64,000 bases of DNA, taken from the NCBI RefSeq assembly GCF_002208115.1, contig NZ_CP020946.1, positions 2,852,001 through 2,916,000 of the forward strand, read 5' to 3'. The position numbers and the translations under genes are program-made. The notes under the pieces are model-generated. The model saw only the letters and a program-made list of their open reading frames with translations, had not been told where the DNA came from and did no database searches. Shown here piece after piece: positions 1-64,000 of the stretch. The first letter of the stretch is position 1, and the number at the start of each line of letters is the position of its first letter. The stretch comes from Bdellovibrio bacteriovorus (GTDB taxonomy: Bacteria; Bdellovibrionota; Bdellovibrionia; Bdellovibrionales; Bdellovibrionaceae).

Positions 1-541
1 GGTCGAACACGCGATCCAGGATTGCATAGAATTGAGTGAACTCAGATTTCCAGTCCGCCTCGCTCCAGCGCAGGTCCCATTTTTTATTGCGGAAGCCACC
101 ATCAAAGTGACCCACGGCGTGGGAACCGATTTCATGGCCTTCACGATAAGCTGCATTCATCTGATCAATACGATCGGAGATATCACGTCTGTCATCGCCC
201 CAACCGATCGCGGAACCACGGTTTTTCGTAGCCACTTCGTTGCCGGCGCCATCCAGAATCAAACGCTGACCCGGTGGTTGATAGAAGGTTTTGTTTTCAG
301 GGCTCAGGAAATAAACCGGATTGATAAAGAATGTGAAACGTGTGTCCACGCCCGCATCTTTTCTAAGTTTGGTGTAATCGCGGGAGTACTGCCATACCTC
401 GTTGTTGTAAGATCCATCAAAGGCAAACATCACAAATTGTGGTGGTCTTTTAACTGTGGTGGTTGTTTGCGCCCATGCAAAATGCTGGGTGAACAAAGAC
501 AAAGTCACAAGGCCCTTTGCGATCAGTTTTCTTTTGGACAT
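1..541 (-). CDS. Polysaccharide deacetylase family protein (partial, C-terminus beyond the left edge)
   Basis: The visible part is the first 180 residues. It starts at ATG 541 behind a GGAGG Shine-Dalgarno (SD) sequence six bases upstream. An apparent signal peptide ends near residue 25 (FAWAQ), so the enzyme should be exported. The NodB-fold signature is recognisable: FAFDGS at about 38-43 (motif 1 region) and GHEIGSHAVGH at about 134-144, with the HxxxH metal-ligand pair H140 and H144. This family removes acyl groups from chitin, peptidoglycan or other amino-sugar polymers. The substrate cannot be read from this fragment. Peptidoglycan or prey-wall modification is a reasonable inference, since the next gene is a wall hydrolase. 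Confidence 0.85.
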   Translation of the reverse strand, partial: MSKRKLIAKGLVTLSLFTQHFAWAQTTTTVKRPPQFVMFAFDGSYNNEVWQYSRDYTKLRKDAGVDTRFTFFINPVYFLSPENKTFYQPPGQRLILDGAGNEVATKNRGSAIGWGDDRRDISDRIDQMNAAYREGHEIGSHAVGHFDGGFRNKKWDLRWSEADWKSEFTQFYAILDRVFD

Positions 542-664
542 GGAATCCTCCGTATTGTTTTTATATTCAATAGGGGTGATTGCAACGGCTATGCCCGTGA
601 AATCACGGGGTTTGACCCTAAAAAGGTGTCCAAAGATTGAACGAGGAACAATTAACGGCGTTCA

Positions 665-683
665 GTGTCTCACTATAAGACAC
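665..683. promoter_or_regulatory. Short dyad GTGTCT-N7-AGACAC between divergent wall-enzyme genes
   Basis: A hexamer inverted repeat lies in the 240-bp gap between the leftward deacetylase and the rightward SleB-type hydrolase. It could be an operator serving either promoter. No T-tract follows, so it is unlikely to be a terminator. I see nothing else distinctive in this gap. Confidence 0.3.
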
Positions 684-781
684 ACCCTTTTCAGGACCTT
701 GGACCAAGATTCGGAACACATATTCACTGAAGGTCGAGGGGGAAAATAAAGAATTCTTCAAATTCAAAACTTCCCATATAA

Positions 782-1342
782 ATGAAAATACAGATCGTTG
801 CCCTTTTCATAATTGCCTGTGTGTCACTTATAAACTCGTCTGCATTTGCGGCGTCCATGACCTGCAACAAAAGACAATCCGCCACCAACTGCATGATTTG
901 CAACTGCTATCATGAAACCCGCGGAGAATCCTTCGAAGGCATGGTGGCCGTGAATAAGGTGGTGTTGTCCCGTTCGGAAGACGATGCCTATCCGAGCTCC
1001 ATCTGCGGAGTCGTTTATGACGATGCCCAGTTCAGCTGGACTCAGGACAATATCGGCAACAACATCAATGCCACCAAAGATGAAGACAAAGAAGCTTTGG
1101 AGATGTGCAAGAAAGCCGTCAACCTTTCTGTCAAAGAAGGTCCCAATGACGTCATCTATTACTACAATCCAAGCATCGCCCGTCCCTACTGGGCCCGCCG
1201 CATGACCAACTGTGGAAAGGTCGGCAATCACACCTTCCTGGTTCCGCGCGGTGAATCCTGCCCTCGGAAGCTGGGCGTGATTGGCAAGTATTCCTCTTCC
1301 GGCGCAAGCAGCCAAAGCAAGAAAAGCACAGGTGCAAAATGA
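782..1342 (+). CDS. Secreted cell wall hydrolase, SleB family (Hydrolase_2)
   Basis: The product has 186 residues, with a signal peptide cleaved near AFA-A at residue 23. The core CYHETRGESFEGMVAVNKVV (about 42-61) matches the SleB/CwlJ pattern of an acidic catalytic residue followed by RGE and GxVAVxxVVLxR. E45 is the likely catalytic residue. Family members are lytic transglycosylase-like or amidase-like enzymes acting on peptidoglycan. Several cysteines in the first 45 residues suggest disulfides in the periplasm. The stop overlaps the start of the next gene (ATGA), so the two are probably translationally coupled. Action on self or prey peptidoglycan cannot be separated from sequence alone. 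Confidence 0.85.
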   Translation: MKIQIVALFIIACVSLINSSAFAASMTCNKRQSATNCMICNCYHETRGESFEGMVAVNKVVLSRSEDDAYPSSICGVVYDDAQFSWTQDNIGNNINATKDEDKEALEMCKKAVNLSVKEGPNDVIYYYNPSIARPYWARRMTNCGKVGNHTFLVPRGESCPRKLGVIGKYSSSGASSQSKKSTGAK

Positions 1343-1920
1343 TGAACGCTTTGATCGCAACTCTTCTCTACAGCATTTGCAGCTCGGCTGCTCCGGTGAC
1401 AACCTCGGCAACCAACGCCGCTGAAATCACGGTGCAGGATGGAAATGTAAAGGTCACCCTGCCTGCCGAGGCAAAAAAAGCCCTGATTGACTGGAACCCG
1501 GAGTTTCTGACTTTCGATCTGAAAGATTATCCGGAATCGGTCTTGAGCCTGGTCAAGGAAGTCGAACCCGGTGGTGTTCCGATGGCCTTTATTGCCGACC
1601 TTGATAACAACGGCGACAAAGACATCGTGCTGCTGGGAAGTGATTTGCACCGCCAGTACGCGGTGGCCTTGACCAAAAAAGAAGGCACTTGGCAGGCCAT
1701 TGAAATCCAGTCCTGGAACATTCCGAACATCAAAAAAACAGTTCTGAAAAAAGAGGATAAAACCAAAGAAACCGGCATCCCGCTGTATGTCCTTCCCGCT
1801 GAGGAAGAACACGCCAAGAAGCTCGGTAAAAAAGTCGGCATTCAGGTGGAAAGATATCTGGGCCCGGCAACTGTTTACGAAATCAAAGACGGCAAGGCTT
1901 CCAAAGTCGTTCTGGAATAA
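1339..1920 (+). CDS. Secreted hypothetical protein with one FG-GAP/VCBS-like motif
   Basis: The 193-residue product starts with a weak hydrophobic leader of about 17-25 residues. I do not recognise the family as a whole. The segment IADLDNNGDKDIVLLG (about 85-100) looks like a single integrin-type Ca-binding FG-GAP/VCBS repeat (DxDxNxD), often seen in secreted or surface proteins. The C-terminal half is Lys/Glu rich. The gene overlaps the SleB-type hydrolase gene by four bases, so the two products probably act together outside the inner membrane. A terminator follows directly. Confidence 0.7.
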   Translation: MMNALIATLLYSICSSAAPVTTSATNAAEITVQDGNVKVTLPAEAKKALIDWNPEFLTFDLKDYPESVLSLVKEVEPGGVPMAFIADLDNNGDKDIVLLGSDLHRQYAVALTKKEGTWQAIEIQSWNIPNIKKTVLKKEDKTKETGIPLYVLPAEEEHAKKLGKKVGIQVERYLGPATVYEIKDGKASKVVLE

Positions 1921-1923
1921 ATC

Positions 1924-1952
1924 AAAAGGTTCTCGTTCTTCGGGAACCTTTT
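1924..1952. terminator. Bidirectional terminator between convergent genes
   Basis: The stem AAAAGGTTC/GAACCTTTT has an 11-base loop and has A and T tracts at its ends, so it could stop transcription both ways. It overlaps the stop codon of aat on the other strand. Confidence 0.8.
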
Positions 1953-2616
1953 AGGTTGTTTCATATTGAAAATGTCGTTGTTCTAACATTTCCAGATACT
2001 GCTCCCGATCAATCAGTTTCCCGCCCATGCTGGCCACCACGGGCGTCACCATTTGCACATCGATCCATTCGTGCCCCTGTTCTGACAAAACTTCCACCAG
2101 GCGCCACAGCGCCAGTTTTGAAGCATTGGGCTTTTTATAGAACATGCTTTCACCGCTGAACACGCCTTCAACCAGCACTCCATAAATGCCGCCGATCAGA
2201 ACATTGTTTTCGCGAACCTCCACCGACATGCAGTAACCGGCTTTGAAAAATTCCATATAGGCGCGTTTCATCTGTCCCGTGATCCAGGTGCCATCCTGAC
2301 CAGGACGCGGCTGTTTGGAGCATTCCTCCAGCACATGATGAAAATCCTGATTCACTGAAAAATGAATTTCCGGATGACGCTTGCGAAAACGGCGCAGACT
2401 TTCCGGAACGTGGAAATCCCGAAACTCCAGAACTCCCCGTTCTTCCGGGGAAAACCACAGCATCGGCAAGCCAGGCTGGGGCCAGGGAAAAATCCCTTTG
2501 CTGTAGGCCGTATAAAGTGTGCCGACATCCAAAGATCCCCCAATAGCCAAAATCCCTTCAGCCAGGGTTTCGCGCGGATCTGGAAAGTCGACCGAGGATC
2601 GTAATTTTCCCTGCAT
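1951..2616 (-). CDS. aat: Leucyl/phenylalanyl-tRNA-protein transferase
   Basis: The 221-residue product has typical family length. Landmarks are FPDP at 11-14, LAIGGSLDVGTLYTAYSKGIFPW (about 23-45), WFSPEERGVL, GESMFY followed by NASKLALWRL (about 163-177), and the closing DVQMVTPVVASMGG. The enzyme transfers Leu or Phe from tRNA to proteins with N-terminal Lys or Arg, marking them for ClpS/ClpAP degradation. Its start codon overlaps the stop of the upstream sorbosone-dehydrogenase-like gene (TAATG), so it is the last gene of a recQ, sorbosone dehydrogenase-like, aat transcription unit. Confidence 0.96.
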   Translation of the reverse strand: MQGKLRSSVDFPDPRETLAEGILAIGGSLDVGTLYTAYSKGIFPWPQPGLPMLWFSPEERGVLEFRDFHVPESLRRFRKRHPEIHFSVNQDFHHVLEECSKQPRPGQDGTWITGQMKRAYMEFFKAGYCMSVEVRENNVLIGGIYGVLVEGVFSGESMFYKKPNASKLALWRLVEVLSEQGHEWIDVQMVTPVVASMGGKLIDREQYLEMLEQRHFQYETT

Positions 2617-3689
2617 TACTTCGCCTTATAAGTCAGACGGTAAATGACCCCCGCCTTGTCGTCAGAAATCAGCATCGCCCCATCGGGCAAAACTTCCACA
2701 TCCACCGGACGCCCCCAGGAGGAATCCCCCTGCAACCAGCCTTCAATGAAGGACTCTGTCTTTTCAACATTGGAGCCATTCAGCTTCACAAACGTCAGAC
2801 GATACCCCTGTGGTGTGGATCGGTTCCAGGAACCGTGTTCGGCCAGAATGATGCTGTCTTTGTATTGTGCCGGGAACTGAGTCCCCGTGTAAAAGCGCAT
2901 ACCCAACGGCGCCACGTGGGCGCGAAGCTCCACCACCGGAGCCACATAGTCTGAGCACTTTTTGCCTTTGCCAAAATCCGGATCCAGAGTGTCCTTGCCA
3001 TGACAGAACGGGAAGCCGAAGTTCTGACCTTCTTTGGTCAGGCGGTTCACTTCACACGGCGGACGATCATCCCCCATCCAGTCGCGACCGTTATCGGTAA
3101 ACCAAAGTTCTTTCGACTGAGGATGAAAATCAAAGCCCACAGTGTTGCGCACTCCGGAGGCCACTTCCTCTTTGCTGGTGCCGTTCACATCAATGCGATA
3201 AATGCGTGCATACTGAGTGCCGGGATCACAAATATTGCAATTAGCCCCCACCGGGACATAGAGCTTTCCATCCGGACCAAAGCGGATGAACTTCCATCCA
3301 TGGTGAGTGTCTGAAGGAAAGGTTTGAGGCAGGGTGCGCACAGGTTTTGCCGGAAGTTTCACACTGGGGCCGGCATCAAATTCGTGAATGCGCGCAATTT
3401 CGGCCACATAAAGTTTTCCGTCTTTATAGGCAACACCGTTGGGCGTGTCCAGGCCCTGAGCAAAGACGCTGGCCTTGCCATCCTTCACCACATAAACCTT
3501 ATCACCGGACCGAGAGCCCACAAAGATCCGGCCATCCGGAGCCTGCGCCAAAGACCGAGCCCCCGGCACCTGCGCCCACACCGAAATCTGAAACCCAGGA
3601 GGCATCTTCAATTTTTCCAAAGGAAGCTGCTTCGCCCCCACAGAAAGCGAAACCAAAAGCCCAAAAGAAACAATCCATCCAGCTCTCAC
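2616..3689 (-). CDS. Secreted PQQ-type sugar (L-sorbosone) dehydrogenase-like beta-propeller protein
   Basis: The family is glucose/sorbosone dehydrogenase: a six-bladed propeller that usually oxidises sugars with PQQ in the periplasm. I place the start at GTG 3689, because AAGGAGGGG sits four bases upstream and a signal peptide follows directly. A longer reading from TTG 3713 would have no SD. Family features include PDGRIFVGSRSGDKVYV, HHGWKFIRFGPDGKLYVPVG, a CNIC pair, GVRNTVGFDFHP, and DNGRDWMGDDRPPCEVNRL. Family membership is clear. Substrate and cofactor are inferred. Confidence 0.88.
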   Translation of the reverse strand: MRAGWIVSFGLLVSLSVGAKQLPLEKLKMPPGFQISVWAQVPGARSLAQAPDGRIFVGSRSGDKVYVVKDGKASVFAQGLDTPNGVAYKDGKLYVAEIARIHEFDAGPSVKLPAKPVRTLPQTFPSDTHHGWKFIRFGPDGKLYVPVGANCNICDPGTQYARIYRIDVNGTSKEEVASGVRNTVGFDFHPQSKELWFTDNGRDWMGDDRPPCEVNRLTKEGQNFGFPFCHGKDTLDPDFGKGKKCSDYVAPVVELRAHVAPLGMRFYTGTQFPAQYKDSIILAEHGSWNRSTPQGYRLTFVKLNGSNVEKTESFIEGWLQGDSSWGRPVDVEVLPDGAMLISDDKAGVIYRLTYKAK

Positions 3690-3723
3690 AATCCCCTCCT
3701 TGGCCCGACCCAATCTCTAATCT

Positions 3724-5169
3724 CTATTTTCCACGTGCGACACAAACATCGCACTTTCCACAAGGCTCCAGGTGCTCATGCCCAAAGTAAGCATAAATGC
3801 GATTCATGCGGCACTCACTGTCCTGATTGGCCCATTGAACCATCTGCAAAAGCTTGGTGTTCTGGGCACGCAAAATAGCCTCCCCATTTTCAGCCAGGAA
3901 CTGTTCATCCGTCGGCGCATTGACACAGGCATAAGGGAACGGATCGTCGGACTTTTGCAGACAGCCCCAGCGCTCCAAAATACTGACCGCCGCCTCGGAC
4001 CTGAAGTCCCGGCGATTTCTAAAATTCATTTGTTCACGAAGGAAGTCAAACCCGCCCTGATCCACCTGCATTCTTTTGTCTTCTATCAGTTGATAGATCT
4101 TGCGGATGAAATCAGGCTCGGGATGGGACCATTTCAAAAACTCCATTTGAATGCTGACATCGTCCTGATCATACAACAGATGACAAGAAGACTCTGCCCC
4201 GTCCCGGCCCGCGCGACCCACTTCCTGAAAATATGATTCCAGCGCATTGGGGGTTTCGGCGTGAATCAAAAGACGCACATTGCTTTTGTCGATGCCCAGA
4301 CCGAACGCCGGCGTCGCAATCATCAGCGGAGCCTCTTCATTTTGGAAGGCCTTCTGATTACGCTTGCGATCATGCGGCGGCAGATCGCCGTGATACACCA
4401 GATGCGCCATGCCCAGACGATTCAGGGAAGAAGAGATTTTTTTCAGCGTCTGAATCAAAGAACAATAAATGATCGCGGTGCCCGGTTGCTGGTGACGAAG
4501 CCCGACAATGGCGCGGATCTTTTCGTCAATCCCGTAAATGTCGTGAACATTCAAAGCCAGGTTCGGTCGCTCGATCCCGGCCGAGATAATCAGAGCGTCT
4601 TCCATGTTCAGTTTTTTCAGGATGTCTTTTTGAACCTCGGGGGTTGCCGTGGCGGTCAAAGCCAGCGTCGGCGGATTCCCCAAAAGGGCGCGGAATTCCC
4701 CCACCCGCGAATAATCCGGGCGGAAGTCATGCCCCCACTGGGAAATACAGTGCGCCTCATCCACGGCCAAAAGCTGGATCGCGCGTTTTTCAACAGCTTG
4801 AAGGAACTCAGGTTTACGGAAGCGCTCGGGGGTCACATAAATCAGTTTGAAGTCGCCTTTGGCCAGACGATTCTGGCGGGACTCCCTTTCCTCCCGGCTC
4901 AAAGTGGAACTTAAGAACGTGGCGCTGATCCCCAGCTCCTGGGCCTTGAAAACCTGATCCTGCATCAAAGCGATCAGCGGAGAAATAACGACCACCAGGC
5001 CGTCGCGGGTCTTTGCCGGAAACTGAAAACAGAGGCTTTTTCCCATTCCCGTGGGCATTAAAGCCAGCAGGTTTTGGTTTGCCCAAACTTTATGCAGGAT
5101 TTGCTCTTGCTCGCCCCGGAAGGAAGTAAAAGGAAAGTTCGCTTTTAAAAGCTGAAGAAGATCGCTCAT
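3724..5169 (-). CDS. recQ: RecQ-family ATP-dependent DNA helicase (short form without HRDC)
   Basis: The 481-residue product has the RecQ superfamily 2 motifs: motif 0 FRGEQ (17-21), Walker A MPTGMGKS (38-45), DEAH (137-140) followed by CISQWGHDFRPDY, SAT-type motif III (LALTATAT), and motif VI EVGRAGRDG. The C-terminus keeps the zinc-binding subdomain (YFGH, then CGKCDVC). It ends there, with no winged helix or HRDC domain; E. coli RecQ is about 610 residues. Role: 3'-5' unwinding in recombination and repair. It starts at ATG 5169 and heads the leftward operon with the dehydrogenase-like gene and aat. Confidence 0.93.
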   Translation of the reverse strand: MSDLLQLLKANFPFTSFRGEQEQILHKVWANQNLLALMPTGMGKSLCFQFPAKTRDGLVVVISPLIALMQDQVFKAQELGISATFLSSTLSREERESRQNRLAKGDFKLIYVTPERFRKPEFLQAVEKRAIQLLAVDEAHCISQWGHDFRPDYSRVGEFRALLGNPPTLALTATATPEVQKDILKKLNMEDALIISAGIERPNLALNVHDIYGIDEKIRAIVGLRHQQPGTAIIYCSLIQTLKKISSSLNRLGMAHLVYHGDLPPHDRKRNQKAFQNEEAPLMIATPAFGLGIDKSNVRLLIHAETPNALESYFQEVGRAGRDGAESSCHLLYDQDDVSIQMEFLKWSHPEPDFIRKIYQLIEDKRMQVDQGGFDFLREQMNFRNRRDFRSEAAVSILERWGCLQKSDDPFPYACVNAPTDEQFLAENGEAILRAQNTKLLQMVQWANQDSECRMNRIYAYFGHEHLEPCGKCDVCVARGK

Positions 5170-5196
5170 AGTGCCGATCAGTCTACGCTACTGAGA

Positions 5197-5262
5197 GGGG
5201 CCCGACTAGCCAACCGCCTCGAGGATGCGGTGCGTTGGGATTCTGGCCTAGAATCTTTTTTT
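5197..5262 (+). ncRNA. Candidate small RNA or attenuated leader upstream of fusA
   Basis: Between recQ (leftward) and fusA (rightward) lies a hairpin, CCAA-CCGC paired with GCGG-TTGG (about 5210-5238). It is followed at once by a textbook intrinsic terminator. No coding sequence on the + strand feeds this terminator, so it must end a short non-coding transcript, a premature fusA leader, or antisense transcription from within recQ. The 5' end is not defined; the start given is approximate. Confidence 0.35.
5239..5262 (+). terminator. Intrinsic terminator with no + strand gene upstream
   Basis: The stem GATTCT/AGAATC with loop GGCCT is followed by seven T residues. It lies just before the predicted fusA promoter and may insulate fusA. 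Confidence 0.7.
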
Positions 5263-5276
5263 GCACTTAGTAGTAT

Positions 5277-5306
5277 TTGATGATAATTCGAGTACTTTCA
5301 TAAAAT
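5277..5306 (+). promoter_or_regulatory. Sigma-70 type promoter for fusA
   Basis: TTGATG, an 18-base spacer and TAAAAT lie downstream of the orphan terminator and about 75 bases before the fusA start. This would give a leader of about 70 nt that includes a tandem repeat. Confidence 0.55.
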
Positions 5307-5322
5307 TTGTTTAATTTTTGCT

Positions 5323-5356
5323 AATAATAACAGCGATTAAATAATAACAGCGATTA
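5323..5356 (+). repeat. Two perfect tandem copies of a 17-bp unit in the fusA leader
   Basis: The unit AATAATAACAGCGATTA occurs twice without gap (5323-5339 and 5340-5356), inside the predicted 5' UTR and 27 bases before the fusA start. It could be a recent duplication or a repeated protein- or RNA-binding site. Confidence 0.9.
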
Positions 5357-5382
5357 AAACCATATAAACGAAGGGTAAAGAT

Positions 5383-7491
5383 ATGTCCAAAAAGTGGAAT
5401 ATTGATATGGTCAGAAACATTGGTATCTCGGCGCACATCGACTCCGGGAAAACCACAACTTCTGAGCGTATTCTGTTCTATGGAGGAAGAATCCACGCCA
5501 TCCACGAAGTACGTGGAAAAGACGGCGTTGGTGCGACAATGGACTCCATGGATCTAGAGAGAGAAAAAGGGATCACCATCCAGTCTGCTGCAACTCAGGT
5601 TCAGTGGAAGGATTATACAATCAATTTGATCGATACACCGGGGCACGTGGACTTCACAGTTGAAGTTGAACGTTCTCTTCGCGTTCTAGACGGTGCGATC
5701 CTGTTGCTTTGCGGTGTTGCCGGCGTTCAGTCTCAGTCCATCACTGTTGACCGTCAGATGAAACGTTACAACGTTCCTCGTTTGGCCTTCGTGAACAAAT
5801 TGGACCGTCAAGGTGCCAACCCATACCGTGTTACTGATGCTTTGATCGAAAAATTGCGTTTGAACGCAGTTATGATCCAGATCCCAATCGGTCTGGAAGA
5901 TCAGCACAGAGGTCACGTTGACCTGACTGACATGAAAGCTTACATCAACCAAGGTGAATCCGGTGAGAACGTTCTTGTAGAAGAAATCCCAGCGGACCTT
6001 GTTGAAACTGCAAAAAAATACCGTCAGATCATGATCGGCAAACTGGCTGACGTTGACTCTGCTATCGAAGAGAAATTCTTGATGGAAGAAGAGCCAACAA
6101 CAGAAGAAATCCGCGCAGCTATCCGTAAAGGCACTATCGCCTTGAAGTTGGTTCCGGTTCTTTGCGGTTCCGCGTTCAAAAATAAAGGTGTTCAGCGTCT
6201 TATGGACGCGGTTACTTACTATCTTCCTTCTCCAGCTGAGAAAAAAGAGCAAGCTCTTGATATCACTAAGAACGAAGAGAAGTTCGACCTGTTCCCAGAT
6301 TCAACAAAACCATTGGTTTCCCTGGCGTTCAAACTTCAGGAAACTCCATTCGGTCAGTTGACTTACATGCGTATCTACCAAGGTAAGATGGGCAAAGGCG
6401 ACTTCATCATCAACCAAGTGAACAAGAAATCTGTTAAGATTCCTCGTTTGGTTCGTATGCACTCTGACAAGATGGAAGACATCGACACTGCTTACGCTGG
6501 TGACATCGTGGCATTGTTCGGTATCGACTGCGCGTCCGGTGATACTTTCTGTGACGACAAAATCCAGGCGTCCATGCAATCCATGCACGTTCCAGATTCT
6601 GTTATCAGCTTGGCTGTTGCGCCTAAAGATAAAACTGCGGCGAACAACTTCTCCAAAGCACTTCAAAAATTCCGTAAGGAAGACCCTACATTCCGCGTAC
6701 ACCGTGACGAGGAATCCAACGAGACTATCATCTCCGGTATGGGTGAATTGCACTTGGAAATCTACGTTGAGCGTATGAAACGTGAATTCAACTGTGAAGT
6801 TATCGTGGGTCAACCTCAGGTTGCTTACCGTGAGACTATCTCCGTTGAAGCTCCGTACGACTACACTCACAAAAAACAAACTGGTGGTTCCGGTCAGTAC
6901 GCGAAAATCGTTGGTAAGATCGTTCCATTGCCTCCACAAGAAGACGGCTCTGTATTCAAGTTCGAAAACAAAGTTGTCGGTGGTCGTATCCCTAAAGAAT
7001 TCATCCCTGCGGTTGAAGAGGGCTTCAAAGAGCAGACTGTTAAAGGTCCTCTGATTGGCTTCCCGATCGTTGGTGTTGAAGTTGTTCTGGAAGACGGCGC
7101 GTACCACGATGTCGACTCCTCATACATGGCGTTCAAAATCGCTGGTATGGCGGCTCTTCGTGAAGTGTACTCTGCGGCAAAACCAACTGTTCTTGAGCCG
7201 ATCATGAAGCTTGAGACGACAGTTCCAGACGAATACCAAGGTTCCGCTGTTGGTCAAATCAACCAACGCCGTGGTTCCATCGTTGCAACTACTGCATTCG
7301 AAGGTAACTGCGTGATCGAAGCTGAAGTGCCACTGACAGAAATGTTCGGTTACTCTACAGACCTTCGTTCTGCAACCAAAGGTAAAGGTGAGTTCTCCAT
7401 GGAATTCGCGAAGTACGCTCCAGTACCTCGTAACATCCAGGAAGAGCTTGCGAAGAAATACCAAGCTAAGCGCGCAGCTGAGCAGAAGTAA
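5383..7491 (+). CDS. fusA: Elongation factor G, mitochondrial/spirochaete-like type (spdEFG1-like)
   Basis: The 702-residue product is full length. The G domain has AHIDSGKT (17-24), the switch II motif DTPGHVDF, and NKLD. Domains II-V are complete, including the domain IV loop GGSGQYAK and a C-terminal [16 protein letters not shown]. Function: GTP-driven translocation of tRNA-mRNA on the ribosome. The P-loop reads AHIDSGKT instead of the common AHVDAGKT, a feature I associate with mitochondrial EF-G1 and bacterial spdEFG1 proteins. The gene stands alone, with its own promoter and terminator, not next to rpsL, rpsG or tuf. Its codon choice (frequent GTT, CGT, GGT, AAC) differs from its neighbours and suggests very high expression. 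Confidence 0.97.
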
Positions 7492-7560
7492 TTTCGCGCG
7501 GATGCGCAGAAGGTGCGAAGCACTGGACTGCGTCCCCGCTAAGTTTGATCTTCAAACTTC

Positions 7561-7592
7561 AAAGCCCGGTGGAAACACCGGGCTTTTTTTTT
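7561..7592 (+). terminator. Strong intrinsic terminator of fusA
   Basis: AAAGCCCGGTG, loop GAAA, CACCGGGCTTT, then a run of T. A second hairpin, AAGTTTGA/TCAAACTT (7541-7559), sits just upstream. Confidence 0.92.
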
Positions 7593-7693
7593 ATTTCCCT
7601 GCCCCGACTTATATCCAGAAAAACTAAACATCGCCGCCGGTTGTGCCGAAAAGAGATTCGTAAATTCATCTTTCAGCCCCGAGGACGACAGCC

Positions 7694-7924
7694 ATGGATC
7701 GCGACCAGCTTATTGCCGAAATCAAAAAGCAGCTTCAGGAAGAACTGAAAAGTCAGACGGACGCCATTAAGAACAAAATCCCCGGCGAACAGCGAGAGCA
7801 AATCAAAGACATGAAAGACAGCCTGACCCAAACCATGAAGGAAAACCCATGGGCTTCGGTCGGCATTGCCGCCCTGGCGGGCTTTGTGATCGCGCGCATG
7901 CTGTACAAAAGAAAGGATGACTAG
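7694..7924 (+). CDS. Small membrane-anchored protein, ElaB/YqjD (DUF883)-like
   Basis: The 76-residue product has a charged amphipathic N-terminal half (about 1-50, probably a coiled coil). One C-terminal membrane helix follows (ENPWASVGIAALAGFVIARM, about 51-70), with the basic end YKRKDD. This layout and the NPWxSVG sequence before the helix match the ElaB/YqjD family, inner-membrane proteins that in E. coli can tether ribosomes in stationary phase. The next gene starts directly after the stop and is a YqjE-like membrane protein, which supports the call. Function in this organism is inferred only. Confidence 0.78.
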   Translation: MDRDQLIAEIKKQLQEELKSQTDAIKNKIPGEQREQIKDMKDSLTQTMKENPWASVGIAALAGFVIARMLYKRKDD

Positions 7925-8365
7925 ATGAACTTTCTTCTGCCCATCATTTCATTCTTTATCGGTAACGCGAAAAGCCTGTTCAAAGAACCGGGCATTGCCT
8001 TCACCCAACAACTGGTGCTGCATCTGCGCGCGCTGACATTCGTGCTGGTGTCCACCATCGGCTCTCTGGCTTTAAGCTGTGTGGGCGTCTCTCTATTGAT
8101 CACAAGCCTTGCCGGCCAGCTCGACAAGGGCGAGGAATTCCAGATCACGGGAGGCATGATTGTGTACCTGGTAATGACCGTGATTTCTGTGGGTGTTCTG
8201 ATCTACAGCCTGAACAAGAAAACATGGTTGAAAGCTTTGGGTTTTGCTGAAAAGCCTGTGGCCGCCAAACAATCCGGAGCCCTGGAAAATGCCGTGGCCT
8301 TACTGGTGATGGACTATGTGGAAGAGCGCCAAAGCAAGCGCGCAAAGACATCAGAAGCCAGTTAA
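7925..8365 (+). CDS. Membrane protein, YqjE/holin-III-like
   Basis: The 146-residue product has two clear hydrophobic segments, about 37-60 (FVLVSTIGSLALSCVGVSLL) and 78-98. The N-terminal and C-terminal tails are polar. It directly follows the YqjD-like gene without a gap, as in the yqjCDEK arrangement of enterobacteria. This position is the main argument for a YqjE-like protein; residue-level similarity is modest. It probably assembles with the preceding protein in the inner membrane. The biochemical role is unknown. Confidence 0.65.
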   Translation: MNFLLPIISFFIGNAKSLFKEPGIAFTQQLVLHLRALTFVLVSTIGSLALSCVGVSLLITSLAGQLDKGEEFQITGGMIVYLVMTVISVGVLIYSLNKKTWLKALGFAEKPVAAKQSGALENAVALLVMDYVEERQSKRAKTSEAS

Positions 8366-8377
8366 ACCTGTCCCATG

Positions 8378-8403
8378 AATCCCCGCCAACACGGGGATTT
8401 TTG
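8378..8403 (+). terminator. Intrinsic terminator after the YqjD/YqjE-like pair
   Basis: AATCCCCG, loop CCAACA, CGGGGATT, then TTTTTG. Confidence 0.85.
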
Positions 8404-8511
8404 TCCCATGCGCCCTTCCTGCCCCCTTCAATTCAAATTAAACCCGGCCTCATCGTGGCACTTGGGTTGCTTTTAACAGCAGCAACACTTGATTCACGAA
8501 AGGAATCCGAA

Positions 8512-8766
8512 ATGAAACACATTATCGTGGTATTGGCTTTGTTTGGTTTTATGTCTGTATCTCACGCGGAAGAAACTGTTTCTGAGAAAGCGAAATCCAC
8601 CGCCAATGACGTGAAACGTGGCGCGAAGAAAGCCATGAACCGTGCGGAAGAAGCTGTGTGCATGGAAGGCGATGTAAAGTGCCTTGCAAAAAAAGGCCAG
8701 AACCGCGTTGAAGAAGGTGCCGACTATGTGAAAGACAAAGTCGACGAAGTAACCGACAAAAAATAA
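8512..8766 (+). CDS. Small secreted LEA-like amphipathic helical protein
   Basis: The 84-residue product has a signal peptide ending at VSHAEE. The start is ATG 8512 with AAGGA about nine bases upstream; an earlier TTG reading at 8401 lacks an SD and would hide the signal peptide. The mature part repeats patterns such as EKAKSTANDVKRGAKKAMNR and VEEGADYVKDKVDEVTDKK. These resemble group-3 LEA or CsbD-type amphipathic helices rich in Lys, Glu and Ala. Two cysteines (CMEGDVKC) could form a disulfide. A stress or desiccation role is only a guess. A strong terminator follows. Confidence 0.72.
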   Translation: MKHIIVVLALFGFMSVSHAEETVSEKAKSTANDVKRGAKKAMNRAEEAVCMEGDVKCLAKKGQNRVEEGADYVKDKVDEVTDKK

Positions 8767-8788
8767 TTCCTGCGAGGAATTTAAGACC

Positions 8789-8823
8789 AAAAAAAAGAGC
8801 TGACTGTCATGGTCAGCTCTTTT
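8789..8823. terminator. Bidirectional terminator between convergent genes
   Basis: AAAGAGCTGAC, loop TGTCAT, GGTCAGCTCTTT, flanked by A and T tracts. Confidence 0.9.
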
Positions 8824-8850
8824 GCTTTATATAGAAAGCGGTTTCAGAAA

Positions 8851-9360
8851 TTACATCGGCCAGCGATTGCAATACTCGTTGCTGTCAGAAGAAATCACTT
8901 TACCAGTGGATTTAGCCACAACCAGAACAGATACAGTTGTGCAGGTTTCATCATAGCTGATGTCTTCCTGAGTGCGGGTTGTGTAAACCAGAACATCGCC
9001 ACGGTCTTCAACTGTGGTGTTGGACGTCACAGGATAAGTTTTGCCTTTGCCTGGAACAGAGAAGATTTCACCGATCATGCCGCCGCCGTCACCACCGCCA
9101 TAGCCGCCGCCATCGAATCCACCGTTGCCATAACCGCCACCATCAAAAGCGCCACCGCTGTTGCGGTCGTTGCCTTCATAGGTCTCTTCACGAGGGTCTT
9201 TTTCTTCACCACGACCACCGTCGTCTTCCTTCGGAGCCGGCTCGGATTTGCCTTTTCCTTTTTTAGCAGAAACCACGTCCTGGGAATTGTCAGAGATATT
9301 GGCAAAGGTTGGCGCCGCGAAAGAAAGAGAAAGCAGGGCCGCCAGCAAGATTGTTTTCAT
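8851..9360 (-). CDS. Secreted Gly-rich hypothetical protein
   Basis: The 169-residue product starts at ATG 9360 behind AAAAGGAG. The signal peptide ends near TFA-N. An acidic/basic linker (KKGKGKSEPAPKEDDGGRGEE) leads to a Gly-rich section of FDGGGYGNGG-type repeats (about 70-95). A folded C-terminal part has three cysteines or fewer (TTVEDRGDVLVYTTRTQEDI, CTTVSVLVVAKSTGKV). I do not recognise the family. Export and the flexible Gly-rich linker suggest an envelope or surface location. The gene is monocistronic, with a terminator shared with the convergent LEA-like gene. Confidence 0.72.
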   Translation of the reverse strand: MKTILLAALLSLSFAAPTFANISDNSQDVVSAKKGKGKSEPAPKEDDGGRGEEKDPREETYEGNDRNSGGAFDGGGYGNGGFDGGGYGGGDGGGMIGEIFSVPGKGKTYPVTSNTTVEDRGDVLVYTTRTQEDISYDETCTTVSVLVVAKSTGKVISSDSNEYCNRWPM

Positions 9361-9482
9361 ATGAAGACTCCTTTTGTATTCAAAGCGAAGTCTTTAGCAC
9401 GAAGGGTGGTGAAGGGCCAATCCCCGTCACCACCCTTTCCATATTTTCACGATTGTTCAAACTCTGGACAGCTCAGTTCGCA

Positions 9483-10271
9483 TTATTTTGCAACGGGCGC
9501 GACCTCGTTCAAGAAGGCCTCCAAAGCAGACCAGGAGCGCTTCTCAGCCGCCTCATTGTAGGCGTGTCCCTTGGAGGGATCGTTGCCGGCGTCCTTCTGG
9601 GTGAAGGCATGAACTGCTCCAGAATAAGCTACAAACTGATAGTCAACTTTGGCTTCGTTCATTTCTTTCATGAAGCCGTCGACTTCCGCCGGTGGTACGT
9701 AAGGGTCGATCGCCCCGTGCAACACCAACACTTTAGTTTTGATATTTTTAACGTCTTTGGGGTTTTTGCTGGCAAGGCCCCCATGAATACTCACGGCACC
9801 CGCAACCGGCAAGCCTGCACGAGCGGCCTCAAGGGCTCCGGTCCCGCCAAAACAATACCCCATGATCACGATCTGTTTGGCATCGACGTTTTTATTTTTC
9901 TTCAGATAATCAAAGGCCGCTTTTTCACGCGCACGGAAAAGCTTTACGTCCTCTTTGTAAGTGCCGGCAAGTTTTCCCGCCTCGGCCGGGGAACCAGGAC
10001 GCACCCCTTTGCCATAGATATCGGCCGCAAGAACTACATAACCTTTTTCCGCCAAACGCTGAGCGCTAGCTTTTTCATGATCACCCAGTCCCATCCACTG
10101 GTGAACAATGATGATCGCCGGACGAGGGCCTTTGGCCGAATTGTCCTGCGCCAGGAAACCCTCCAAAGTGGTCTTGCCATCCTTGTACTCAACCGTTTCA
10201 GTTTTCACTTCAGCATGAGCCTGCATAAAGGCTCCGAACGCCAACACCACTGCCGCCAAACTCTTCATCAT
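9483..10271 (-). CDS. Exported dienelactone hydrolase family protein
   Basis: The 262-residue product has a signal peptide ending at MQAHA-E. It shows an alpha/beta-hydrolase fold of the dienelactone hydrolase type: nucleophile elbow GYCFGG with C140, oxyanion region VHQWMGLGDHEKASAQRLAEKGY, acid in GAIDPYV, and histidine in SGAVHAFT. Family members hydrolyse ester or lactone bonds. The substrate here is unknown and dienelactone itself is unlikely. The gene is monocistronic, with AAAAGGAG before the ATGATG start and a good promoter just upstream. Confidence 0.9.
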   Translation of the reverse strand: MMKSLAAVVLAFGAFMQAHAEVKTETVEYKDGKTTLEGFLAQDNSAKGPRPAIIIVHQWMGLGDHEKASAQRLAEKGYVVLAADIYGKGVRPGSPAEAGKLAGTYKEDVKLFRAREKAAFDYLKKNKNVDAKQIVIMGYCFGGTGALEAARAGLPVAGAVSIHGGLASKNPKDVKNIKTKVLVLHGAIDPYVPPAEVDGFMKEMNEAKVDYQFVAYSGAVHAFTQKDAGNDPSKGHAYNEAAEKRSWSALEAFLNEVAPVAK

Positions 10272-10299
10272 CTTAGGTACTCCTTTTAAGCTTTACCAA

Positions 10300-10328
10300 A
10301 GTCTAAGAAGGACCCGGCAAAAGGTCAA
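10300..10328 (-). promoter_or_regulatory. Sigma-70 type promoter for the dienelactone hydrolase gene
   Basis: On the minus strand: TTGACC, 17-base spacer, TAGACT, about 30 bases before the start codon. The rest of the 236-bp gap to 10508 must hold the promoter of the divergent DUF21/CBS gene, which I could not place securely. Confidence 0.55.
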
Positions 10329-10507
10329 AAACCCCTCTTTCAGGCCCTGATGAGTCACAAATTCCTGTTTTATCTCGATTATATCAGGACTTCTTGCAAG
10401 TCGCGTTATAGACAGGTCCCTTCCCGGATGTGATACACTCTAGTCTCTATGGAATACCACAGGCCTAGGCCCGTCACATTTAACTTCTCAGATTTAAGCA
10501 CCACTCT

Positions 10508-11548
10508 ATGACGATCATTATTGTCCTATTCATCAGTACCATCGGTATCTCTTTTTTATGTTCAATGCTGGAAGCTGTTCTTTTGACGTCGACCTCCGCG
10601 TACATCGGGGTTCTGGTCAAAGAGAATAAAAGAAGCGGAAAGCTTCTTGAACATCTGAAAGAAAACATCGACCGCCCCATCTCTGCCATCCTGACCCTGA
10701 ACACCGTTTCCCACACTCTTGGTTCCGCTGCGATCGCCTACCAAATCCAGATTCACTACGGGCAAGAAGCCGTCACTGTTGCCTCTTTTGCCCTGACCTT
10801 CCTGATCCTGATTTTGTCTGAGATCATTCCCAAGTCTGTAGGAGCCGCCCACTGGAAAGCTCTAGTTCCCTTTGCCGCCTACACCATCCAGTTCATGATC
10901 CTGCTATTGTATCCCTTGGTGATCATGTCCGAGTGGCTGGGCCGTTTCTTTGCAAAGACCTCTGAAGACCCGGAAGTGACCCGCGAAGAGATCCTGATGA
11001 CTGCCGAAATCGGCGTGGAAGAAGGAACTTTGAAAGGCAAAGAATCCAACATCATCAAAAATCTGCTGATGCTGGACAAAATCTATGTGTCTGACATCAT
11101 GACCCCGCGATCCGTGTTCTTTGCTTTGGACAAGGACCTGACCGTGGAAGAGGTCTTTAACAAGTACCGTCCGCTGCGCTTCTCGCGCATCCCGGTTTAC
11201 GACGGCAGCCTGGATAACATCATAGGCATGACCTATCGCTATAAAATTCACGAAACTCTTTCCAACGATCTGCACGACAAGACAATCGGTGAAATCGTGA
11301 CTCCGATTTCCAGCATCCCGGAACGCATGACTGTGTCCCAGGTTCTGGACTTCTTTATCAAAGAAAAAGAGCACGTGGCTTTGGCTGTTGACGAGTACGG
11401 TATCGTGGCTGGTCTGGTCAGTCTGGAAGACGCCGTTGAAACCTTGCTGGGTGTTGAGATCGTCGATGAATTGGATAACGTTGAAGACATGCGCAAGTTC
11501 GCTCTTGAACAGTGGCAGATGCGCAAACAGAAACTGCGCCGGAGCTAG
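10508..11548 (+). CDS. CNNM/CorC-type DUF21 membrane protein with CBS pair
   Basis: The 346-residue product has an N-terminal DUF21 domain with about three membrane helices (1-20, 88-108, 120-142) and the motif ILSEIIPKSVGA. Two CBS domains follow (about 190-320) with DIMTPRSVFFALDKDLTVEEV and VDEYGIVAGLVSLEDAVETLLG. It lacks the C-terminal transporter-associated CorC_HlyC domain seen in longer relatives. The family is linked to magnesium or cobalt export and was formerly annotated as hemolysin-like. The next gene, cutA, starts three bases after the stop, which fits a divalent-metal theme. Confidence 0.92.
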   Translation: MTIIIVLFISTIGISFLCSMLEAVLLTSTSAYIGVLVKENKRSGKLLEHLKENIDRPISAILTLNTVSHTLGSAAIAYQIQIHYGQEAVTVASFALTFLILILSEIIPKSVGAAHWKALVPFAAYTIQFMILLLYPLVIMSEWLGRFFAKTSEDPEVTREEILMTAEIGVEEGTLKGKESNIIKNLLMLDKIYVSDIMTPRSVFFALDKDLTVEEVFNKYRPLRFSRIPVYDGSLDNIIGMTYRYKIHETLSNDLHDKTIGEIVTPISSIPERMTVSQVLDFFIKEKEHVALAVDEYGIVAGLVSLEDAVETLLGVEIVDELDNVEDMRKFALEQWQMRKQKLRRS

Positions 11549-11551
11549 GTT

Positions 11552-11866
11552 GTGATTTTGTTTTATATCCCCTGTCCTGACAAAAATTCTGCGCAGAGTA
11601 TCGCAAGAACTCTGCTTGAAGAAAAACTTGTCGGTTGCGCCAACATCATTCCGGGCATGGAATCGATGTACTGGTGGGAGGGAAAATTAGAGACAAGCTC
11701 CGAGCATATCCTGATTCTGAAGGCTTTGAACACCCCTGATGCACAGAGCAGAATCACAAAAAGGGTCGAAGAGCTTCATCCTTATGAAGTCCCGTGTGTC
11801 ATGACTCTCCCCGTCCTGGGAATCAATCCCGCATTCAAGAACTGGCTTGAAGAAAGTCAAAGATAG
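11552..11866 (+). CDS. cutA: Divalent-cation tolerance protein CutA
   Basis: The 104-residue product starts at GTG 11552. It has the CutA1 signatures: PCPDKNSAQSIARTLLEEKLVGCANIIPGM, MYWWEGKLETSSEHILILK, and LHPYEVPCVMTLPV. CutA forms very stable trimers and has been linked to copper and other divalent-metal tolerance; the exact biochemistry is unsettled. It is co-transcribed with the DUF21/CBS protein upstream and probably with the phosphoribosyltransferase gene downstream. Confidence 0.95.
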   Translation: MILFYIPCPDKNSAQSIARTLLEEKLVGCANIIPGMESMYWWEGKLETSSEHILILKALNTPDAQSRITKRVEELHPYEVPCVMTLPVLGINPAFKNWLEESQR

Positions 11867-11898
11867 CCCTAGCTTTGAAAAGCGAAGGAGCTATCGCC

Positions 11899-12414
11899 AT
11901 GACCAGACAAGAACTTGCCAAGAATATTTACGACATTGCTCACCTGACGGGTGAATTCAAATTGCGCTCAGGCCAGATCTCGAACGAATACTTCGACAAG
12001 TATCGTTTTGAGGCACAACCGACGTTGCTGCGTGAAATCGCCAAACAAATGGTTCCATTAATTCCTGCAGGCACCGAAGTTCTGGCGGGCCTTGAAATGG
12101 GCGGCATCCCTATCGCCACGGCCCTGTCCCTGGAAACCGGGATCCCTTGTGTGTTCGTTCGTAAAGAGGCCAAAGAATACGGTACCTGCAAGTTTGCCGA
12201 AGGCCTTGAGATCAAAGGCAAGAAGGTCTGTGTGATTGAGGATGTCGTCACCACTGGCGGTCAGGTGGTGCTTTCCACGGCGGATTTACGCTCTATCGGA
12301 GCTGAGATTTCCACAGTTCTGTGTGTGATCCACCGCGGGCCCCAGTTCCCCGAACCCAAGCTGACTGAGATCGGCCTGGACCTTCGTCCATTGTTCAAGA
12401 AATCCGATTTCTAG
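11899..12414 (+). CDS. pyrE: Orotate phosphoribosyltransferase-like protein
   Basis: A type I phosphoribosyltransferase of 171 residues. The PRPP-binding loop is VCVIEDVVTTGGQ (about 110-122). The segment ISNEYFDKYRFEAQPTLLREIA is typical of PyrE, where the early part binds orotate. The start is ATG 11899, because AAGGAG stands eight bases upstream; a longer reading from 11875 has no SD. PyrE makes OMP from orotate and PRPP in pyrimidine synthesis. A close relative with another base preference cannot be excluded. It is the third gene of a DUF21/CBS, cutA, pyrE run. Confidence 0.85.
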   Translation: MTRQELAKNIYDIAHLTGEFKLRSGQISNEYFDKYRFEAQPTLLREIAKQMVPLIPAGTEVLAGLEMGGIPIATALSLETGIPCVFVRKEAKEYGTCKFAEGLEIKGKKVCVIEDVVTTGGQVVLSTADLRSIGAEISTVLCVIHRGPQFPEPKLTEIGLDLRPLFKKSDF

Positions 12415-12456
12415 CCGATAAAGAGAACTGGTTTATCTTATCGAGAGGAAGACAGG

Positions 12457-13506
12457 ATGAAACAGTTCTCAAAGGCTCTATTAGCCACAGCTATTGTTTT
12501 CACCGCCAGCCCGTCCTTCGCGGGCTACGATGAGTTTGATTGCCGGACAAACAATCAGATGAAGAATGCTGGCCTCGAGTGCATCACTTGCGGCATTCAG
12601 AAGTACTATGCCGACAAGGGCACTCCCGTTGATGTTTCTGATAAATGGTTGGCAATGATTGCACTAAACGTGCAAAAAGAATACGGCTACAATACTGTCC
12701 GCTCTGACGTTGATAAAGAGAACTTCCAAAAAGAGGTCATCCGTCGCATTCAAACGTATGGCTTCTGTGTAGAATACCTCGGCAAAGACACTAAAAAAGT
12801 GGGTCGTTCAAGAGAATACAAAGACATGAGTCATGTCGACTGGACTTACTTCAATCAATTGCTGAATCGAGATGCAAGACCATCGGAAAAGCAAATGGCC
12901 GACGCAGCTGAAAGGCTGGGCTTTAAAACTGGTTGGACTTCCAGCACGCCAGCACTTGAAAACATGAACTACTTGTTTGAAGGTATGTTTGAAAATCGCA
13001 GCCTAGACGAGAAACGTGCTCTGTTTAAAGAAAAACTAAGACAGGCACTTGAGTCAGACTATACTGTCTCAGGTGAAAAGAAGGAAAAGTCCAAAGAGTT
13101 CATTGCCAAAGGTGACAAAGACCAAGGCCTGACTCGTTGTCTGGCCGACATAAATGCCAAGTTTATGAAGAAGCCAATGGGTGACAAAGAGACCCATGCC
13201 TTCTGTGGCGTTATGGCAAACTCCTGCGATATCGCTCGAGTGAACTTGGACTCTCAAAAAGACTTTTGTATTTTGAAAGGTATGGCGCTGAAACCAGCAT
13301 CCTCCCCGATCAGTCAGCCGCCAGTATTCAGCGGCGATGGCGGCGGCGGCTACAGACCACAACCTCCACCTCCTCCAATGCCATCAAGATCCGGCAGCGG
13401 ACACTTTTTAGTTTTGAATCAAATTATTGCGCACATCTTTCAGCAATCACAGACTGAATCTTCTGAAGCTTTACAGAAGGGTTCCTTACGTCCCATTGCC
13501 ATTTGA
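12457..13506 (+). CDS. Secreted Cys-rich hypothetical protein with Gly/Pro-rich tail
   Basis: The 349-residue product has a signal peptide ending at PSFAG. About ten cysteines are scattered through the mature part (for example LECITCGIQKYY, FCGVMANSCDIA), so disulfides are expected. A GGGGYRPQPPPPPMPSRSGSG linker near residue 300 is followed by about 35 residues that overlap the convergent APP1-type gene by 83 bases. One base of frameshift near 13395 would end the protein at TAG 13409-13411, outside the neighbour. The annotated end is therefore doubtful. I do not recognise the family. Confidence 0.68.
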   Translation: MKQFSKALLATAIVFTASPSFAGYDEFDCRTNNQMKNAGLECITCGIQKYYADKGTPVDVSDKWLAMIALNVQKEYGYNTVRSDVDKENFQKEVIRRIQTYGFCVEYLGKDTKKVGRSREYKDMSHVDWTYFNQLLNRDARPSEKQMADAAERLGFKTGWTSSTPALENMNYLFEGMFENRSLDEKRALFKEKLRQALESDYTVSGEKKEKSKEFIAKGDKDQGLTRCLADINAKFMKKPMGDKETHAFCGVMANSCDIARVNLDSQKDFCILKGMALKPASSPISQPPVFSGDGGGGYRPQPPPPPMPSRSGSGHFLVLNQIIAHIFQQSQTESSEALQKGSLRPIAI

Positions 13507-14212
13507 AGTCGCGGCAGTCCTGCCACCATGGGAAGACCATGGGACCGAATTTTTCATCCTTGTCGTCTTTCTTTATGCGCTTGTAAACGATCTGCTCAAT
13601 CGGGCCATAAGCCTTCTTCATCAAAAGACCTTTGGAAATCAAATCAATCGCCACTTCCACGCTGGTGACAAAGCCAATCTGACCTTCCATCGTTGGGAAC
13701 TTGGAACGATCCAGTCTGGAATAAGCTTCGCGGATATAGCTGACAGCCGGAATGTGCGGGAATTCTTTCACCATCTGGTCGTAAACAACCGCATCGAACT
13801 GACCGTTGTCGCCGAAATAGATCACCACTTCCGGGTTGGTTTCAGCAAGCACCTTGCGGATGACTTTTTGCTTCAGCTCAGGATCCTGTTTGATGCCCGA
13901 GTTCATGTGCAGTTTCGTGATCGGGAAGCCGTTTTCCTCTAGGAAATCCGTGTGCTGCTCGTTCATCAGAAGCTTTGGCGCCAAAGACACATAATGGAAT
14001 TCAATGTCTTCATGCTGCAGATTTAACATCTGTAAGATTTCAGACATACCCACGAAACGACTGTCATCATCGGCAAAAGAGGTTGCCGCACCCTTCTTGG
14101 ATAGCACGTGGGACACCTTCAACGTGTCATCAATATCAGACACCACAAGCACCTTGGCTTCGGCAAAGGCTGACAACATCAATCCGGCAAGTAAAGCGAT
14201 GTATTTTCTCAT
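13424..14212 (-). CDS. Exported APP1-type (DUF2183) phosphatase
   Basis: The 262-residue product has a signal peptide ending at AFAEA. A HAD-type catalytic motif DIDDT lies at about 26-30 within VLVVSDIDDTLKVS. SLAPKLL, KQDPELKQKVIRKVL and YFGDNGQFDAVVY follow, the last corresponding to the GDNGQxD motif of the DUF2183/APP1 family. The yeast founder is a phosphatidate phosphatase, so a lipid-phosphate substrate in the envelope is a sensible guess. It is directly preceded by a truncated phospholipase-A2-like gene on the same strand, another hint at phospholipids. Confidence 0.85.
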   Translation of the reverse strand: MRKYIALLAGLMLSAFAEAKVLVVSDIDDTLKVSHVLSKKGAATSFADDDSRFVGMSEILQMLNLQHEDIEFHYVSLAPKLLMNEQHTDFLEENGFPITKLHMNSGIKQDPELKQKVIRKVLAETNPEVVIYFGDNGQFDAVVYDQMVKEFPHIPAVSYIREAYSRLDRSKFPTMEGQIGFVTSVEVAIDLISKGLLMKKAYGPIEQIVYKRIKKDDKDEKFGPMVFPWWQDCRDFKWQWDVRNPSVKLQKIQSVIAERCAQ

Positions 14213-14238
14213 GGACGTCTCCTGTTATTTTTTGTTTC

Positions 14239-14484
14239 CTAAAAAGATTGAATCGTAAATCTGCTCCAGTAAGCCACGTCATGCGCCACACAGCAGTCCA
14301 AATAGGCATTCACCGACCAGGCAAACCCGTCCGGACTCATGCTGCAGCCATCGCTGGTAAAGTCTTTCAGCGTATTTTTAGCAAACCCCTGCCCAGCCAC
14401 CATAGTGACCAATAAATAGACAGCAAGCGACACCCAGTGTCCCTTGCGAGGCTTAAATAAGGCTAATTTGGATTTGAATATCAT
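14239..14484 (-). pseudogene. Phospholipase A2-like exported protein, apparently truncated after the catalytic motif
   Basis: The 81-residue product has a hydrophobic leader (about 18-35). The segment SDGCSMSPDGFAWSV and the motif DCCVAHDVAYW (about 63-73) follow. CCxAHDxxYW is the Ca-binding/catalytic His-Asp signature of phospholipase A2-like folds. After YW the frame runs into SRFTIQSF and stops, only 26 bases before the APP1-type gene. Related proteins known to me continue for tens of residues after this motif, so the 3' part seems lost. It could still be a short functional variant. Confidence 0.55.
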
Positions 14485-14570
14485 CAGCCCCTAAAGGAGC
14501 AAGAGGCAGACCAAAGAAAAACATTTAAGAAAACCAGAAAATCCCCACCGCGACCCACCCAACCAAGGTT

Positions 14571-14688
14571 GGTCAAAAAGGCTCAGATGCAAGGCGGAGG
14601 TGGGCCCTCGCAGCGCAGGCGTGCTCCAAGCACGTCGAAGCGAGAAGGCCCGCCGACAACGCAGTCAGATGGGCCTTTTTCACCGACC
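14571..14688. repeat. 118-bp imperfect palindromic intergenic element
   Basis: The left arm GGTCAAAAAGGCTCAGATGC pairs imperfectly with the right arm, whose reverse complement begins GGTCGGTGAAAAAGGCCCAT. Further arm matches are GGCGG and GGGCC..CTCGC. The centre holds a smaller hairpin around GTGCT..AGCAC. It lies immediately downstream of the methyltransferase stop and may act as a bulky terminator. The general form (AAAAAGGC..CATCTG ends) resembles palindromic intergenic repeats known from several proteobacterial genomes. Confidence 0.75.
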
Positions 14689-14690
14689 GC

Positions 14691-15530
14691 CTATTTTTCG
14701 CCGACTACGTAGGCAATCCAGGACTGACAAGCTTCGCCGTGATCTACACGGGTGAAGTTGCCGTCTCCGGAACCATCCGGAGCCGTACCTTCCCAGTACA
14801 CGTGGGTCTTTTTAAAACCCACTTCTTCCATGATGTCGCGGACCTCAGAGATGGACCACATACGCCAGTCATAGGTGAAGACCTGTTCGATCTTCTTCCC
14901 ACCCACTTTAAAGTGGATGTGGAACAGAGCCTCATTGGTCACAGGATCAAAGTTCGTCTGATCCCAGTAGTAAGTGAAGCCTTCGTGTTTGATCGCGTCT
15001 TCAATGGCTTCGTAGCACTGACTGCCACCGAAGATATCCACCAGGAACATGCCGTCTTTGTTCAAAGTCTTCAGCACATTGGCGAAGTACTTTTTCAAAA
15101 CCTCACGTTTTTTAAAGCAGAAGTACGAGAAATTCATCGCGGCCACGATGTCGGCTTTGGCCAGATTCGGATCCAGCACGTTGCCTTCAACCAGCTTCAT
15201 GCGCTTTTGCTGTTCCGGCTTTAGCTTCGTCAGATAGTTGGCTTTGCCGTAGGCCATTGGTTCCGGATCCAGATCCACACCCACCGCCTCATGACGAGGA
15301 TGCAGCTTGATCCACTCAGTGGAAAGAGCAAATGTCCCGCAGAAGTCTTCACGGAATACACGGGGCTGCTTGCCTTTCAGCTCGCGGAACGTGTTCCAGA
15401 TAAAGACCACATCGTTTTCCGCCGACTGAACCGCCTTGCGGTACAGTTCGTATTTATCGAATACCAAAGCCGTGCTTTTTTTATTCACACGACGGCGGAC
15501 TTTTTTCCTGTGGGACATTTCTTTTTTCAT
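14691..15530 (-). CDS. Class I SAM-dependent methyltransferase
   Basis: The 279-residue product has a basic N-terminus (KKVRRRVNKKS). A Rossmann-type methyltransferase fold follows: motif I region VFREDFCGTFALSTEWI, motif II EAVGVDLDPEPMAYGKANY, and motif IV region ADIVAAMNFSYFCFKKREVLKKYF. FLVDIFGGSQC comes next, with a domain in which several aromatic residues stand out. The substrate is unknown. The start codon directly adjoins the stop of the E1 beta gene, so it is the third gene of the oxoacid dehydrogenase operon. This may be regulatory convenience, not a shared pathway. Confidence 0.85.
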   Translation of the reverse strand: MKKEMSHRKKVRRRVNKKSTALVFDKYELYRKAVQSAENDVVFIWNTFRELKGKQPRVFREDFCGTFALSTEWIKLHPRHEAVGVDLDPEPMAYGKANYLTKLKPEQQKRMKLVEGNVLDPNLAKADIVAAMNFSYFCFKKREVLKKYFANVLKTLNKDGMFLVDIFGGSQCYEAIEDAIKHEGFTYYWDQTNFDPVTNEALFHIHFKVGGKKIEQVFTYDWRMWSISEVRDIMEEVGFKKTHVYWEGTAPDGSGDGNFTRVDHGEACQSWIAYVVGEK

Positions 15531-16586
15531 TTACGGCACTTCCGCTACGACTTCACGAATCGCAAGTTCAATGTCATGGATCTGTGGCACAGAGTTCTTT
15601 TCAAGGTTCGGGTGCAGACCGATGCCCGGCAGGTTTTTACCAGCCAGAACACGCGGACGCGCCATCAGTTGATAGAAGCACTCTTGAGTCGCACGGTAAG
15701 CCAAATGTTCGCCGAAGTTAGTCACTTCCGTGTCCTCGTTCACGAACAGCACGCGACCGGTTTTTTCGATGGATGCTTTGATCATCGGCCAGTCGTATGG
15801 ATAGATCGAGCGCAGATCGATCACCTCAACTGAGATGCCTTCTTCTGCCAGTTTCACCGCCACTTCGTCACACAGGTGCACCATGCGGCTGTAAGTGACA
15901 ACCGTGATGTGTTCACCCGCGTGAGTGATCTTGCCCTTGCCGATTGGAACCATGTATTTTTCAAGTTCCGGCCAGCGCGGCTTCCAGCCTTCAGAATTCT
16001 GAACTGGTTTGTCGATCATGGCTTTAAGCTCTTTTTCATCCGCAGGTTCACCCGGGATCAGCTCATCACCTTTATGGCGCATCAACGCCTTGGATTTCAA
16101 ATAAAGAACCGGATTTGGATCCTCGATCGCAGAAAGCATCAAGCCGTAAGCATCCAACGGATTGGACGGCATTACGATCTTCCAGCCTTGCAGGCGGGAT
16201 GCCCAGGCGTCGAAGGAATGAGAGTGGTAAACGGAACCAAAGATCCCCGCACCCACCGGAGTCATCACCACCATCGGCAGTTGAATCTGACCGTTCGTGC
16301 ACCACAAAGTGTTGCCGGCAATTTTCAAAAGATCGATGGTGTTAAAGATATAATCCGCAAACTGGATTTCAGCCACGCAGCGGTCACCACCCATCGCGAT
16401 ACCCATCGCCATGCTGATGATCCCACGCTCATCCAGAGTCGAGTTCCACGCCGTTTCCAAACCTTGAGTCGCTGTGAAAACGCCCCCCAGTGGTGCGCCC
16501 ACGTCCTGACCGAAGATGTCTTTAACTCCCATGTTGGCTTCACCATAGTGAAGGGCCATTCTGATGGCCTGAGCAATACTTGCCAT
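15531..16586 (-). CDS. bkdB: Branched-chain 2-oxoacid (or pyruvate) dehydrogenase E1 component, beta subunit
   Basis: The 351-residue product starts at ATG 16586, overlapping the E1 alpha stop (TAATG). GGAG lies nine bases upstream, inside E1 alpha. Typical transketolase-like pyrimidine domain and C-terminal domain features are FGQDVGAPLGGVFTATQGL, ISMAMGIAMGGDRCVAEIQFADYIF, HSHSFDAWASRLQGWKIVMPSNPLDAYGL, EVIDLRSIYPYDWPMI and EDTEVTNFGEHLAY. Together with E1 alpha it decarboxylates 2-oxo acids with thiamine diphosphate. Branched-chain specificity is likely but not proven, because E2 and E3 genes are not in the window. Confidence 0.9.
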   Translation of the reverse strand: MASIAQAIRMALHYGEANMGVKDIFGQDVGAPLGGVFTATQGLETAWNSTLDERGIISMAMGIAMGGDRCVAEIQFADYIFNTIDLLKIAGNTLWCTNGQIQLPMVVMTPVGAGIFGSVYHSHSFDAWASRLQGWKIVMPSNPLDAYGLMLSAIEDPNPVLYLKSKALMRHKGDELIPGEPADEKELKAMIDKPVQNSEGWKPRWPELEKYMVPIGKGKITHAGEHITVVTYSRMVHLCDEVAVKLAEEGISVEVIDLRSIYPYDWPMIKASIEKTGRVLFVNEDTEVTNFGEHLAYRATQECFYQLMARPRVLAGKNLPGIGLHPNLEKNSVPQIHDIELAIREVVAEVP

Positions 16587-17716
16587 TAGAATTTTCTCCA
16601 ATCTGCATTTTCGCTGTTAACGTAAACATGATCCCAAACAGATTCCGGAGTCGGTACCGGTTCCTGACGGGCTTGTTCCTGGGCGCTGACGCCTTCGGCT
16701 TCATAATTTTCCCAGATCTTCTTCGCCGCTTTCGCATCAAGAATACCAGCATCGATCAGGTTCTTTTCGAAAGTCAGCACCGGATCAAACAAGTGTGGTT
16801 TTTTATTGGCGCCGTCCGCGGAAGAGTGACCGTACAAACGAGTCACCTTCGCTTCGATGAAGGATGGTTTGCCGGTTTTACGGATGTATTCCATCTCTTC
16901 CTTCAGAGCCAGATAAGTTTCAATCGGGTCATTGCCGTTGATCACGCGGGAACGGATGTTGAACGCAGCAGCGCGATCCGCGATGTTTGTTTCACCGTGC
17001 TGACCTTCGTACGGAGTCGAAATACCGTAACCGTTGTTCTGCACAGTGATCAGCATCGGAAGTTCCTGGCCCTTACGGGACGCAAGGATCAAACAGGATG
17101 CAAAGTCACCTTCAGCAGTCCCGGCATCACCACCAGTCACGATGGAGATCGCACCTTTACCCGCACGCTTTTGCACGTGAGCCGTACCGCACGCGATCGG
17201 ATACTGAACTTCCAAAGGAGACGTCACCGGAGCCACGTTCCATTGCGGGAAGCAATAGTGGCTGGAGAAGTTACGACCACCTGTTGATGGATCCGTCGCA
17301 CGGTTCATCATCAAGCGGATGGAATCAATCATGTCCATGCCCAAAGCCACCATCGTCGGAGTACAGCGATAGTGCAGGTGCAACCAGTCGTTCTCTGGGC
17401 CAGAGCCTTTGCGCGCCAGCATACCCAAAGCAACACCCCAGGCTTCCTCACCAGGTCCACCAATCCAGAAGTAAGCCTCACCGGCTTTATAAATTTTGAT
17501 CAGACGTTCTTCAAGCACGCGGGACTTAACCATCAGGTTGTGCATGCGAAGCAAAATTTCTTCAGACAATCCACCAAAGCTCTGCTTCTTTTTTGCAGGA
17601 GCAGTCGCTTTTTTAGAAGCTTTCACAGTGGACTTTGCAGCAGGTTTTGCAGCCTTCTTGGTAGTCTTACCAGCAGCCGCCTTACCCCCTGCTTTCACAG
17701 TGGTCTTTTTAGACAT
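16586..17716 (-). CDS. bkdA: Branched-chain 2-oxoacid (or pyruvate) dehydrogenase E1 component, alpha subunit, with basic N-terminal extension
   Basis: The 376-residue product starts at ATG 17716, seven bases after GGAGG. The in-frame ATG at 17731 overlaps that SD and is less likely. The thiamine-diphosphate motif region GGDAGTAEGDFASCLILA, ending in QNNGYG, is intact, as are WIGGPGEEAWGVALG and YRCTPTMVALG. Residues 1-45 form a Lys/Ala-rich tract (KAAAGKTTKKAAKPAAKSTV) not expected in E1 alpha and resembling histone-H1-like tails. It could bind nucleic acid or act as a flexible linker to E2. A C-rich tract upstream may form secondary structure. Confidence 0.91.
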   Translation of the reverse strand: MSKKTTVKAGGKAAAGKTTKKAAKPAAKSTVKASKKATAPAKKKQSFGGLSEEILLRMHNLMVKSRVLEERLIKIYKAGEAYFWIGGPGEEAWGVALGMLARKGSGPENDWLHLHYRCTPTMVALGMDMIDSIRLMMNRATDPSTGGRNFSSHYCFPQWNVAPVTSPLEVQYPIACGTAHVQKRAGKGAISIVTGGDAGTAEGDFASCLILASRKGQELPMLITVQNNGYGISTPYEGQHGETNIADRAAAFNIRSRVINGNDPIETYLALKEEMEYIRKTGKPSFIEAKVTRLYGHSSADGANKKPHLFDPVLTFEKNLIDAGILDAKAAKKIWENYEAEGVSAQEQARQEPVPTPESVWDHVYVNSENADWRKF

Positions 17717-17806
17717 GTTAAGGGCCTCCATATTCGCGTCTATCTAAGCGAAAACACAACCCTTTGTCACGTCCATTCAAGCCCCCGCAAACCACCTGCC
17801 ATTAAA

Positions 17807-17842
17807 CCCCTAAAAACCCCCCAAACCCTGTAAAACCACCCC
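17807..17842 (-). promoter_or_regulatory. Clustered G-runs (possible G-quadruplex) upstream of E1 alpha
   Basis: Read on the minus strand there are four G-runs of 4, 3, 6 and 4 within 36 bases, separated by 10, 3 and 6 bases. They lie about 90-125 bases before the E1 alpha start. One loop is longer than the usual limit, so folding is uncertain. Confidence 0.3.
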
Positions 17843-17868
17843 AATATTGCTTAATTTTTAAGCTTTCA

Positions 17869-17892
17869 CGCCGTCAGATGCGCCTTTTTCAC
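17869..17892. repeat. Half-copy of the palindromic intergenic element
   Basis: The stretch CGTCAGATGCGCCTTTTTCACC nearly repeats the right arm found at 14663-14685, in the same orientation. Only this arm is present here. Confidence 0.5.
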
Positions 17893-17903
17893 CGCCCCAA
17901 AAT

Positions 17904-17937
17904 AAAAAAGCCCGGGGGCTTATGGCCTCCGGGCTTA
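17904..17937 (-). terminator. Intrinsic terminator of the tail-specific protease gene
   Basis: On the minus strand: AAGCCCGGAGGCC, loop ATAA, GCCCCCGGGCTT, then a T-rich run. Confidence 0.85.
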
Positions 17938-17974
17938 AAACAACAACAACACGTTTTTCTAATCTATCGGAACA

Positions 17975-19996
17975 CTACTTGGCGTTAGCCTGCTTCTGCT
18001 GAGGCACCAGGGATTTCCCGTCCTCAAGCTGAATCAGATCCAGAAGAACATTTTCTGCTTCCATGATATCAGGACGCTTCAAATACTCTTCGTTTTTCTT
18101 GGCCTTGCTAGCGGTCTTTTTAGCTTTGTCTTTCTTTTCTTTTTCGTTCTTGTCTTTAAGAACTTCGCTCACGCGGATCACTTTACCGCGGGCTTTGGCT
18201 TTGTTCAGCTCTTCCACGATCTTTTTGAACTCATCGTTCTTAGCAACACGCTCGCCGGATCTTTCACGCAGGGACTTCAGCCACTCCGGTTTGATTTCTT
18301 TCCAAGCGCCCGGGCCTTCTTTCACGTAGGCATCCGGTGACAGGAAGGATTCAATCGTTTTTGGCGGCAAAGAGTAATCCATGTATTTTTCGCCAATGTC
18401 ATCCGCACTGAACGGGCCTGGCAACACGATATCTGCATCCACACCACGGTGCTGAGTGGATTTACCACCCGGCACGAAGAACATACCCACAGTCACTTTG
18501 ATCGCGCCCAGATTGTTCGGGATTGGAAGGACAGACTGAACTGAGCCCTTACCATAAGTGTGATCACCACCCACGACTACGGCACGTTTATAATCCTGCA
18601 AAGTGCCGGACACGATTTCAGAAGCGGAGGCAGAAATACGGCTGGTCAAAACAACCAGCGGTCCCGCCCAGTCCACCATTGGATCTGTGTCACGAAGTGC
18701 GGATTCCGCACGGCCTTCATTTTTGGAGGACTGCTTCACCACGTTTCCGGTCTGGAAGAACAGACCCGCGATTTTCACCGCGTCTTCAAGCGAACCACCA
18801 CCGTTGTTGGAAAGATCCAGCACCAGGCCGTCAACTTTCTTTTCGTTGGCTTCCTTGATCAGCTTTTTCATGTCAGCCGCAGAAGATCTGCCACCGCGAC
18901 GGGAATCCGCATAGAAGGATGGGAAGTTGATAACACCGATTTTCTTTTTCTGGCCGTTGATTTCACGATCCTGATAGATGATGGACGCTGCTTCGTCCTC
19001 AAGGTTCACCTTTTCACGGGTCAATGTGACATCAAAACGTTTTTTGCCTTCACCGGATTTTCTCAGGATTGTCAGGCGCACTTTCGTGCCCTTGTTACCA
19101 CGGATTTTTTTGACGACGTCTTTCAAATCCATGTCGATCACGTTTTCCATCGCGCCTTTTTCCTGACCGACAGCCACGATTTTATCCTGTGGTTCGATCA
19201 AGCCGGATTTTGCAGCGGCCCCACCCGGAACCAGTTGTTCAACAACTGTGAAACCGTCCTGGGAGGAAAGTGTCGCGCCGATACCTTCCAAAGACAAACG
19301 CATTTGAATCTCAAAGTCCTCCAGCACATCACGAGAGAAGAAGCTGGAGTGTGGATCCAACGCACGAGCAAAGGAATCCAGGTAACCCGAGAACAGATCA
19401 TCCTGAGTGGTGTCAGCGGTTCTTTTCACTGCACGCTCATAGTTTTTGATCACGTTCTTTTTGGCTTCATCCATTTTCATGTCTGTCGCCATGTAGTTCC
19501 CGATCTGGAACTGAATGTATTTTTTCAGGTATTCATTGGCTTCTGCGGAATCTTTCGGCCAGGTTTTCTTTTCCGGATCGAACGTGAATTCCGTTGCGGA
19601 TTCAAACTTGAAATCTTTGCCCAGATATTTTTTTGCAAACTCAGAGCGGTCTTTCACGCGCTCCAGAACGATTTTTTGAGCTGCATCCAGGAATGAACAG
19701 TCACGGTTTTTGGTTTTATCAAACACGTTGCCCGCGGATTTGCGAATCGCATCGACATCACCTTGAGTCAGATAGATTTTGGAAGGATCCAGTCTTTTCA
19801 GATACTGCTCGATCACACGATTTTGCAAGTCTGTGTCGCGGTTGGAATACTTCACGTGGTTGGCAAGGAAGCCCTGTTCAATCACTGTCAGGTAACGGCA
19901 CTCAAGGCCCTCTTTCAGTTGTGCCGATGCCAAAGATGAAACTGCCAATGATCCGGCAATGATGAAACCTCTAACGCCTTTTGAGAATGAACTCAT
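17975..19996 (-). CDS. prc: Tail-specific (C-terminal processing) protease, Prc/CtpA S41 family
   Basis: The 673-residue exported protein starts at ATG 19996 with GAAGGA upstream. The signal peptide ends near ASAQ at residue 26. An N-terminal Prc-type helical domain (about 30-215) is followed by a PDZ domain (about 233-330). The S41 catalytic core holds SASASE (455-460) and YGKGS with Lys483, the Ser/Lys dyad. A basic C-terminal domain of DUF3340 type and a Lys-rich linker (about 600-640) follow. Prc degrades periplasmic proteins from their C-termini and regulates peptidoglycan hydrolases. In a predator it may also process prey or host periplasmic proteins; that is inference. The gene is monocistronic. 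Confidence 0.95.
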   Translation of the reverse strand: MSSFSKGVRGFIIAGSLAVSSLASAQLKEGLECRYLTVIEQGFLANHVKYSNRDTDLQNRVIEQYLKRLDPSKIYLTQGDVDAIRKSAGNVFDKTKNRDCSFLDAAQKIVLERVKDRSEFAKKYLGKDFKFESATEFTFDPEKKTWPKDSAEANEYLKKYIQFQIGNYMATDMKMDEAKKNVIKNYERAVKRTADTTQDDLFSGYLDSFARALDPHSSFFSRDVLEDFEIQMRLSLEGIGATLSSQDGFTVVEQLVPGGAAAKSGLIEPQDKIVAVGQEKGAMENVIDMDLKDVVKKIRGNKGTKVRLTILRKSGEGKKRFDVTLTREKVNLEDEAASIIYQDREINGQKKKIGVINFPSFYADSRRGGRSSAADMKKLIKEANEKKVDGLVLDLSNNGGGSLEDAVKIAGLFFQTGNVVKQSSKNEGRAESALRDTDPMVDWAGPLVVLTSRISASASEIVSGTLQDYKRAVVVGGDHTYGKGSVQSVLPIPNNLGAIKVTVGMFFVPGGKSTQHRGVDADIVLPGPFSADDIGEKYMDYSLPPKTIESFLSPDAYVKEGPGAWKEIKPEWLKSLRERSGERVAKNDEFKKIVEELNKAKARGKVIRVSEVLKDKNEKEKKDKAKKTASKAKKNEEYLKRPDIMEAENVLLDLIQLEDGKSLVPQQKQANAK

Positions 19997-20045
19997 GCTG
20001 ATCCTTCCATGGCTCCCCGAACGGGAGCAGTCCTAATTGCATTAG

Positions 20046-20075
20046 ATTATCAAATAATTAGCTGAGAGCATTCAA
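20046..20075 (-). promoter_or_regulatory. Sigma-70 type promoter of the tail-specific protease
   Basis: On the minus strand: TTGAAT, 18-base spacer, GATAAT, about 50 bases before the start codon. Confidence 0.5.
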
Positions 20076-20097
20076 TTTATGAAGCACGTCATAAATT
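20074..20097. promoter_or_regulatory. Dyad AATTTATG-N8-CATAAATT next to the protease -35 box
   Basis: A perfect 8-bp inverted repeat overlaps or abuts the predicted -35 hexamer of the tail-specific protease, in the gap behind the HAD-like gene. It has no T-tract, so an operator is more likely than a terminator. Confidence 0.4.
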
Positions 20098-20115
20098 AGG
20101 ACGTAGAAAGGATTC

Positions 20116-21015
20116 TTAAGACTTTCGTCGATCTTCTTCGAAGAAGGAAAGCTGGGAGAGATTCTCCACTTTGTCGCCACGAAGGCCGTTCAATTTGACC
20201 TCATGCTTGATGAAACTGCCATGCTGAGTCTCGATCATAAAGAACGACATCTCGGGGAATCTCGCCTTTAGTCGAGTCATTTCCTCAACAATCAACTGGA
20301 TGTTCTTGGGATCATCGTCCGACATCCCGAAGCGGTGATGCGGGTTGTAACCATACAGCTCAATAGCCTGCTCCACGCTGGCGCGGATGGCTCTTTGTTT
20401 TAATTCTGCAGTGCCTTCTTTGAAGGCCGAATCACCTAACAACTGACGTGTCTCTTTATGACTCACTGGATACACACTCAGATAGTTGGGCTCCAATGGC
20501 AGAACCTTTTTCTGAACGAACACGCGGATGCCCTCTTTCAGGGTTTCCGGGTGATGACCACGGGCTGTGATCACAGACAAAGGACGTTGATTGAAGGCCG
20601 CGTGATAGAAACATTCCCAGGAAGGCCCCTTCCACTGGAAGTCGGGATAGCCCAGAGCGGCCGCCACGTCCTGCACGAAAATCTGCTTTTTGCCTTCCAG
20701 TTTTTCCAATTCATCCACATGGTGGTCCCGGAAATTACGGAAAGTGCCGGTCATGTCGCAATAATCAATATTGTAGTCTGCAAAAGGACCGCTGCTGCCG
20801 ATAGTCTGATGATGCTGGGCAAAGTCCCCGCTGGAGATCTGAATTTCAGACTTGTCGTTTTTGTGGAAAAGAATCAGCGGCGTCGTCAAAAAGGCGATGT
20901 TGTCGTCGAAATCGAAGAAATAGAAACTGCGACCGCCAAGGTGGAAGTTTCTATCCTTCTCCTTGGAACGGTTGATTCCTAACTCCAATTGTCCCTTCAG
21001 GGGACTGTCGCTCAT
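20116..21015 (-). CDS. HAD-like hypothetical protein
   Basis: The 299-residue cytoplasmic protein has no signal peptide. YFFDFDDNIAFL (about 32-43) looks like HAD motif I (DxDxN/T). SVITARGHHPETL (about 147-159) fits motif II with a Ser/Thr, and FGMSDDDPKNIQLI (about 231-244) fits motif IV (DD). The spacing suits a HAD phosphatase with a large insertion, but I do not recognise a named subfamily. AAAGG precedes the ATG. It lies between topA and the protease on the same strand. The function is unknown. Confidence 0.75.
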   Translation of the reverse strand: MSDSPLKGQLELGINRSKEKDRNFHLGGRSFYFFDFDDNIAFLTTPLILFHKNDKSEIQISSGDFAQHHQTIGSSGPFADYNIDYCDMTGTFRNFRDHHVDELEKLEGKKQIFVQDVAAALGYPDFQWKGPSWECFYHAAFNQRPLSVITARGHHPETLKEGIRVFVQKKVLPLEPNYLSVYPVSHKETRQLLGDSAFKEGTAELKQRAIRASVEQAIELYGYNPHHRFGMSDDDPKNIQLIVEEMTRLKARFPEMSFFMIETQHGSFIKHEVKLNGLRGDKVENLSQLSFFEEDRRKS

Positions 21016-21077
21016 AACACACCTTTCGATGCCCAGTGATGGGATCTGTAACTATGCGGAACGAATTTATCAGAGAT

Positions 21078-21098
21078 TCCCCCCTCGGAAAAGGGGGG
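21078..21098 (-). terminator. Weak hairpin after topA
   Basis: C-run/G-run inverted repeat (six or seven pairs) with no T-tract, nine bases after the topA stop. It could help end topA transcription. Confidence 0.35.
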
Positions 21099-21106
21099 TG
21101 AACAAA

Positions 21107-23830
21107 TTACTTCTTGGCCTTGCGAGTGACTACTTTTTTGACACCGAGAGCTTCGGCTTTCTCTTTGGCGCTGGCAGCTTTCTTCAAAGCCGGCTTTTTA
21201 GCAGCCGCCTTTTCACCATCAGCTTTTGCAGCCTTGGCTTTCGGAGCGGCTTTCGCCTTTCCTTTGCCTTTGCCTTTTGCCGGGCCCTTTTCGTTGATCA
21301 AAGCAACGGCCTGCTCCAGGGTCACCGTGTCTGGCGTCGCACCCTCTGGCAAAGAGGCATTAACCTTGCCGCACTTGATGTACGGACCGTAAGGACCATT
21401 GAAGACCTGAATCGCATCGCCTGAATCCGGATGCGCCCCCAGCTCTTTCAATGGAGCCGCACGACCACGTCCCTTTTTCGGCTGAGCCAGCATTTCCATC
21501 GCTTTTTCAAAGGTGATATTAAAGATGCTTTCACCTTTTGGAATCGAACGATAGTCGCCATCGTGAACCACGAACGGTCCAAAACGACCCAGGCCCGCTT
21601 TGATTTCTTTGCCAGTTCCCGGGTGAGTTCCCAGGGTTTTTGGCAAGGAAAGCAGGCTTAGCGCCATCGCCAGATCCACCTGTTCTGGCTGAGTACCCGG
21701 AGGCAACGACGCACGCTTCGGCTTGTCGTCTTCCGGAGTCACATCCCCCAATTGAACATACGGTCCATAACGGCCATTCAGAACGTAAACCGGCAGATCT
21801 GTTTCCGGGTCATTACCCAAAGAATCCGCCCCGTTGATTTTCTGGTCGATCAGTTTTTCCGCGATCTCGGGCGTGATATCCGCCGGAGATTCATTGTCCG
21901 GCAACGAAGCACTGACGTCTTCACCGTCACGCTGAGTGGTCACATAAGCACCGTAACGGCCGACGTGGAATTTGTATTTATCCATGCCTTCCAAAGTCAT
22001 TGTACGGGCTTCGTTTGGATCAATCTTATCACCTTGATTGTCGACCATGGCACGCAAGCCCTTAGGGCCTTTGTACACAGACGCAAGGTAACTTTCCCAA
22101 TCCAGCTCCCCGTCTGCGATATTATCCAGGCTCTGCTCCATTTCGGAAGTGAAGCCCAAATCCACATACTGGGACAAATACTGACTCAAAAGTTTAGACA
22201 CAATCATCGCCGTGAACGTCGGCACCAACGCCGTGCCGTTCTTGCGAACGTAACCACGGTCAATGATAGTTCCGATAACAGAAGCGTACGTGGAAGGACG
22301 GCCGATGCCCTCTTTTTCCATCGTTTGAACAAGGCTTGCCTCTGTATAACGAGCCGGTGGTTTGGTTTCGTGGGATGTCGGATCCAGTTTCGCGCATTTC
22401 ACACCGTCTTTGACTTTCAAAGCCGGCAGACGCACTTCACGTTCAGCCAGATCCGCTTCTGGATCATCACTGCCTTCCACGTAAGCTCGCAAGAAACCCG
22501 GGAATTCAATGGTCATACCGGAAGCACCAAACAACGCATCACCCACGGTGATTTTTGCGCTGACTTGTTTCTGACGGGCGTCGACCATCTGGGACGCAAT
22601 CGTACGTTTCCAGATCAGGTCATAAAGACGGAACTGAGTCCCGGTCAGACCTGTTTCATCCGGATCCATAAACTGGTTCCCGGCAGGACGGATCGCTTCG
22701 TGGGCCTCTTGAGCGCCTTTGACTTTTTTAGCTGCGTAATTGCGCGGCTGCGGAGTCAGATACTCTTTCCCGTACTTGCTTTCGATGCAATCGCGGGAAG
22801 CCGTGATAGCTTCGTTGGAAAGGAACGTGGAATCCGTACGCATATAGGTGATGAAACCCTGCTCGTACAGTTTCTGCGCCACTTGCATCGTTTCACGCGA
22901 GCTCAGACCCAATTTTCTATTGGATTCCTGCTGCAAAGTCGACGTGATGAACGGAGGCGCTGGTTTACGGAACGTCGGTTTTTCCTCGACATCCGTCACC
23001 TGCCAGTTGCCGGATTTCAGATCCATGGACAACTTGCCCGCGGTCTTTTCATCCAGAACCAGAACGTCTTTACCTGCCGTCAGTTGACCGGTCAGACCGT
23101 CAAAGTCCTTACCGGTGGCCACACGTTGATTTTTGTATTGCTGCAGACGGGATTCAAAGCTGACACCGTCTTTGCTGAGTTCCGCAAGCACACCCCAGTA
23201 AGAGGACTTTTTAAAGCGCACGCGCTCAAGTTCTCTTTCCACAATCAGGCGCACCGCCACGGACTGAACACGGCCCGCAGAAAGACCGTAAGCTACTTTT
23301 TTCCAAAGCAACGGAGAAATCGTGTAACCCACCAGACGATCCAGCACACGGCGGGCCTCTTGGGCGCGCACCAAGTTGAAGTCGATCTCACGGGTGTCTT
23401 TCAATGCTTTTTGAATCGCGTCTTTGGTGATCTCATGGAACACCATTCGCTTGGTTGGAACTTTTGGTTTTAAAACTTCCAACAAATGCCAGCTGATAGA
23501 TTCCCCTTCGCGGTCTTCATCCGTCGCGAGGTACAGCTCTGAGGCTTCTTCAAGTTTGTCTTTCAGGTTTTTGACGACCTTGGTTTTATCCTTGGGAACG
23601 CAGTAAAGAGGCTCGAAGTTTTTATCGACGTTCACGCCGAGTTGCGCCCACTTTTCTTTTTTCACCTTTTCCGGGATGTCTTTTGCGGACTGAGGAAGGT
23701 CACGGATGTGGCCCATGCAGGACTCCACCACATAATCTCTTCCCAGGAACTTGCGAATGGTCTTTGCCTTCGTGGGAGACTCCACGATGACAAGCTTGAT
23801 ACCATCTGTTGCGTCACTTTTTTTGGCCAT
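21107..23830 (-). CDS. topA: DNA topoisomerase I with C-terminal repeat domains and basic tail
   Basis: The 907-residue product has an N-terminal Toprim domain with VIVESPTKAKTI (13-24) and DEDREGE (104-110). The active-site Tyr329 lies in FITYMRTDS. Type IA core motifs HEAIRP and GRPSTYASVIGTI are present. Instead of Cys4 zinc fingers, the C-terminus has four topoisomerase C-terminal repeats, marked by GRYGAYV, GRYGPYV, GRFGPFV and GPYGPYIK. A Lys/Ala-rich tail of about 60 residues follows, resembling the tails of actinobacterial and other TopA proteins. Function: relaxes negative supercoils. It starts at ATG 23830 with AAGGA upstream. Confidence 0.97.
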   Translation of the reverse strand: MAKKSDATDGIKLVIVESPTKAKTIRKFLGRDYVVESCMGHIRDLPQSAKDIPEKVKKEKWAQLGVNVDKNFEPLYCVPKDKTKVVKNLKDKLEEASELYLATDEDREGESISWHLLEVLKPKVPTKRMVFHEITKDAIQKALKDTREIDFNLVRAQEARRVLDRLVGYTISPLLWKKVAYGLSAGRVQSVAVRLIVERELERVRFKKSSYWGVLAELSKDGVSFESRLQQYKNQRVATGKDFDGLTGQLTAGKDVLVLDEKTAGKLSMDLKSGNWQVTDVEEKPTFRKPAPPFITSTLQQESNRKLGLSSRETMQVAQKLYEQGFITYMRTDSTFLSNEAITASRDCIESKYGKEYLTPQPRNYAAKKVKGAQEAHEAIRPAGNQFMDPDETGLTGTQFRLYDLIWKRTIASQMVDARQKQVSAKITVGDALFGASGMTIEFPGFLRAYVEGSDDPEADLAEREVRLPALKVKDGVKCAKLDPTSHETKPPARYTEASLVQTMEKEGIGRPSTYASVIGTIIDRGYVRKNGTALVPTFTAMIVSKLLSQYLSQYVDLGFTSEMEQSLDNIADGELDWESYLASVYKGPKGLRAMVDNQGDKIDPNEARTMTLEGMDKYKFHVGRYGAYVTTQRDGEDVSASLPDNESPADITPEIAEKLIDQKINGADSLGNDPETDLPVYVLNGRYGPYVQLGDVTPEDDKPKRASLPPGTQPEQVDLAMALSLLSLPKTLGTHPGTGKEIKAGLGRFGPFVVHDGDYRSIPKGESIFNITFEKAMEMLAQPKKGRGRAAPLKELGAHPDSGDAIQVFNGPYGPYIKCGKVNASLPEGATPDTVTLEQAVALINEKGPAKGKGKGKAKAAPKAKAAKADGEKAAAKKPALKKAASAKEKAEALGVKKVVTRKAKK

Positions 23831-23988
23831 GCTAAGTCCTTCGTCTAGGTGTCACCTTCCAGAAAAGATCTGTAGCGACCCCTATATAATAGACAAAACA
23901 TGAAGGCGAATGCCCGCCCGTGCAAGTCTAAATTTTGACGAGCCATATCAACTTAGACCTTCGCAAGATCAACAGATATACTGCAGAA

Positions 23989-24784
23989 ATGAAAAATGCC
24001 TCTGAATTCTCCAGCCCTTTGCGCTTTCTGCTGACTGATATCGACGACACTTTGACTGACGAAGGACATTTGGGTCCGGAGGCTTATCAAGCATTGTGGA
24101 ACCTGCATGATGCCGGAATCCATGTGATTCCCGTCACAGGCCGCCCTGCCGGCTGGTGTGAAATGATCGCCCGCGTCTGGCCGGTCAGTGGGATCGTTGG
24201 CGAAAATGGCGGGTTTTATTTCCGCTATCATGGAAAGAAAATGCACCGTCATTTCTTCTTTGATGAAAATATCCAAAAAGAAAATCGCACAAAACTTCAG
24301 CAACTTGAAAAAGAAATTCTGCAAAAGGCTGCAAAAGGTCCCCGGCTGCGATCTGGCCAGCGACCAGTTCTGCCGCTTGATGGATCTGGCCATTGATTTC
24401 TGCGAGGACGTCCCACCCCTGCCAAAATCCGAAGTGCAAAAGATCGTGGACCTGTTCCATGCCGTGGGGGCGCAGGCCAAAGTCAGCTCGATCCACGTCA
24501 ATGGGTGGTTCGGAAGCTATGACAAACTGACGATGTCCCTTAGGTTCTTGGAAAGGGAATTTGGTGTCAGCGCGGAAGAGGCGAAAAAAGTCTGTGGCTT
24601 CAGCGGCGATTCCCCGAATGACGAGCCGATGTTTGCTTACTTCCCGCACAGCTTTGCCGTAGCCAACATCCAGAACTTTATCGATCAGATAAAAAACAAA
24701 CCCACCTATGTCTCCAAGGACCGAGGTGGGTTGGGTTTCACTGAAATAGCAAAAGCGATTTTAGAAAGTCACGCGAAGGCCTAG
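23989..24784 (+). pseudogene. HAD-IIB phosphatase gene interrupted by a 10-bp tandem duplication
   Basis: Two overlapping frames encode one protein. The first gives HAD motif I (LLTDIDDTLTDEG), motif II (VIPVTGRP) and GENGGFYFR, then runs out of frame at ILQKAAKGP and stops at 24396. The second continues with VPGCDLASDQFCRLMDLAIDF and motif IV (GFSGDSPNDEPMFAYFP) to 24784. Exactly at the join, CTGCAAAAGG is present twice in tandem (24319-24338). Removing one copy gives a continuous reading frame of 261 codons (ILQKVPGCDLASD). The intact protein would resemble sucrose- or mannosyl-3-phosphoglycerate-phosphatase-like HAD enzymes. It may be a pseudogene, a slippage-controlled switch, or an assembly error. 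Confidence 0.85.
24319..24338 (+). repeat. 10-bp tandem duplication that breaks the HAD gene
   Basis: Two adjacent perfect copies of CTGCAAAAGG. Ten is not a multiple of three, and loss of one copy restores the frame. Confidence 0.95.
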
Positions 24785-24793
24785 CAAGAAATC

Positions 24794-25240
24794 TTAACGA
24801 AGCTCGACCTTGCCTTCTTTGGAAAATGGAATGCTGAAGAAGCCCGTCTTCGCGCTGCCATCAATACGATAGGCCACTTCACGAGCCGTCAGTATGTCCC
24901 CCAAATTACCCAGGATCGCTGTGTATTTGACTGGCAATGGAACTTCAATGTCGGTGGCAGCATTGGCCGGAACCAGAATCGGCTTTTCGGTCTTGGCTTC
25001 GGTCAGCTCTTTACCCGAGATAAAAACCTTGTAAGCGATCTCTTTGACTTTGATATCGCTCTTGTTTGGATTTTGCACATTAACCACAAAGATCAGTGTC
25101 GCCCCGGTAAAGTCCGCATCACGCAAATACACCTGATTCAACTGAACCTTGGGTTCTTCGGAATAACCAAACAGGCTGGAGCAGCCCGCACTTACCACCA
25201 TCTGAAACAACAACATTGTAATAAGTGCGAACTTTTTCAT
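24794..25240 (-). CDS. LEA14-like (WHy domain) lipoprotein
   Basis: The 148-residue product has a lipoprotein signal ending VVSAGC with the lipidated Cys at 20. The mature part (VQLNQVYLRDADFTGATLIF, VVNVQNPNKSDIKVKEIAYKVFISGKEL and a TDIEVPLPV strand) fits the LEA group 2/WHy beta-sandwich found in stress and envelope proteins. It starts two bases after the end of the upstream tldE gene and has its own GGGAG SD, so it is the third gene of a tldD, tldE, lipoprotein operon. Its role there is unknown. Confidence 0.82.
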   Translation of the reverse strand: MKKFALITMLLFQMVVSAGCSSLFGYSEEPKVQLNQVYLRDADFTGATLIFVVNVQNPNKSDIKVKEIAYKVFISGKELTEAKTEKPILVPANAATDIEVPLPVKYTAILGNLGDILTAREVAYRIDGSAKTGFFSIPFSKEGKVELR

Positions 25241-25242
25241 GC

Positions 25243-26586
25243 CTAGGCTCCCGCAAAACTCAAAGACTTGATCAAAACATCAGGACAGATAAAGGAATTA
25301 CCCGGCTTGTTATAGTCACGGCCCACCGCTTCGATGTCACGAAGAAGCTCCAGCACGTTTCCAGACATCACAAACTGTTCAATCGGCCCCATGTTCTTGC
25401 CATTTTCATACAAGAACCCTTCTGCCGGCATCGAGAAATCCCCGGTCGACTGCTTAAAGCCCGCATGAAGTCCGCCTTCAAAACTGGCCAGATGAATGAC
25501 CTTGTCATAAGAAGACAGCAAATCCTGCAAAGACTTTTCCCCACGAGCCACAACAAGATTTGTCGGCGCAATCGCCTGCTGGGAAGCCGGGCTGCGACGA
25601 GCGTGCGCCGTGTGGGGAAGATTCATTTTATTGGCATACTCCAGGTTGGACAGGTAGTTCTTCAAAACACCCTTTTCAAACAACACGGTTTTCTGCGAAG
25701 GCGCCCCTTCATCGTCAAAGGGACGAACTGAAGTGCCGCGAGTTTCAAAAGGATCATCCAACAGCTCAAACTTGTCGCTGGCAATTTTCTGACCCAGCTT
25801 ACCCTTGAACAGGGACTTTCCTTCATGCACTTCTTTGGCAGAGAAATAATCATAAATCATCTGCAAAACTGTCGAGAACTGTTCGCGATCAATCACCACA
25901 GCATAGTTCCCCGTCTGAAGCTTTGTCGCCCCCAGGCGGGCAATCGCTTTTCGCACACCTTCTTCAGCCACTTCCGTGGCATTGATGTCCTCAAACTTAC
26001 GGGCAAAGAAACCTTCGCCATCCATTTTGGAGGACTCCCCTTCTTTGGCCAAAGGATAAGTGTATCCAGAGTAATAGTTCTGCTTGAACTCCTGATCCAG
26101 CCCCTCTGAATTCAAGATGCGTTTGAAGCTGACTGACTCGTTAAAGCCCGAGTATGGAACATTCGCCACACGCGCATCTTTAGCCAGACACTTCTCTTCA
26201 AGAAGCCTTGCCACTTCCAGTTTGCGGTCCATGGAAATTTCCTCTGGCTTGAAAAGTTCCGGCATGGCTTTCACAGCCTGAGGTTTCACCAGATCCACCG
26301 GCTTGCTTTCACCCGTCTGAACGGTTTTGGCATTATTCAAAGCCTCTCCGTAAGTGCGCAGCAAGGATTCTTCTGAAAGGTTTTCAGTGTATGCATAACC
26401 CTGATTGGCCCCCAGAATCACACGCAAGCCCGCCATTTGCGACTGGGTGGATTCGAAAGACTCCAGCTTGCGTTTGGAATAACCAATGCTCAGTGCTTCT
26501 CCGCCGGAAACAAGCATTTCGACTTTGGCACCGTCTTTACGGGCCTGGTCTGCGATTTTTTGGAAGTTCGTTTTAATAGTGTCCAT
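25243..26586 (-). CDS. tldE: TldE/PmbA-type metalloprotease subunit
   Basis: The 447-residue product starts at ATG 26586, overlapping the tldD stop (TAATG). Upstream in-frame codons inside tldD are not used. It has the TldE layout: VEMLVSGGEALSIGYSKRKLESF, VVIDREQFSTVLQMIYDYFSAKEV, and the C-terminal IEQFVMSGNVLELLRDIEAVGRD with FICPDVLIKSLSFAG. As usual for TldE it lacks the HExxxH zinc motif. TldD and TldE form a heterodimeric protease that cleaves unfolded peptides, for example microcin B17 and CcdA in E. coli. The native substrate here is unknown. Confidence 0.93.
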   Translation of the reverse strand: MDTIKTNFQKIADQARKDGAKVEMLVSGGEALSIGYSKRKLESFESTQSQMAGLRVILGANQGYAYTENLSEESLLRTYGEALNNAKTVQTGESKPVDLVKPQAVKAMPELFKPEEISMDRKLEVARLLEEKCLAKDARVANVPYSGFNESVSFKRILNSEGLDQEFKQNYYSGYTYPLAKEGESSKMDGEGFFARKFEDINATEVAEEGVRKAIARLGATKLQTGNYAVVIDREQFSTVLQMIYDYFSAKEVHEGKSLFKGKLGQKIASDKFELLDDPFETRGTSVRPFDDEGAPSQKTVLFEKGVLKNYLSNLEYANKMNLPHTAHARRSPASQQAIAPTNLVVARGEKSLQDLLSSYDKVIHLASFEGGLHAGFKQSTGDFSMPAEGFLYENGKNMGPIEQFVMSGNVLELLRDIEAVGRDYNKPGNSFICPDVLIKSLSFAGA

Positions 26587-27974
26587 TATTTTGCTCTCCC
26601 ACCAACCATCAGGCTGGAAACCAGAACTTGAGGCTGACCCACGGCCGCCGGAATTGTTCCGCTGACAGATCCGCACATACCGCGCGCCAGTTTCAGATCA
26701 TCAGAAACTTTTGTGATCTTACCCAGCGTATCGATACCACGACCGATCAGGCAGGCACCCTTCACCGCTTCTTCAATACGGCCATTGCGGATGATGTAAC
26801 CTTCCGCCACCTGGAAGTTGTAATCACCTGTGCCCGGGTTCACCGAGCCGCCACCCATGCGTTTTGCATAAAGGCCGTAATCCACATCGCGAACCATGTC
26901 TTCGAACTTGTCTTTCCCGGCCGCGATGAAAGTGTTTCTCATGCGGGACGCAGGAGCAAACTTGTAAGACTGACGGCGACCGCTGCCGGTGATTTCATAA
27001 CCGGTCTGACGGGAGCCCATTTCATCCACGATATAGGATTTCAAAATACCGTTTTCAATCAAGGTTGTTTTCTTGGTCTTGTTGCCCTCGTCATCCATAT
27101 TCAAAGAGCCCCATCCATTTTCGATGGTGCCATCATCAATCGCCGTCACACATTCATGCGCGATTTTCTGATTCATCTTGCCGCAGAACACGGAAGAATC
27201 CTTGGCCACACCGGTCGTTTCCAGACCGTGACCACAAGCTTCGTGGAACAATACACCGCCAAAGGCATTGTCGATCAATACCGGCATGTCCCCGGCTGGT
27301 GCATAAGCCGCAGTGGTCAGCAACATCGCACGGTCCACAGCACCCTCTGCCAGAGCTTTCAAATCAATCTGATCATAAACTTCCGAAGTCCCCATGTGGC
27401 CTTCATCGTCGGCGGAGCTTTCTTTCACGCCGTTGCTTTCAACGAAGGTCTGCATGCGGATACGGGAATAGGCACGTTCATCATATGCCATCAAACCGCG
27501 AGAGTTGGCGATTTGCACACGCTGGAACTTTTCATTCAAACCCGCTTCAACTTGCGTCACCGCCGAGTTGCGGGCCCGGGCATGCTGATCAATGCCGTTC
27601 AACCACTTGAACTTGCGGTCGCGGTTCATCTCCCACGGTTTTTCACCAAAGGTGTGAACAGAATCAAAAGGCACCTGCATCAGCGGCATGGATTTGGAGG
27701 CCGCACCCGTGCCACGGCTTTGAGCTGCGTTCAACGCCGCCTTCACCAGGCCGGCTTCTGAAAGATCATTCGTTGTCACATAGACAATCTCATGGCCGAA
27801 GAACAGACGGATCCCTGCGCCGTACAACTGGCCCACAATGGCCTGGTCGGCTTTGGAATTCAGAACGGTCAGTTGGGAAGAATAAGTGTCTTCAACAAAG
27901 ATATCAGCGAAATCAGCACCCGTGCTCAGAGCCGCATCCAGAGCCTTGGACAGAATGTGAGGTTGAATAATCAT
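26586..27974 (-). CDS. tldD: TldD metalloprotease subunit
   Basis: The 462-residue product starts at ATG 27974 behind AAGGAGG. The zinc-binding motif HEACGH (244-249) within GGVLFHEACGHGLETTGVAKDSSVF is intact, followed by GSGRRQSYKFAPASRMRNTFI and MCGSVSGTIPAAVGQPQVLVSSLMVGG. It is the catalytic half of the TldD/TldE protease. It is the first gene of a three-gene leftward operon, tightly coupled to tldE. Confidence 0.95.
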   Translation of the reverse strand: MIIQPHILSKALDAALSTGADFADIFVEDTYSSQLTVLNSKADQAIVGQLYGAGIRLFFGHEIVYVTTNDLSEAGLVKAALNAAQSRGTGAASKSMPLMQVPFDSVHTFGEKPWEMNRDRKFKWLNGIDQHARARNSAVTQVEAGLNEKFQRVQIANSRGLMAYDERAYSRIRMQTFVESNGVKESSADDEGHMGTSEVYDQIDLKALAEGAVDRAMLLTTAAYAPAGDMPVLIDNAFGGVLFHEACGHGLETTGVAKDSSVFCGKMNQKIAHECVTAIDDGTIENGWGSLNMDDEGNKTKKTTLIENGILKSYIVDEMGSRQTGYEITGSGRRQSYKFAPASRMRNTFIAAGKDKFEDMVRDVDYGLYAKRMGGGSVNPGTGDYNFQVAEGYIIRNGRIEEAVKGACLIGRGIDTLGKITKVSDDLKLARGMCGSVSGTIPAAVGQPQVLVSSLMVGGRAK

Positions 27975-28148
27975 AGGGCCTCCTTAAGATCTTCAAAGGA
28001 TAGCTCAAGTCTTGCCCCCTCCCAAGGGGAAATCCCCGGAGGTCGCGTCAGAGGCCTGAAGAACTGATCCGGTATCATCTTATGATCCCTTCGATATTAT
28101 GGGGCCAAATGGAACGATGCTTGAAATACCTCTGACGCAGGAGTGATT

Positions 28149-29705
28149 ATGAGCATTAAAACAACGCTAGCCGTCTTGAGCTTGTCGAGCCTTTTGACAA
28201 CGGCGCTGCCTTTTGCGGCACAGGCGTCGGTTGCGGCCCGTTGTGAAGGCATATTCACTTTTGCCAAGGTCGAGAAAAACGATCCCCGCGCCTTTGAAAA
28301 CCTGACGAAATATGAACAGCTTTTCACCAAAGGTCGTGGTCTTGAAACTTACAAGATTGTTCTGGGAAAGGACTTTACCCAGTCCCTGTCCCGCGTTCTG
28401 CAAAAGCAGGACGGTCACTGGTTTGATTCCGGAGCGGGCCATGCCTTCGCGGTCCGCCAGGCGCTGCAGTCCCCGGAAGGCCAAAATCTGAAGTCCACTG
28501 TTGTCGCCTATGAAACCTCCGCCAAATCTGCGGAACGCCTGAATGTGATTTCCGGCCGGTTCCTTGAAACCATTGCCGACAAAGAAATCGCCAAAAGCGA
28601 TCTGATCACCGATGTCTTCGGCCCCCTGGCCTATTCCGGCCAGCCTCATCAGGTGATGCAAAAGTATCTGAACAACCTTAAGCCCGACGGAGAAATCTTC
28701 ATCTTCCTCGGGGCCCGTCATGAACTTTATGGTGAATTCAACAAGGTGATCACGGCCAAAGGCGAAGTTCTGAATTTGGGCCAGTGGCTAGAAACGATTC
28801 CCGGTATTCGCGCTGAACTTGTAAAAACCCCGAAAGAGGACGATGGCACTCATTACGAGATGTGGACCATCAAAATCACCAAGACCGATGAAAACGCCCA
28901 AGTGCCTGCCGTTGAAATGATTCACTTTAAGGAAGGCGCACCGCCGGTGATGTCCTTTAAAGAAGTCGCCAATCAGGGTCTTTCCAACCACGCTTCTTTG
29001 CAGCAAAAAGCCCGCGCCACCTTCCGCGAAAGAAGCAAAAACATCACAGCCACCGAGTTCCTGGATGCCTTCCGCGGCGGCGAACTGCGCCATCCGCTGA
29101 TTGCCAGCATCAAGGGCCTGAAACGCGAAGACCGCTGGGTGAATTCCTCCGAAGTCGGTGCCCAGGTCTTTGCCGGGATGAAATCCAAAGACTATGACTA
29201 TAGCGGCACGTCCGTGTTTGTTGGGCTGGCGCAAAAGTTTATTCGCTGGAGAGCTTCGCGCATCAACACCGATAAAATCAACTACACCCCTGTCGCGGAT
29301 TCAGGCCTTCTGAAAGACGTGCGCGATGTGAAACTGATCACCGACTATCACGGGGACTTTATGTCCTCTTTCGCCCCGGACGTTGTGCTGGGCCGCTATC
29401 TGGAATCCCTGTCCAACAAAGGCGAGATTTATCTGTACACGGGGAAAGAATACGGCGGCTTCGGATCTGACAGCATGGTCATGAGAAAAGACGGAACGCA
29501 AATGCCCCTGCGCCAGTGGTTGCGCCAGATTCCCGGCGTGAACACCAGCTTGTTCCGTGGTGGTTACCACTGGACTGGTGGAGAATGGACCTTCCTGAAG
29601 GTCACGATCAAGGATCGCAATAAAATTAAAATACCAAAACTAAAACTGATGGGAACAACGGAGGGCAAAGACGGCCTTCCGCTTCCTTTCTTTGAGGAAA
29701 TTTAA
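28149..29705 (+). CDS. Exported protein with two methyltransferase-like modules
   Basis: The 518-residue product starts at ATG 28149 behind CAGGAG, with a signal peptide ending PFAAQA-S. The first half looks like a Rossmann methyltransferase: WFDSGAGHAFAVRQAL (motif I-like), STVVAYETSAKSAERL, then DLITDVFGPLAYSGQPHQVMQKYLNNLKPDGEIFIFLG. The second half repeats the later elements: DVKLITDYHGDFMSSFAPD, LGRYLESLSNKGEIYLYTG, and LRQWLRQIPGVNTSLF matching LGQWLETIPGIRAELV. It seems to be an internal duplication with a degenerate SAM site in module two. No SAM is expected in the periplasm, so catalysis may occur elsewhere (prey cytoplasm) or be absent. The gene after it starts three bases downstream. 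Confidence 0.7.
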   Translation: MSIKTTLAVLSLSSLLTTALPFAAQASVAARCEGIFTFAKVEKNDPRAFENLTKYEQLFTKGRGLETYKIVLGKDFTQSLSRVLQKQDGHWFDSGAGHAFAVRQALQSPEGQNLKSTVVAYETSAKSAERLNVISGRFLETIADKEIAKSDLITDVFGPLAYSGQPHQVMQKYLNNLKPDGEIFIFLGARHELYGEFNKVITAKGEVLNLGQWLETIPGIRAELVKTPKEDDGTHYEMWTIKITKTDENAQVPAVEMIHFKEGAPPVMSFKEVANQGLSNHASLQQKARATFRERSKNITATEFLDAFRGGELRHPLIASIKGLKREDRWVNSSEVGAQVFAGMKSKDYDYSGTSVFVGLAQKFIRWRASRINTDKINYTPVADSGLLKDVRDVKLITDYHGDFMSSFAPDVVLGRYLESLSNKGEIYLYTGKEYGGFGSDSMVMRKDGTQMPLRQWLRQIPGVNTSLFRGGYHWTGGEWTFLKVTIKDRNKIKIPKLKLMGTTEGKDGLPLPFFEEI

Positions 29706-29708
29706 GTC

Positions 29709-31070
29709 ATGAACGTTTCTGCTGTATTACTGACTCTCCTGCTGGTCGCTTCGGCCTCGGCGCAAGCCGCCTCTTCTCCGTCTTTCACGGCAGCGGAAGA
29801 AGCCGTCTTGATCGATATTAAAACCAAAACCATCGAGCTGGTGGAAAAGCAAAAGCTGGAAGCCGAAAAACTGCGCCGCTGTTTTGCTTTTGTTACTTTG
29901 TGTGATGCGGAAGTAAAAGAAAAACTGCCGCTGATCCGCAACGCCATCAAACAAAAATCCGAGGAATACCGCCTGCTGGTGGGTCTGGCAAACGCACAAA
30001 GCCTGATGACTTCAGCATCCGCGGCCCGCATCGGCATGACCCTGCCATTTGTGCAGTATGAAAGAAGATTCGACAAGGATCAGACAGAAATGAAACTGAT
30101 CCGTCGCCTGTATCAGGAAGACTATCGCGCAATTTCCGATAAAGCCGCCGCGATGTTCAAGGACAAACCAAAAAGTCCGTATGTGAACCTGGAAGGCTAT
30201 ATCATTCAAAACGAACTTTCCACCGCCACGCAGTTTTACAACATGCAGGCCCTGCTGATCATTCATCAGGTGCCGTTTGTGATCTACATGAAAACCGACA
30301 AGGCCCCGGATCAGGAAATCGCCGTGGCTTTGGGGAAATACATCGAGCGCGTGAACAAGGCTTTGGGTGAACTTTATGACACCCAGAAAAATCCGCTGGA
30401 AAGTTTTCTGGTGTATGAACCGATCGTAAAAAGCATCGTGGAGGAAAATCCGCAAAGTAAAATCATCATCGAAAACCTGCTGCGCCAGCAAAAGCACGCC
30501 GTGGGTCTGAAAGCATGGATTGAAAGAAACTCACCAAGCATCAAACTGGCCGCTCTTTCCACATGTTCTCTGGTGGCAGCAGTTCTTCAGGCATGGCCGG
30601 TATCCTTAGCCTGCGGAGGCACCGCCGCAGCCATCACCGGCAAGCAGCTTTACGATGACTATCACCGCATGCGCGACAACTTCGCCCTGTGGCTGACCGG
30701 AGCCCAAAGCCACACGGCTTTGAAAACGTCCGAAGCCCGCGTGATGTATTCGACATTGGCGCTGTTCTTTGCCGGACAGAGCGTGGGTAACACGTTGCTG
30801 GCAATAGAAACAAGCCTTGTGGCAACGCTGTCGAATCTGCCGACGGTGGCGGCGGCCCGCTTCACCAGCCTGACAGCGCTGCGTGAAGGCGGCATCCGCT
30901 TTGCCTCACGCACGATTGAAATGAAGGGCAAGGATCTGGGGGCCAGTATCTTCGCGGCTTCCTATGCCAACGTCACCGATCATGATTTGAAGACGACCCG
31001 CGAAGACCGCATCTTCACGTACAGGGATCTGCTGCTGCTTCAGCAGGCGGCGCAGACGACGAAGCCTTAA
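29709..31070 (+). CDS. Exported protein of unknown function with central and C-terminal hydrophobic segments
   Basis: The 453-residue product has a signal peptide ending SAQA-A. A helical, charged region (about 40-270) includes a coiled-coil-like stretch ELVEKQKLEAEKLRRCF. Hydrophobic segments follow near 283-308 (LAALSTCSLVAAVLQAWPVS) and 345-380, with a polar end. The first segment contains AAAITGK, which is not a convincing P-loop. I do not recognise the family. It starts three bases after the double methyltransferase-like gene and shares its terminator, so the two form an operon of exported, lineage-specific proteins that probably act together. Confidence 0.65.
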   Translation: MNVSAVLLTLLLVASASAQAASSPSFTAAEEAVLIDIKTKTIELVEKQKLEAEKLRRCFAFVTLCDAEVKEKLPLIRNAIKQKSEEYRLLVGLANAQSLMTSASAARIGMTLPFVQYERRFDKDQTEMKLIRRLYQEDYRAISDKAAAMFKDKPKSPYVNLEGYIIQNELSTATQFYNMQALLIIHQVPFVIYMKTDKAPDQEIAVALGKYIERVNKALGELYDTQKNPLESFLVYEPIVKSIVEENPQSKIIIENLLRQQKHAVGLKAWIERNSPSIKLAALSTCSLVAAVLQAWPVSLACGGTAAAITGKQLYDDYHRMRDNFALWLTGAQSHTALKTSEARVMYSTLALFFAGQSVGNTLLAIETSLVATLSNLPTVAAARFTSLTALREGGIRFASRTIEMKGKDLGASIFAASYANVTDHDLKTTREDRIFTYRDLLLLQQAAQTTKP

Positions 31071-31101
31071 AGGCTTGGGTTTCACTCTTTCCTTAAAAAA
31101 C

Positions 31102-31136
31102 AAAACCCACAACCGGTTAAAGTTGTGGGTTTTTTA
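31102..31136. terminator. Bidirectional terminator
   Basis: AAACCCACAAC, loop of eight, GTTGTGGGTTT, then TTT; an A-rich run stands on the other side. It serves the exported-protein operon (+) and the tex operon (-). Confidence 0.9.
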
Positions 31137-31156
31137 TTTTCAAACTTGAAAGCGAA

Positions 31157-31252
31157 TTACTTGCGGATTTTCGCTCTGTACATACGCTTCTTGGTCAAGA
31201 TGCGTTTTTTTCTGTGACGGATACCTTTTCTGGATTTACCTTTTGCTGCCAT
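31157..31252 (-). CDS. 31-residue highly basic protein, possible ribosome-associated factor
   Basis: A very short gene with a model ribosome-binding site: AAGGAG seven bases before ATG 31252. Of 31 residues, 16 are Lys or Arg and none is acidic; representative segments are GKSRKGIRHRKK and TKKRMYRAKIRK. It starts 14 bases after the tex stop and ends in front of a strong terminator, so it is the last gene of the tex transcript. Size and charge recall tiny ribosomal proteins such as bTHX or the bS22/AURKAIP1-COX24 group, but I cannot align it convincingly to either. It is easily missed by gene finders. Confidence 0.75.
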   Translation of the reverse strand: MAAKGKSRKGIRHRKKRILTKKRMYRAKIRK

Positions 31253-31266
31253 TTTAGTTCTCCTTA

Positions 31267-33609
31267 TTATTTCTTATTTGTCGGAACATTCATCAAAGCT
31301 GCAAACGGGTTGTTAAACGGGTTTGCAGGTTTCATTGGAGCCTGAGCAGGTTTGCCTGCCGGCGGACGCTGCCCCTGACCCATTGGGCGGGAAGCACCAC
31401 GGTTTTCCGGACGTCTTTCACCACGAGGTGCAGAGGCTTCCGGAGCATCGTCCATTTTCATCGTCAAAGAGATCTGGTTTTTAACCACATCCACTTTCAG
31501 AACCTTCACTGTCACATGGTCACCTGGGTTTACCACTTTACGAGGGTCATCCACGAACTTGTGAGACAATGCAGAGATATGCACCAGACCATCCTGGTGA
31601 ACACCGATATCCACGAACGCGCCAAAGTTAGTCACATTCGTCACGATACCCGGGCAGATCATACCTTCCGTCAGATCCTTCACTTCCATGATGTCATCAC
31701 GGAACTGGAATACCTTGAACGGATCACGCGGATCGCGGCCTGGCTTTTCAAGCTCTTTAACGATGTCATCAAAGGTGAACTCACCCACCAGTTGCGCCCA
31801 TTTGGTTCTTTGGGAAGCCAGTTTTTTCGCGCCTTCACCGATAACATCAGACAAAGACACACCCAGGTCTTTCGCCATGTCCGTCACCGCCTGGTAACGC
31901 TCAGGGTGAATACCGGTGGAATCCAGAACCTGTTTACTTTGCGGGATTCTCAAGAAACCTGCTGCCTGTTCGAAAACTTTTGCAGAGAACTTGGGAACTT
32001 TCAAAAGCTCAGTACGGTCGTTGAACAGGGCTTTCTTACGAGCCTCTACGATACCCTTCGCCAGTGCCGGACCGATACCCGCCACGTGGGAAAGAAGCGC
32101 TGCTGAAGCCGTGTTCACGTCAACACCCACGTTATTCACGCAGGACTCAACCACTGCTTCCAGGGATTTTTTCAACTGGGACTGATTCACATCGTGCTGG
32201 TACTGACCAACGCCGATGGATTTTGGATCAACTTTAACCAGCTCGGCCAACGGATCCTGCAAACGGCGCGCGATAGAGATCGCACCTTTTACCGTCACAT
32301 CCAGATCCGGGAACTCTTCACGAGCCACTTCAGAAGCTGAGTACACGGAAGCTCCGGACTCAGACACCATCACAACCGGGATGTTTTTACCCAGGTCTTT
32401 CAGAACTTTCTTCAGGAAGGCTTCGGTCTCACGACCGGCAGTTCCGTTACCGACAGCAATCGCCTCGATCTGGATCTGCTTCATCACGTCACCGAACAGA
32501 ACTTTGGCTTTTCTGTCAGCATCGTCACCCAAAGTGTAAAGAACCGTGTGGGAAATAAAGGCACCGGATTTGTCGATCAGAGCCACTTTACAGCCTGTTC
32601 TCAAACCTGGATCCACGCCCAAGACACATTTTGGTCCGTACGGGGAAGCCAGCAAAAGCTTACGCACGTTTTCAGCAAAGACCGTGATCGCATCCTGATC
32701 CGCTTTTTCTTTCAACTGACGGTGAACTTCGTTCACAACAGAAGGAAGAACATAAACGTTCAATGCCAGACGAGCACACTGTTTCAGATAGTCGCCGATC
32801 GCATTGTCCGGAGTGGACGTCGCGAAGTTTTCATAGGATTTCAAAATAGCTTCGTCGTCGCCTTTAACGTCAACGGTCAGCTCTTCTTCCTGCCAGCCAC
32901 GTCTCATCGCCAGATAGCGGTGATTGTTTTTTGCATCCAGAAGGTTTTTAACCGGCTCTTCAAATTCCTTGTACATTTCGTACTTGGAGTTTGCTTTGTA
33001 GCCTTTGGCCGCCTTGGCCACCACACGACCGCTGTCGTTGTAGTTTTTCGCCACCATCGCACGAAGGTCGGCATCATTGGCCACTTTTTCGACCAGGATG
33101 TCCTGCGCGCCTTTAAGCGCTTCTTCGTAGGTGTTGATTTTTGCAGTTGGATTGAGGAAGTTCTTCGCCTTCATCTCCATGGTCTGATCGTCTTTGATCG
33201 TGCCATGGCCCATATCCCAGATCCAGTTTGCCAAAGGTTCCAGGCCCGCTTCGCGTGCGATGGTCGCTTTGGTTTTCTTTTTCTTTTTGAATGGTTTGTA
33301 GATTTCTTCCAACTCGCCCAGATCCCAGGAAAGCTCGATGCGCTTCTGGATTTCTGCCGTCAGGTTGTTTTGTTCGCCGATTTCTTTAATCAGGAACGCC
33401 TTACGTTTGACGATTTCGTTGTAAGTTTCGTGACCTTCGATAACCGCGCGGATTTGAACCTCGTCCAAATTGCCGGTTTTCTCTTTACGGTAACGTGCGA
33501 TGAACGGAACGGTTGCCCCTTCTGCCGCAAGTTCGATCACAGCCTGTGCTGACTTTGCGGTAACGGTTGGAGCAATACGAGCCAAATAACTCTGAAGAGC
33601 CTGATCCAT
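31267..33609 (-). CDS. tex: Tex-type RNA-binding transcription accessory protein
   Basis: The 780-residue product has an N-terminal Tex domain (FIARYRKEKTGNLDEVQIRAV at about 35-55) and a YqgF/RNase H-like domain (CVLGVDPGLRTGCKVALID). A helix-hairpin-helix region follows (SAALLSHVAGIGPALAKGIVEAR), then a C-terminal S1 domain (GMICPGIVTNVTNFGAFVDIGVHQDGLVHIS). A Pro/Ala/Arg-rich tail of about 55 residues follows, low in complexity. Tex binds nucleic acid and affects transcription and toxin expression in other species. It starts at ATG 33609 with AGAGG upstream, is preceded by infA, and is followed by the tiny basic gene. Confidence 0.96.
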   Translation of the reverse strand: MDQALQSYLARIAPTVTAKSAQAVIELAAEGATVPFIARYRKEKTGNLDEVQIRAVIEGHETYNEIVKRKAFLIKEIGEQNNLTAEIQKRIELSWDLGELEEIYKPFKKKKKTKATIAREAGLEPLANWIWDMGHGTIKDDQTMEMKAKNFLNPTAKINTYEEALKGAQDILVEKVANDADLRAMVAKNYNDSGRVVAKAAKGYKANSKYEMYKEFEEPVKNLLDAKNNHRYLAMRRGWQEEELTVDVKGDDEAILKSYENFATSTPDNAIGDYLKQCARLALNVYVLPSVVNEVHRQLKEKADQDAITVFAENVRKLLLASPYGPKCVLGVDPGLRTGCKVALIDKSGAFISHTVLYTLGDDADRKAKVLFGDVMKQIQIEAIAVGNGTAGRETEAFLKKVLKDLGKNIPVVMVSESGASVYSASEVAREEFPDLDVTVKGAISIARRLQDPLAELVKVDPKSIGVGQYQHDVNQSQLKKSLEAVVESCVNNVGVDVNTASAALLSHVAGIGPALAKGIVEARKKALFNDRTELLKVPKFSAKVFEQAAGFLRIPQSKQVLDSTGIHPERYQAVTDMAKDLGVSLSDVIGEGAKKLASQRTKWAQLVGEFTFDDIVKELEKPGRDPRDPFKVFQFRDDIMEVKDLTEGMICPGIVTNVTNFGAFVDIGVHQDGLVHISALSHKFVDDPRKVVNPGDHVTVKVLKVDVVKNQISLTMKMDDAPEASAPRGERRPENRGASRPMGQGQRPPAGKPAQAPMKPANPFNNPFAALMNVPTNKK

Positions 33610-33656
33610 AGAACCTCTAGATTTAATTGGAAATGTTAGAAGATATTAAATCGGTA

Positions 33657-33875
33657 TTATTTGTGACGGAATTGGATCAAGCCGTGAGATGGGTCGTAAG
33701 GAGATACCCCTACGCTCACACGGTCACCAACAACCACGCGGATATTAAAGCGTCTCATTTTTCCGCAAAGCTTTGCGTTAATGATAACTTTATTATCAAG
33801 TTCAATTTTGTATAGACCACCCGCCAGGGCGTCGATCACTTTTCCGTCAATTTGTACCAAATCGTCTTTTGCCAT
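33657..33875 (-). CDS. infA: Translation initiation factor IF-1
   Basis: The 72-residue product has standard length. MAKDDLVQIDGKVIDALAGGLYKIEL, the central AKLCGKMRRFNIRVVVGDRVSV, and SPYDPSHGLIQFRHK closely follow the S1/OB-fold pattern of bacterial IF-1. IF-1 occupies the ribosomal A site during initiation. No clear SD is visible before ATG 33875. It lies 47 bases upstream of tex on the same strand, giving an infA, tex, basic-peptide group. It stands apart from the spc operon where infA is found in many bacteria. Confidence 0.95.
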   Translation of the reverse strand: MAKDDLVQIDGKVIDALAGGLYKIELDNKVIINAKLCGKMRRFNIRVVVGDRVSVGVSPYDPSHGLIQFRHK

Positions 33876-33958
33876 GCAGATAAATTTCTAGGTCAGTTTC
33901 CGGGGCCTTGCAATAGTTTTCTGCCCATCGCACCCCGAAACATGAGATTTGGATTAAC

Positions 33959-34576
33959 TTAAGACAGCTTTCTATTGCTGATCAGCATGCGTTTTCCGTC
34001 CTCAAAAAGGACTTCCAAACGATCATATTCATTGGAAAGGATGAAACCCCAGCCAAAGATCTTATGCTGTAGCGGAGTTTTTGCCTCAAATTGACCAGAA
34101 ATGCTGTAGTTCGGGGCTTTCATGGCCTTGTACTTCTCATGAAGCTCGTGCCATTTCACCTGATCGTCTGACATTCCGGTTTTGTCGATTTTGACCTTTT
34201 TTTCTTTTTTCGGAGCTTCGACTTCAACTGCCGCAGCCTCTTCAACCAGCTTCAGTTTTCTCTCGGGCTTTTCCGCCTTCGCAGCTTTTTCAGCTTTCAC
34301 AGCTTTCGGAGCCGGAGCCGGCTTTTCCGCTTTGACTGGTTTTACCGGGGCTGGAGCTTCTTTTTTAACAGGAGCTTTGGCTGCCTTCACTTCCTTTGCC
34401 GGTTTTGCAACTGGCTTCGGAGCAGCTTTTGCCACAGGCTTAGCAGCAGGTTTCGCAGCCGGCTTGGCAGGTTTTGCCGCCTTCGCAGGGGCTGCCTTAG
34501 CCGGGGCTTTTTTCGCCACAGGCTTCGCCGTTTTCTTTGCCGCAGGTGCTTCCTTTTTCGCTGCCTTTTTTGCCAT
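33959..34576 (-). CDS. Lys/Ala/Pro-rich histone-like tail fused to a small beta-barrel domain
   Basis: In the 205-residue product, residues 1-105 are a low-complexity Lys/Ala/Pro tail built from AAKPAK-like repeats, like histone H1 or AlgP-type tails. After an acidic/basic linker, residues 135-205 form a small domain: MSDDQVKWHELHEKYKAMKAP, TPLQHKIFGWGFILSNEYDRLEVLFEDGKRMLISNRKL. The FGWGxVL..VLFEDGKRxL pattern resembles the Tudor-like C-terminal domain of UvrD/PcrA helicases, which binds RNA polymerase. A nucleoid or transcription-associated role is therefore plausible. This is inference from composition and motif. Confidence 0.72.
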   Translation of the reverse strand: MAKKAAKKEAPAAKKTAKPVAKKAPAKAAPAKAAKPAKPAAKPAAKPVAKAAPKPVAKPAKEVKAAKAPVKKEAPAPVKPVKAEKPAPAPKAVKAEKAAKAEKPERKLKLVEEAAAVEVEAPKKEKKVKIDKTGMSDDQVKWHELHEKYKAMKAPNYSISGQFEAKTPLQHKIFGWGFILSNEYDRLEVLFEDGKRMLISNRKLS

Positions 34577-34702
34577 CGCGTTTCCTCTCCAAAATTAAAG
34601 GTGAGAAAGAATCAAAAAGTGTCTATATAAGCAGCTTTATACTATCACCCAGTGTCTTGACATCAAAAAAATAATAGTAAAGTGTTAGCGCGAGGCATCA
34701 CT

Positions 34703-35749
34703 ATGATCACAGCAGAAGTCATTAAAGAGTTAAATTCTTCCGATTTGAACTTCGTCTCCGGCTCACTTTCCGCCGTAGCTTCGAAGGTCCTTCCCCCTGA
34801 ACAGTGCGATTCTGAAAGCCTGGTATTTGTGTCCAAGCCCGATCAACTGGCCCTGGCACTGAAAGCCCAGGCCCCGATTATCGTGGCTCACAAATCCCTG
34901 ACAGTTCCGACCGACAGCAAAGCGGCGTTCTTCACTGCAGGCTCTATCCAACTGGGAATGGCCGCGATCCTTCCGCTGTTTGACGGCAAGATGAACCGCT
35001 TCAACCAGGCGACCAAAATCCACCCGACGGCGATCGTTCACGAAACTGCGCATCTGGGTAAAAACGTGGGCCTGGGTCCTTATGTGGTCATCGGCGAACA
35101 CGCCAAGATCGGTGATGGCGCCACCATCGGAGCCCACACCGTGGTGGAATCCTTTGCAGAAATCGGTGACCACACCCTTTTGCATCCCCATGTTTTTGTG
35201 GGGTCCCACTGCGTTTTAGGATCTCATTGTGAAATCCACCCGCACACCACCATTGGTTCGGACGGCTTCGCCTTTGCGATGCAAAAAGACGGAACTCAGA
35301 AAAAGATCCCGCAGATCGGCCGCGTGGTTATCGGCAACAACGTCGAGCTGGGTGCAAACTGCGCCGTCGACCGCGCTGCTTTGACTGAAACCCGCATCGG
35401 CAACGGCACCAAGATGGATAACTTCTGTCACATTGCCCACAATGTGATTATCGGCGAAAACAACGTGATGGCGGCAAAATTCAGCATTGCCGGTTCCAGC
35501 AAAATCGGAAACAACTGCATGTTCGGCGGCGAAGTGGCGGTTTCTGACCATATCACAGTCGGCGACCGCATTGTGATCGCCGGCCGTGGTGCTGTGACTT
35601 ACAACCTGACAGAGCCTGGCCAGTACGGCGGCTACCCGTTGGAGCCCCTGCGTGACGCCCTGAAAACCCTGACCAACAAAACCCACCTCACGCGCCTGCG
35701 CAAAGACGTATCCCGCGTGATTAAACATCTGGGTCTGAAAGACGAATAA
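34703..35749 (+). CDS. lpxD: UDP-3-O-acylglucosamine N-acyltransferase
   Basis: The 348-residue product starts at ATG 34703 with GAGG seven bases upstream. The N-terminal uridine-binding domain is followed by a left-handed beta-helix of hexapeptide repeats ([26 protein letters not shown] and on). The signature [17 protein letters not shown] and the catalytic His region [16 protein letters not shown] are present, with a C-terminal helix. LpxD adds the third acyl chain in lipid A synthesis in the cytoplasm. Its isolation from lpxA, lpxB and fabZ is notable. The next gene follows after 15 bases with an AAGGAG SD. Confidence 0.95.
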
Positions 35750-35764
35750 CAAGGAGATCCCTCA

Positions 35765-36130
35765 ATGACATATCAGTTTTATAAAATCATGCACTTCCTG
35801 GGTTTGATGACCCTGTTCTTCGGATTGGGCGGTCTGCTGGTTGCCAACTATGCAAAAGTGACTTTGACCAAACAAGCCCGCATCATGACGTTTGTGACTC
35901 ACGGGGTGGGTTTGATGCTGCTTTTGATTGGTGGCTTCGGGATGATGGCTAAATTGGGTATCATGGCCGCTATGCCAGGCTGGTTGTACGGCAAATTGAT
36001 CATCTGGATGCTTTTGGGTCTGGCGGTTTCTTTGATCAAAAGAAAAGGCTATATCGGATGGCCGATCACCATCCTGCTTTTGGTTCTGGGAACCACGGCA
36101 GCGATCTTTGCGATCAACAAACCGTTCTAA
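35765..36130 (+). CDS. Small four-helix membrane protein (SirB2/CopD-like)
   Basis: The 121-residue product is almost entirely hydrophobic, with four predicted membrane helices (about 5-27, 41-64, 72-90, 97-116). FYKIMHFLGLMTLFFGLGG has the early His of heme-binding or SirB-like small membrane proteins, but the resemblance is weak. It sits 15 bases behind lpxD with a strong SD, so it is co-transcribed. An envelope function is likely; nothing more specific can be said. Confidence 0.7.
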   Translation: MTYQFYKIMHFLGLMTLFFGLGGLLVANYAKVTLTKQARIMTFVTHGVGLMLLLIGGFGMMAKLGIMAAMPGWLYGKLIIWMLLGLAVSLIKRKGYIGWPITILLLVLGTTAAIFAINKPF

Positions 36131-36152
36131 TTAAATCACAGGCCTTAAAAAC

Positions 36153-36185
36153 AAAAAACCGAGGTGATGAACCTCGGTTTTTTTA
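36153..36185. terminator. Bidirectional terminator between convergent genes
   Basis: AAAAACCGAGGT, loop GATGA, ACCTCGGTTTTTTT. Confidence 0.9.
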
Positions 36186-36189
36186 TTTT

Positions 36190-36564
36190 CTACTGACGAG
36201 TGCACTGAACGCGGGCTGAAGCGAAGTATTCCCAGCCGGAATCATTCTCTTCATACTCCAGAGTGCCCTCACCGTTGTCGGCCACTTCCAGTTTAACAAA
36301 GTACTCTGTGCGGTCGCCCAAAGCCGTGGTCAGCTTCGTCATGCCGCCAATAGTGCGGTACAGGCGAGTGTGCTCACCCACCCAACTGTTTTCAAAGTCT
36401 GCACTGGAAAAATTCACTTCGGCATAGTCATTCACATCAACGGAAATCGTGACGGACACCGGAACCTGCTCTTCCGTCAGCCCCTGACAGGAAAACTTCT
36501 TAGCCGCCAAGGAAGGAACAGAGAACAACAAGGGTGCTGCCATCGCCAACATCAATTTTTTCAT
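36190..36564 (-). CDS. Small secreted hypothetical protein
   Basis: The 124-residue product has a signal peptide ending PSLAA-K. The mature part is rich in beta-prone segments (VPVSVTISVDVNDYAEVNF, EYFVKLEVADNGEGTLEY) with one Cys at each end, which may pair. I do not recognise the family. A similar-sized secreted gene lies 40 bases upstream on the same strand, with the same plan of an early and a late cysteine. Confidence 0.65.
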   Translation of the reverse strand: MKKLMLAMAAPLLFSVPSLAAKKFSCQGLTEEQVPVSVTISVDVNDYAEVNFSSADFENSWVGEHTRLYRTIGGMTKLTTALGDRTEYFVKLEVADNGEGTLEYEENDSGWEYFASARVQCTRQ

Positions 36565-36604
36565 CTTTTACTCCAATTAAACGTACTGCAAAAATTCAAA
36601 CAAT

Positions 36605-37000
36605 CTACTGAATCGGTTCAGCCAGCTCACACTGAACAGTGAAACCCTTCAGTGTCGACTTCACCCAGGAAACCTTCTGACCGGATATTTCCACAGAAGA
36701 CTCTGTTTCACCAATCATCAGGTTCTGCAAAAAGATCAGGGACTCCGGAATCGCTCCGCTGATGTCGTCCTCGATGAAAAGCTGATATTGAATCTTCAGC
36801 TCGGCATCCCCGAACTGGATCTGCGAAAATTTCGCATAACCAATATCGGTTTTAACGTTCATCATGTATTCGGAATGCTCTTTCAGAACCACGCCGTCAT
36901 TCAAAAGACGGCAGTCGATTTTCTGATAGACATCCTTGGACGTCAGTCCCGCCATCGCCGAAACCGGCATAAGCATCATCACAGCCAAAAGCAGTTTCAT
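36605..37000 (-). CDS. Small secreted hypothetical protein
   Basis: The 131-residue product has a signal peptide ending SAMAG. The mature region contains IDCRLLNDGVVLKEHSEYMM and FTVQCELAEPI, one Cys near each end as in the following gene, suggesting a related small beta-rich fold. The family is not recognised. It lies between the RlmL-like methyltransferase gene and the other small secreted gene on the same strand. Confidence 0.65.
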   Translation of the reverse strand: MKLLLAVMMLMPVSAMAGLTSKDVYQKIDCRLLNDGVVLKEHSEYMMNVKTDIGYAKFSQIQFGDAELKIQYQLFIEDDISGAIPESLIFLQNLMIGETESSVEISGQKVSWVKSTLKGFTVQCELAEPIQ

Positions 37001-37017
37001 ATCCCCCCCTTTATTCC

Positions 37018-38142
37018 TTAGAACATGGAGTACTTAAGGAAGCGGCATTCGATGTTTCCGTTAAACACGAAGTGCTTGCGTGTGGATTTCAGTTTCAAAT
37101 CAGCGATCAGCTCTTTGTTACCGGAAAGGATCCACGCGTCCCAGCCCTTGAATCTGTGCTTCATGGTGAAGCTCAAGTCACGGTACACGTCACGCAGATT
37201 GTCCTCATCACCGATACGCGCGCCGTAGGGCGGATTCACAATAATAAGACCTTTTTCAACCGGTGGCTCGACAGTTGCCACAGATTCTTTTTTGAATTCG
37301 ATCACCTGATCAACACCCGCACGCTTGGCATTGTCTTTCGCATTCATCAAAACGCGTTTGTCGATATCAAAGCCATAGAACTTGAAATCAAGTTCTTCTT
37401 TTTCCGCGTCCATGGCTTCCTGAACAACCTTTTCCCACGTCTCTTCTTCATAGTTCAACCAGTTCTGGAAACCAAAACCTTTGCGGTTGATACCAGGGGC
37501 AATGTTCAAAGACATCATCGCCGCCTCAATCAGGAATGTTCCGGAACCGCACATAAAGTCCACCAGTGGGCTTTGACGATCCCACTCGGACAAGCGCAGC
37601 AGACCGGCAGCCAGGTTTTCTTTCAGCGGAGCATCGCCAACTTCTTTGCGGTAACCACGTTTGAACAAGCTGTCACCGGAGGTGTCGATCGCGACGTTGA
37701 ACTGGTTTTTGATCGCACGCACGTGAATGCGCAGGTCCGGATTGGTGTTATCAACATCCGGGCGCACGCCGAATTTTTCGCGGAACTGATCCACGATAGC
37801 GTCTTTGACTTTCATCGCCACAAAACGCTGGTCACGCATTTTGGATTCATTGACGCTGGCGTCGATGGAGATGGTCTGATTCGGCTTGATGTATTTGGTG
37901 AAATCGTGGCGAAGAATCTGACTGTACAGTTCTTCCGGCTGATAAGCCGTGAAATCAAGGACAGGCTTCAGAATACGGCTGGCCAAACGGGAGTGAAGGT
38001 TCGCTTTATAGCAGCCTTCCCAGTTGCTTTCGAAGAACACACCACCGATGTAACGGTCTGTGACCTTCAGGCCAAGCTCTTTCAATTCAAGTTCCAGGGG
38101 TTCAACAAGTCCACGGGCTGTGGAGGCAAAAAACTGAGGCAT
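37018..38142 (-). CDS. THUMP-domain 23S rRNA guanine-N2 methyltransferase (RlmL N-half-like)
   Basis: The 374-residue product has an N-terminal ferredoxin-like/THUMP region (about 1-160: FFASTARGLVEPLELELKEL, KVKDAIVDQFREKFGVRPDV). A Rossmann methyltransferase domain follows, with PLVDFMCGSGTFLIEAAMMS (motif I) and the catalytic NPPYGARIGDE. This matches the m2G2445 methyltransferase half of RlmL (YcbY). It lacks the second, RlmK-like methyltransferase half of the E. coli fusion. It probably modifies 23S rRNA; exact position is inferred. Confidence 0.88.
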   Translation of the reverse strand: MPQFFASTARGLVEPLELELKELGLKVTDRYIGGVFFESNWEGCYKANLHSRLASRILKPVLDFTAYQPEELYSQILRHDFTKYIKPNQTISIDASVNESKMRDQRFVAMKVKDAIVDQFREKFGVRPDVDNTNPDLRIHVRAIKNQFNVAIDTSGDSLFKRGYRKEVGDAPLKENLAAGLLRLSEWDRQSPLVDFMCGSGTFLIEAAMMSLNIAPGINRKGFGFQNWLNYEEETWEKVVQEAMDAEKEELDFKFYGFDIDKRVLMNAKDNAKRAGVDQVIEFKKESVATVEPPVEKGLIIVNPPYGARIGDEDNLRDVYRDLSFTMKHRFKGWDAWILSGNKELIADLKLKSTRKHFVFNGNIECRFLKYSMF

Positions 38143-38193
38143 GGGACTGAGCCTTTCCTTTGTTAAGAAAGCCCAGTCCGAACGCCAGGCTTC

Positions 38194-39930
38194 CTATGTT
38201 TCGCGGTATTGTGGTCCACCGCCCCCTTCAGGAACGGTCCACTCGATGTTTTCGAATGGGCACTTAATATCACAAGTTTTGCAGTGAATACAGTTGGTAT
38301 AATTGATTTGTAAGTCCTTCTTACCTGCCTCTTTTGTAGACGGCACCATCTCATAAACCGCCGCCGGGCAGAAATGATTACATGGTGATTTGTACTGAGG
38401 CTCACATACGGTACGGCAGATGTCCCCGTCCTTCAAAATAAGGTGGTTTGGGGAGTCCTCGTCATGCATGGTCCCGGTCAGGTAAACACTGGAAAGCTTA
38501 TCAAAGAACAGCTCGCCATCCGGCTTCGGAAGCTTGTTGTCTTCGTGATCCAGGCCATAAGGGCCCCAGATATCCAGGACTTTTTCGGTGGTTTCAGCGT
38601 CGATATGGTCAATCGGCATTGGGTCCTGCAGACCGCGACCGCCCGTCAGCTCTTGCAGGGCCAACAGAGGCATGCTTTCCACGATGCCCTTGCTCAAGGC
38701 CTGGTGGAAGTTACGAACGCGGTAAAGCTCTTCTTTTACGAAGCCGGCTTCAATACGGTCAGAATACCCCTTGGTCACTTCCTCAGAGAAATCGCCACCC
38801 TTGATCAAGCCGTCAACGACGGCTTCCGCCGCCTGCATGCCGGATTTCATCGCCAAATGGATCCCTTTAAGCTTCTGCACGTCCACCATGCTGGCAGAGT
38901 CACCGCAGACCATAAAGCCGTTACCGTAAAGCTTCGGCATGGAATACCAGCCGCCCGCAGGCAGGGTCTTACCGCCGTAGGCGATGACTTTGCCGCCTTT
39001 AAGCATGCTTTGCAGGAACGGATGGGTTTTCAGCTTTTGCAGTTCACGGTGTGGATCCAGCAACGGATCCTGAGTATCAAGGTAAGCCACAAGGCCCACG
39101 ATGATCTTGTCCCCTGGAAGGGTGTAAATGAAAGTACCACCGATGGATTTGGACAGAGGGAAGCCCATGGTATGGATAACCTGGCCGGCTTCCACCGTAC
39201 CCGGAGGCATCTGGATGATTTCTTTCACGCCTTCTTCGAAGACTTCTTTGTTTTTACCGGCGCGCAGATCCAGCTTCTTTTCAACCTGGCGGAACAGGGA
39301 ACCACGAGTCCCTTCGGCAAAGATCACGACTTTGGATTTCAAAATCAGACCCGGCTCGAAGTTCGCTTTTGGATTGCCATGTTTGTCGCGGCCTTTGTCG
39401 CCAGTGCGAACGCCGACGATCTTGTCGCCTTCATAAAGCGCCTCAACTGCCGCAAAGCCCGGGAAGATGTTGATGCCTTTTTCTTCACACTTAGTGCCCA
39501 ACCAGCGGTTGAACTTGCTCAAAGAGATAATGTAATTGCCTTCGTTGTGGAACGGCGGAGGCGTGATTGGCAGCTTGAAAGAGAAGTCAGAACCCAGATA
39601 GTAAACCGCATCTTTTTTGACTTCAGAGTCAATCGGGCAGCCTTCTTCTTTGAAGTTGGGAATAAGTTCAGTCAAAGCCTTCGGATTCAAAACCGCGCCC
39701 GAGAAACTGTGCGCGCCCACCTCCGAAGCTTTTTCCAGAACAACGATCATCTGTTCCGGGATTTGTTCGCCCTGCTTTTTACCAGCAGCAACGTCTTCGT
39801 TGTGTTTTTGAATTTGATTTTGCAGATGCAAAGCGCAGGACAAGCCCGCGGAACCACCACCGACGATCAGGACATCGACGTCCATCGTTTCGCGTGTTAC
39901 ACCTTCTGGCAGTTGATCGTATACAGACAT
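38194..39930 (-). CDS. Electron transfer flavoprotein-ubiquinone oxidoreductase
   Basis: The 578-residue product starts at ATG 39930 with GGAGA upstream; an earlier TTG reading at 39945 overlaps that SD. The FAD-binding GGGSAGLSCALHLQ lies near 23-36. Family features are GAHSFSGAVLNPKALTELIP, GTFIYTLPGDKIIVGLVAYLD and GDSASMVDVQKLKGIHLAMKSG. The C-terminal [4Fe-4S] site is CIHCKTCDIKCPFENIEW. It passes electrons from ETF (fatty-acid and amino-acid oxidation) to quinone at the membrane. This fits the branched-chain oxoacid dehydrogenase elsewhere in the window and a diet of prey lipids and protein. Confidence 0.95.
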   Translation of the reverse strand: MSVYDQLPEGVTRETMDVDVLIVGGGSAGLSCALHLQNQIQKHNEDVAAGKKQGEQIPEQMIVVLEKASEVGAHSFSGAVLNPKALTELIPNFKEEGCPIDSEVKKDAVYYLGSDFSFKLPITPPPFHNEGNYIISLSKFNRWLGTKCEEKGINIFPGFAAVEALYEGDKIVGVRTGDKGRDKHGNPKANFEPGLILKSKVVIFAEGTRGSLFRQVEKKLDLRAGKNKEVFEEGVKEIIQMPPGTVEAGQVIHTMGFPLSKSIGGTFIYTLPGDKIIVGLVAYLDTQDPLLDPHRELQKLKTHPFLQSMLKGGKVIAYGGKTLPAGGWYSMPKLYGNGFMVCGDSASMVDVQKLKGIHLAMKSGMQAAEAVVDGLIKGGDFSEEVTKGYSDRIEAGFVKEELYRVRNFHQALSKGIVESMPLLALQELTGGRGLQDPMPIDHIDAETTEKVLDIWGPYGLDHEDNKLPKPDGELFFDKLSSVYLTGTMHDEDSPNHLILKDGDICRTVCEPQYKSPCNHFCPAAVYEMVPSTKEAGKKDLQINYTNCIHCKTCDIKCPFENIEWTVPEGGGGPQYRET

Positions 39931-39983
39931 ATTCTCTCCATTCAATTCAATACAAAAACTCGAAACCCGGGGGCTGGCTTCCC

Positions 39984-40229
39984 CTATTCTTCCATCGGCT
40001 CGTCTTTGACTTCCGCCTGTGGAGCCAGCTTGCGCGCCGGAGTGGCCAGTTGGGACTGAACCTTCAGTTCCTCTTCATCCCGTCCGCCAGGATAAAGACG
40101 CTTCTTGGCCTTCATCGCAATCTCTGCCTCACGGGCCTCATCGTACTGAGGCTCGGTGGTGTCTTGCGCGTGCGCAAATGGAACACCTACTGAGGATAGC
40201 AGAAACAAACATAAGAAAACTCGGATCAT
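39984..40229 (-). CDS. Small secreted charged hypothetical protein
   Basis: The 81-residue product starts at ATG 40229 behind CAGGAG; an in-frame upstream start at 40262 would mask the signal peptide, which ends FAHAQ. The mature part is Glu/Lys/Ala-rich without cysteines (YDEAREAEIAMKAKKRLYPGGRDEEE) and probably helical or disordered. No family is recognised. It lies upstream of the ETF oxidoreductase gene on the same strand. Confidence 0.62.
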   Translation of the reverse strand: MIRVFLCLFLLSSVGVPFAHAQDTTEPQYDEAREAEIAMKAKKRLYPGGRDEEELKVQSQLATPARKLAPQAEVKDEPMEE

Positions 40230-40367
40230 AACCCGCTCCTGTCTTCCGCGCTTCGCGCGCATATTAAAAGCTAACTGAGAAAGTTGTCATTAGAAATAGT
40301 GCAGGAATTCTGGTTTTCAGTCCAGAACTCTGGCGCGGCCCAGCCCATGTTTTTCGGGGGTAAAAGC

Positions 40368-41198
40368 TCAACCCACCGGCAGTCTGCGGTGGAACTTCAT
40401 CGGTATTTGGCGTCGAACAGATTCAATCCGCTCGCGTGTGAATTTAGCGATCGTCACCCCAGGCTGGCGCTTTTCAACTTGGCCTACCACGGCCCCCCAA
40501 GGGTCGATAATCAGACTGTGACCATAGGTTTCCCGGGTGCCCCCGCGAAGACCTGTATGAGTGCCGCCTTGGGCGGCTGCGATCACATAAGATTGATTCT
40601 CAATCGCACGGGCTCTGAGCAGGATTTCCCAGTGGGCCTCGCCGGTTTTCACCAGGAATGCCGCCGGCAGCAGAATCACATCGACTTCGCGACGGGCGTA
40701 CTGCGAAAACAGTTCCGCAAAGCGCACATCATAACAAATGGCCTCGCCGACCTTCCAGCCATCGATGTCGATCACATGCGGGGTCTGACCGTGACGGAAC
40801 ACATCGGATTCGCGGATAGGCTGTTGCCCTTCCAACTGAATGTCGAACAGATGCATTTTCTGATAAGTCGGCTGAACCTCCCCTTCCGGAGTGATCAGCG
40901 CCGAGGAATTATAAAGATGCCCCTCCAGATACAGAGGGATCGAGCCCAGATGCAGATAAGTATTGTAGTGTTTGGCCAGTTCGGAAAGACGGGCAAAGGC
41001 CGGGTGACTGAGAGTAAGCCCCTCGATCTTTTCGCCCTCTTTCAGACGCAAATAAAGGCAGTTTTCAGGAAAGGAAACAAAGCGCGGTTGCGCGGTTTTG
41101 AAGGTCTCCTTCAAGAGCTCTTCCATCTGAGCCACGTTGGTTGTTACATCATCGACCGAAGTCATTTGCACTGCTGCGACAACCAACTCTGAGCTCAT
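40368..41198 (-). CDS. Carbon-nitrogen hydrolase (Nit1/Nit2-like amidase)
   Basis: The 276-residue product has the nitrilase-fold triad: E45 in FPENCLYL, K114 in YQKMHLFD, and C155 in GEAICYDVRFAELF. The start AVQMTS and the end PMKFHRRLP are typical of the Nit1/Nit2 branch, which includes deaminated-glutathione amidase and omega-amidase. A metabolite-repair role removing deaminated glutathione or 2-oxoacid amides is likely. Nitrilase proper is unlikely. The start is ATG 41198. Confidence 0.9.
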   Translation of the reverse strand: MSSELVVAAVQMTSVDDVTTNVAQMEELLKETFKTAQPRFVSFPENCLYLRLKEGEKIEGLTLSHPAFARLSELAKHYNTYLHLGSIPLYLEGHLYNSSALITPEGEVQPTYQKMHLFDIQLEGQQPIRESDVFRHGQTPHVIDIDGWKVGEAICYDVRFAELFSQYARREVDVILLPAAFLVKTGEAHWEILLRARAIENQSYVIAAAQGGTHTGLRGGTRETYGHSLIIDPWGAVVGQVEKRQPGVTIAKFTRERIESVRRQIPMKFHRRLPVG

Positions 41199-41209
41199 CA
41201 GGGGACCTC

Positions 41210-41563
41210 TTACTCTTCGCTGTTAATCAGAACATTGGAAGTGCGCGCTTCTTTGACTTCGCGGCAGTTCCATTTGGCTTCTTCCAGATTTTTTCGCACA
41301 TTTGTTACGAAGTCATGGCAGGACTGATGATTTTGTCCAGAGCCGATGGTTTCATCCACACCTTGTTTTGTGTAGATCGCGCGGCAGATTTGGTCTGCAC
41401 CAATCTCAACACGCAGAGTGCGAACCGTCTTGTTATGTTTGCACAGAACAAGAGACTCCCCTAATTCAGCCGCGTGACTGAAAGACGAAAAAAAAAGCAC
41501 TGTGATCGATGCCGACAACAGTGCTTTTATGTTTTTTGCTTTAGAGATTTGGTCCTGTTTCAA
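41210..41563 (-). CDS. Small secreted hypothetical protein with several cysteines
   Basis: The 117-residue product starts at TTG 41563, because AGAGGAG lies seven bases upstream; a longer reading from TTG 41614 has no SD. The signal peptide ends FSHAAELG. The mature part holds four cysteines (LVLCKHNK, DQICRAIY, HQSCHDF, WNCREV), so two disulfides are likely. No family is recognised. It is followed after 11 bases by the nitrilase gene on the same strand. Confidence 0.65.
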   Translation of the reverse strand: MKQDQISKAKNIKALLSASITVLFFSSFSHAAELGESLVLCKHNKTVRTLRVEIGADQICRAIYTKQGVDETIGSGQNHQSCHDFVTNVRKNLEEAKWNCREVKEARTSNVLINSEE

Positions 41564-41701
41564 GCTGCTCTCCTCTTTTAACAAGTGGGGCGAAATTAAT
41601 GTTTCTAAACCCAACTTAGATTTTACGCAGCTATGTAAGAGACTAAAACGAAGAGATCGCCTTAAGGACCAAATTTAGACTTTGTCTTAGGCAAACTTTG
41701 C

Positions 41702-41727
41702 CCGGTTGACCTTTAACTGACAACCGG
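41702..41727 (-). terminator. Hairpin downstream of rplX, weak terminator
   Basis: CCGGTTG, 12-base loop, CAACCGG, ten bases after the rplX stop. There is no clear T-tract, so termination is uncertain. Confidence 0.35.
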
Positions 41728-41736
41728 ACTTATAGA

Positions 41737-42006
41737 CTAAGCGGACTTAGACTTAGCAGCCTTTTTGGAAGTCTTCTTCTCTTTGGAAGCAGCTTCTACC
41801 AACTTCACGTTGGAGTAGTCGATGAAGCCTTCTTTTTTCAAAAGACCATCTTTTTTGTCGTAGTGTGTTTGTACTTTCACACCTTGAACCTGGATTTTCA
41901 TAGCGTTAGCGTCTACAGCGATAACAGTGCCCTTCTTACCTTTGTCAGAGCCTGTGATAACTTGAACTGTCGCGCCTTTTTTGATTTTCAATTTCATTGT
42001 GGCCAA
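41737..42006 (-). CDS. rplX: 50S ribosomal protein L24, outside the spc operon
   Basis: The 89-residue product has the KOW motif KIKKGATVQVITGSDKGKKGTVI at about 6-28. The L24 continuation GVKVQTHYDKKDGLLKKEGFIDYSNVKLV and a basic Lys/Ala tail follow. L24 starts assembly of the large subunit near the exit tunnel. In most bacteria rplX sits between rplN and rplE in the spc operon. Here it follows rpmB by only a few bases. It may be the relocated single copy or a second copy. Confidence 0.9.
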   Translation of the reverse strand: MATMKLKIKKGATVQVITGSDKGKKGTVIAVDANAMKIQVQGVKVQTHYDKKDGLLKKEGFIDYSNVKLVEAASKEKKTSKKAAKSKSA

Positions 42007-42012
42007 CCTTAA

Positions 42013-42300
42013 TTAGTTCTTAGAAGAAATTTTCTTTTTGATTCTCATCTTAACGGTCAAAGCTCTTTTAGAAAGCTTGGAGTCGTCTTGATTAAGGATG
42101 AAATTATCAAAACCACCTACGTGCTCCATATCACGGATAGCACTAGCTGCGATTGAAAGTCTTACCATTTGGTTCAAAACGCGGCTAAAGATGCGTTTTT
42201 TCTGAACATTTGGTAGAGCAGTTGATTTTGTTTTAATGTTGGAGTGGGATACCAAGTTTTTAACAACTGGACCTTTTCCGGTTACTTCACATTTGCTCAT
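42013..42300 (-). CDS. rpmB: 50S ribosomal protein L28
   Basis: The 95-residue product starts at ATG 42300, eight bases after AGGAG; longer upstream readings are not needed. The pattern MSKCEVTGKGPVVKNLVSHSNIKTK, PNVQKKRIF and VRLSIAASAIRDMEHVGGFDNFI is that of L28. The single Cys at position 4 and absence of CxxC pairs suggest the zinc-free form. It is co-transcribed with rplX and divergent from rpsR across a 194-bp gap. Confidence 0.93.
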   Translation of the reverse strand: MSKCEVTGKGPVVKNLVSHSNIKTKSTALPNVQKKRIFSRVLNQMVRLSIAASAIRDMEHVGGFDNFILNQDDSKLSKRALTVKMRIKKKISSKN

Positions 42301-42494
42301 TCTAAGCTCCTCTGGCTCTCTTACATAGGGCACCCCTTCGGATGCCTTAAAACTAGCTACAAGTCTGGGTTGGCGCCTAACGGCGCGAAAAACAAGAAAC
42401 AACCATATAAAGTAAAAAGACACTTGATGGCAACTCTTTTTTCTCGTATACACAAGAACTCGCTAACCAACAGGAAATCGAAAGTAGGATAGTA

Positions 42495-42764
42495 ATGAAA
42501 AAGACAACTCGTAGCAAATACCGTCAGGAATTCTCTGGTGACCACGTATTCGATTACAAAGATCCAGCATCTTTGACTCGTTTCATCGGTGACGGTGGTA
42601 AAATCACTCCATCCAGAATCTCTAAATTGTCCGTTGCTCAACAAAAAAGAGTAGCAGCAGCAGTTAAGAAATCCCGTAACTTGGCTCTATTGCCATCTGG
42701 TTCTGACTCTTACGATACATTCCACAGAGCAGAAGCAATCTCTCCAGTTCCTTTCGAGATCTAA
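42495..42764 (+). CDS. rpsR: 30S ribosomal protein S18
   Basis: The 89-residue product has FDYKDPASLTRFIGDGGKITPSRISKLSVAQQKRVAAAVKKSRNLALLP, the S18 core. It lacks N-terminal cysteines, so it is the zinc-free form. The C-terminal extension after LALLP (about 20 residues, acidic and Ser-rich) is longer than in most S18 proteins. It starts at ATG 42495 with AGGA upstream. It stands alone, not next to rpsF or rplI, and has its own terminator. Codon choice suggests high expression. Confidence 0.94.
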   Translation: MKKTTRSKYRQEFSGDHVFDYKDPASLTRFIGDGGKITPSRISKLSVAQQKRVAAAVKKSRNLALLPSGSDSYDTFHRAEAISPVPFEI

Positions 42765-42805
42765 TCCGAAGCGAACAAGAGAACTGATTTCCTGCTTGGG
42801 AAGAC

Positions 42806-42836
42806 AAAAAAGCCGGTGTGAAAACCGGCTTTTTTG
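42806..42836. terminator. Bidirectional terminator after rpsR
   Basis: AAAAAAGCCGGT, loop GTGAAA, ACCGGCTTTTTT. Confidence 0.92.
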
Positions 42837-42840
42837 CGTT

Positions 42841-43233
42841 TTAAACCTTTTCCCGGCTGACTTTCCACCAGCTCCAGACCGTCGCCGCCATCATCAGCAT
42901 GTAACTTTTACTCGACCACTGATGCAGCACCGGGCCCGGAATTCCGATAAAAGACAGTTGCTCAAACGGCACGCCCCAGTTCATCAAACGGATACCTAAT
43001 ATAGGTAACGCAAACAGGGTCCAGAACTGCATCACAACCACAAACCAGACAAACTGGCTGAGTTCCGCCCGGCGGTATTCGACCACCATCATAATGACTG
43101 GCAGCAGCACAAAAAGAATCCCCGCCAAGGTCGCCGCGATCTGGCGATCCGGGACCCCCCTGAACAGGGCCATCACCGCCAGGATCACAATCACTTCCGC
43201 TATTAGATATCCAAGAAAAGCATTTCGTCTCAT
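42841..43233 (-). CDS. Four-helix membrane protein of unknown function
   Basis: The 130-residue product starts at ATG 43233 (no strong SD; an alternative TTG at 43269 would add 12 residues). Four hydrophobic segments are visible (about 6-25, 31-52, 60-85, 103-122). It ends WSWWKVSREKV with a basic C-terminus facing the cytoplasm. No family is recognised. It shares the terminator with rpsR on the other strand. Confidence 0.65.
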   Translation of the reverse strand: MRRNAFLGYLIAEVIVILAVMALFRGVPDRQIAATLAGILFVLLPVIMMVVEYRRAELSQFVWFVVVMQFWTLFALPILGIRLMNWGVPFEQLSFIGIPGPVLHQWSSKSYMLMMAATVWSWWKVSREKV

Positions 43234-43378
43234 ATCCAAGAAGCTAGTCCACCCCACCAGACAACTCAAGGGGTAAGCACGCCCAGCACCCGTTTATTTT
43301 GATTTGAAGCCCGAACCGTCCGGCCACCGCCTTGCAATAGGGGTTACTCGAACAACGAAACCTTTTAAGGGGGCTTAA

Positions 43379-43585
43379 ATGGAAACCAACGAATTGAGAC
43401 TTTTGAAACTGCAAACGGAACTGAAAACCTTCGGCCTGAATCCGGCCGAATGGAGCCTGCAAAAGATCCAGGCCCTGGGTTACCTGCTTCTAAACACCCA
43501 GGACGAACAATTTGCTATGTACGGAGAACTTGAATACCGCGACAAAAAACCTCGCTGGAAGTCCCTGGAGGTGGTGTCGCTTTAA
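43379..43585 (+). CDS. Short hypothetical protein
   Basis: The 68-residue product has no signal peptide and is predicted largely helical (LRLLKLQTELKTFGLNPAEW, LQKIQALGYLLLN), with an acidic middle. AAGGGGGC lies just upstream of ATG 43379, which supports expression. No family is recognised. The stop overlaps the convergent gene's stop by four bases. Confidence 0.6.
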   Translation: METNELRLLKLQTELKTFGLNPAEWSLQKIQALGYLLLNTQDEQFAMYGELEYRDKKPRWKSLEVVSL

Positions 43586-44244
43586 TAGACTTCGCAACGG
43601 ACCGAGAACAAGCTGCGATTCCAGATATCCTGCTCTGAAAGAACCTGCGTGGCCTTACGAGGCTCGACAGCCACCAGAGCCGGATCCGCGGACGGCGGCA
43701 GTTCTTCGCCCGGGAACTTTTCATAAACTTTTTTACGGAAGTTCGTCCACGCCTCTTCCCCATTGGCCCGAGTATAGATGTTCTTCAGACGACAGAAGAT
43801 CGCGATCTCGGCATCTTGCATCCATCCAAAACGCTCAAGCCCCATTTCTGGAGGCTTGGTTCCCCAGGCCAAACGCGCCATCAATTCAATCCCATCATTC
43901 AAGTTGGAACGAACTTCATTAATCCCATACAACTGGGAGGTACATTCGGCAGAGGATTTGCCGACACCTTCCGCCACCTCACGCAAGATTGTGAAGTACT
44001 CATAGCAAGACCCCGCACTGTTCCCGAGCTGGCAGGCCTCTTTGGCGCGCACGATGGTCGGCGGAATTTTCGATTTCTTGTAGTCTGTTGGGAAGATGTT
44101 GCCTTTTTGCAACTCCTTGAAAGCTTCAGCCTGGGTGTCGCAAACTGAGTGAGGCGGGCTCATGATCATGAAGGCAATGATGGCAACCACCAGGACCAAA
44201 ATGGCAAGAACAGGCTTCGGCAAAGAGTTCAGAAAGTTTTCCAT
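43582..44244 (-). CDS. Single-pass membrane protein with Cys-rich periplasmic part
   Basis: The 220-residue product has an uncleaved N-terminal membrane anchor (about 10-29, VLAILVLVVAIIAFMIM) followed by a soluble domain. That domain holds about six cysteines (SVCDTQ, EACQLGNSAGSC, AECTSQL, FCRLKN, VRCEVY). The domain is probably periplasmic and disulfide-bonded. I do not recognise a family. It starts at ATG 44244, just upstream of tRNA-Pro on the opposite strand. Confidence 0.68.
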   Translation of the reverse strand: MENFLNSLPKPVLAILVLVVAIIAFMIMSPPHSVCDTQAEAFKELQKGNIFPTDYKKSKIPPTIVRAKEACQLGNSAGSCYEYFTILREVAEGVGKSSAECTSQLYGINEVRSNLNDGIELMARLAWGTKPPEMGLERFGWMQDAEIAIFCRLKNIYTRANGEEAWTNFRKKVYEKFPGEELPPSADPALVAVEPRKATQVLSEQDIWNRSLFSVRCEVY

Positions 44245-44285
44245 GAAAAAAAGGGTACTAATATTACGCGTTAGAATCTAGTAGT

Positions 44286-44314
44286 TTGACAAGAGGCCTA
44301 GGGATTATGTAGTT
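44286..44314 (+). promoter_or_regulatory. Likely promoter of tRNA-Pro
   Basis: A perfect -35 hexamer TTGACA (44286-44291) stands 41 bases before the tRNA. The -10 is poor: TATGTA at a short 14-base spacing, or GTAGTT at 17. Only the -35 is convincing. Confidence 0.4.
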
Positions 44315-44326
44315 TTCTGACTCTGT

Positions 44327-44400
<74 letters not shown>

Positions 44401-44403
<3 letters not shown>

Positions 44404-44463
44404 TTTTTCTCTCCAGCCTTTGGCTGGGAAAAATGGCCGCCTGCACTTCGGCGCTGCCGAAGT
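44401..44463 (+). ncRNA. Structured trailer of tRNA-Pro: two extra hairpins
   Basis: Right after the CCA, a hairpin CCAGCC/GGCTGG with extended arms (CCATTTTTC and GAAAAATGG, 44401-44436) uses the tRNA 3' end itself. A second perfect stem ACTTCGGC/GCCGAAGT follows (44445-44463). Both lie before the terminator. They may be processing signals or a trailer-derived small RNA. Confidence 0.35.
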
Positions 44464-44487
44464 AGTTCCTAAAGATTGTTTTTATTC

Positions 44488-44518
44488 AAAGCCTTTTGAG
44501 AAATCAAAAGGCTTTTTT
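44488..44518 (+). terminator. Intrinsic terminator of the tRNA-Pro transcript
   Basis: AAAGCCTTTTGA, loop GAAA, TCAAAAGGCTTT, then TTT. Confidence 0.88.
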
Positions 44519-44534
44519 CGCTTCAGGAGCAATT

Positions 44535-44729
44535 ATGTCTCAGCCTCAAGATCCAAAAAACCAGCCCCTGCCAGTCAATACTTCTGAACAACTGACTGCC
44601 GAGGCGGAACTGCTTGAAGAAAACTTTGAATCCGCTGACACCCTTGAGGATTTCACGAAGACGCTGATGGAAAGTCTGACCTCAAAGCTTCACGCCAATA
44701 TCGACGAGATCTTTAAGCAGAATAAATAA
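44535..44729 (+). CDS. Small acidic hypothetical protein
   Basis: The 64-residue product starts at ATG 44535 with CAGGAG upstream; the in-frame upstream ATG at 44496 lies in the terminator and is unlikely. It has a polar start (SQPQDPKNQPLPVN) and a helical acidic body (EQLTAEAELLEENFESADTL, DFTKTLMESLTSKLHANIDE). No family is recognised. A cytoplasmic adaptor-like helix hairpin is possible. Confidence 0.6.
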   Translation: MSQPQDPKNQPLPVNTSEQLTAEAELLEENFESADTLEDFTKTLMESLTSKLHANIDEIFKQNK

Positions 44730-44760
44730 AAAATAGAGAGCTGCCTAAAGGATGTGCATC

Positions 44761-45249
44761 ATGATGACCACGGAAAGTCTCATAATTAAAAAATGGACCG
44801 AAGATATGGCTTCAGACTTTTTTGATCTTTCCATGGATTCGGGGTTCACTCTTTTTACGATTACAGACTACCGCCAAACAAGTGTCGAATCCGCCCTTCA
44901 ATGGATCAGAAAGAACACATCCAAATTCGCTGTCATCGAAAAACAAAGCGGAAAGATCATCGGCATGGGAGGCCTGACTCCGTGGAGCTATGCTGGAGAG
45001 GCACTGACGGACATTACCTACAGGTTTAAGTCCTCCGCCCAAGGAAAAGGCTATGGCAAAGAACTGGCAAAAGCTCTGATTGATTATGGGTTTAACACGT
45101 TATCTCTTGATCAAATCACAGCGACAATTACACCCGACAATCTTCCTTCAAAAAAACTAACAGAAAAATTGGGTTTTAAATTGGATCGCAGAATCGAACT
45201 CTTGGGTGTGCCCACAGACCTGTATCGACTCTACAAGAAAACTTCGTAA
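44761..45249 (+). CDS. GNAT-family N-acetyltransferase
   Basis: The 162-residue product has the acetyl-CoA-binding loop SSAQGKGYGKELAKALIDYGF (about 94-114) and the C-terminal TPDNLPSKKLTEKLGFKLDRRIEL typical of RimJ/RimL-like acetyltransferases. The N-terminus begins ESLIIKKWTEDMASDF. It may modify protein N-termini or small molecules. AAAGGA stands about eight bases before the chosen ATG 44761. Confidence 0.86.
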   Translation: MMTTESLIIKKWTEDMASDFFDLSMDSGFTLFTITDYRQTSVESALQWIRKNTSKFAVIEKQSGKIIGMGGLTPWSYAGEALTDITYRFKSSAQGKGYGKELAKALIDYGFNTLSLDQITATITPDNLPSKKLTEKLGFKLDRRIELLGVPTDLYRLYKKTS

Positions 45250-45267
45250 CGCAGTATTAGGTCCGAC

Positions 45268-45930
45268 TCAGTAAGCCTTCTGGGCAGCCAGCCCCTTTGC
45301 CACGTATTCTCTCTGCAATAGCGTCAAAAGATCCTGGGGCCACCAGATATGCTTCCAGGTTTTTGTTGAAGAGTTATAAGCCGTACCTCTGGCTTTACCA
45401 CGAGCCCACATGTAAAGCCCATCACCCCTTGCATAAGAGCTGCGATTGACGTTTATAGCGGGTAAACCCCTCATAAACCCTCTGATCGCCATAGTGACAC
45501 AGTTATTATTAATGGGATGAAAAACCGTGCTGCTGATATGGTACCAATCCGCATCTGCAGAACGATGGTAAAGCTTCGCACCCGAGAGACCTTCGAAATA
45601 CTTTAACACACTCTGCGCCTGGGCAGAGGTTGCCTGAAAGCGAATCGCACGAATAACCGGGCCTCCTTCACGTTGCGCATCCAGATGGCTGCGTGCATTT
45701 TTCCAGACACGCAAAATAGCTTCACCCTGTGAATTAAACAGGCCCCACATTCGACCATAACGACCAAAATCAAAAACCAGGTCTGTTTCTGCATCTTTCA
45801 CACGCAAGGAAACATGACCCCATTTGTGCTCGGGCCATACCTTGCCGACGACGATAAATTCCACGAAAGTTTCTGCATGGGCGAAGGTTGTCGCAAAGAA
45901 AATAACAACCGCAATGAGAAAAGAACGCAT
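45268..45930 (-). CDS. Secreted papain-like fold protein (DUF4105/Lnb-N-like)
   Basis: The 220-residue product has a signal peptide ending TTFAHA-E. WGHVSLRVKDAETDLVFDFGRYGRMWGLF (about 37-65) matches the pattern in which a His and following VSL lead into a DFG-like segment in DUF4105 and related circularly permuted papain-fold domains. The later HPINNNCVTMAIRGF (about 137-151) supplies the putative catalytic Cys. The order His before Cys is the permuted one. Such proteins may act as periplasmic proteases, acylases or transglutaminase-like enzymes. Family assignment is tentative. Confidence 0.68.
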   Translation of the reverse strand: MRSFLIAVVIFFATTFAHAETFVEFIVVGKVWPEHKWGHVSLRVKDAETDLVFDFGRYGRMWGLFNSQGEAILRVWKNARSHLDAQREGGPVIRAIRFQATSAQAQSVLKYFEGLSGAKLYHRSADADWYHISSTVFHPINNNCVTMAIRGFMRGLPAINVNRSSYARGDGLYMWARGKARGTAYNSSTKTWKHIWWPQDLLTLLQREYVAKGLAAQKAY

Positions 45931-46148
45931 GAGGCAGGCTCCCTACTATTTAATGCATGTGAGAGCGCAACCTGAACCACATTACGACTTACGACAATAC
46001 GAAACCTCATATATTTCAAGATCATAATGACTTAACTCTTTTGTCAGGAATTCGTTTAGATAGCTCGCCGCACGAAGACATCCAACCTTTCAAGATTGAA
46101 ACGTCCGCACCCCTTTGATACTCGTGAAATGTCTACAAGGGGGGAACT

Positions 46149-46892
46149 GTGGGCCGTTCATTATTATTGTTGTCATCTGTACTTCTTTTAACTTCAATCG
46201 CAGCCAAAGCCGATCTTCGCGGCGATCTTAAAAAAGAAGTCACTTCCAAGCACGATCCAATTTCTTACGACAAAGCCCAAGTAGAACTGCTTGGCAACGT
46301 CGCTCTGATACGAATGACCGACGGCTCTTATGCCATCGATGAAGTCTATTGCTCCACACCTTATGGCAAAACCCATCTCGGAAACGGCGTCGGCCCAGGA
46401 AAAGAACCTGCTTCCACGATCATCAACGTTGAACACACAGTCGCTCAATCCTGGTTCAAAGGACGACACTATTTCAATGTCGGCAAAGCAGACCTGCACC
46501 ACCTTTACCCGTCTGATTCCAGAGCCAATTCCATGCGCGGCAATTTCGCATTTGGGGACGTGGGCACAATTAAAAACATACCGAAGTGTTTTGATGAAGA
46601 AAGACATGACATCGACACAGAATCCAAACTGGGCAGCGGCAGCGAACGTGAGCTGGTGTTTGAACCACCTGTAAAACACAAAGGCAATGTTGCCAGAGCG
46701 ATCTTCTACTTCGCGGTTCGCTACGACTTCCCAATCCCAGCTGCACAGGAAGCAACCCTGCGCCGCTGGAACAAGCTTGATCCCGTAGACCAAGCAGAAG
46801 TAGAGCGCAACAATGCCATTGAAAGAATTCAAGGCAATCGCAATCCGTTCATTGATCATCCGGAATACGTTGATCAAATTTCTAAGTTTTAG
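46149..46892 (+). CDS. endA: Secreted endonuclease I
   Basis: The 247-residue product starts at GTG 46149 with AAGGGGGG upstream and has a signal peptide ending AAKA-D. Endonuclease I/NucM signatures are present: NVEHTVAQSWF (about 97-107), DLHHLYPSDSRANSMRGNFAFG (about 118-139) and GNRNPFIDHPEYVDQI at the end. The enzyme cuts DNA and RNA non-specifically in the periplasm or outside. In a predatory bacterium it could digest prey nucleic acid. It ends two bases before the convergent YihY-type gene. Confidence 0.93.
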   Translation: MGRSLLLLSSVLLLTSIAAKADLRGDLKKEVTSKHDPISYDKAQVELLGNVALIRMTDGSYAIDEVYCSTPYGKTHLGNGVGPGKEPASTIINVEHTVAQSWFKGRHYFNVGKADLHHLYPSDSRANSMRGNFAFGDVGTIKNIPKCFDEERHDIDTESKLGSGSERELVFEPPVKHKGNVARAIFYFAVRYDFPIPAAQEATLRRWNKLDPVDQAEVERNNAIERIQGNRNPFIDHPEYVDQISKF

Positions 46893-46893
46893 T

Positions 46894-47784
46894 CTAGATT
46901 ACGGGCCAGTGAAAAGTCTGATCTAAATCCCGAGGTCTTCTTACTGCCACCTCCGACTTTACTTCTGCCTGGGACGACTTATCCCGCAACAAGACCTGGT
47001 TAGCAAACTCATAGCTAACCAGCAAGGTCAGAGCGCTATAGTAAACCCATGCCAGAAAAACCACGAGAGATCCTGCCGCTCCATAGGATTTCTCCAATCC
47101 TGCAGTCCCCAGATACAAACCAATCAAGGTACGGCCAATATTAAAGAATACGGTGCTGGTAACCCCCGCCACCGCACATCGTTTCCACGAGGCTTTGTCT
47201 GAAGGTACGAATCGATAGATCGCCGTGAACAGCCCGGCAAACACCATCAAGGTGATAACAAAAACCAGACTCTGCCAGAACCACCCCTGCTGTGCGGGAA
47301 AAACCACCATCAATGCCGTGGTCAGAAGCATCGAGGTGATCGTCAAAAAAACGAAACCCAGTAACAACCCCATGGATAAAAAACGATCCTTAACAAAACC
47401 CATCACCCCTTGTTCCTGCTCAGAGGCCTTGTGCTCATTGATTTTGTCCAAAGCGTATCGCAGCTGCGAAAAAATAGCCGACGCCGATATCAGCAGAACC
47501 ACAAAGCCAATGACTCCAGAGATCCCAGTGCCCTGAGGATTCTTTTCTGCATTTTCGACAATCAGCTGAATCGAGCCACTGGCCTGTTGCCCCACAACGT
47601 CCGCAAATCCGGCAAAGATCTTATCACGGGTTCCTTCCCCGAACAGAGTCGCCAAGGACAAAAGAATCAAGACAAAGGGAGCCAGAGCAAGCCCTGTCGT
47701 ATAGGCAATGGATGAAGCAAGAATAAAGACTTCGTGCTTGCTGACCTGATCCAAAAACTTTGAAAGCCGCTGTTTGAAATTCAT
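46894..47784 (-). CDS. YihY/BrkB-family inner-membrane protein
   Basis: The 296-residue product starts at ATG 47784 with GAGGA upstream. An open frame extends further upstream without SD and is not used. It has about six membrane segments. The family pattern is HEVFILASSIAYTTGLALAPFVLILLSL, FAGLFTAIYRFVPSDKASWKRCAVAGVTSTVFFNIGR and YGAAGSLVVFLAWVYYSALTLLVSYEF. Older annotation as ribonuclease BN is incorrect for this family. The function is unknown, possibly transport or envelope integrity. Confidence 0.92.
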   Translation of the reverse strand: MNFKQRLSKFLDQVSKHEVFILASSIAYTTGLALAPFVLILLSLATLFGEGTRDKIFAGFADVVGQQASGSIQLIVENAEKNPQGTGISGVIGFVVLLISASAIFSQLRYALDKINEHKASEQEQGVMGFVKDRFLSMGLLLGFVFLTITSMLLTTALMVVFPAQQGWFWQSLVFVITLMVFAGLFTAIYRFVPSDKASWKRCAVAGVTSTVFFNIGRTLIGLYLGTAGLEKSYGAAGSLVVFLAWVYYSALTLLVSYEFANQVLLRDKSSQAEVKSEVAVRRPRDLDQTFHWPVI

Positions 47785-47968
47785 GGATAGTTCCTCTTGG
47801 TTGAGACAAAAGACACACGTTTCAGCGTTACGATTTACTTCGCTTTTGCCAAACCAATAAGGCTGTTCCGGTGCAATTACAAAAACAGAAGTCCTGATTC
47901 TTTCTGCAAAGACAGGCGAGGACTTTCCCGGACTTGCAAATCCAAGCACCCCCACTAAACTAAAACCC

Positions 47969-48607
47969 ATGAATAACATCTTGCGATTTCTTCTCACACT
48001 GACCGTAGTTTTGGCCACAGCCTGCGCACAAAAAGCCCCCAAACCACCCGAGGGCGGCAGATCAGGGGTCTTCATTGGTTACAAAAGCACTCCGCAAGAC
48101 AAAGAACGCGATGCTGCCCTAAATAAAACGGCAATCGTTCCCATGAGCGATGACGAGCTGACGATAAAAATATACTTCCAGCTGCCAGAAGTCTCCATTG
48201 CCACCAGGGAAAAAATGGCGAAAAAGTTTGGAACAAACTTTGATAAGGACGACGGTGTTCACCCCTACAATGGGCACCTCTGCTTCCAGGGGGACATCAA
48301 GTCCAAAGAGCAAAAGGACTACTCCAAAACAGCCTGGTCGGCGACTGTGTTTGTGAACGGCAAGAAAACCCCACATACTCTTACTGCCAACCCAACTCCG
48401 GTTTTAAATCTTAATAACGGACAAAACCGACTGCTCAGCGGCCGAACGACGGTTCGCCTGTGCACTGATAAGAAATTCTTTAACGGCGTGAAGAAAGTGA
48501 AGCTGATTTTAAGCGCCGACAAAAAGAAACTTACCGAAATGGATTGGTCCGCCCCATGGCCCACGACTGAAATCGGCGAGCCCGAGCAATTCAACTTCAA
48601 CCGCTAG
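47969..48607 (+). CDS. Lipoprotein of unknown function
   Basis: The 212-residue product has a lipoprotein signal: LTVVLATAC with the lipidated Cys at 19. The mature part is Lys-rich with two further cysteines (GHLCFQGD, VRLCTDKK) that could pair. It ends in a beta-rich section. No family is recognised. A weak RBS precedes ATG 47969. It is divergent from the YihY-type gene. Confidence 0.68.
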   Translation: MNNILRFLLTLTVVLATACAQKAPKPPEGGRSGVFIGYKSTPQDKERDAALNKTAIVPMSDDELTIKIYFQLPEVSIATREKMAKKFGTNFDKDDGVHPYNGHLCFQGDIKSKEQKDYSKTAWSATVFVNGKKTPHTLTANPTPVLNLNNGQNRLLSGRTTVRLCTDKKFFNGVKKVKLILSADKKKLTEMDWSAPWPTTEIGEPEQFNFNR

Positions 48608-48875
48608 GCGTTAAATCCCCCTCTGGGAAAACTATTTTTTAGCTCTTTACGCGCACGCCAAGGGGCCGTCCTTCAGCTGTTTTCAGTTTTGGATTACGGC
48701 ATAAACACCCGGGTCAAAATCTCGCGTCTTGGACCCTTTTTTATCGATTCTAAAGTGGCTGCAATTTGACTCTTTCAAGACAGCGACACGCTTTCAAGAC
48801 CGTCATTTGCCCCCCCATAAAAACATTTCAATTCACACCGCCAACAATGCTAGCTTCCTAAAAAAGGGAGACGAA

Positions 48876-49451
48876 ATGAAATACATCCAGGTCACCGAAA
48901 ATCAGATGCTGCAAATGTTGAGCAACCCGGACACAGAAATTTCCGGATTTGAGTTCACCAAGATGGACTTCACAGAGCTTAATCTGAAAAGTTCGCTTTT
49001 CCTGGACTGCAAGTTTGTCAGCTGTAACTTTGCCAACTGCTCTTTGATGAACGTCGCATTTCGCGGGGTCGCATTTGAAGACTGCAACCTGATGGGCACC
49101 AATTGGACCGAAGTGCGCAAGAATGGTGGTTATACCTTCAGCGGATGCAAACTGGATTACACAAGTTTTCAAGGCGTGGACCTGCGCGGATCAGGCTTCG
49201 TCAACTGCATGATTCGTGAATCTGATTTTGCCGGTGCCAACCTTTCCAAGGTCAGCCTTGCTGGATCCTCTCTGGCCGGGACATCGTTCACCAATGCCAA
49301 CATTGAAAAAGCCGACTTCCGAGGTGCGCGTGACTACTTTATCGATCCCAAGTTCACAAAAATCAAAGATGCTCATTTTTCATTTCCGGAAGCTCTGGTT
49401 CTGATTGAAGCCCTGGGCGCCAAGCCTTTTTCAATTCAATATTTGAATTAA
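48876..49451 (+). CDS. Pentapeptide-repeat protein (Qnr-like fold)
   Basis: The 191-residue product starts at ATG 48876 behind AAAAGGGAG; an upstream in-frame start at 48729 lacks an SD. About 25 tandem A(D/N)LxF-type pentapeptides (FEFTKMDFTELNLKSSLFLDCKFVSCNF and on) form a right-handed quadrilateral helix. The tail RDYFIDPKFTKIKDAHFSFPEALVLIEALG is the capping end seen in Qnr/MfpA-like proteins. Such proteins can mimic DNA and bind gyrase. That function is inferred and many relatives have no known target. The 268-bp gap before it contains a repeated TTTCAAGAC (near 48773 and 48794) and nothing else clear. Confidence 0.85.
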   Translation: MKYIQVTENQMLQMLSNPDTEISGFEFTKMDFTELNLKSSLFLDCKFVSCNFANCSLMNVAFRGVAFEDCNLMGTNWTEVRKNGGYTFSGCKLDYTSFQGVDLRGSGFVNCMIRESDFAGANLSKVSLAGSSLAGTSFTNANIEKADFRGARDYFIDPKFTKIKDAHFSFPEALVLIEALGAKPFSIQYLN

Positions 49452-49454
49452 GAA

Positions 49455-50462
49455 TTAAAGCATAGAAGCAACAGCGTCTTTTTCTTCGTTCAATTCTTTC
49501 AGTGTGTTGTTCATTTTCTCGCGAGAGAAAGCGTCGATCTCAAGACCTTTTACGATCTCGTATTCGCCGTTTTTGCAAGTCACTGGGAAGCCGTACATGA
49601 TGCCTTCTGGGATGTCATAAGAACCATCAGAAGGGATACCCATAGTAACCCACTCCCCGTTCGTGCCCAACCACCAGTCACGGATGTGATCAACAGCTGC
49701 GGAAGCCGCAGAAGCTGCAGAAGACAAACCACGAGCTTCGATGATCGCAGCACCACGTTTACCCACTGTCGGGATGAACGTGTCTTTGTTCCAAGCATCA
49801 CCTTCAGCCGTGCCCAGTTTCAACAACTCAGGAACTTTTGCACCGTCAGCAGTCGCGAAACGAACGTCCGGGTACATCGTTGGGCTGTGGTTACCCCATA
49901 CTGCCACTTTCTTGAAAGAAGCAACTGGTTTGCCGGTTTTAGTCGCCAACTGAGACAATGCACGGTTGTGGTCCAAACGAAGCATTGCTGTGAAGTTTTT
50001 CGCTTTTACGCGACCGTGTTTCATCGCAGATTTCATCGCGATGTAGGCGTTCGTGTTTGCCGGGTTACCAACAACCAGAACTTTTACATTTGGATTAGCG
50101 TATTTGCCGATCGCTTCACCTTGTACAGTGAAGATCTGACCGTTTGCAGTCAGAAGATCTTTACGCTCCATACCTGGGCCACGAGGACGTGCACCAACAA
50201 GAAGGGCCACATCAGCGTCTTTGAATGCAACTGCTGGATCACCCGTAGCGATCATAGAGTGCAATAGAGGGAACGCGCAGTCCTCAAGCTCCATCATCAC
50301 GCCTTTCAGCGCTTTTTGAGCTTTTTCGTCTGGGATCTCTAGAAGTTGAAGGATCACTGGTTGGTCTGCACCCAACATCGCACCGCTGGCGATACGGAAA
50401 AGAAGTGCATAACCGATTTGGCCGGCAGCGCCGGTAACTGCTACACGAACAGGAGCTTTCAT
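49455..50462 (-). CDS. mdh: Malate dehydrogenase
   Basis: The 335-residue product starts at ATG 50462 with AAAGGA upstream. NAD-binding [21 protein letters not shown] (about 6-26) is followed by [40 protein letters not shown] and the active-site His in [13 protein letters not shown]. This is the cytosolic-type MDH found in many bacteria (not the LDH-like type). It interconverts malate and oxaloacetate in the TCA cycle. Codon choice suggests strong expression. Confidence 0.96.
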
Positions 50463-50602
50463 AAGCTGGTTCCTTTCAAAGATTGTCGATTTAGCTATCC
50501 CGAAGAATTTAAACCCGCCGAAAGCCTCTGTCATGGGAAAATCGGAAAAATATGCCTGTTTTCTGGGCAACAGGACCACTTTTGTGTCCGGCACCCAAAG
50601 CG

Positions 50603-51862
50603 TCAGGCGTGAAACGCCCCGGCATCAGCCAGCTCTTGCAACAAGCCAAGGTCCCGCTTCGCCCCCTGAATCTTCAGGTACTGAGCCGGAACACACTCCT
50701 TGCCAGCATTCAAATCCTTCACCATCTTCAAAAGTCCGGCGGAAGAGCTCTGAACCAAAACCCCACCATAACTCAGACTGAAAGCTTTTTTGTTCACAGC
50801 ACTCTGCTGCCACAAAACAGGCGAACGAACACTGCGAAGCCGCAAACGCGATTTTGCTGTGACCTTCACTGCGGATACAGGCACGGTCTTAAATCCTTGA
50901 AGCGAAATGTGCTTCATCCAGGATTTCAAGAGCGCCTCTTCAAGCTCGGCGGCACTCAGGGACTTCAGCGCTTTCAAAGAGTCCTGATAAATCTTTGGCA
51001 GCTCTCCGACTTCACCGGACTTGTCATGCAACGTCTTAAAGGGTGTTGTGACTTTCAACCCCGCTGAGCCCAGCTTCGCATCAACCAGATCCTTCAATGC
51101 CGCCCCAAACATATCCCCGTGGGGCTGATCCACCCACACGCCCAGACTCCAGGTCGCACTGAAAGAGCCGTCAGATTCAGCGATATGCCACTCTGAAGAC
51201 GGCCAATAGGTCATGTCCCCCGGACCGACTTCGACAAGCTGGGAATGCTTCTTGTGCTTTTCATAATTGAACGTGCGATCCAGTTCCGGATGTTCATCGC
51301 CGTAAGCTGCAGGCCACAGACGGAATCTTTTCACCCCCGCCACCGGGAAGCTGAAGACCCCGCAGGAATCCACATGAACCCCGAACGGAGTCTTGCGATA
51401 GTTCCCCAGATAAAGGCCGATTTCAGAAAAACGATTCGGAAAACCCACATGACGGAAAAGATCGTCGGTAAAGTCCTGCAACAGATGCTGCTTTTTCAGA
51501 TTCACCTGCAAAAGCTCATCGCAGACCAGGCAGTAATCCGGGAACTGGGCCTTCATACGTTTGTGATAGCCCAACAAGGACTTGTCGGACGTTTCGGGCA
51601 GCAGTTGCAAAACTTCTTCGGGGTCGGCTTTCACGCCCTCAATGAAAAACTTCAATCCTTCAGGATCATTCATTTCGCGGCAACGGTCACTGTAGGCCAC
51701 CAACAGCTCAAAGATCTCGGCATCCGTCATCTCCAGCAGGCCGGATTTCACATTGCGGGCGACCAGGGGCTTTTTCTCCCAGTGGTTCTTGGCGAAGTTC
51801 TGCCAGAACTTCTGATCAAGCACGGTGGATGCAGCCTTGGGGGTGCCGGTTTTTTGCGCCAT
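50603..51862 (-). CDS. JmjC/cupin-4-type 2-oxoglutarate oxygenase
   Basis: The 419-residue product starts at ATG 51862 with GGAG upstream. [24 protein letters not shown] provides the HxD iron ligands, and [17 protein letters not shown] the distal His, in the order of a JmjC or cupin-like dioxygenase. The extended C-terminus (about 290-419) has helical and winged-helix-like parts. Bacterial relatives of this layout include ribosomal oxygenases that hydroxylate Arg or His in ribosomal proteins, but other substrates are possible. It is divergent from an rRNA methyltransferase gene. Confidence 0.8.
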
Positions 51863-52051
51863 GAAATACTCCGTTTTAAGAGCGAAATTTGAAGGCGCCA
51901 GAGTCGTTGAGATTGATCTGGGAGTCAAATAGAAGGTCCGGCCTGTAAATTTGCCACCCCCTTTCTGTGCCCCCGGCAAAGCCCCTGCTAACACCTTGCG
52001 AAGAGGGGCGATTTAGCATAAAAAGAGCCCTCGCTTTGGAGACCCCGAACT

Positions 52052-53269
52052 ATGACTTCTGCTGCCGTCACATTTGAAAACACCATTGAAACCATCGAGC
52101 TAAAACGTGACGTGACCAAGCACTTAAAACAAGGTCATCGCTGGCTTTTCGCTAACTGTTTTGATCCCAGCCGCAACCTGAAATCGGGGATTCATCTGCT
52201 GAATTATAAGGGCGAAGCCCTGGCGTTGGGCATCTGGCAGGGCGACACTCAATTGCGCTTCCGAGTTCTGGTGTTGGCTGAAGAGCCCATCTTCCGCCGC
52301 AACAACATGAAGCGCACCCTGGAACTTTACTTTGAAAGCCAGTGGCGCAAGGCTGTTGAGATTCGCAAAACCTTCGATCTGTCAGTCACCAATTCCTTCC
52401 GCCTGATTAACGGCGAAGGCGACGGCCTTCCGGGCCTGATCGTGGACGTTTACAACGACACGGCCGTAATCAAACACGATCACCCGATCATGGAAAAGAC
52501 CTGGAATGCCCCGGCCATTGCCGAAAAAATCCAGGAAGCCTTCCCTCAGGTGAAATGCGTCTATCTAAAGCGCCGTAACGACGCCGAAGAAAAAGGTGTT
52601 AACATCGTGGGGACCCTGGCGCCGGAAGTTCAGTTCCTGGAAAATGGCGTTCTCTTTGCCTCGAACATCCGTGATGCTGCCAAGACCGGTTTCTTCCTGG
52701 ATCAACGCGACAATCGCAAAATGATTCAGCACTTTGCCAAAGACAAAACGGTGCTGAATCTGTTCAGCTATACTGGCGGCTTTTCTATTTTCGCCGCCAA
52801 AGGTGGCGCCAAAGAAGTCACCAGTGTGGATATCGCGAAAGTCGCCATCCAAGCCGTGGCTCGCAACTTTGAAATCAATGATCTGAAGACGGTTCACCAC
52901 GATGTGGCGACCGATGCCTTTGCCTACCTAGAGCAATTGAACACCGAAAAGAAAAAATACGACATCGTCATCACTGATCCTCCCAGCTTCGCGCCGAATG
53001 AAAAATCGGTCGAGCAAGCCAAGGCCGCTTACACCAAGGTGTTCTCTAACTCCATCAAACTGGTGAACCCTGAAGGTCTGTTTGCGGCGAGTTCTTGTTC
53101 CAGCCATATCTCGACCAAAGAGTTTATGGATATCTGCCAGGAAGCCTTTTCCCGCGCCCGCAAGAAGGCCACGCTGGTTTATATTGGCGGTCAGCCGGTG
53201 GATCACCCCTACCCTTTGGCCATGGAAGAGCTTCGTTATCTGAAGTTTGCCCTGTTCCGTCTGGACTAA
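52052..53269 (+). CDS. rlmI: RlmI-like 23S rRNA cytosine-C5 methyltransferase
   Basis: The 405-residue product has an N-terminal PUA-like domain (GHRWLFANCFDPSRNLKSG, ALALGIWQG), then SFRLINGEGDGLPGLIVDVYN. The methyltransferase core is KTGFFLDQRDNRKMIQHFAKDKTVLNLFSYTGGFSIFAAKGGAKEVTSVDIA and the catalytic DPPSFAP. This is the RlmI/RsmK architecture (COG1092). The target is probably a cytosine of 23S rRNA; the exact site is inferred. The chorismate mutase gene follows after 19 bases. Confidence 0.9.
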   Translation: MTSAAVTFENTIETIELKRDVTKHLKQGHRWLFANCFDPSRNLKSGIHLLNYKGEALALGIWQGDTQLRFRVLVLAEEPIFRRNNMKRTLELYFESQWRKAVEIRKTFDLSVTNSFRLINGEGDGLPGLIVDVYNDTAVIKHDHPIMEKTWNAPAIAEKIQEAFPQVKCVYLKRRNDAEEKGVNIVGTLAPEVQFLENGVLFASNIRDAAKTGFFLDQRDNRKMIQHFAKDKTVLNLFSYTGGFSIFAAKGGAKEVTSVDIAKVAIQAVARNFEINDLKTVHHDVATDAFAYLEQLNTEKKKYDIVITDPPSFAPNEKSVEQAKAAYTKVFSNSIKLVNPEGLFAASSCSSHISTKEFMDICQEAFSRARKKATLVYIGGQPVDHPYPLAMEELRYLKFALFRLD

Positions 53270-53288
53270 CCAAGAAGGTCTTTTATCT

Positions 53289-53570
53289 ATGGAAACAATC
53301 CAAAGTCTTCGTCAGGAAATTGATCAGGTTCACAAAGAAATGCATGCGCTTTTACTGCGCCGACGTGATTTGACCATGGCCGTGTGGAAGATCAAGCAGC
53401 AGGAAGGCCAGCCCTTCTTCAATGCCGAACGTGAAGAACAGATCTTAAAAGACTTCGTCAATATGGACGGGAAACAAGGTCAGGACCCGGCAATGGATGA
53501 ACTGCTTAAAGGGGTCATGAACTCGGTCCTTCGGGAATACGAAAAGTATCTTCGCTCGAAATTTGAATAA
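53289..53570 (+). CDS. aroQ: Chorismate mutase (AroQ type)
   Basis: The 93-residue all-helical product starts at ATG 53289, 19 bases after the methyltransferase stop. IQSLRQEIDQVHKEMHALLLRRRDLTMAVWKIKQQEG is the AroQ core, with the Arg and Lys residues that bind chorismate. It lacks any fused prephenate dehydratase or dehydrogenase domain. It converts chorismate to prephenate for Phe and Tyr synthesis. It is probably co-transcribed with the RlmI-like gene. Confidence 0.86.
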   Translation: METIQSLRQEIDQVHKEMHALLLRRRDLTMAVWKIKQQEGQPFFNAEREEQILKDFVNMDGKQGQDPAMDELLKGVMNSVLREYEKYLRSKFE

Positions 53571-53600
53571 AAAAAAGGGAGTCTTCTGACTCCCTTTTTT
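53571..53600. terminator. Bidirectional terminator between convergent genes
   Basis: AAAGGGAGTC, loop TTCT, GACTCCCTTT, flanked by A and T tracts. Confidence 0.9.
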
Positions 53601-53601
53601 A

Positions 53602-56160
53602 TTACTTCTTGCGGCTTTGGTATTCTTTTTCTCTCTGGAAGTGGCTTTCAGAAAGACCGTAGCTTTCTACGTTCCCCAGATCCTTGATCAAAGATTCCAG
53701 ATCTTTTTTGCCGCTGATGAAATCCAAATGCCCCTGAATTTTTGTAATCAGCTCAGAGTGACGCTCTTTCAAGGCCTCATAGCGGATATAACCCAAGCCC
53801 AAAGATTCCCATTCCTTCACATAGCGGGCCGCCGACTGGGACGTTCCGTTGTACATGGTATTACGGCATTCCTGATCCGGCTTGATCTGGTGCCAGTTGC
53901 CGAACTGGTCTTTCAGTTTCACCTGGTGCTTTTCACAAGGCTTGCCACAATCCTTGAAGCTGGAGCCTTTGCTTAGGAACGCCGCGAACACACAGTGCTC
54001 CATGTGGAAGCTTGGCATGTACTGGTAAGCCGTCACTTCAAATTGCGCGGCTTGACCGGCTTGAATCAGCTCACTGACCTGCACGTTGTTTAAGTCATAG
54101 CCCAGGCACAGGCTGTGAAGACCTTTGTTCAACAGGTATTGCGCCGTCAGGTGGTTCGTCACGTTCAAGCTGAAGTCACCCAGGATCTGGCCCTGATAGT
54201 TATTGGCCTGCAGCCACTGAACCGCACCCAGGTTTCTGGCAAGGATCGCATCCGGATTCAAATTGAACAGATGCTTCACGTTGCGGTGTTCATTCGGTTT
54301 CAAAACACGGGTCGTGGCAATACCCACCTTGATTCCGTTTTCTTTCAGCAGCTTCAAGCTGGGCTCAAAATCCAAACCGAACTCGAAATCCAGGATCACC
54401 AGATTCAAACCCGTGGTGGTCAACTCGCCGGACTTGATGGCGTTAACGAAGTCTTCAACCTGCCCTTTTTCACGCAGAAGCAGATTCAGTTTTGCACCCG
54501 GAGCGGCTTTTTCAGCCGTCTTGTTGCCTTCAATCCATTCACCAACCGCCAAGGCGGTCAGCACTTCCGGAGCCGCGCCATTTTGAATGCGCAGATCCGT
54601 CAGTTCTTTCACCAGTTGCTGACGAAGCTCCTTCACCTGACGAGCCGGCAGGAATAGCGGCGTGGAAGCATCCAGTTCGCAAGTGAACTCATGCCCGCGG
54701 AACGGGCTTCCCATCAAAGCAAACAGCTCTTCCCGCAAGTCCAAAGAGTTCAAACCTTTGGATTTCGCAGGCTCACAGACGTTGGCAGACGTTGCAGAAA
54801 CGGTGTAACGACCATCTGTGTAAGTGACCTTCAAAGGCTGCCCCAAAGACGCCTCCACATGAATAGACACAGGAAGACGCTTCTTTCTTTCCTTGTCTTC
54901 CACACTCAAAGCCACGTCACGCTTCAGGTCCTTGTCGTGATTGTAGAACACACGAGCACCCATGAAGTGCTCACTCATGTTGATGTCGCGAGAAAATTCC
55001 AATTCAAAGCGGCGCGTGTTCAGGGATTTGACGGCGAAAACAAATCCGCCTTTTTCAGCACTTTGTCCGTTGCGGTCCTGATAAACCCACAACACACCGT
55101 CACCGGCCTGAATGAAGTCGGCTTTCAGTCCCTGCTGGATGTTTTCTTCGGTCAGTTCGACTTCCAAAGAACTGTCTTTAACACGAACGACTTTACCGAA
55201 TTCAAATCCACGGTGGGCGCTGAACGTGCCTTCCACCAGTTTCTGATGATTCACCCCATGGAACCAGCCGCTGAAAAAGCCACGGGAAAATGCCGTGGCC
55301 ATTTGTTTTTTCAGCAGCACCGGATTCATCAAGGCCTGATGATTTTGCGCCGACTCAATCGCCTGATCAAAGCTGCGAGCCGCCGTCGCGACGTATTCAG
55401 GCGTTTTCAGACGTCCTTCGACCTTGAAGCAGTCCACACCCGCTTCAAGCAGGCTTGGGACTTCATTGATGCCACAAAGGTCCTGAGGGGACACCAGGAA
55501 GGACTTCCCGCCCAGATCGCGCTTTTCTTCGTCGACATACATTTCGTAGTTGAAGCGGCAGCTTTGCGCGCACTGACCACGGTTGGCGGAACGGCCACCG
55601 ATGCCTTCGGATGTGAAACACTGACCGGAATAGCTCACACAAAGTGCGCCATGCACGAAGACTTCGATTTCTTTGTCAGTGTTTTGTTTGATCGAATGAA
55701 TTTCTTTAATAGAGTTTTCACGCGCCAACACGAAGCGCTGAATGCCCAGATCATCAAGCCAGGTGATGGCTTCGGCATTGCTGATGCTCATCTGCGTGGA
55801 ACCGTGCACTCGCTGATTCGGAGCCATCTGACGGATCAGACGGACCAAGCCCAGATCCTGTACGATGAAGGCATCCGGTTTTAGCGGAAGGATTTTTTCC
55901 AGAGTCTCGGCTGCCTTGTGCAGTTCGTTTTGGAAGATCAGAATATTGAAGGCCAGATTCACCTTCACGCCGTAAAGATGGCAGGTGTCGATGATCTCTT
56001 TGACTTCCTCGATTTGGAAATCATAGCTTCGCCCGCGGGCATTGAAACCCGGTACACCCATGAAGATGGCATCAGCCCCATTGTGGATGGCGGCCATAGC
56101 CATCTCTTTGGTACCCACGGGAAGTAACAGTTCAGGACGTTTGAAGCTTTGTGTTTGCAT
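53602..56160 (-). CDS. Double-length peptidase U32 family protein (RlhA/YdcP-like)
   Basis: The 852-residue product starts at ATG 56160 (no strong SD). The N-terminal U32 domain has ELLLPVGTKEMAMAAIHNGADAIFMG and four cysteines in HGALCVSYSGQCFTSEGIGGRS and QCAQSCRF. A DUF3656-like middle follows (about 330-520). A second U32-like barrel completes the protein, with GDFSLNVTNHLTAQYLLNKG, MEHCVFAAFL and KDCGKPCEKHQVKLKDQFG, bringing further cysteines. Relatives with this layout include RlhA, which forms 5-hydroxycytidine in 23S rRNA; others were called collagenases. It is about 200 residues longer than E. coli RlhA. The rRNA role is a fair inference given the neighbours. Confidence 0.9.
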   Translation of the reverse strand: MQTQSFKRPELLLPVGTKEMAMAAIHNGADAIFMGVPGFNARGRSYDFQIEEVKEIIDTCHLYGVKVNLAFNILIFQNELHKAAETLEKILPLKPDAFIVQDLGLVRLIRQMAPNQRVHGSTQMSISNAEAITWLDDLGIQRFVLARENSIKEIHSIKQNTDKEIEVFVHGALCVSYSGQCFTSEGIGGRSANRGQCAQSCRFNYEMYVDEEKRDLGGKSFLVSPQDLCGINEVPSLLEAGVDCFKVEGRLKTPEYVATAARSFDQAIESAQNHQALMNPVLLKKQMATAFSRGFFSGWFHGVNHQKLVEGTFSAHRGFEFGKVVRVKDSSLEVELTEENIQQGLKADFIQAGDGVLWVYQDRNGQSAEKGGFVFAVKSLNTRRFELEFSRDINMSEHFMGARVFYNHDKDLKRDVALSVEDKERKKRLPVSIHVEASLGQPLKVTYTDGRYTVSATSANVCEPAKSKGLNSLDLREELFALMGSPFRGHEFTCELDASTPLFLPARQVKELRQQLVKELTDLRIQNGAAPEVLTALAVGEWIEGNKTAEKAAPGAKLNLLLREKGQVEDFVNAIKSGELTTTGLNLVILDFEFGLDFEPSLKLLKENGIKVGIATTRVLKPNEHRNVKHLFNLNPDAILARNLGAVQWLQANNYQGQILGDFSLNVTNHLTAQYLLNKGLHSLCLGYDLNNVQVSELIQAGQAAQFEVTAYQYMPSFHMEHCVFAAFLSKGSSFKDCGKPCEKHQVKLKDQFGNWHQIKPDQECRNTMYNGTSQSAARYVKEWESLGLGYIRYEALKERHSELITKIQGHLDFISGKKDLESLIKDLGNVESYGLSESHFQREKEYQSRKK

Positions 56161-56322
56161 GGACGGTAATAAGCCAGTACCCAGCGAATTCCGCAAGCAG
56201 AAACCCCGCCCCTTCTCAAAATACGAAATTTTTATTAATTACAGGGGCTTGGCAGCAATACAGAAGCCCCTGGGAAGCACTCTTTGCCCCCTGATTTATG
56301 GAATATTTTCCAAGAGTCGGCC

Positions 56323-57540
56323 CTAATGGACAGCCTGCTTTTCTGCAGCTGAAAGCATTTTCAACAGGCTTTCCAGCATGTGCACTTCCGCCTCGAGGGG
56401 ACCAAAGCGCTTTTCCAGCTCAAGGCGGGCTTGTTTTTTGAGTGTCTCATAGCTGCGGCGGCTGGAAAACTTCCACGCCGGATGCTTGCGACAGGCCTTC
56501 AGATTCTTCTTGAGCGTTTCGTACTCTTCATTCAACACCAAAGAACTTTGATAGATTTCATCGGTGGTCAAGTCATTGAGCTGCCCCAGCTCGGCCATGC
56601 ATAAAAGTTCAATGCGTTTCAAGGCGTCATGGTCCTGGGCTTTGTATGCCGCTTGCACACGCTGCCATTTGATGGAAGCCCAATCCTGATGCTCTTTCGA
56701 AACACCGATCTGCTTGTCCGGATGAAGCAGGCGCGCCAGTTTACGATAGGTGGTGCGCAGCAGACTTTCAGCCTCCGCCTGCTCTTTTTCCAGGGCTTCT
56801 TCACTGGCATTTTCAGCAATGATCTGCTGAAGGAAGTCTTTTAAATGGACCGGCATATTGCGCAGGTATCTTTGCTGGTAAGCGGGATCAGCCGCTTTCC
56901 ACAAACGCCCCAATAATTTCCAATCCCCGCACTTCATCGCGATCTGAAAGGTCTCTTTAAACAACTGATATCCCGCCATTGGAACGGACAGATGACGGGC
57001 CATCATGCCATCGTCAATATCATTCAGATAGTGATACACCGAGCGCGCACGACGTCTAAGACCGCTCAATGCGGAATCGTCCTTAAAGAAAATTTCAGCA
57101 AAATTAACGGCCGGTCCATCTTCAGGAATCGGCAGCGGCTCCCCCGGCACTGCGGAACTTCTGGTCGCGGTGTCGAAGCGATTCTTTCTCAGTTTGTCGA
57201 TAACAAACTTCCACACATCATCGCCGGCCTGGTACTGGCTTTCCTCCTCTTTCAGCATGCAGTAGGCACGCTCCAAAGGAACATTCGAGGTGTTGGCGAC
57301 GTATTTCAAATGCACTTGGAAGGTGGTCAGAACCTTATGACGTTTTTCAAGCAGCTCGCCGGCTTGAAGTTCGTCTCGGAACGTCAGATTGTACCAGTCT
57401 TGATACAGGATTTGATCCCAGAGCAGAAAATCCGTGTGGTCTTTTTCAAGCTGACGGATTTTCTTCAGCAGGTTCGACGAGGCAAAGAACAAATCTTTGC
57501 GTATATTTTGGTCATCCGTCAGAGAAACATCATGATGCAT
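56323..57540 (-). CDS. Protein with C-terminal J-domain
   Basis: The 405-residue product starts at ATG 57540 with AAGGG about ten bases upstream; GTG 57561 is an alternative. Residues 1-240 are mostly helical and unassigned. A J-domain follows at about 255-310: LLRTTYRKLARLLHPDKQIG, with the HPD motif, then WQRVQAAYKAQDHDALKRIEL. The C-terminal 80 residues are coiled-coil-like (LEKRFGPLEAEVHMLESLLKML). It probably recruits a DnaK/Hsp70 partner to an unknown client. A J-domain behind a long unknown region is less common than the N-terminal position in DnaJ. Confidence 0.82.
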   Translation of the reverse strand: MHHDVSLTDDQNIRKDLFFASSNLLKKIRQLEKDHTDFLLWDQILYQDWYNLTFRDELQAGELLEKRHKVLTTFQVHLKYVANTSNVPLERAYCMLKEEESQYQAGDDVWKFVIDKLRKNRFDTATRSSAVPGEPLPIPEDGPAVNFAEIFFKDDSALSGLRRRARSVYHYLNDIDDGMMARHLSVPMAGYQLFKETFQIAMKCGDWKLLGRLWKAADPAYQQRYLRNMPVHLKDFLQQIIAENASEEALEKEQAEAESLLRTTYRKLARLLHPDKQIGVSKEHQDWASIKWQRVQAAYKAQDHDALKRIELLCMAELGQLNDLTTDEIYQSSLVLNEEYETLKKNLKACRKHPAWKFSSRRSYETLKKQARLELEKRFGPLEAEVHMLESLLKMLSAAEKQAVH

Positions 57541-57630
57541 AAGAGGCAATCCCTTTACCACGCCTCTGATGTCATCGCTAATAAAAACACGGAACTGCCA
57601 AATCTATCGGCAGTGCTGCTGAAAAACCCA

Positions 57631-58350
57631 TCAGTCCAAACGCGGACGAAGCCAACTTGGATAAATCTTGGCAAGAACATCCGAGCCCACAACCTTGGAA
57701 GGCTCTTGTACGTCAGTAAATAAAATTGGAGCCATTCCCCGCGCGGCCGTCCACTCGCCATAGTATTCTTTTTTTACGGGATGAAATGGCGTCACAGCAT
57801 TAATAACAGGCAAAGCGGATTCTGCCTGAGCCGCCGCCCAGATGATCTGCACCAGATCGTCACGGTGAATCAGATTCACGGCTGAATTCCCAGCGCAAGG
57901 CCGCTGGCTTTGCGACAAACTTTTGGCAGGGTGCCGGTCACCACCAATCAAGCCGCCGGGACGAATCACCGTCAGTGGGCCCGAGAACTTCTGACTTAAA
58001 AGCGTTTCCACGGCCACCAACCAACGTGCGCTGTCCGTGGTGGGCATCGTCGGTGTTTGTTCGGTGATGCTGCCGGCTTGGCCGCCATACACTGAAATCG
58101 AGCTTATAAAAATAATCCGGCGATAGTCCCCTGTCGGAATTTTGGCAACGAAGTCTTCAGGATTGATTTGCACCAGCGGAGGTGTGTTCAGGAAAAGTAC
58201 GTCACAGGATTTATTCGGAAAATCATCACAACCCCAGTCAAAATCCTGACTGCGGGTGCCCCAGTTTTCGATCCCTTTTTGACTTAAGTGTTCAGCAAGC
58301 TTCTGCCCCAGCCAACCCAATCCAATGATGCCCCACGTTTGCTTCACCAC
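57631..58350 (-). CDS. NAD(P)-dependent epimerase/SDR-like protein (YeeZ-like)
   Basis: The 239-residue product starts at GTG 58350, inside the end of the hydrolase gene (seven-base overlap). WGIIGLGWLGQKLAEHL is the N-terminal NAD(P)-binding GxGxxG. IIFISSISVYGGQAGSITE is the SDR-like substrate region, followed by TVIRPGGLIGGDRHPAKSL. This resembles the extended SDR group containing YeeZ. The substrate is unknown. It is translationally coupled to the alpha/beta hydrolase. Confidence 0.85.
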   Translation of the reverse strand: MVKQTWGIIGLGWLGQKLAEHLSQKGIENWGTRSQDFDWGCDDFPNKSCDVLFLNTPPLVQINPEDFVAKIPTGDYRRIIFISSISVYGGQAGSITEQTPTMPTTDSARWLVAVETLLSQKFSGPLTVIRPGGLIGGDRHPAKSLSQSQRPCAGNSAVNLIHRDDLVQIIWAAAQAESALPVINAVTPFHPVKKEYYGEWTAARGMAPILFTDVQEPSKVVGSDVLAKIYPSWLRPRLD

Positions 58351-59054
58351 TGACCACCGACAAAATCCAGAACGGCTTTACCCAGTTCGGCGGGTTGTTC
58401 CAACGGCACATAATGCCCGCAATGATCAATGATCTGGAACTTGGAGCGTGTTATCTGGGCATGACGATTCTTCAAAGACTCCAACGGCACCACCCGGTCA
58501 TTGGCTGCCGCCACGATCAGAACCGGGAACGACAGTTCTTGCAAGGCAGCGCCTTGGTCGATCCGGTCCACAGTGGCCAAGGTTTGGTTGATATACTGTT
58601 CAGAGGAAAAATCCGCACTCATCTGCATGATGGGGCCGACCACTTGCGGGTCCTTCAGAAAATCGGGGTGGATGTAACGGTCCATCTCTTTTTCCGAGAT
58701 GCCGTTGTACTTTCCACGTCTTAAAAGGCCCACCATCTTCAGGCGTGCCGCCCGTGTTTTTTCCGACAAGGCACCAACGCTGGCAGCCACCAAGGACAAA
58801 GACAGAACTCGTTCAGGAAAACGGGTCGCAAAAGTTTCGGCGATATACCCGCCCATGGAAAAACCGACCAGATGAAAAACTTTGTCGGCCGTCTTTCCCA
58901 CTTCTTCAATCATCGCTTCCAGGTTCTGAGGATGCTTCAGATCCACCACGCGAACATTGTAGCGTTCGGAAAAAACCGGGACCAGCGGGGCCCACAGGCG
59001 CTCATCACACAAAAATCCCGGCAGCAATACAATAGTTTCAAGTGTCTTTGTCAT
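58344..59054 (-). CDS. Alpha/beta hydrolase
   Basis: The 236-residue product has ETIVLLPGFLCDERLWAPLVPVF (oxyanion hole region), nucleophile elbow GFSMGG with Ser, acid in AANDRVVPLE and His in DHCGHYVPLEQP, all in canonical order. The substrate is unknown. Its start codon and first codons lie inside the right arm of a perfect 20-bp hairpin with no clear SD, so translation may be controlled by RNA structure. It lies between the DJ-1-like gene and the SDR-like gene. Confidence 0.9.
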   Translation of the reverse strand: MTKTLETIVLLPGFLCDERLWAPLVPVFSERYNVRVVDLKHPQNLEAMIEEVGKTADKVFHLVGFSMGGYIAETFATRFPERVLSLSLVAASVGALSEKTRAARLKMVGLLRRGKYNGISEKEMDRYIHPDFLKDPQVVGPIMQMSADFSSEQYINQTLATVDRIDQGAALQELSFPVLIVAAANDRVVPLESLKNRHAQITRSKFQIIDHCGHYVPLEQPAELGKAVLDFVGGQW

Positions 59055-59090
59055 GCCCCGATCTTAACACCGGGGCATGACAAAGACACT
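59041..59090. repeat. Perfect 20-bp inverted repeat over a start codon
   Basis: AGTGTCTTTGTCATGCCCCG, a 10-base loop, then its exact reverse complement. On the minus-strand mRNA the second arm contains the ATG and first four codons of the hydrolase gene. The first arm begins at the stop of the DJ-1-like gene. It could be a terminator (no long T-run), a translation switch, or an RNase cleavage or stability signal. Confidence 0.95.
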
Positions 59091-59847
59091 ATTTTAACGT
59101 CTTGGACAGTTCTACAAGCTTCTTCGCGACCGCGTGTCCCGACTGGGGATTCTGACCCGTCACCAGTCTTTCAGACACAATCGCCTGCGAATTCCAGTTT
59201 TTTACCGGATGCATTGTTGCGCCTCGTTCACGCAAAGTGGATTCCAGCATGAAAGGCACCACTTTGCTAAGGCCTACTTCGTTTTCTTCAGCGTCCGTGA
59301 AGGCACTGACATCTTTGCCTTTCACCAAATAATCACCATTGGAAAGTTTCACGTTCACCAGGGCCGCAGGCCCGTGGCAGACCGCCGAAACAATACCGCC
59401 GTTTTCATAGATAGCTGCCGTCAGCTTGTCCATATCAGGCGAGTTTGCAAAGTCCCACATGGCCCCGTGCCCCCCGGCAAAGTGAATCAACTGATAGTCT
59501 TTTGAATGGACCTTGCTCACCGCCAGAGTGTTCTGCATTTGCGACATCAACTTCTTGTCTTCCACGAACTTCTTGTTATCAGGATCCTTCAAATCAAGGC
59601 TGGATTCGTCCATCGTGGCCACTCCTCCTTTGGGGCTGGCGAAGTCCACTTTATATCCGGCTTTGATCAACGGATAATAAATATGCGTCACTTCCGACAG
59701 ATACCAGCCCGTTTGTTGGCCCGTGCTGCCTTTTACGTTATGGTTTGTCACAACAATCAATGCCTTTTTCATGGTTTTACCCTCTTCCTTGGCCTGGGCG
59801 CCGACCGACAGTCCCACTACAGCCAAAATAGTTGCCAGAGCTTTCAT
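59089..59847 (-). CDS. Exported DJ-1/PfpI-family protein (Hsp31-like)
   Basis: The 252-residue product starts at ATG 59847 with AAGGAG upstream. The signal peptide ends VGAQA-K. KKALIVVTNHN, DYQLIHFAGGHGAMWDF and VSAVCHGPAAL with C157 and H158 give the class I glutamine-amidotransferase-like fold of the DJ-1/PfpI family. Relatives act on glyoxal adducts or as chaperones or glyoxalase III; which applies here is open. Export is unusual. It is divergent from a LysR-type regulator, with a dyad between them. Confidence 0.92.
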   Translation of the reverse strand: MKALATILAVVGLSVGAQAKEEGKTMKKALIVVTNHNVKGSTGQQTGWYLSEVTHIYYPLIKAGYKVDFASPKGGVATMDESSLDLKDPDNKKFVEDKKLMSQMQNTLAVSKVHSKDYQLIHFAGGHGAMWDFANSPDMDKLTAAIYENGGIVSAVCHGPAALVNVKLSNGDYLVKGKDVSAFTDAEENEVGLSKVVPFMLESTLRERGATMHPVKNWNSQAIVSERLVTGQNPQSGHAVAKKLVELSKTLK

Positions 59848-59906
59848 AAGTGATCTCCTTTGTTACAGCCTCAAGGATGCCCGTTTCATCCTAATCTATC
59901 AATTTC

Positions 59907-59926
59907 ATAGCTTTCATAATGGCTAT
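59907..59926. promoter_or_regulatory. LysR-type operator candidate, ATAGC-N10-GCTAT
   Basis: A 5-bp perfect dyad with ten-base spacer lies in the 99-bp gap between the DJ-1-like gene and the divergent LysR gene. This is the usual position for a LysR regulator binding site. Confidence 0.5.
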
Positions 59927-59946
59927 CTGAAATAATCATAATTACT

Positions 59947-60855
59947 ATGAAACCTGGCCTGGATTTAAACCTGTTATTTATCATTGAAAGCCTGTACCGG
60001 ACGTCGAACATCTCAAAAACAGCCGAAGAGCTGAACATGAGTCAATCCGCCGCCAGCCACGCCCTTTCCAAACTGCGTGATCACTTCAATGATCCTTTAT
60101 TTGTTCGCGTTCCCAAGGGAATGTCGGCCACCCAGACGGCTAAGAACATGCGTGCTTCTGTTGAGGCGTTCACCCAGCAGGCCCGTGCGCTGGCCCAGCA
60201 GTCCGAAAAGTTCGACCCCAAGAAAGCCCAGGACCGCATCAGTATCGCCACCACAGATATGGTGGAAGTGATTCTGGCTCCGGCCTTGTTAAAAAGACTG
60301 AAAAATGAAGCACCGGGTTTACAGATCTCTTTCCGCCCCACGGGCGGCGACCTTCCCAAGTCAGAACTTGAAAGCGGAGTGTATGATCTTGCCATCGCCG
60401 GATTCTACAAAAATCTTCCTGAAGGCTTTTATCAGGTGAAGGTTTACGAGGATGGCTTTTCAACAGCCTATCGTAAGAATCATCCCATCATCCAGGGAAC
60501 ACTGAAAGCCGCACAGTTTTACGAGTGCGACCATGCCCTGATCACGCTGCAGGGGGATTTCAAAGATGGCCTGCGCAAACGTGTGAACGGCAAAACTCTG
60601 GAACGTCATATTGCATTTGGATCTTACAGTTTTACCGGACTTGCGTGGACAGTGGCTTCAACGGATTTGGTGCTGACAGCCCCTTCACAGCTACTCAAGA
60701 AGTATGCTGAACACTTCCCGGTGCACGTACAAAAATGCCCCGTCGACATACCCAAGATTGAGATTCGCATGATCTGGCATTCTTTGACTCATAAAGATCC
60801 CCTGAAAGCCTGGTTCCGCGAGGTCTTAAGGCAAGAATTCCAAAAGCTGTCCTAA
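59947..60855 (+). CDS. LysR-family transcriptional regulator
   Basis: The 302-residue product has an N-terminal winged helix-turn-helix (about 5-63: DLNLLFIIESLYRTSNISKTAEELNMSQSAASHALSKLRDHFNDPLFVR) and a substrate-binding domain from about 90 (DRISIATTDMVEVILAPALLKRLKNEAP). It is divergent from the exported DJ-1-like gene and most likely its regulator. The inducer is unknown. No good SD stands before ATG 59947. Confidence 0.94.
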   Translation: MKPGLDLNLLFIIESLYRTSNISKTAEELNMSQSAASHALSKLRDHFNDPLFVRVPKGMSATQTAKNMRASVEAFTQQARALAQQSEKFDPKKAQDRISIATTDMVEVILAPALLKRLKNEAPGLQISFRPTGGDLPKSELESGVYDLAIAGFYKNLPEGFYQVKVYEDGFSTAYRKNHPIIQGTLKAAQFYECDHALITLQGDFKDGLRKRVNGKTLERHIAFGSYSFTGLAWTVASTDLVLTAPSQLLKKYAEHFPVHVQKCPVDIPKIEIRMIWHSLTHKDPLKAWFREVLRQEFQKLS

Positions 60856-60869
60856 CTGGCGGGAACTCT

Positions 60870-61304
60870 CTAAGACACATGAAATTCAAACACCTTCTCA
60901 GTCTTGACTGAATTCAGAATCATGCAGTTTTCGGATGTCCTCGCCAGGATTCTTTTGGCATTTTCAATCTGCACACAGCCCTCAAGATACACAGCAAAAA
61001 CACAACGGGCCATCCACGGTCGCCCTGCCTCATCCCGATCCACAGTCAGTTCTGATTCCACCCGAAGACTTTCATAGGCCAGTCTTGATTTTTCAGCGAA
61101 CACTTTAAAAGTGGCCACAAAACAATTCTGCAGCGCCATGACATAAAGATCCTCAGGGCTGAATCCGCCCCCGGGCCCTTCAAATTCTGCGGGTATTGCC
61201 ATCTGAAGACCGGCATCTACTGACATCGGTTTGGAATCCCACGGTGTCTGAATTCCCGACAAGCTTTCGGCCCTTGCTTTGAAGAACATTGGATACTTGC
61301 TCAT
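60870..61304 (-). CDS. OsmC-family peroxide/hydroperoxide reductase
   Basis: The 144-residue product has the OsmC/Ohr fold with the two conserved cysteines: C61 in FSPEDLYVMALQNCFVATF and C127 in SENCMILNSVKTE. It probably reduces organic hydroperoxides with thiol cofactors. It is divergent from a GbsR/MarR-type regulator across a 56-bp gap with a perfect operator dyad. The predicted -10 of osmC (TATAAG on the minus strand, 61332-61337) lies next to the operator. Confidence 0.9.
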   Translation of the reverse strand: MSKYPMFFKARAESLSGIQTPWDSKPMSVDAGLQMAIPAEFEGPGGGFSPEDLYVMALQNCFVATFKVFAEKSRLAYESLRVESELTVDRDEAGRPWMARCVFAVYLEGCVQIENAKRILARTSENCMILNSVKTEKVFEFHVS

Positions 61305-61324
61305 AACAAACTCTCCTCAAAATC

Positions 61325-61353
61325 TTGCTGCCTTATATGGTTCATGGTAGCAT
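61325..61353 (+). promoter_or_regulatory. Promoter of the GbsR/MarR regulator, overlapped by its operator
   Basis: TTGCTG, 17-base spacer, TAGCAT. The operator dyad begins eight bases before the -10 hexamer. The predicted transcript would start within a few bases of ATG 61361, so it may be leaderless. Confidence 0.5.
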
Positions 61354-61357
61354 GAAC
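61340..61357. promoter_or_regulatory. Operator 1: GTTCATG-GTAG-CATGAAC
   Basis: A perfect 7-bp inverted repeat with four-base spacer lies between osmC and the GbsR/MarR gene. It has the same plan and spacing as operator 2 at 62576. Confidence 0.7.
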
Positions 61358-61360
61358 TAA

Positions 61361-61915
61361 ATGAAAAAAGCAGACCCAAAAAACAGCATCCCCACCAGCA
61401 CTGCCGAAATTAACAAACTCCGCGACTTGTCAGAGTCTGTTGGGGACTTTATTCGCTATTGGGGCTTTCGCAGAATTCACGGCCAAATTTGGACTCAGGT
61501 CTTTTTGTCAAAGACCAGTCTTAGTGGCGCCGAACTGACTCAAAGACTGGGCGTATCTAAAGCTCTGATCAGCCCGGCCCTTTCCGAGCTGGAAGCCTAT
61601 GGCCTCATCCTGATGACAGAAGACGGAAAGAAAACAAAACGATACTCGGCGGCCCCGAATGTCATCCCTGTGATCAAAGACATTCTTAAAGAGAGAGAAG
61701 CCAAAATCATCGCGACCGCGCAAGAAAAATTCGGGACACTCCACAAGATCCACGAAAAAAGAGGCGAGCAGGAATCGCTGCTTCAATCCGACCGTGTCGA
61801 AGAGCTTGGACAGATGATCACTTTAGCGCAATTTGCCCTGAATTTTATTATCGGACAAAGTGACGAAGAATCCCTGGCTTGCTGGACGGAAGAAGCACTG
61901 AAAGCTGAAAAATAG
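61361..61915 (+). CDS. GbsR/MarR-family transcriptional regulator
   Basis: The 184-residue product has a winged helix-turn-helix (about 38-100: RRIHGQIWTQVFLSKTSLSGAELTQRLGVSKALISPALSELEAYGLILMTEDGKKTKRYSA) followed by a helical C-terminal half for dimerisation. The sequence is of the GbsR subgroup. It probably represses itself, osmC and the DCC/ABC1-kinase pair through the shared operator. The ligand is not known; a redox or electrophile signal is suggested by the targets. Confidence 0.92.
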   Translation: MKKADPKNSIPTSTAEINKLRDLSESVGDFIRYWGFRRIHGQIWTQVFLSKTSLSGAELTQRLGVSKALISPALSELEAYGLILMTEDGKKTKRYSAAPNVIPVIKDILKEREAKIIATAQEKFGTLHKIHEKRGEQESLLQSDRVEELGQMITLAQFALNFIIGQSDEESLACWTEEALKAEK

Positions 61916-62125
61916 AACTACAAACACACGCCGCCTCCAGCGGCTGAACGCATTCCCTGACAGCACTGATCTCATGAAGTGAACGAACTCATTGGGCGAC
62001 AGCCCAAACTGCACGGCAATCACCTCAAAAGTCGTGCGATCCTCCCAGCCCATGCGAACAAGTCTGGCGCGATCTTCTTCAGAAAAACCGGCAAACTTCT
62101 TTTTCAGCTCTTTTGAAATTCCCAT
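61823..62125 (-). CDS. DUF2805/TIGR03643-like small protein with aberrant C-terminus
   Basis: The 100-residue product starts at ATG 62125. The conserved part FSEEDRARLVRMGWEDRTTFEVIAVQFGLSPNEFVHFMRSVLSGNAFSRWRRRV (about 14-67) matches the short DUF2805 family, whose members end soon after the RWRKRV-like segment. Here a hydrophobic, Phe-rich extension follows and overlaps the convergent regulator gene by 93 bases, so the C-terminus may result from a lost stop. It lies 29 bases after the DCC-type gene. The function is unknown. Confidence 0.65.
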   Translation of the reverse strand: MGISKELKKKFAGFSEEDRARLVRMGWEDRTTFEVIAVQFGLSPNEFVHFMRSVLSGNAFSRWRRRVFVVLFFSFQCFFRPASQGFFVTLSDNKIQGKLR

Positions 62126-62154
62126 CCGACCCTTTCCCGCCTTTCTAAAGCCGC

Positions 62155-62559
62155 TTAGGTTTGGCAATAAGGGCTGTCAGAACATTCCTTCCTCGGCAAC
62201 AACGGCCGGACTTTTGCAAACAAGAAGTAGCCTGCCTCCAGAGTCTTTTTTACCGGACCAAATGAAGCCAAAGGAACAATCTTTTTCAAACTTTCCAACT
62301 GAGTCCAAATCACAATAAAGGCTTCAACCCCTGTAACGATATGACCCTCAGAATCTCGAACATGAAGACTCTTATGAATTTTGTATGGATCCAGGCCTTC
62401 TGAAATCGCATCAAAGTCCGAAGAGGTGATGTCAATAAATGTTATACGATCGGCCCCTTTGAGTTTCTTATAATGAGTTATCTCACGCGAACACAGGTGG
62501 CAAAGGCCATCGTAATAAACGGTGATTCCAGATTGAGACGCGCTTTTTAGCTTTTCCAT
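62155..62559 (-). CDS. DCC (DUF393) thiol-disulfide oxidoreductase-like protein
   Basis: The 134-residue product starts at ATG 62559 with GGAG six or seven bases upstream. TVYYDGLCHLCSREITHYKK (about 13-32) has the YDGxCxxCxREI active site typical of the DCC family, a thioredoxin-like fold. SPYCQT at the end carries another Cys. It may act in thiol redox homeostasis. It is divergent from the ABC1-kinase gene across a gap with operator 2. Confidence 0.85.
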   Translation of the reverse strand: MEKLKSASQSGITVYYDGLCHLCSREITHYKKLKGADRITFIDITSSDFDAISEGLDPYKIHKSLHVRDSEGHIVTGVEAFIVIWTQLESLKKIVPLASFGPVKKTLEAGYFLFAKVRPLLPRKECSDSPYCQT

Positions 62560-62560
62560 C

Positions 62561-62589
62561 TTGAACTCCAATTTAGTTCATAGTAGTAT
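62561..62589 (+). promoter_or_regulatory. Promoter of the ABC1-family kinase gene, overlapped by operator 2
   Basis: TTGAAC, 17-base spacer, TAGTAT. The dyad begins eight bases before the -10, the same geometry as at the regulator's own promoter. Confidence 0.55.
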
Positions 62590-62593
62590 GAAC
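62576..62593. promoter_or_regulatory. Operator 2: GTTCATA-GTAG-TATGAAC
   Basis: A perfect 7-bp inverted repeat with the same GTAG spacer as operator 1, differing by one symmetric base pair. It lies between the divergent DCC-type and ABC1-kinase genes. Confidence 0.72.
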
Positions 62594-62629
62594 CATATTG
62601 AAAGTCAATATTCACCAGGAGAGCCCGGC

Positions 62630-63928
62630 ATGGGATCCATCTTTAACAGTCAATTCAAACGGACGTTTGAACTGGCCAAAATGGCCACTAAGATCGGCCT
62701 GAAGGAACTCTCCTCCGGCGACATTCAATCCAGGATCGAGCAGGCCAAAATTCTTACAGAGACTCTGGGAAACCTCCGAGGTGCCGCCATGAAGGCCGGT
62801 CAGCTCTTAAGCCTTGATCTGGATGACTACTTCCCTCCCGAAGCGATTCAAATTTTATCGCAACTGCAAAACCAAGCTTTTGAAAGCCCCGAACTGGATC
62901 TTGCTCAGGTGCTTAAAGCTGAATTGACTCAAGACCAGCTTCGACTGCTGCAGAACATAAACTATAAGCCGTTCGCAGCGGCCAGCATGGGGCAGGTATA
63001 TAAGGCGAGCGTCTCAGGCAATCCAGTTGTTATCAAAGCTCAGTATCCGCATCTTGAACAATCAATTGAAAATGACATAAAAGCCCTGAAAAGACTGATG
63101 TCCACTCTCTGCCTGTTGACTGGCAGAAGTATGAATCTTGAACATCTCTTTGTGGAAATTGAAGAAGTTCTGCGGCAGGAAGTAAACTATCTGAACGAGG
63201 CCCAGGCCCTTTCAAACTTTACAGAGCTCTTTGAATCCCACGCCTGGAAGTACGCCAGAATCAGAACACCAAAGCCCCTGCATCACCTTAGCACGAACAA
63301 AGTCCTGTGTCTGACTTACGAACAGGGCCTCACACTTAAAGAGTGGATCGACACCCGTCCCCCGGTCGAAAAACGTGAGATCATTGCCAAGGCCCTGTTA
63401 GAGCTTTATGTCATGGAATTTTTTGAGTGGGGCTTCGTGCAAACTGATCCCAATCCTGGAAATTTCCTGATCCGGCAAGTCCCCGAATTGGAAATCGTAG
63501 CCCTCGACTTTGGCGCCTCCCGGCGCTATCCGCCGGAATTCAGAAAAAACTATGTCGAGCTTCTTCATTCTATTCGCAGCACCTCACCGGAAAAGATCGT
63601 GCAAACGGCGGTTGAGTTTGGACTGCTGGATTCACGCGAGTCTGAAGATGCGAAAATGGTGTTCGTTGAACTTTTAAAACTTGGTATGAGTCCGTTCTTC
63701 CAAAATGCCAATGGCCAAAAGTTCGACTTTAAAAATGACAAATTCGCGAAAGAAAATGCCCGGCTTTCCCGACAGCTTGTGCAAAGCCTCAAGTATTCTC
63801 CACCGCCACACAAGCTGATCTTCTTGCACCGCAAGCTTGGGGGAATGTTTGCCGCCCTTAGAAAGCTCGAAGTCGAGCTGGATTTGCGCGAATATTGGGA
63901 CCAGATAGAAACAGCAGATATCAATTGA
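62630..63928 (+). CDS. ABC1/UbiB/ADCK-family atypical kinase
   Basis: The 432-residue product starts at ATG 62630 behind AGGAG. It shows the family's KxGQ motif (AAMKAGQLLSLD, K55-Q58), Ala-rich loop FAAASMGQVYKA (about 115-126), and VVIKAQYP with the ATP-site Lys136. Catalytic DPNPGNFLI (replacing the usual DPHPGN) and the metal-binding DFGASRR are also present. The family supports ubiquinone synthesis or lipid homeostasis through ATPase rather than protein-kinase activity. It is placed under operator 2 and divergent from a DCC-type thiol protein. Confidence 0.9.
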   Translation: MGSIFNSQFKRTFELAKMATKIGLKELSSGDIQSRIEQAKILTETLGNLRGAAMKAGQLLSLDLDDYFPPEAIQILSQLQNQAFESPELDLAQVLKAELTQDQLRLLQNINYKPFAAASMGQVYKASVSGNPVVIKAQYPHLEQSIENDIKALKRLMSTLCLLTGRSMNLEHLFVEIEEVLRQEVNYLNEAQALSNFTELFESHAWKYARIRTPKPLHHLSTNKVLCLTYEQGLTLKEWIDTRPPVEKREIIAKALLELYVMEFFEWGFVQTDPNPGNFLIRQVPELEIVALDFGASRRYPPEFRKNYVELLHSIRSTSPEKIVQTAVEFGLLDSRESEDAKMVFVELLKLGMSPFFQNANGQKFDFKNDKFAKENARLSRQLVQSLKYSPPPHKLIFLHRKLGGMFAALRKLEVELDLREYWDQIETADIN

Positions 63929-63941
63929 TAAAGGAGGCCTC

Positions 63942-64000
63942 TTGAAAACAGCTCGTATACGGTTCTTAACCTTGTCAATGGCAGCCTGTGGAATTTTCCT
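63942..64000 (+). CDS. Start of an exported protein, probable lipoprotein (partial)
   Basis: AAGGAGG stands immediately upstream of TTG 63942. The 19 visible residues begin KTARIRF and continue LTLSMAACGIF, a hydrophobic leader with a possible lipobox Cys at 16. The window ends before the mature part. It follows the ABC1-kinase gene by 13 bases, so it is in the same transcript. Confidence 0.6.
   Translation, partial: MKTARIRFLTLSMAACGIF

Follow-up and report, generated by a model that had tools for sequence, protein, structure and literature searches.

A perfect 10-bp tandem duplication that splits a HAD-IIB phosphatase gene in the Bdellovibrio bacteriovorus SSB218315 record is probably an assembly artefact

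The 64,000-nucleotide stretch of the Bdellovibrio bacteriovorus SSB218315 genome analysed here (positions 2,852,001 to 2,916,000 of NZ_CP020946.1; the window) contains a HAD phosphatase gene whose reading frame is broken exactly where a 10-bp unit, CTGCAAAAGG, stands twice in tandem, raising the question of whether the second copy is a recent mutation, a reversible switch or an error of the record. The 20-mer formed by the two copies, CTGCAAAAGGCTGCAAAAGG, occurs once in the window and in 0 of 100 shuffles, and Tandem Repeats Finder describes positions 24319-24338 as period 10, 2.0 copies and 100% match, in agreement with a sequence-only reading that had placed a tandem duplication at the frameshift. 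Its claim that dropping one copy yields an intact HAD-IIB gene was also borne out: the one-copy reading gives a clean frame of 261 codons that opens with the ATG at 23989 and closes with a stop codon whose last base is 24784, with no other stop between them. Motifs I, II and IV are intact as had been claimed, and a motif III lysine, which had not been listed, is present too (Table 1).

In the recorded sequence, the upstream frame runs into a stop codon at 24394-24396; the resulting N-terminal fragment matches Pfam PF08282 (Hydrolase_3) with an E value of 6.5e-07, and the C-terminal part is 98% identical to HD100. The frameshift is located where a cap helix ends (residues 93-113 in the AlphaFold2 model of the orthologues) and leaves motifs I and II on one fragment, motifs III and IV on the other; neither fragment by itself should therefore be active as a phosphatase.

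Table 1. Features of the HAD locus and tandem duplications elsewhere in the SSB218315 record.
Feature	Position	Strand	Remarks
HAD motif I, TDIDDT (residues 16-21)	window 24034..24051	+	invariant in 26 relatives
HAD motif II, TGRP (residues 50-53)	window 24136..24147	+	invariant in 26 relatives
Probable motif III lysine, K176	window 24524..24526	+	invariant in 26 relatives; role suggested by the HAD superfamily
HAD motif IV, GDSPND (residues 203-208)	window 24605..24622	+	invariant in 26 relatives
First CTGCAAAAGG copy	window 24319..24328	+	codons 111-113 of the HAD gene
Second CTGCAAAAGG copy	window 24329..24338	+	missing in 31 of 31 aligned relative loci
N-terminal fragment as recorded	window 23989..24396	+	135 aa (113 native and 22 foreign residues, then stop); motifs I and II
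C-terminal part, other frame	window 24338..24784	+	V114 to stop; motifs III and IV; first own start M128
17-bp tandem duplication AATAATAACAGCGATTA, 2.1 copies	window 5323..5358		private; leader of the EF-G gene, about 20 bases 5' of the start
13-bp perfect duplication	genome 2743888 (locus L114)		private; breaks an FtsX/MacB-type permease
16-bp perfect duplication	genome 2823306 (locus L118)		private; breaks a PAS histidine kinase
17-bp perfect duplication	genome 3331921 (locus L163)		private; breaks the DivIVA gene
17-bp perfect duplication	close to the end of a MarR-type regulator		private; alters the regulator's end
15-bp perfect duplication	intergenic		private
9-bp perfect duplication	within a 481-aa protein		private; in frame
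14-bp perfect duplication	at a start codon		HD100 alignment has additional changes there
Pair of exact 77-bp duplications with 61 bp between them	genome 2719636 and 2719851 (locus L112, 2719636-2720004)		each frame-breaking; internally repetitive gene

Judged by sequence and modelled fold, the one-copy gene is a HAD-IIB hydrolase and a putative phosphatase. Its product matches Hydrolase_3, and the HD100 orthologue, on which family membership was judged, scores 73.3 bits against the NCBIfam model TIGR01484 for HAD-IIB hydrolases (curated cut-off 41.8), holds motifs I to IV and has the cap, while falling far under the cut-offs of the equivalog models for phosphoglycolate phosphatase and mannosyl-3-phosphoglycerate phosphatase. 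In the AlphaFold2 model, which was built from 26 orthologues (mean pLDDT 85.9), the cap follows motif II and precedes motif III, and helices and strands are seen from residue 76 to residue 170. A Foldseek comparison of this model with solved folds (E 2.4e-15) placed it nearest to PH1421 of Pyrococcus (1wr8), TA0175 (1kyt) and MpgP of Thermus (3zty). A search of a phage collection with the gene returned 0 matches, so that a mobile origin was not seen.

The relatives identify the second copy as an insertion, since the DNA alignment shows exactly these 10 bases missing at 31 of 31 relative loci. Across the order, sampled with one genome per species, 97 of the 99 other genomes carry the gene with its frame open over 253 aa or longer, and none of the 31 aligned relatives holds more than one copy of the unit or a repeat tract; a two-copy form with a shorter protein in relatives, which the sequence-only reading had raised, was thus not the pattern found. 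In the one-copy reading, comparison with HD100 gives pN 0.013 and pS 0.338 (pN/pS of about 0.04), with pN 0.019 and pS 0.302 before the duplication site and pN 0.009 and pS 0.366 after it. By this measure both halves are under strong purifying selection, with no decay, suggesting that the gene was functional until now or still is. The relaxed selection expected of an aged pseudogene was not seen, private amino-acid changes numbering two in SSB218315 and two in HD100.

These comparisons also bear on the proposed reversible slippage switch, in which gain or loss of the 10-bp unit would turn the phosphatase off and on. A 10-bp unit does shift the frame, loss of one unit restores it, and a repeat unit that is not a multiple of three inside a reading frame is shared with phase-variable contingency genes. 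The site differs from those genes in having only two copies of a long unit and tract-free relatives; the mark of a contingency locus, relatives that retain the repeat tract but differ in its number of copies, was not found, each of the 31 loci holding one copy. With two 10-bp copies slipping little, a product that is a conserved enzyme of cytoplasmic type and no surface structure, and like duplications in unrelated genes and leaders, a switch is very improbable, and a literature search for short tandem duplications acting as switches gave no fitting case. Alternatively, both copies could be real, with ribosomes shifting by +1 at GGT-CCC-C directly 3' of the repeat to produce the full protein; the required shift is indeed +1, and positions 24340-24343 read CCC-C. 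CCC-C is a known site type for +1 slippage of proline tRNA. Nevertheless, the relatives require no shift, the run is unconserved among them, and a stop codon or other stimulator is absent at the site, leaving this reading a likelihood close to nil.

Perfect two-copy 10-mers are expected by chance 1 to 3 times per 1.2 Mb according to order-2 Markov simulations, so that the 10-bp repeat, which is at the short end of the class, is weak proof by itself; it is the alignment to relatives that identifies it as an insertion. Duplications were counted in 1.2 Mb of the 3.77 Mb SSB218315 record (HAD site included) and in a control sample of 1.6 Mb from HD100, Tiberius and the genomes G016 and G007, where the genomes numbered G006 and G002 are taken by us to be HD100 and Tiberius, respectively. 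Perfect two-copy units of at least 12 bp numbered 15 in SSB218315 (12.5 per Mb) versus 2 in the controls (1.25 per Mb; p 1.5e-4) and 0 in simulated sequence of the same triplet make-up (order-2 Markov), whereas units of 8-9 bp showed no excess (28 versus 24 per Mb). Over 731 kb aligned between SSB218315 and HD100, a comparison that leaves out five SSB218315 duplications between 2.28 and 2.685 Mb, the perfect tandem insertions of 9-17 bp that are private to SSB218315 number 8; on the HD100 side there are 0 of at least 9 bp and 1 of 8 bp. Non-tandem insertions of at least 10 bp in the same alignment numbered 18 in SSB218315 versus 27 in HD100. Among 18 SSB218315 units of at least 10 bp, 2 are not private (11 bp at 3363813 and 15 bp at 2809710), HD100 having no gap there. 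These observations support well the conclusion that the SSB218315 duplications form an abnormal class, to which the HAD site is assigned because of its likeness to the other members.

The copies are also more perfect than a build-up along the SSB218315 branch would give. In the HAD gene, 34% of synonymous sites differ between SSB218315 and HD100, and the SSB218315 branch was estimated by hand from the pS of the gene at about 0.22 synonymous changes per site. Along that branch, about 13-17% of freely evolving 13-17 bp pairs would still be identical, again by a hand estimate and with conserved coding sites evolving more slowly. Only 1 imperfect duplication (87%) was seen against 8 perfect ones in the alignment to HD100, so the duplications are either all very young or unreal. 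Additionally, the matched bases extending past two full copies average 0.73, where chance gives 0.67, and microhomology is therefore absent; such chance-level ends speak against slippage between short repeats and suit contig overlap and blunt repair alike. Near genome positions 2812863 and 2782819, SSB218315 carries 56 and 74 extra bases and 35 and 51 HD100 bases align twice, which may represent imperfect duplications.

The individual duplications (Table 1) disregard reading frames. In the three broken proteins (DivIVA, the histidine kinase and the FtsX/MacB-type permease), the halves are 90-100% identical to HD100. DivIVA governs progeny shape in HD100, where divIVA deletion gives shorter, wider cells; the cell shape on record for SSB218315 is comma-shaped, without dimensions. 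When both 77-bp duplications are collapsed, 746 bp become collinear with HD100 in a single open frame. The topology of this pair would match adjacent de Bruijn edges of k = 77 written untrimmed. Reads of 75 nt, as published, do not permit k = 77; the actual reads may have been longer, or the value may stem from a different step. Perfect duplications of 39 and 40 bp were also noted at 2490099 (L181) and 2685209 (L111).

A genuine and very recent 10-bp duplication that inactivated the HAD gene, maybe fixed in culture, would account for an insertion that is exact and found only in SSB218315, within an undecayed gene that is not known to be essential. The other duplications would then have arisen by the same process, for example by Ku-dependent repair of staggered breaks: Ku is encoded, and end joining of filled-in breaks could duplicate sequence without microhomology. 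This explanation is nonetheless rather unlikely, as it demands a burst on one tip that struck several conserved genes while the HD100 branch shows 0; SSB218315 has MutS in an open frame; HD100 and the other controls are likewise Bdellovibrio; and the paired 77-bp doublings fit poorly. Slightly more doubtful is the full form of this history, in which a recent burst of perfect microhomology-free duplications, perhaps Ku-dependent, would have broken the HAD phosphatase, DivIVA, histidine kinase and permease genes near-simultaneously. A departed transposable element that left a 10-bp target duplication behind is scarcely credible: a perfect, microhomology-free direct duplication does resemble a target duplication, but the duplications of SSB218315 have many lengths (9-19, 39, 40 and 77 bp) where each element makes a fixed one, and a remnant between the copies is absent.

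The second 10-bp copy is most likely missing from the real chromosome, being the product of an unmerged contig overlap. The SSB218315 genome (CP020946; 3,769,537 bp with 3,579 CDS, 3,536 of them coding) was sequenced as NextSeq 75-nt pairs, assembled with SPAdes 3.10, scaffolded with MeDuSa and gap-filled with IMAGE (PMC5941755). Short Illumina reads were thus assembled, scaffolded and gap-filled to a single sequence, in which two contigs with a short overlap may have been joined with the overlap unrecognised, so that the stretch was written twice. The overlap at this locus would be 10 bp within the phosphatase gene; living SSB218315 cells probably have this gene whole and in one frame, as the relatives do. 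More broadly, the SSB218315 excess would arise from contig joins, with the HAD copy among them.

An artefact is preferred over the genuine event because the excess is confined to one record, the copies are perfect and free of microhomology, the frame is disregarded, selection on the gene is healthy, and the 77-bp pair is present. Contig-overlap artefacts share with the SSB218315 duplications perfect two-copy form, variable length, lack of age, frame-blindness, restriction to a single record and absence of microhomology; they differ in that at the HAD site the contig join is one that we infer. A perfect second copy that the relatives lack, and an excess of such duplications in this record over comparable genomes, were both found. 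Because a 75-nt read spans the 20-bp repeat, an artefact would require that coverage failed or a contig ended at precisely this site. The IMAGE paper describes new local contigs being merged by alignment and states no minimum overlap; all short SSB218315 duplications are below 20 bp, which would fit a 20-bp overlap threshold in gap filling, an unproved suggestion. A literature search for a described artefact of the unmerged-overlap kind gave no fitting case. Indels of at least 25 bp between SSB218315 and HD100 comprise 8 deletions and 5 insertions, with no clear excess of sequence loss at joins. On the minus strand at about 14225-14487 of the window, a 166-aa HD100 open reading frame is found minus about 238 bp internally, with a junction overlap of 2 bp; this loss may be either a true deletion or a join fault.

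Of the three outcomes that the sequence-only reading had left side by side, an assembly error is thus favoured by the tenfold excess and the sister genomes without it, the single-copy relatives weigh against the switch, and a recent duplication keeps the smaller likelihood given above. If the duplications are artefacts, the complete SSB218315 record holds a class of false frameshifts through which several intact genes, DivIVA included, would appear as broken, and any comparison of predatory genomes relying on this record would count false gene losses. If they are real, SSB218315 would be a rare bacterial case of a tandem-duplication burst.
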